From positions 1 through 15,337 of the forward strand of contig RFHZ01000422.1 of NCBI GenBank assembly GCA_003696125.1: DNA of 15,337 bases, given 5' to 3'. The position numbers and the translations under genes are program-made. Of the stretch, positions 1 to 15,337 are shown in pieces. The notes under the pieces were generated by a model. That model was not told where the DNA came from. It saw only the letters and a list, made by a program, of their open reading frames with translations, and made no database searches. This DNA comes from Nitrospinota bacterium. GTDB lineage: Bacteria > Tectomicrobia > Entotheonellia > J063. Each line of letters starts with the position of its first letter. The stretch's first letter is position 1.

Positions 1-153
1 CGTCTCACCCTTGCTGCTCCTCTCGCCTCTGAGGTGCGCGACCTCCTTCATCAGACGCTGTTGCATCACCTGGGGAGAGAGTTGAAATCTTATCGTTTCC
101 TCTATGAGGAACTGCCCGACTACTCCGCTCCTCCCCCGGCGCCCCAGGGGTAG
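1..153 (+). CDS. recO: DNA repair protein RecO, C-terminal end (partial)
   Basis: The first 50 codons of the window read in frame 1 to a TAG at 151-153; the 5' part lies outside. The tail contains LHHLGRELKSYRFLYEEL, which fits the end of RecO proteins, where a helical segment 'hLgr.lKS..fL' closes the C-terminal domain. RecO loads RecA onto SSB-coated DNA together with RecR in the RecF pathway. The last dozen residues (Pro/Ala-rich, ending APQG) look like a disordered tail. Only 50 residues are visible, so the call rests on this short motif and is tentative. The gap to the next gene is 114 bp and carries a promoter-like sequence, so the next gene can be transcribed independently. Confidence 0.55.
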   Translation, partial: RLTLAAPLASEVRDLLHQTLLHHLGRELKSYRFLYEELPDYSAPPPAPQG

Positions 154-174
154 AGGGCAAAAGTGAATTTTTTG

Positions 175-202
175 TTGACTTTTTTGAGATTTTAGTTAAA
201 GT
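175..202 (+). promoter_or_regulatory. Candidate sigma-70 promoter for the SPOR-domain gene
   Basis: TTGACT at 175-180 and TAAAGT at 197-202 are separated by 16 bp in a locally AT-rich stretch between recO and the SPOR gene. The -35 box differs from consensus at one base, the -10 box at two. It would give a leader of about 60 nt. Confidence 0.5.
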
Positions 203-267
203 GTGGTGAAGAAAGCCTGGGGAAAATAAGGAGATATGCCATCAGGTTAGCAGAGGGAGAGACGACG

Positions 268-1116
268 ATGGAGAAAGCGCAAGAAGCCCAATCTTCACCA
301 CGCAAACCCTTCTTCCAGAGGTGGAATCGGTGGGGAAAGGAGGCCGAGCCTTCTCAGGGAGAGGAGCAGCCGTCTGGCCGGTCCTCCACGCGGGGATACT
401 ACTTCCGCCTGGATCGGCGACAACTCGTGCTGTTGATCGGGGGATACCTGCTCATCTGTGTCCTCGTCTTTCTGGTCGGGGTGCTGGTGGGTAAGGGGTT
501 GTCTCCCCATCCGGTCACCGCTCTGGCCGAACGAGGGACGCAGGGGGAGGCCGGTCATCCAGCGCCTCTTCCCCCTGATCAACTCACCGAGGAGGTGGTG
601 GTTGCTCCCAAGAAGATCGAGGAGTTGAGTTTCTATCGTACCCTGTCGGCCGAGGAGGACAGGCCTGTCCCTGTGACCCCCTTGCCCCAGGAGGGAGGGG
701 AAAAACAGGAAGGGGAGGCGGCACCGTATGCTGCCACGCCAGAACCCAAGGTAACGGCGGCACCTGCTGGCACCACACCCCCGCGTCGTGCACCGGCAGA
801 GTCCTCTCCGAGACAGCAGGCTCCGGCAGAGGGCCGGGTCAAACCCGTATCCCCTTCCCGGCAGCAACCTCAACGCAGCACGGGTCGTTACACGGTCCAG
901 GTGAGCTCGTTCCGGGAGCTCTCCCTGGCCAACAACCTGAAGGAGAAGCTGCAGCGGAAAGGATTTGACGCGTATGTGTCGTCGGTGACCCTCCCGAACA
1001 AGGGGGTGTGGCACCGGGTCCAGATCGGCTCGTATCAGCAAAAGGCAGAGGCAGAGCAGGTACTGAGGCGGATACAGAAGGAGGAAAACCTGGCTGGATT
1101 GATTACACGGCGGTAA
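268..1116 (+). CDS. SPOR-domain membrane protein
   Basis: A 282-residue single-pass inner-membrane protein. Residues 1-50 are charged and cytoplasmic, residues 53-74 form one hydrophobic transmembrane helix, residues 80-205 are a Pro/Ala/Gln/Glu-rich low-complexity linker, and residues 207-282 form a SPOR domain starting GRYTVQVSSF. SPOR domains bind denuded glycan strands of peptidoglycan and usually bring proteins to the division septum. Within the linker, LSFYRTLS at 120-127 resembles a short motif often found between the membrane anchor and the SPOR domain in such proteins. The topology (cytoplasmic N-terminus, periplasmic SPOR) is that of FtsN/DedD-like proteins, but no specific orthology can be claimed. 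The ATG at 268 follows a purine-rich AGAGGGAGAG. The 168 bp gap to hom suggests the gene need not be in the same transcript. Confidence 0.8.
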   Translation: MEKAQEAQSSPRKPFFQRWNRWGKEAEPSQGEEQPSGRSSTRGYYFRLDRRQLVLLIGGYLLICVLVFLVGVLVGKGLSPHPVTALAERGTQGEAGHPAPLPPDQLTEEVVVAPKKIEELSFYRTLSAEEDRPVPVTPLPQEGGEKQEGEAAPYAATPEPKVTAAPAGTTPPRRAPAESSPRQQAPAEGRVKPVSPSRQQPQRSTGRYTVQVSSFRELSLANNLKEKLQRKGFDAYVSSVTLPNKGVWHRVQIGSYQQKAEAEQVLRRIQKEENLAGLITRR

Positions 1117-1284
1117 AATAGAGAGGCAAGGTTCTCGACCTTACCCGGTAGAGGCGGTTTCTGGGGAAGGGTAGCCGTACAGGACGGAGAGAGGAGAGGA
1201 CTCTCTTCAGTGCCATCGAGGCGGCGGTGGGTCATCAGCCAGAAGAAGGTGATAAAACTCAGTGGGTAAGAGCAGGAGAGGAGT
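1117..1284 (+). other. Intergenic leader before hom
   Basis: This 168 bp gap holds no convincing gene. GAGAG and CTCTC near 1190-1205 form only a very tight inverted repeat. A strong Shine-Dalgarno (AGGAGAGGAG) lies directly before the hom ATG. TAAAAT at 1114-1119 could be a -10 box but lacks a good -35. No T-box or riboswitch signature was recognised. Confidence 0.35.
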
Positions 1285-2598
1285 ATGAACCAGAGAGTAA
1301 CGGTGGGATTGATCGGGCTGGGAACCGTTGGGAGCAGCGTGGTGCAGGTGTTAACCCAACAGCGCACCCTGCTCCAGGAGCGATGCGGCATCGACTTTCA
1401 GGTGAAGAGGATCGCGGTGCGTGACCGACACAAACCGCGCAGCATCAGGGTTGATCCCCAGCTTCTGACCACCGAGGTGCAGGAAGTGCTGACCGATCCG
1501 GAGATCGATCTGGTGGTAGAGTTGATGGGAGGGACAGAGCCTGCCCGGAGCTACCTGCTCAAGGCGATCGAAGGGGGAAAGCATATCGTGACCGCCAACA
1601 AGGCGCTCCTGGCCGAGCATGGAGAGGAGATCTTCACGGCAGCAGCCCGCCATCAGGTCGATATCGGTTGTGAGGCGAGTGTGGGAGGAGGGATCCCGAT
1701 CATCCGGGCCATCAAGGAAGGCTTTGTCGCCAACCGCTTCCTCTCCATCTTCGGCATCGTGAACGGGACCTGTAACTACATCCTCAGCAGGATGACGGCA
1801 GAGGGGGGCGACTTTGCCACGGTGCTGCAAGAGGCCATGGACAAGGGCTATGCCGAGCCTGACCCGACCTTAGACATCGAAGGGATCGATTCGGCCCACA
1901 AGATCGCCATCCTGGCCTCTCTGGCCTTTGGCGTCCAGATCCCCTTCCATCGGGTCTATACCGAGGGGATCAGCCGGATCGATCAGGCCGACATTCGCTA
2001 TGCCCAGGAATTCGGCTACAAGATCAAACTCCTGGCCATTGCCAAGGAGATTGAAGGTCAAGTTGAAGTGCGGGTGCATCCGACCATGGTCCCCTCCACC
2101 CATCTCCTCTACAGCGTGGAAGGGGTCTATAACGCCATCACTGTGGTAGGAGACCAGGTGGGAGAGAATTCCTTTATCGGCAAAGGGGCGGGAGGTCCGG
2201 CCACGGCCAGCGCGGTGATCGGGGATATCGTGGAGATCGGGCGCAACATCACGCAGGGAAGCGTGCTACGGGTCCCGCATCGCTCCTACCTGCCCCAACA
2301 TGTCCGTGCTTCTGCCATGCGCAACATCGAGGATATCGTGTCCGAGTACTATCTCCGCTTCTCCGCCCTGGATAAACCAGGAGTCCTCTCCAAGATTTCT
2401 GGGATCCTGGGAGCCAACGACATCAGCATCGCCTCGGTGATCCAGAAGGGACGCCGGGAAGGGGGAGCGGTTCCGGTGGTGATGATGACCCACCATGCCC
2501 AGGAGCGGAATGTTCGCCGCGCGCTGCAGGCGATCGATCAGTTAGATGTGATCACCGCCCCGACCGTCTTAATCCGGGTGGAGAATTTTACCAGGTAG
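1285..2598 (+). CDS. hom: Homoserine dehydrogenase with C-terminal ACT domain
   Basis: A 437-residue enzyme that reduces aspartate-4-semialdehyde to homoserine with NAD(P)H, the branch step towards threonine and methionine; cytoplasmic. The nucleotide-binding fold starts with GLGTVG at residues 11-16. TANKALLA (103-110) carries a conserved Lys at 107, and [11 protein letters not shown] (130-140) and [10 protein letters not shown] (161-170) follow. [10 protein letters not shown] (197-206) contains Asp202 and Lys206, the expected catalytic pair. A C-terminal ACT domain (about 355-430, [17 protein letters not shown]) is the usual site of threonine feedback. Length and domain order match the common monofunctional bacterial form. 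The ATG at 1285 sits behind a strong Shine-Dalgarno. Only 13 bp separate it from lysC, so the two are very probably co-transcribed. Confidence 0.97.
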
Positions 2599-2611
2599 AG
2601 GAAGGGAGTCT

Positions 2612-3838
2612 ATGCCGTTAGTGGTCAAGAAGTTCGGGGGAACTTCGGTCGGCAACATCGAGCGGATCCGGGAGGTGGCCAGGCTCATTGCCCGGGCCAG
2701 GGACAAAGGGGAGCGGATCGTGGTGGTTGTCTCGGCCATGGCCGGAGAGACCGATCGCCTGCTGAAGCTGGCCTACCAGGTATCTCCCTCACCGGTGGAG
2801 CGGGAGGTAGACCTCCTCCTCTCCTCAGGCGAAATCGTCTCCAGCGCCCTGGTTGCCATTGCCCTCAACGACCTCGGCTATCCGGCCGAATCCTTTACCG
2901 GTCGGCAGGTGGGGATCGTGACCGACAGTGCCTATACCCGGGCCCGGATCCGGCGGATAAACACCACGCGGATACTGCAGGCGTTGGACGAAGGGAAAAT
3001 CGCTGTGGTGGCAGGGTTTCAGGGGATCGACGAGCAGGAGAATGTGACCACGCTGGGACGGGGAGGCTCGGATACCACGGCGGTAGCCCTGGCCGCCGCT
3101 CTTGAGGCCGATATCTGCGAGATCTATACCGATGTGGATGGGGTGTACACCTCTGATCCCAATGTGGTCTCGCAGGCCCGACGAATCAGCAAGATCTCCT
3201 ACGATGAGATGCTGGAGATGGCCAGCCTGGGAGCCAAGGTGCTGCAGACCCGTTCTGTGGAAGTGGCCAAGATTTACGAGGTACCGCTTTTGGTCAAATC
3301 GACATTCAAAGAAGGTGGGGGAACACTAGTCGTGAAAGAGGTCCCGGAATTAGAGAAGGTGGTGGTCTCGGGCGTCACCTATGACAAGAACCAGGCCCGC
3401 ATCACCGTCACCCAGGTTCCTGATCGTCCCGGTATTGCCGCCCATCTCTTCGGCAAGGTGTCTGATGCCAACATCGTGGTGGACATGATCGTGCAGAACG
3501 TGGGAGAACATGGATTGACCGATATCTCCTTTACCGTGAGCCGCACCGATGGAAAGAAGGCGTTTTCCCTGGTCAAGGCGGCTGCCGAGAGCATCGGAGC
3601 GGGAGAGGTAAAGCTGGATGAAAACATCGCCAAGGTCTCCATCGTGGGGGCAGCCATGCAGAGCCATGCCGGGGTGGCCACCAAGATGTTTGCCACCCTG
3701 GCCCGTGAGAACATCAACATCATCATGATCAGTACTTCGGAGATCAAGATTTCGTGCGTGGTGGAGGAGAAGTACGCCGAACTGGCCACCCGGGTATTGC
3801 ACGAAGCGTTTGAACTGGATAGAGAACCGGAGGTATGA
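2612..3838 (+). CDS. lysC: Aspartate kinase with two ACT domains
   Basis: A 408-residue kinase that phosphorylates aspartate to aspartyl-4-phosphate, the first step of lysine, threonine and methionine synthesis. KKFGGTSV at residues 6-13 is the family signature of the amino-acid-kinase fold. [10 protein letters not shown] (148-157) and [11 protein letters not shown] (173-183) are the substrate and nucleotide loops. Two ACT repeats fill the C-terminus (about 262-330 with [12 protein letters not shown], and 341-405 with [14 protein letters not shown]) and normally mediate lysine and/or threonine inhibition. Length fits the monofunctional lysC/ask class. It lies 13 bp after hom with a GAAGGGAG ribosome binding site, so the enzymes before and after the semialdehyde step are made together; asd itself is not in the window. 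Which end product inhibits it cannot be read from the sequence. Confidence 0.97.
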
Positions 3839-3857
3839 GTCATGCAGCAAGGAGTGG

Positions 3858-3865
3858 AGGAAGGA
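3858..3865 (+). promoter_or_regulatory. Ribosome binding site that decides the ppdK start
   Basis: A GGAGGAAGGAGA purine tract around 3856-3867 directly precedes the ATG at 3868. The in-frame ATG at 3835 has GGAGG only one base upstream, too close for good initiation, so 3868 is preferred. Confidence 0.6.
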
Positions 3866-3867
3866 GA

Positions 3868-6513
3868 ATGACTGGGAAAAAGTACGTGTATCTTTTCGTG
3901 GATGGCAAAGCAGAAGGAGAAGGGAGCTGGAAGGAGTTATTAGGAGGGAAGGGAGCCGGGCTGGCGGAAATGACCAATCTCGGCATACCCGTGCCCCCTG
4001 GCTTTACCATCTCTACCGAAGCCTGTGTGGAGTTTTTCCGTCAGGGAGAACAGTTCCCCCCTGGATTATGGGAGCAGGTGCTGGAAGCCTTACATAGAGT
4101 GGAGCAGGCCATGGGGAGTCGCTTTGGCGATGCCGACAACCCTCTCCTCTTCTCCGTCCGTTCCGGTGCCCGTGTCTCCATGCCCGGCATGATGAATACG
4201 GTGTTGAATATCGGGTTGAACGACCAGACGGTAGAAGGGTTGAGCCGGAAATCACAGAATCCTCGCTTTGCCTACGACTCCTACCGCCGGTTTATCGACA
4301 TGTTTGGGGATGTCGTCCTGGAGGTGCCCCATCAGAAGTTTGAGGAGTTACTGGAGAAGGCGAAGCAGCGGAAGGGGGTTACCCAGGATACCGAACTCGA
4401 TGCCGAGGATCTGCAGGCCCTGGTCAGGGAATACAAGGCCCTGGTGGAGCGAGAAACGGGGAAATCCTTCCCAGACGATCCGTTCCAGCAGTTGCGCATG
4501 AGCATCGAGGCCGTCTTCCGCTCCTGGAACGTTCCCCGTGCCGTCACCTACCGTCGGATTCACCATCTGCCCGACGACTGGGGCACGGCGGCCAATGTGC
4601 AGAGCATGGTCTACGGCAACATGGGCAACAATTCGGCTACCGGGGTGGCCTTTACCCGGAATCCGGCTACCGGTGAGAAGCACCTGTACGGCGAGTACCT
4701 CCTCAATGCCCAGGGGGAAGATGTGGTGGCGGGAATCCGCACGCCAGAGCCTTTGGATAAGCTCAAAGAGGTGATGCCGCGTGTATATGAGGAACTGGTA
4801 GAGTACGCCAACCGCCTGGAGCAGCACTACCGGGATATGCTCGATCTGGAGTTTACCATCCAGGAAGGGAAACTCTACATGCTGCAGACCCGGGTAGGCA
4901 AACGAACGGCTGTGGCTGCCCTGCGCATGGCGGTGGAGATGGTAGAAGAGGGGCTGATCGATGAGAAGACCGCCGTTAGTCGGGTCGAGCCGGAACAGAT
5001 CGATCAACTCCTCCATCCCATGGTAGACCCGGCGGGTAAGTATACGGTGCTGGCCAAGGGGTTACCCGCCTCCCCGGGAGCGGCCGTGGGGAAAGTCGTC
5101 TTCTCGGCCGAGAAGGCGGTAGAGCTGGGGGGGAAAGGAGAAAAGGTGATCCTGGTCCGCCCGGAGACCTCTCCCGACGATGTGGGAGGGATGCATGCGG
5201 CACAGGGGGTGCTCACCGCCCGGGGAGGAATGACCTCACATGCGGCCGTGGTGGCTCGCGGCATGGGCAAGTGTTGTATTGTCGGGTGTAAGGAGCTCTA
5301 TGTGGATGAGGCGGCCGGTGAGTTCCGTGTCGGCACCACCCGGGTCAAGGAGGGGGATCTGATCACCCTCAACGGGAACACCGGTGAGGTGATCCTGGGA
5401 GAAGCTCGCCTGATCACCGCAGAGCTAAGCGGGAATTTTGGCAAGCTGATGGAGTGGGCAGACAGGTACCGCACACTCGGTGTGCGGGCCAATGCGGATA
5501 CCCCTGAGGATGCCATGATGGCACGACGCTTTGGGGCAGAGGGAATCGGGCTGTGCCGCACCGAGCACATGTTCTTTGGAGAAAAGCGGATCGATGCGGT
5601 GCGGGAGATGATCCTGGCCTCGAGCAAGGAGGAGCGGGAGAAGGCCCTGGCCAAACTGCTCCCCATGCAGCGTGCCGACTTCGTAGAGATCTTCCGGATC
5701 ATGGATGGCCTGCCGGTCACCATCCGGCTCCTCGACCCGCCGTTGCACGAGTTCCTCCCCCGGCTCGATAGCGAGATCGAGGAACTGGCCCAGACCATGG
5801 GGATTTCCAAGGAGCAGGTGCGGGCCAAGACGGAGAGCCTGCGGGAGTTCAATCCCATGCTGGGACACCGGGGATGCCGCCTGGGCATCACCTTCCCTGA
5901 AATCTATAACATGCAGGTGCGGGCCATCTTTGAAGCGGCCTGCCAGGTGACCAAAGAGGGGAAGAGGGTTATTCCGGAGGTCATGATCCCGCTGGTAGGT
6001 ACCCTGGAAGAGTTGCAGATCACCAAGCGGAATGCCCAGGAGGTGGCCCGGCAGGTCATGGACGAGCAGGGGGTACAGGTCGAATACCTGCTCGGTACCA
6101 TGATCGAGCTGCCGCGGGCCTGCCTGGTCGCCGGTCAGATCGCCCAGGAAGCCGAATTCTTCTCCTTTGGCACCAATGATCTGACCCAGACCATCTTCGG
6201 CCTGAGCCGGGATGACGCGGGTAGCTTCCTCCCCTTCTACATTGAGCAGGGGATCCTGCGCTACGATCCCTTCATCGTCCTGGATCAGGAGGGGGTGGGA
6301 GAGATGGTGAAGATCGGGGTCCAGCGAGGGAGAGCCACCCGACCCGATCTCAAGGTAGGGATCTGCGGGGAGCATGGAGGAGAACCCAACTCCGTGGCTT
6401 TCTGTCACCATGTCGGCCTCGACTATGTCAGTTGTTCCCCTTACCGGGTACCTGTGGCCCGTCTGGCCGCAACACAGGCGGCTTTGGGAAAGGGGAGAGA
6501 CGCCACGATATAG
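3868..6513 (+). CDS. ppdK: Pyruvate, phosphate dikinase
   Basis: With the start at 3868 the protein has 881 residues, the normal size of a full-length bacterial PPDK. It interconverts pyruvate + ATP + phosphate with phosphoenolpyruvate + AMP + pyrophosphate in the cytoplasm. The N-terminal ATP-grasp domain opens with KKYVYLF and ELLGGKGAGLAEMTNLG. The swivelling domain carries the catalytic phospho-histidine in GGMTSHAAVVARGMG (His458). The C-terminal TIM barrel has GTNDLTQTIFGLSRDDAG and the active-site Cys833 in GICGEHGGEP. No key residue is missing. An in-frame ATG at 3835 overlaps the lysC stop (ATGA) and would add 11 residues, but the family-like N-terminus and the better ribosome binding site favour 3868. 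It sits 29 bp after lysC and 3 bp before the next gene, so it belongs to the same operon. A role in supplying phosphoenolpyruvate for oxaloacetate and aspartate is inference from this context. Confidence 0.97.
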   Translation: MTGKKYVYLFVDGKAEGEGSWKELLGGKGAGLAEMTNLGIPVPPGFTISTEACVEFFRQGEQFPPGLWEQVLEALHRVEQAMGSRFGDADNPLLFSVRSGARVSMPGMMNTVLNIGLNDQTVEGLSRKSQNPRFAYDSYRRFIDMFGDVVLEVPHQKFEELLEKAKQRKGVTQDTELDAEDLQALVREYKALVERETGKSFPDDPFQQLRMSIEAVFRSWNVPRAVTYRRIHHLPDDWGTAANVQSMVYGNMGNNSATGVAFTRNPATGEKHLYGEYLLNAQGEDVVAGIRTPEPLDKLKEVMPRVYEELVEYANRLEQHYRDMLDLEFTIQEGKLYMLQTRVGKRTAVAALRMAVEMVEEGLIDEKTAVSRVEPEQIDQLLHPMVDPAGKYTVLAKGLPASPGAAVGKVVFSAEKAVELGGKGEKVILVRPETSPDDVGGMHAAQGVLTARGGMTSHAAVVARGMGKCCIVGCKELYVDEAAGEFRVGTTRVKEGDLITLNGNTGEVILGEARLITAELSGNFGKLMEWADRYRTLGVRANADTPEDAMMARRFGAEGIGLCRTEHMFFGEKRIDAVREMILASSKEEREKALAKLLPMQRADFVEIFRIMDGLPVTIRLLDPPLHEFLPRLDSEIEELAQTMGISKEQVRAKTESLREFNPMLGHRGCRLGITFPEIYNMQVRAIFEAACQVTKEGKRVIPEVMIPLVGTLEELQITKRNAQEVARQVMDEQGVQVEYLLGTMIELPRACLVAGQIAQEAEFFSFGTNDLTQTIFGLSRDDAGSFLPFYIEQGILRYDPFIVLDQEGVGEMVKIGVQRGRATRPDLKVGICGEHGGEPNSVAFCHHVGLDYVSCSPYRVPVARLAATQAALGKGRDATI

Positions 6514-6516
6514 GGA

Positions 6517-7155
6517 ATGCCTGAAGGAAATAGTCCTCAGTTTGACGCGCTGAGTGTCTTCTGTAAGTATCCTGAGCCGGGAAAGGTCAAGACCCGCCTG
6601 GGGAAGGAGATCGGTTTTGACCGGGCTGCTGCCCTCTATGGATGGTTGCTCCAACAGAACCTCTCCCGGCTCCTCCATCCCCCTCCCCCCTTTTCCCTCT
6701 TCCTCTTCTACGACCCTGTGGTTCCCCTGGTTGCCTACCGACGCTGGTTGGGAGCTTATTCCTTTGTCCCGCAAGAGGGAAGAGATTTAGGGGAACGGAT
6801 GTATCAGGCTTTTGATTACCTCTTTGCCCGGGGATTTGGGCACGTTCTCCTCGTCGGATCGGATATTCCACGCCTCGATCAGTCCTTGATCAGGCAGGCC
6901 TTTGCCTTGTTGCGACACCATGATGTCGTGCTCGGACCGGCAGAAGATGGAGGCTATTACCTGATCGGCCTGCGTCCCCCTCCTCTCCCTTCCCTCTTTC
7001 ACGAGATTCCCTGGAGCACCTCGACCGTGCTGGAGCAGACGCTGGAACGGGTGCGGCAGGCCTGTCTTTCCTGTAGACTGGTAGAAAAGCGTCGGGATAT
7101 CGATACGGTCGATGACCTGCTCGCCTTTCCCGAACTCCAGGAGTTTTGGCCATGA
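6517..7155 (+). CDS. DUF2064 / TIGR04282-type glycosyltransferase-like protein
   Basis: A 212-residue protein of the DUF2064 family (TIGR04282, 'rSAM/selenodomain-associated' glycosyltransferase-like), which has a GT-A-like nucleotidyl-sugar-binding fold. Visible family motifs are KYPEPGKVKTRL (18-29), GSDIP (114-118), the loop GPAEDGGYYLIGL (140-152) with an acidic pair, and DIDTVDDL (194-201). The substrate of the family is not well established, so no reaction is assigned. The ATG at 6517 lies 3 bp after the ppdK stop with only a poor AGGGA just before it, which suggests translation coupled to ppdK. A 51 bp gap separates it from nadK. No radical SAM partner is seen in this window. Confidence 0.85.
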   Translation: MPEGNSPQFDALSVFCKYPEPGKVKTRLGKEIGFDRAAALYGWLLQQNLSRLLHPPPPFSLFLFYDPVVPLVAYRRWLGAYSFVPQEGRDLGERMYQAFDYLFARGFGHVLLVGSDIPRLDQSLIRQAFALLRHHDVVLGPAEDGGYYLIGLRPPPLPSLFHEIPWSTSTVLEQTLERVRQACLSCRLVEKRRDIDTVDDLLAFPELQEFWP

Positions 7156-7206
7156 AGGGGACTCCGCACCATGCCTCTCTGGGCCTCGAATATAGGAGAA
7201 TGACAC

Positions 7207-8073
7207 ATGCAAGAAGAGCAAGTGATCAAACGAGTAGGTATTGTGGCCAAACGACATAAAGTCGAAGCGGCGGAGGTGGTGAAAAACCTCCTCACCTGGT
7301 TAGAGGAGCGGGGAATCGAGGCGATTATGGACATCGATACTGCCTCCATCATCGGGGCTGCTTCTTCGTATCAGAAGTCTGCCATTCCCTCCCTGGTGGA
7401 TCTGCTCGTGGTTCTGGGAGGGGACGGCACTCTGCTCAGTGTGGCGCGGCTGGTGGAAGGGCATGATGTCCCTATCCTGGGGGTCAATCTGGGGAGCCTC
7501 GGGTTTTTGACCGAGGTCACCATCGAAGAGCTCATTCCGACCATGGAGCAGATTCTGAGTGGAGAGTACACCACCAGTGAGCGGATGATGCTGGAGACGC
7601 ATATCCATCGTCAGGGAGAGCGGATTGCCCGCTATGTCGTCTTAAACGATGTCGTGATCAACAAGAGTGCCCTGGCCCGGATCATCGAGCTGGAGACCTA
7701 TGTGGATGGGGAGTACGTGAACACCTTTCGGGCCGATGGCCTGATCATTTCCACCCCGACCGGCTCTACCGCTTACTCTCTGGCTGCCGGCGGTCCCATC
7801 GTCTATCCGACCATGGCGGCGCTGATCATTAACCCGATCTGTCCCCATACCCTGACCAACCGTCCGCTGGTGATCCCGGATACGCCGAAGATCGAGGTGA
7901 TCCTGGCCTCGGAAAACGAAGACGTGCTGGTGACCCTGGATGGACAGGTGGGATTTGCGCTCAAGTTTCAGGATGTGGTGGAGATCCGCAAGGCCAAGAC
8001 CACCATCCGTCTCATCCAGGCCGAAGAGAAGAACTACTTCCGTATCCTGCGTACCAAGCTGAAGTGGGGATAA
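7207..8073 (+). CDS. nadK: NAD kinase
   Basis: A 288-residue cytoplasmic enzyme that phosphorylates NAD to NADP with ATP or polyphosphate. The diagnostic GGDG motif is at residues 71-74 in LVVLGGDGTLLSVARL. It is followed by GVNLGSLGFLTE (92-103), LNDVVINK (146-153) and the glycine-rich STPTGSTAYSLAAGG (182-196), all in the order of the NadK/PpnK family. Length is typical for a single-domain bacterial NAD kinase. The start is set by AGGAGA at 7194-7199, 7 bp before the ATG; another ATG at 7200 is out of frame. The next gene starts 19 bp downstream. Its position after hom and lysC makes sense because homoserine dehydrogenase often uses NADPH, but that link is only contextual. Confidence 0.96.
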   Translation: MQEEQVIKRVGIVAKRHKVEAAEVVKNLLTWLEERGIEAIMDIDTASIIGAASSYQKSAIPSLVDLLVVLGGDGTLLSVARLVEGHDVPILGVNLGSLGFLTEVTIEELIPTMEQILSGEYTTSERMMLETHIHRQGERIARYVVLNDVVINKSALARIIELETYVDGEYVNTFRADGLIISTPTGSTAYSLAAGGPIVYPTMAALIINPICPHTLTNRPLVIPDTPKIEVILASENEDVLVTLDGQVGFALKFQDVVEIRKAKTTIRLIQAEEKNYFRILRTKLKWG

Positions 8074-8092
8074 AAATCGAGAGGAGAGGCTT

Positions 8093-8836
8093 ATGGCTGT
8101 ACAGATGCGTTATCTGGGCTGGACCGCTTTTGAGCTGGTCACGGAGCAGGGGACGCGGGTGCTGCTGGATCCTATGCTGGCCGGGAGACCACAGGATGGG
8201 GTTCCACCGGGACCGGTATCGATGGAAGAGCTGGAGCGGGTAGACCTGGTGCTGATAACCCATGCGGCGGCTGATCATGTGGGCCAGGCCTTTGCGATCC
8301 TGCAGCGCTTTCCCCAGGCCCGCCTGGTTTGCGATGTGGCCACCCGGTACCGGGCCATGGAGGAAGCAGGGATCCCGGATGAGCGGATCTACCGGATGGT
8401 CTCTGGTGTGCAGTTCGTCTTTGGCGAGGTGACGGTCAAAGCGCTGGCTGCCCAGCATCTCTCCCTGGCCAGGATGCCGACCGGTTTCCTCAGTGCCCAA
8501 CCCCTGAGCTATCTGCTCACCATCGAGGGCAGAGAGCGGATCTTTTTTGGGGGGGATACCTCACTGCATGGCGATCTCAGGCTCTACGGAGAGCTGTATC
8601 AGCCCCATGTCGCCATGCTCGGGGTCGGCGGGGTCGATGTGCACGGGCAATCCCTCACCGAACTCCCCCCTGAGGAGGCGGCTCTGGTGGCAAAGTGGCT
8701 GGGGGTGCGGGTCGCCATCCCGATGCACTACCGTTTCCAGGAGGGAGAAGAATTTATCGCTGCCCTGCACAGAGAAGCCCCACAGGTCAAGGGACTCCTT
8801 CTACAACCGGGAGAGCGTTTTACCTTTCACCTGTAG
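8093..8836 (+). CDS. Metallo-beta-lactamase-fold hydrolase (UlaG-like), atypical metal motif
   Basis: A 247-residue single-domain protein of the metallo-beta-lactamase superfamily, closest in layout to the UlaG / UPF0173 metal-dependent hydrolases. The sequence begins MRYLGWTAFELVTEQGTRVLLDP, the usual N-terminal beta-sandwich strands. The metal motif reads THAAADHVG at 56-64: His57, Asp61 and His62 are present, but the usual second histidine is Ala59. Later ligands are present as His122 (AAQHLS), Asp155 (FFGGDTSLHGD) and His212 (AIPMHYR). Without His59 the first metal site would lack one ligand, so metal content may differ from UlaG; some subfamilies naturally have HAAxDH. The start has GAGGAGAG 7-8 bp upstream. 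It is the last gene of the nadK group. Substrate is unknown. Confidence 0.8.
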   Translation: MAVQMRYLGWTAFELVTEQGTRVLLDPMLAGRPQDGVPPGPVSMEELERVDLVLITHAAADHVGQAFAILQRFPQARLVCDVATRYRAMEEAGIPDERIYRMVSGVQFVFGEVTVKALAAQHLSLARMPTGFLSAQPLSYLLTIEGRERIFFGGDTSLHGDLRLYGELYQPHVAMLGVGGVDVHGQSLTELPPEEAALVAKWLGVRVAIPMHYRFQEGEEFIAALHREAPQVKGLLLQPGERFTFHL

Positions 8837-8875
8837 CCCCCTTCTCCTCTGCCCTTAAGTTTTTTCCCTCCCCTG

Positions 8876-8895
8876 CCGATAAGAGCACAGATCGG
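8876..8895. promoter_or_regulatory. Small inverted repeat upstream of the hypothetical gene
   Basis: CCGAT at 8876-8880 and ATCGG at 8891-8895 are perfect inverted arms with a 10 bp spacer, about 45 bp before the ATG at 8938. It could be an operator half-site pair or a weak hairpin after the hydrolase gene; five-base arms can arise by chance. The rest of the 101 bp gap shows no clear promoter. Confidence 0.25.
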
Positions 8896-8937
8896 TCAGA
8901 GGGCGTTTCAGGGCATAGAGAAGAAAGGGGTTAGAGT

Positions 8938-9723
8938 ATGGATGCTACATTACCATTACCAGGGATAGGTGAAAATGTTTTACGACCCCAGCGCGATTTG
9001 GGGAGTGTCAGGCAGCTCCAGTACGTGAACACAGACACCCGGGCCAGCACGGAGATCGCCCTCACCACCGCCGAAGGGGATCGCGTCACCCTCTCCGCCA
9101 CTTCCCTCTCCCAGGCCGCATACGCCAGCTACGATTACCGGGGTCGCCTCCAGGGAGAAGCGGTTGATCTGCATGCCGAGACCGTGCAGCTCAGCTCCCA
9201 AAGCGGCATCACCATTACGGTAGAAGGGGATCTGAGTGAGGAGGAGCTGGCAGATATCCACCGGCTGATCAACACGGTCGAGGGGATAGCGCGGGAGTTC
9301 TTTAGCGGTGATCAGGAGGGAGCGCTGAGACAGGCGCTGCACATCGAAGATTTTGATTCGATTGCCCGCTTTGAGGCTGACCTCCAATACTCGCGTAGCG
9401 TTACCGTTGGTCACATCTACGAGGGGGACGGGAGGATGAAGGAGCTCTCCTCTGCTCCAGCCCCCAAGGAGCTAAAGCACCTGTTCAAGAGAATACGGAA
9501 AGCCATCGAGCATTCCGGGGTAGAAAAGGAAAAAGCCGCCAAGGTCATGCGTAAATTCATTCCCAAGCTCCTGAAAAAACTGGCCGATCACTACAGCGAG
9601 GACGCAGATAAACGCAAGCCAGCCGAGAAGATGACGGCAAAGTGGCATCGCTTTGCCGGCCACAACCTGTCCCCCCTCTTCTCCGACCTGTTTGCCTCCT
9701 CTCTCCACAGGGGAGAGGATTGA
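8938..9723 (+). CDS. Uncharacterised protein, acidic N-terminal and basic C-terminal halves
   Basis: I cannot assign a function. The 261 residues have no signal peptide or membrane segment. Residues 36-100 look like beta strands (TEIALTTAEGDRVTLSATSL, ETVQLSSQSGITITVEGDL). Residues 100-150 (LSEEELADIHRLINTVEGIAREFFSGD, then a helix ending FEADLQ) look like a helical segment. This combination resembles a group of hypothetical bacterial proteins I recall, with 'TVEGDL...DI...I..I...FFSGD' and sometimes annotated DUF5610-like; that match is from memory and unverified. Residues 175-235 are strongly basic and helical (KELKHLFKRIRKAIEHSG, KFIPKLLKKLADHY) and could bind nucleic acid or a partner. 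The ribosome binding site is modest (AAGGGG, about 10 bp before the ATG). It stands 101 bp after the hydrolase gene and is followed by a hairpin and the duplicated leader. Confidence 0.6.
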   Translation: MDATLPLPGIGENVLRPQRDLGSVRQLQYVNTDTRASTEIALTTAEGDRVTLSATSLSQAAYASYDYRGRLQGEAVDLHAETVQLSSQSGITITVEGDLSEEELADIHRLINTVEGIAREFFSGDQEGALRQALHIEDFDSIARFEADLQYSRSVTVGHIYEGDGRMKELSSAPAPKELKHLFKRIRKAIEHSGVEKEKAAKVMRKFIPKLLKKLADHYSEDADKRKPAEKMTAKWHRFAGHNLSPLFSDLFASSLHRGED

Positions 9724-9730
9724 TCGTCGG

Positions 9731-9771
9731 GTCCGCAGGGTACAGCGCTAAGCCGCTACTGCTCTGCGGAC
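9731..9771 (+). terminator. Strong hairpin after the hypothetical gene (possible terminator)
   Basis: GTCCGCAG at 9731-9738 and CTGCGGAC at 9764-9771 are perfect 8 bp arms, with an inner AGCG/CGCT stem around CTAAGC. It starts 8 bp after the stop codon. It is followed by TGCTCTCTCTC rather than a T run, so it is not a textbook intrinsic terminator. Confidence 0.4.
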
Positions 9772-9785
9772 TGCTCTCTCTCCGC

Positions 9786-10024
9786 TCCCCGTGATCCCTT
9801 TCTACATTTCTCTTTCCCGGCACTCACCGGATAGGTATAATGAGATATCGTCTCTCTGCGTTGTGTGTGCCTGGTGTATTGCCGTCAAGCGTTCCGTGTC
9901 CGGCAACACAGGGGCGCAGCGTGCTGCGTCCCGACCAGAAGGTGGTCTGTGTGCCGCCTCTGTGAAGAGATAAGCAGAGCAGAGGGGCATTTGTCAAGTC
10001 GTTTACGTTGAGGAAGAAGAAGAG
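9786..10024 (+). repeat. Left copy (R1) of a 239 bp direct repeat: leader duplicate without a gene start
   Basis: This stretch repeats at 10813-11051 in the same orientation, offset by 1027 bp, with about nine differences (seven substitutions and two compensating single-base indels, counted by eye; about 96% identity). It carries a perfect TATAAT at 9836-9841, a CCGG-N6-CCGG inverted repeat in the spacer upstream of it, a hairpin at 9889-9917 and a purine-rich end. Where R2 has the GTG start of the dehydrogenase (11051-11053), R1 has GCA (10024-10026), and similarity stops there. R1 is therefore a promoter-plus-leader copy cut off from its gene. It now lies upstream of hicBA and could in principle transcribe into it. 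No terminal inverted repeats of an insertion sequence are visible. Confidence 0.93.
9836..9841 (+). promoter_or_regulatory. Candidate -10 box in R1
   Basis: A perfect TATAAT, identical to the one in R2. The -35 region 17 bp upstream (TTTCCC-like) is poor, so activity may need an activator. CCGG arms at 9817-9820 and 9827-9830 sit between -35 and -10, where an operator could lie. Confidence 0.4.
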
Positions 10025-10036
10025 CAGTAAAAAGCC

Positions 10037-10065
10037 TTGACTGGTCTAGAGAACTACTCTACAAT
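10037..10065 (+). promoter_or_regulatory. Candidate sigma-70 promoter of hicBA
   Basis: TTGACT at 10037-10042 and TACAAT at 10060-10065 are separated by exactly 17 bp, one mismatch from consensus in each box. It begins 13 bp after the end of R1, inside the AT-rich segment unique to the insert, and would give a leader of about 125 nt to the hicB ATG. TATAAT at 10147-10152 could be a second, nearer -10 box, but its -35 (TTCTTA) is weak. Confidence 0.65.
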
Positions 10066-10160
10066 GAGTAAAATGTCAAGAGAAGAAGAGGAAGACGGAA
10101 GTACATCTAATCAGAGCCTTCTATTCTTATGATTTTTGAAAGGGATTATAATTATTTTAC

Positions 10161-10180
10161 TATACCGTTAGGCCAGTATA
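10161..10180. promoter_or_regulatory. Possible operator upstream of hicB
   Basis: TATAC at 10161-10165 and GTATA at 10176-10180 are inverted arms with a 10 bp spacer, 15 bp before the hicB ATG and just upstream of its GGAGGT ribosome binding site. Toxin-antitoxin operons are often self-repressed at such sites. Five-base arms alone are weak evidence. Confidence 0.3.
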
Positions 10181-10195
10181 AGTTGGAGGTACAAC

Positions 10196-10414
10196 ATGAA
10201 AGGTGAATTCACAGCAATTATAGAGCCCGCACCTGAAGGTGGGTATTGGGCAATTTGTCCAGAAGTACCAGGTGCCAATGGACAAGGAGAAACGATAGAT
10301 GAAGCAAAAGAGAATTTGCGCCAGGCTATTGAACTGATTCTTCAGGATCGAAGAGAGGATATTCTTCGTGGATTACCTGAAGATGCAATCCAAGAAAAGA
10401 TTGTAATTACATGA
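10196..10414 (+). CDS. hicB: HicB-family antitoxin
   Basis: A 72-residue protein with the HicB signature: a short beta-strand start (FTAIIEPAPEGGYWAICPEVPG) followed by NGQGETIDEAKENLRQAIELILQDR, the helix of the partial RNase H-like fold. HicB proteins bind and neutralise HicA mRNA interferases. This one is of the short type; no separate C-terminal helix-turn-helix or ribbon-helix-helix domain is visible, so how it would repress its promoter is unclear. It precedes hicA, with a 4 bp ATGA overlap, which implies coupled translation. The ribosome binding site GGAGGT at 10185-10190 is close to ideal. G+C is 42% by hand count, far below its neighbours, consistent with horizontal acquisition. The pair lies between the two copies of the 239 bp repeat. 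Confidence 0.92.
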   Translation: MKGEFTAIIEPAPEGGYWAICPEVPGANGQGETIDEAKENLRQAIELILQDRREDILRGLPEDAIQEKIVIT

Positions 10415-10590
10415 AACGGAAAGATTTAGAAAGAAAATTGCGAATAGCTGGTTGTTATCTCAAAAGAGAAGGTACTTCGCACTCGTTGTGGATTAATCCG
10501 AAAACCGGAGTTATTGAAGCAGTCCCCCGGCATAATGAAATCAAAGAACCTCTAGCAAAGAAAATACTAAAAAGCCTAAATGCAGAATAA
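10411..10590 (+). CDS. hicA: HicA-family mRNA interferase toxin
   Basis: A 59-codon frame, easily missed because of its size, starts at the ATG overlapping the hicB stop and ends TAA at 10588-10590. It reads MKRKDLERKLRIAGCYLKRE, then GTSHSLWINPKTGVIEAVPR, then HNEIKEPLAKKILKSL. This is the HicA double-stranded-RNA-binding-like fold: an N-terminal helix 'kdl...L...G', the catalytic histidine in GTSHSLW (His24), a strand hairpin, and a final helix with 'H.Ei....ak.ilk.l'. HicA cleaves mRNA and tmRNA and stops growth when not bound by HicB. The frame is intact and the catalytic His is present, so it may be active. G+C is 37% by hand count, with many A-ending codons unlike the rest of the window. 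Confidence 0.92.
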   Translation: MKRKDLERKLRIAGCYLKREGTSHSLWINPKTGVIEAVPRHNEIKEPLAKKILKSLNAE

Positions 10591-10812
10591 GTGGCTTAGA
10601 GCTTGTTATGCACTTTGAAATATTACATCCCTACCCGTGACGCTCCCTGCGTCAATCTTGCATGTTTGCAGGTATCACCTGCCGGGCCAGCAGATGCCCA
10701 AGCGTTTCCCCTGCCATATGGATCTTGCTCCCTTTCCGTTCCTGGATTCCATCGTATCTGGCACGACTACCACTCTCGGGAGTAGACTGCAGAGTCCTGC
10801 GGTCAAAAATGG
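10591..10812. other. GC-rich non-coding stretch between hicA and R2
   Basis: After about 40 AT-rich bases, composition returns to GC-rich. No convincing gene is seen; short frames here have no recognisable domain and no ribosome binding site. Two perfect hairpins sit side by side: TGACGC-TCCCT-GCGTCA (10638-10654) and GCAGGT-ATC-ACCTGC (10668-10682). Neither is followed by a T run, but they may end or protect hicBA transcripts. The stretch has no obvious counterpart left of R1. Confidence 0.4.
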
Positions 10813-10843
10813 TCCCCGTGATCCCTTTTTACATTTCTCTTTC

Positions 10844-10868
10844 CCGGCACTCGCCGGATAGGTATAAT
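10844..10868 (+). promoter_or_regulatory. Candidate promoter and operator of the dehydrogenase gene
   Basis: TATAAT at 10863-10868 is a perfect -10 box; the -35 region (about 10840-10845, TTTCCC) is poor. The inverted repeat CCGGC-ACTC-GCCGG at 10844-10857 occupies the spacer, a usual operator position. In R1 the matching site has one change that shortens each arm to CCGG. Confidence 0.45.
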
Positions 10869-10916
10869 GAGATATCGTCTCTCTGGCGTTGTGTGTGCCT
10901 GGTGTATTGTCGTCAA

Positions 10917-10974
10917 GCGTTCCGTGTCCGGAACACGGGGACGCAGCGTGCTGCGTTCCGACCAGAAGGTGGTC
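10917..10974 (+). promoter_or_regulatory. Leader RNA structure with mutually exclusive hairpins
   Basis: Hairpin A pairs GCGTTCCGTGT (10917-10927) with ACACGGGGACGC (10933-10944), loop CCGGA, one bulged G. Hairpin B pairs GGGACGCAGC (10938-10947) with GCTGCGTTCC (10950-10959). They share 10938-10944, so only one can form. Hairpin C (GACCA-GAAGG-TGGTC) is at 10960-10974. Further down, CCTCTG (10984-10989) can pair with CAGAGG (11007-11012). No known riboswitch class was recognised. Confidence 0.45.
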
Positions 10975-11050
10975 TGTGTGCCGCCTCTGTGAAGAGATAA
11001 GCAGAGCAGAGGGGCATTTGTCAAGTCGTTTACGTTGAGGAGGAAGAAGA

Positions 11051-11947
11051 GTGGACACACGGGAAACAACGGTCGGGATCATCGGGGTGGGGAACATCGG
11101 TATGGGTATGGCCAAAAACCTGCTCAAAGCAGGTTTCCCTCTGGTTGCCTGTGATGTGCGGCAAGAGCCCCTCCGCACCTTACAGGATCTGGGAGCCCGC
11201 ATTGCGTCCAGTCCCCGGGAAGTGGCGCAGGCGAGTGGTACCGTGCTGGCCGTGGTACTCGATTATGCGCAGATCCAGGCGGTGGTCGAGGGGCCACACG
11301 GGGTCAAAGAGGGGGTAAGGGAAGGGGACACCTTCATCATCTGCAGCACCATTGCTCCCCAGCAGGTGCAGGAAGTGGGACAGGCCCTTGCCCCGCTGGG
11401 GGTGGCCGTGCTCGATGCCCCGGTAAGCGGGGGGAGAGAGGGGGCAGAAGCGGGCACCCTCAGTATCATGGTGGGGGGAGAGGAATCGACTTTCCAGCGA
11501 TGCCGCCGGATCTTGGAAGCCGTTGGAGAGCACATCTACTATGCCGGTCCCCTGGGGAGTGGAGAGAAGATCAAGGCGATCAACCAGCTCCTGGTCGGGG
11601 TGCATCTGGTAGCCACCGCCGAGGCGGTGGTGCTCGGGAAGAAAGGGGGACTCGATCCGCAGCTGGTCTATGAGGTCATCAACCAGAGCCTGGGCTATAG
11701 CCGGGTCTTTGCCATGAAAGCCCCACGCATGATCGCGCACGACTTTCAACCCCGGGGCATCCTGCGGATCTTCCTCAAGGACCTGGGCATCGTGGCCAGT
11801 ATGGCCGAGGAGGCCGGCTCTCCGGTCTTCCTCACTCACCTCTCCCGCCAGATCTTTGCCACCGCCTGCACATTGGGGCTGGGCGAGGCAGATGACTCTG
11901 CCGTGGTCCAGGTGCTGGAGAGGCTGGCCGGCATGGAAGCAGGGTAA
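11051..11947 (+). CDS. NAD(P)-dependent beta-hydroxyacid dehydrogenase (3-hydroxyisobutyrate dehydrogenase / tartronate semialdehyde reductase family)
   Basis: A 298-residue enzyme with an N-terminal Rossmann domain and a C-terminal helical domain. GVGNIG at residues 12-17 is the dinucleotide-binding loop; DAPVSGGREGAEAGTLSIMVGG (from 122) is the substrate-binding signature; GSGEKIKAINQLL (169-181) holds the catalytic Lys175 with Asn178, close to the KLANQ pattern of tartronate semialdehyde reductase; KDLGI (243-247) is the last conserved stretch. The family oxidises or reduces small beta-hydroxyacids; substrate cannot be fixed from sequence. The GTG start at 11051 is supported by AGGAGG 7 bp upstream and by the full N-terminal strand. 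Its leader is the right copy of the 239 bp repeat. It ends 6 bp from the convergent importer operon, which could supply a sugar-derived substrate. Confidence 0.88.
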   Translation: MDTRETTVGIIGVGNIGMGMAKNLLKAGFPLVACDVRQEPLRTLQDLGARIASSPREVAQASGTVLAVVLDYAQIQAVVEGPHGVKEGVREGDTFIICSTIAPQQVQEVGQALAPLGVAVLDAPVSGGREGAEAGTLSIMVGGEESTFQRCRRILEAVGEHIYYAGPLGSGEKIKAINQLLVGVHLVATAEAVVLGKKGGLDPQLVYEVINQSLGYSRVFAMKAPRMIAHDFQPRGILRIFLKDLGIVASMAEEAGSPVFLTHLSRQIFATACTLGLGEADDSAVVQVLERLAGMEAG

Positions 11948-11953
11948 ACGCGC

Positions 11954-12799
11954 TTATTTGATGGCACCGGCCGTGAGACCGGAGACGTAGTAATCGAGGA
12001 AGAAGCTATAGATCATGGCGATAGGGACCGATCCGAGTAGAGCCCCGGCCATTAACGAGCCCCAATAGTACACATCTCCCCGGATCAGTTCGACCACCAC
12101 CCCGACCGGTATCGTCTTCTGACTGGTACGGGAGATGAAGGTCAACGCGTAGATGAACTCATTCCAGGAGAGGGTAAAGGAGAAAAGGGCAGCACAAACG
12201 ATGCCGGGAACGGCCAGGGGTAAGACGATTTTTATAAAGGCTCCCAGGCGTGTGGCCCCGTCGATCATGGCGCATTCCTCGAGTTCACGCGGGATGGTTT
12301 TAAAGTACCCCATCAAGAGCCAGGTGCAAAAGGGAACGAGAAAGGTCGGATAGGTCAGAAGCAATGCCCAGATGGAGTTGGCAACACCCAGGGTATTGAC
12401 GACCTGGGAGAGGGGGATAAACAGCAGGGAGGTGGGGACCAGGTAGGAGATAAAGATGGCGATACCAAACCCCTCTGCACCGCGAAAGCGGAGACGGGCC
12501 AGCCCGTACCCTGCCAGCACCCCGATGATCACCGAGGTACAGGTGGTGATGATACCGACGAGCAGGCTATTGTACATCCAGGTGAGAAAATCGGTGTCTT
12601 CAAACAGGTAGGTGTACTGGGAGAGCACCGGTTTTTGAACCCAAAAAGGGAAGGCCTTCAGGCTATAAAGCTCCCGGTTACTCTTGATTGAGGCCAGAAA
12701 CATCCAATAAAAAGGGAAAAGGGCGAAGATGACGAAGATGCTTAGAGGACAATAGGTTCCCCCCAGCGTACGTAGATGCTGATGGATTCGTCGAGACAT
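11954..12799 (-). CDS. Carbohydrate-type ABC importer permease, MalG/UgpE class
   Basis: A 281-residue inner-membrane protein with about six transmembrane helices (for example 19-36, 77-98, 112-133, 143-165, 196-216, 249-270). The cytoplasmic EAA loop that contacts the ATPase is at about 174-197 (EECAMIDGATRLGAFIKIVL). The end YVSGLTAGAIK is typical of the CUT1-family MalG-like permeases that import oligosaccharides, glycerol-3-phosphate or polyols. It starts 2 bp after the stop of the partner permease, with GAGGAG about 9 bp before its ATG, so the two are co-translated. It is the last gene of the minus-strand operon and runs into the convergent dehydrogenase. Confidence 0.92.
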   Translation of the reverse strand: MSRRIHQHLRTLGGTYCPLSIFVIFALFPFYWMFLASIKSNRELYSLKAFPFWVQKPVLSQYTYLFEDTDFLTWMYNSLLVGIITTCTSVIIGVLAGYGLARLRFRGAEGFGIAIFISYLVPTSLLFIPLSQVVNTLGVANSIWALLLTYPTFLVPFCTWLLMGYFKTIPRELEECAMIDGATRLGAFIKIVLPLAVPGIVCAALFSFTLSWNEFIYALTFISRTSQKTIPVGVVVELIRGDVYYWGSLMAGALLGSVPIAMIYSFFLDYYVSGLTAGAIK

Positions 12800-12801
12800 C
12801 G

Positions 12802-13740
12802 TTAGTACTCCTCACGCCGCAACAGGCGCAGTTGGAAAAAGACAACAACCACAAGCACGGGGAAGAGGAAGAGGGAAATCGCTGCCCCCTCACCGATGCG
12901 AGCCGTGACGAGACCGGTTTGATAGGCATAGGTGGCGAAGAGATGGGTCGAGTTTGTGGGACCTCCTCGTGTCAGCACATAGACGATGTTGAAGTCGCTA
13001 AAGGTGAAGATGGTCGAGAACAGGATGACGATCATCAATACCGGCTTTAACAAGGGCAGGGTGATGTACCAGAATTGGGTCAGAGGGCCGGCACCATCGG
13101 TCTTGGCCGCTTCGTAAAGTTCCTGGGGGATAGATACCAGACCGGCGAGAATGGAGATGGCAAAGAAGGGCATCCCTCGCCAGGTATTCACAATGATGAC
13201 GGAGAGCATCGCCCAATGGGGCTTCCCCAGCCAGAGAATCCCTTGTTTGATGATTCCCAGGCGTAGTAGCACCCAGTTGATGATGCTATAGGTGGCATCG
13301 AAGATCCAGAGGAAGGCCAAAGTACTCAAGGCCGTTGGGACAATCCATGGGAGCAGGATGGCCCCACGGAAGAACTTCTGTCCCCGAATCGATCGATTTA
13401 ACAAGAGAGCGAGGATCATGCCGAAGACCACCTTAAGGGTAACCGAGGAGAAGGTGAAGACAAAAGAGTTCTGGAGAGTTTGACGAAAGATCTGGCTATC
13501 CAATAAGGTCCAGAAGTTCTTGAGGCCAACAAAGGTGCCCGGTTTCCCGATCACTTTATTCTGCAAGCTCAGACCGATAGCGATGAAGAAGGGATAGGCA
13601 ACCAACACCAGCAACAGGAGGAGGGCAGGAGCAATAACCAGGTATCCTAGCACCTGTTCGTTCTCAAAGACCGTACCGATCCGGGTAAGGAAGCGCTTGC
13701 GTGGTACGGCTGTCGTTTGACTCGCGGCAAAAGAGGGCAT
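12802..13740 (-). CDS. Carbohydrate-type ABC importer permease, MalF/UgpA class
   Basis: A 312-residue inner-membrane protein with about six helices (first at 31-55, then 92-115, 127-147, 177-200, 232-252 and one near 280-303). The EAA loop lies at about 207-234 (ELYEAAKTDGAGPL, then the ITLPLLKPV segment), as in MalF-like CUT1 permeases. It forms the translocation pore with the MalG-type protein encoded right after it. It follows the binding-protein gene after a 68 bp gap that contains a strong hairpin. The ATG at 13740 is preceded by GAGGAGG 10-11 bp upstream. No nucleotide-binding subunit is present in the window, so the ATPase is encoded further on or shared with another importer. Confidence 0.92.
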   Translation of the reverse strand: MPSFAASQTTAVPRKRFLTRIGTVFENEQVLGYLVIAPALLLLLVLVAYPFFIAIGLSLQNKVIGKPGTFVGLKNFWTLLDSQIFRQTLQNSFVFTFSSVTLKVVFGMILALLLNRSIRGQKFFRGAILLPWIVPTALSTLAFLWIFDATYSIINWVLLRLGIIKQGILWLGKPHWAMLSVIIVNTWRGMPFFAISILAGLVSIPQELYEAAKTDGAGPLTQFWYITLPLLKPVLMIVILFSTIFTFSDFNIVYVLTRGGPTNSTHLFATYAYQTGLVTARIGEGAAISLFLFPVLVVVVFFQLRLLRREEY

Positions 13741-13758
13741 CGACTCTTCCTCCTCGTA

Positions 13759-13800
13759 GTGCTCTCCCTACTCCTCTCTGTCCAGAGGAGCAGGGAGCAC
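13759..13800 (-). promoter_or_regulatory. Intercistronic hairpin between binding-protein and permease genes
   Basis: On the + strand GTGCTC-TC-CCT-A-CTCCTCT (13759-13777) pairs with AGAGGAG-C-AGGGAGCAC (13784-13800) around a 6-base loop, with one 2-base bulge and one mismatch that becomes a G-U pair in the minus-strand transcript. It has no T run, so it more likely stabilises the upstream binding-protein mRNA or partly attenuates the permease genes than terminates fully. Confidence 0.6.
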
Positions 13801-13808
13801 TTCAGGCT

Positions 13809-15122
13809 CTAGGCACTCTTCTTGTGGATCTTCATGATCTCACTCTCCGCCCACAGGATCGCCTTTTTGGTCGGTGTGCCCTGGATCGCTTTGACGAACA
13901 TATCGACGATGATGAACTTTGACTGGATCTCTGCAGCCTCTCGGGTGGGAGGTCCAGGGTACCCAGGCAGGTAGATATACTTGGCATTATCCTTGAACCC
14001 TCTGATACGCGGGTCAGCATCCCAGAAGGGATCATCGTCATACGCCCTTAAGACCCCGGCATGCATACCGGTCCCTACGGCCAGCCACGGCGAGAACTGC
14101 TCTCGATCCAGGAGGTATTCGATATACTGCTCCGCAATATCGAGGTTTTTCGAATAGGATGGGATGCCAAAGGAGAGGGTTATTCCTATGGAACGACGAC
14201 CAGCCGGGCCCTTCCAGGGAATCGTATGGTTCATCTTGGAGGTGAGCTCTGGAACGTCGCGCTTGGCCACGTTGTAGATGCTTACAGCATTTGTCGTGAC
14301 CGAAATGGCTCCGGCGAGAAACGCCCGGTTGTTATTCGAGTCGTCCCAGGCCAGTACCGAAGGGTCCATATACTCGTAGAGCTCTCGCATGAACTCGACC
14401 GCTTCCTCGGTCTCTTTGGAGTTAATGGCAATGGTTTTCCCATCCTCCTCTACTTCCTTCCCTCCAAAGGACCAGAGACAGGCGTAAGCATTGGCATTAG
14501 CGTCACCGATGGCATGTCCGAGGGTGAGGGCAACAGGAGGCAGCTTTTTCTTCTTGAGATCTTTGGCATAGCGGAGGAGATCGTGCCACGTATCCGGAAA
14601 TTTCTCCCAACCCGCCTGTTTGAGGATATCCTCACGATAGGTAGGTCCCTGGGGGATGTGGTTCCAGCCGATAGCCTTCCAGTGGCCATTCATGAAGTTA
14701 GCAGACTTGATGGCAGGTGCCCAATCTCCATACTTTTGCGAGAGACGATTACAAAGGTCATCTACGGTATGCAGGCTGTACTCATAGAGGCGAGCTTCAC
14801 CGTACCAAAAAAGCACAATGTCTGGTCCGGCACCGGATTCGATCGCTGCGGCAACCTTGGCTGGACGATCATTGAGGGAGATAAATTCGAGCTCAACCTC
14901 TATCCCTTTGTGCTTCTTGTTGAATCGGCGGGTCTGCTTCTTTAAAACACGATCCGAGGCGGGAGTGTAATCTGACCAGGTTTGGAATGTCAATACCCGT
15001 GTAGCTTCTGCCTTACGCGCCAGTCCTGCCGAAAGTCCCCAGACCCCTATCGCCGTGTTGGCAGCCGTGCCCAGGAAGGCCCGGCGCGTCAACCGAGTCG
15101 AGTCGAAACGTTTGCTTCTCAT
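13809..15122 (-). CDS. Extracellular solute-binding protein of a sugar-type ABC importer, Tat signal
   Basis: A 437-residue periplasmic or surface binding protein (SBP family 1, the maltose/glycerol-phosphate-binding type) that delivers its ligand to the two permeases downstream. The N-terminus has a twin-arginine motif LTRRAFLGTA (residues 11-20), a hydrophobic stretch to about 34 and a likely cleavage site after RKAEA (36-40), so it is exported folded by the Tat pathway. The mature protein starts TRVLTFQTWSDYTPASD, the usual first strand. Aromatic residues are frequent, as in sugar binders, but the ligand cannot be named. The start at 15122 is chosen because AGGAG lies 8 bp upstream; an ATG at 15152 would add ten residues with a poorer ribosome binding site. 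Binding protein, MalF-type and MalG-type genes form the operon in that order. Confidence 0.9.
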   Translation of the reverse strand: MRSKRFDSTRLTRRAFLGTAANTAIGVWGLSAGLARKAEATRVLTFQTWSDYTPASDRVLKKQTRRFNKKHKGIEVELEFISLNDRPAKVAAAIESGAGPDIVLFWYGEARLYEYSLHTVDDLCNRLSQKYGDWAPAIKSANFMNGHWKAIGWNHIPQGPTYREDILKQAGWEKFPDTWHDLLRYAKDLKKKKLPPVALTLGHAIGDANANAYACLWSFGGKEVEEDGKTIAINSKETEEAVEFMRELYEYMDPSVLAWDDSNNNRAFLAGAISVTTNAVSIYNVAKRDVPELTSKMNHTIPWKGPAGRRSIGITLSFGIPSYSKNLDIAEQYIEYLLDREQFSPWLAVGTGMHAGVLRAYDDDPFWDADPRIRGFKDNAKYIYLPGYPGPPTREAAEIQSKFIIVDMFVKAIQGTPTKKAILWAESEIMKIHKKSA

Positions 15123-15136
15123 AGCGATTCTCCTCT

Positions 15137-15186
15137 TCAACTCGAGCCGCATTCAACCTTGCGATCCTTCATCCATAGGACAGCAT
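15137..15186 (-). other. Two overlapping micro-ORFs in the importer leader (speculative)
   Basis: A perfect AAAGGAGGTG (15206-15197) is followed 10 bp later by ATG CTG TCC TAT GGA TGA (15186-15169). Its stop overlaps ATG at 15172, which opens an 11-codon frame (MKDRKVECGSS) ending at 15137, 14 bp before the binding-protein ATG. The chain could couple translation into the main gene. Peptides this short cannot be proved from sequence. Confidence 0.3.
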
Positions 15187-15218
15187 ACTAACCTTACACC
15201 TCCTTTCTAAATTTCTTC

Positions 15219-15233
15219 TGCCCATAAAGGGCA
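15219..15233. promoter_or_regulatory. Inverted repeat in the importer leader (operator or hairpin)
   Basis: TGCCC at 15219-15223 and GGGCA at 15229-15233 are perfect arms around ATAAA. It lies about 60 bp downstream of the promoter and just upstream of the strong Shine-Dalgarno, a place for a repressor site or a small RNA hairpin. Confidence 0.35.
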
Positions 15234-15292
15234 ACAAAAGCCTCTTCTAGGGAGAATACTGTTGAGAAGTTTTTTGAAAATCTCCCAACCCG

Positions 15293-15321
15293 CTTATAAC
15301 ACACAATGCTGTGATAATCAA
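15293..15321 (-). promoter_or_regulatory. Candidate sigma-70 promoter of the importer operon
   Basis: On the minus strand TTGATT (15321-15316) and TATAAG (15298-15293) are separated by exactly 17 bp. This is the best promoter match upstream of the binding-protein gene and would give a leader of about 165 nt. Confidence 0.6.
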
Positions 15322-15337
15322 CCATAAAGTGCTGACC

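Follow-up and report, generated by a model that had tools for sequence, protein, structure and literature searches.

Insertion with long target duplication was reportedly described for restriction-modification systems by Nobusato et al. 2000 (Gene 259:99) and Furuta et al. 2010 (NAR 38:2428). Restriction-modification systems are associated with target duplications that are long and variable, about 100 bp in order of magnitude (PMC3874152), and units of such form, flanked by direct repeats, can amplify in tandem (PMC3031569). How chromosomal toxin-antitoxin modules become fixed after horizontal transfer is not yet understood (PMC2654758). A literature search, of incomplete coverage and with the original restriction-modification papers outside it, found no report of a long target duplication for hicBA or other toxin-antitoxin modules. 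What is new in the present analysis is the toxin-antitoxin variant only; insertion with long target duplication has itself already been named for restriction-modification systems.

The locus considered here lies in a stretch of 15,337 nucleotides from a Nitrospinota bacterium (contig RFHZ01000422.1), which we refer to as the window. Two direct repeats of 239 bp on the forward strand, at 9786-10024 (copy 1) and 10813-11051 (copy 2), enclose an insert of 788 bp (10025-10812, forward strand) that consists of the hicBA promoter and leader, hicBA itself and an IS5 relic. An earlier note had placed the repeats at exactly these coordinates and had counted about nine differences between them; in a gapped alignment of 240 columns they are 96.2% identical and differ by seven substitutions, every one a transition, and by two one-base indels, with abrupt homology limits on either side. 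To the left, copy 1 is contiguous with a gene of unknown family encoding 261 aa (8938-9723), and copy 2 is contiguous with an intact gene of the 3-hydroxyisobutyrate dehydrogenase type (11051-11947), both on the forward strand. The 3' end of copy 1 is the RBS-like sequence GAGGAAGAAGAAGAG, which is followed by no start codon, and copy 2 runs through GAGGAGG and stops one base into the dehydrogenase GTG start, so that the dehydrogenase retains its leader and RBS through copy 2. "Leader" is a fair name for the repeat. The earlier description of a duplicated promoter-leader accordingly holds for the leader before the dehydrogenase; "promoter" is unproven, no sigma-70-like site having been found within the 239 bp. 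RNA families and tRNAs were also searched for at the locus and were rejected.

In a whole-assembly search, all 239 bp were matched at two places only, both in the window, which rules out the identification of the full unit as a dispersed transposon. The next-best matches were partial, at most 84% identical, and fell mostly on query positions 81-154. The earlier note would have given up its interpretation for a dispersed, multi-copy repeat with transposon ends; the unit as a whole is nothing of the kind, and a dispersed sequence makes up roughly one third of either copy. This part, 75-106 bp long, belongs to a palindromic repeat that occupies 9866-9965 in copy 1, with its core GGGGCGCAGCGTGCTGCGTCCC at 9911-9932, and 10893-10992 in copy 2 (both on the forward strand). 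Elsewhere in the genome it has relatives at about 28 sites (for example L003-L032), which correspond to the middle of the 239-bp unit only. The palindrome GTAGGGGCGCAGCGCGCTGCGCCCCTAC is the base of the dispersed repeat and occurs with TGTGCCTGGTTTATTGTCGTCAAGTGTTCCGTG. When two mismatches or fewer are allowed, the 22-bp core has 42 sites in the genome and a single site in the four class relatives taken together, and a reversed control pattern has none. Both window copies deviate alike from the dispersed consensus, for example in TGGTGTATT and AAGCGTT, and because these derived bases are common to the two, the dispersed element must already have been part of the leader when the duplication took place. 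The 239-bp unit is in this sense host DNA that includes a dispersed palindrome. Elsewhere, the palindrome is seen at many gene borders, and since many of its copies are close to contig ends it probably breaks the assembly. Heptad arrays such as TGAGTAA / TTACTCA are found close to dispersed palindromes on several contigs (L078, L061 and others).

The hicBA pair carried by the 788 bp between the copies is AT-rich and foreign-looking, as had been stated; it is intact, with a G+C content of 40% compared with 57% for the window. On the forward strand, hicB (10196-10414, preceded by the RBS GGAGG) encodes a short-form antitoxin of 72 aa and overlaps by 4 bp the gene for a toxin of 59 aa, hicA (10411-10590). 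The toxin matches PF07927 with 38.3 bits (cut-off 27, E 1.5e-9) and keeps His24, the sole invariant column among 14 HicA proteins. The antitoxin matches PF15919 (23.4 bits, E 7e-5) and PF21748 (22.2 bits, E 1.3e-4) weakly, both under the curated cut-off, and a search of NCBIfam with hicB returned no match. A HicA-domain protein is therefore accompanied by an adjacent HicB-like ORF in the same operon. In its hicB-hicA order, its 4-bp overlap, its short HicB and its conserved HicA histidine, the pair is like the chromosomal type II HicBA systems (PF07927 with PF15919 or PF21748), and what sets it apart from those described in the literature searched is the long stretch of duplicated host DNA on either side. 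The pair also has a candidate promoter of its own, as the earlier note proposed, in the form of the sigma-70-like site TTGACT-N17-TACAAT at 10037-10065 (forward strand). A block of this promoter-leader region (10028-10154) is 78% identical to positions 4570-4693 of contig C672 (L061), where there is no hicBA; an ORF of 315 aa (unknown family) starts about 48 bp downstream of the block there, as though this promoter unit had also been put in front of a different gene.

On the minus strand, at 10655-10813, the insert carries a relic of an IS5-family transposase. It is cut at both sides and consists of 53 residues (codons about 105-157 of 271) followed by a stop; its identity to an IS5-family transposase is 73% over 52 aa, and it is the sole such piece in the assembly. 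The N-terminal side of the relic ends exactly at the start of copy 2. Because a truncated transposase abuts the repeat in this way, the insert is taken to be a trimmed scrap of mobile DNA. The original statement that the locus has neither transposase nor integrase needs amending on the first count and stands on the second, as the insert contains no integrase. With IS relics at the insert edges and direct repeats around a selfish module, the arrangement is like an IS-flanked composite transposon or addiction module. It is unlike one in that the flanking repeats are host sequence and not IS copies; neither is a complete IS copy with terminal inverted repeats.

HicA is encoded at four places in this genome, and two of the four are flanked by repeats. 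At the other two (C144 and C93), which are both near contig ends, no repeats were seen. The second flanked locus is on contig 775 (C775, L059), where hicB (2470-2718) and hicA (2719-2955) lie in an insert of 831 bp between direct repeats of 227 bp (1957-2183 and 3015-3241). These are 96.0% identical and have nine differences, of which eight are transitions. The duplicated target is made up of the 3'-terminal 124 bp of nhaA, which is intact, and of DNA downstream of it; copy 2 is the orphan. The target, the hicBA pair and the insert are all unrelated to their counterparts in the window. The left edge of the insert matches a region on C938 upstream of a UPF0236 (ISLre2-type) transposase gene, and the match ends at about the start codon. 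The IS pieces at the two loci are single, truncated and different from each other, and these edge relics show each insert to be a trimmed piece of mobile DNA.

We scanned 124 contigs of the genome (587 kb) for direct repeats within 4 kb of each other. Besides the window, the sole pair of at least 100 bp was the one around the hicBA of C775, which rules out a chance origin of the repeat pair; besides that locus, the sole pair of at least 90 bp consisted of low-complexity heptad arrays. Shorter repeats were seen at other toxin-antitoxin genes. On C711 (L097), a vapBC module with a MazE-like antitoxin and a PIN toxin (1226-2227) is situated between 50-bp direct repeats of 94% identity, and the sampled contigs contain no further match to the 50-bp sequence. 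By its layout this may be a third, weaker case of the same arrangement. A vapBC module with 57-bp repeats on C178 was set aside, since the repeat is a dispersed element, and repeats on C207 were rejected because they are dispersed and do not surround the PIN gene.

The association is also present in other genomes. In a first batch of 38 hicA loci, drawn from many genomes and extended by 1.5 kb to either side, hicA is enclosed by a repeat pair at six. Before these results were known, a further 20 loci had been selected, this time with 3 kb on each side; one of them, full of dispersed repeats, was dropped. A locus was scored as straddled if hicA lay between two paired repeats whose spacer was no longer than 1.2 kb, and control points were placed 1.0 or 1.75 kb away. 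By this measure hicA was straddled at 6 of the 19 loci, as against 2 of 69 control points (Fisher p = 0.001). The profile of repeat pairs has its maximum at hicA and drops to 0-1 at distances above 500 bp. The L236 pair duplicates the beginning of glyA (SHMT): copy 2 opens the intact gene, and copy 1 is an orphan piece of it with 86% identity. In L240 the duplicated sequence comes from a Memo-family gene (3' end), and in L224, a locus from a single-contig genome, it comes from an 855-codon ORF (start). Several of the pairs in other genomes are only 67-80% identical. Some of the pairs may be dispersed repeats, and those below 80% are individually weak evidence. L239, L220 and L215 were not taken as strong cases, their repeats being mostly dispersed or paralogous. 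Unlike the loci from genome assemblies, none of the 19 plasmid hicA loci (L242-L260) has a flanking direct repeat at hicA. The hicAB locus of E. coli K-12 has no flanking repeats, and a search of viral contigs with a HicA query gave no lead.

Two of these loci have a more complicated structure. In L225 (2636-6099), three copies of the 3' end of a gene resembling those for nucleotide-sugar dehydrogenases are arranged around a hicBA pair and around an adjoining 367-aa ORF, as if two modules had used one target in turn. In L230 (2772-4794), two direct-repeat pairs follow each other: the first (154 bp, 88%) surrounds hicBA and the second (84 bp, 86%) surrounds an adjoining 233-aa ORF.

The earlier note had likened the locus to a composite module inside a duplicated regulatory region. 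That such a module is a one-off is contradicted by the same architecture on C775, with its unrelated target and hicBA, and by the weaker versions in other genomes, and for this reason a mode of insertion is the better frame than a special module of regulatory DNA. Taken overall, the earlier interpretation is partly supported. In the window and on C775, host DNA of tens to hundreds of base pairs is duplicated on either side of the insert, and across the loci the target varies, duplication lengths range from 35 to 240 bp and the junctions have no common motif or core. The likeness to the restriction-modification insertions is that selfish, addiction-type genes without a transposase of their own are enclosed by direct duplications of the target that are long (around 100 bp in order of magnitude) and variable. 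The restriction-modification case was inferred by comparing related genomes; the present one is for hicBA and perhaps vapBC, and no empty site was seen, searches of same-class genomes having given no useful DNA match at this locus.

On this evidence hicBA probably entered by insertion with long target duplication. Foreign hicBA, along with scraps of its carrier mobile DNA, would have landed in the space upstream of the dehydrogenase gene, in an event that also duplicated the 239 bp at the point of entry. Expression of hicBA would be driven by its own promoter, and since the duplicated stretch would restore the leader and RBS of the dehydrogenase, the cost to this neighbor would be small. The starts of the copies are 1027 bp apart, and the excision of 1027 bp calculated in the earlier note is arithmetically right; RecA-type recombination between the copies could remove this length and bring back the empty site, with one good RBS before the dehydrogenase. 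Cells that had undergone excision would lose the HicB antitoxin and face leftover HicA, and loss would in this way be selected against if, as we infer, HicBA acts here as an addiction module. The reaction itself was most likely carried out by host end-joining, template switching or recombination machinery, because no shared end sequence was seen.

The most serious alternative is a single-crossover, Campbell-type integration, in which a circularized donor fragment from a related strain brought in hicBA together with that strain's variant of the leader and recombined with the leader already present. This predicts direct repeats that are long and variable in length, junctions free of motifs and divergence at the level of strains, and both repeat pairs of this genome are diverged by about 4%. 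The divergence suggests either that both pairs are old or that the copies came from different strains, and its near-equality at the two loci is compatible with target duplication and with single-crossover integration alike. The IS relics at the edges would also agree with a larger integrated piece that was trimmed later. However, the donor must already have had hicBA beside this leader and, independently, beside the end of nhaA, and searches of the assembly and of same-class genomes found no donor or circular form with hicBA beside the leader. For the repeats at gene ends in L236, L224 and L240, target duplication is the simpler account. We therefore regard single-crossover integration as unlikely.

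It is more improbable still that the leader, or the leader with the dehydrogenase, was duplicated in tandem long ago and that hicBA and the IS were inserted later, with deletion of the remainder. The truncated IS5 relic against copy 2 does indicate that deletions occurred at that edge. But no coding remnant of the dehydrogenase lies behind copy 1, which rules out a tandem duplication of that gene; the 587 kb scanned contain no further local duplication of at least 100 bp; and the same history would be needed twice, with near-equal repeat lengths and insert sizes, for two unrelated hicBA pairs. A site-specific recombinase acting in trans, with the repeats as att sites of extended identity and the target gene restored, would account for the frequent duplication of gene ends (the start of glyA, the end of nhaA), which is reminiscent of integrase attachment sites, and for the gene end found three times around two inserted modules in L225; it is made very improbable by the absence of an integrase from every insert, by a different target in each case and by junctions without a common core. 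Finally, although the assembly is a fragmented metagenome bin (990 contigs, contamination estimate 8%) and the copies differ as strain variants would, an artefactual joining of such variants is scarcely credible when the insert is continuous unique sequence and not a gap, two separate contigs with different sequences have the same arrangement, and the pattern recurs in few-contig assemblies such as that of L224.

Insertion with long target duplication may have a wider bearing. We would advance only tentatively, as something that falls somewhat short of an even chance, the generalization that solitary chromosomal toxin-antitoxin modules are mobility units that commonly enter in this manner and spare the target gene. 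If it is true, a duplication that spares its target would explain how toxin-antitoxin genes can settle at gene ends such as that of glyA. The duplication signature around hicBA in unrelated genomes would provide a testable route for the movement of these modules without a transposase; it predicts one-copy empty sites, and recombination between the copies would serve as a built-in measure of module loss. Toxin-antitoxin modules and restriction-modification systems would then belong together in a single class of self-inserting addiction genes.
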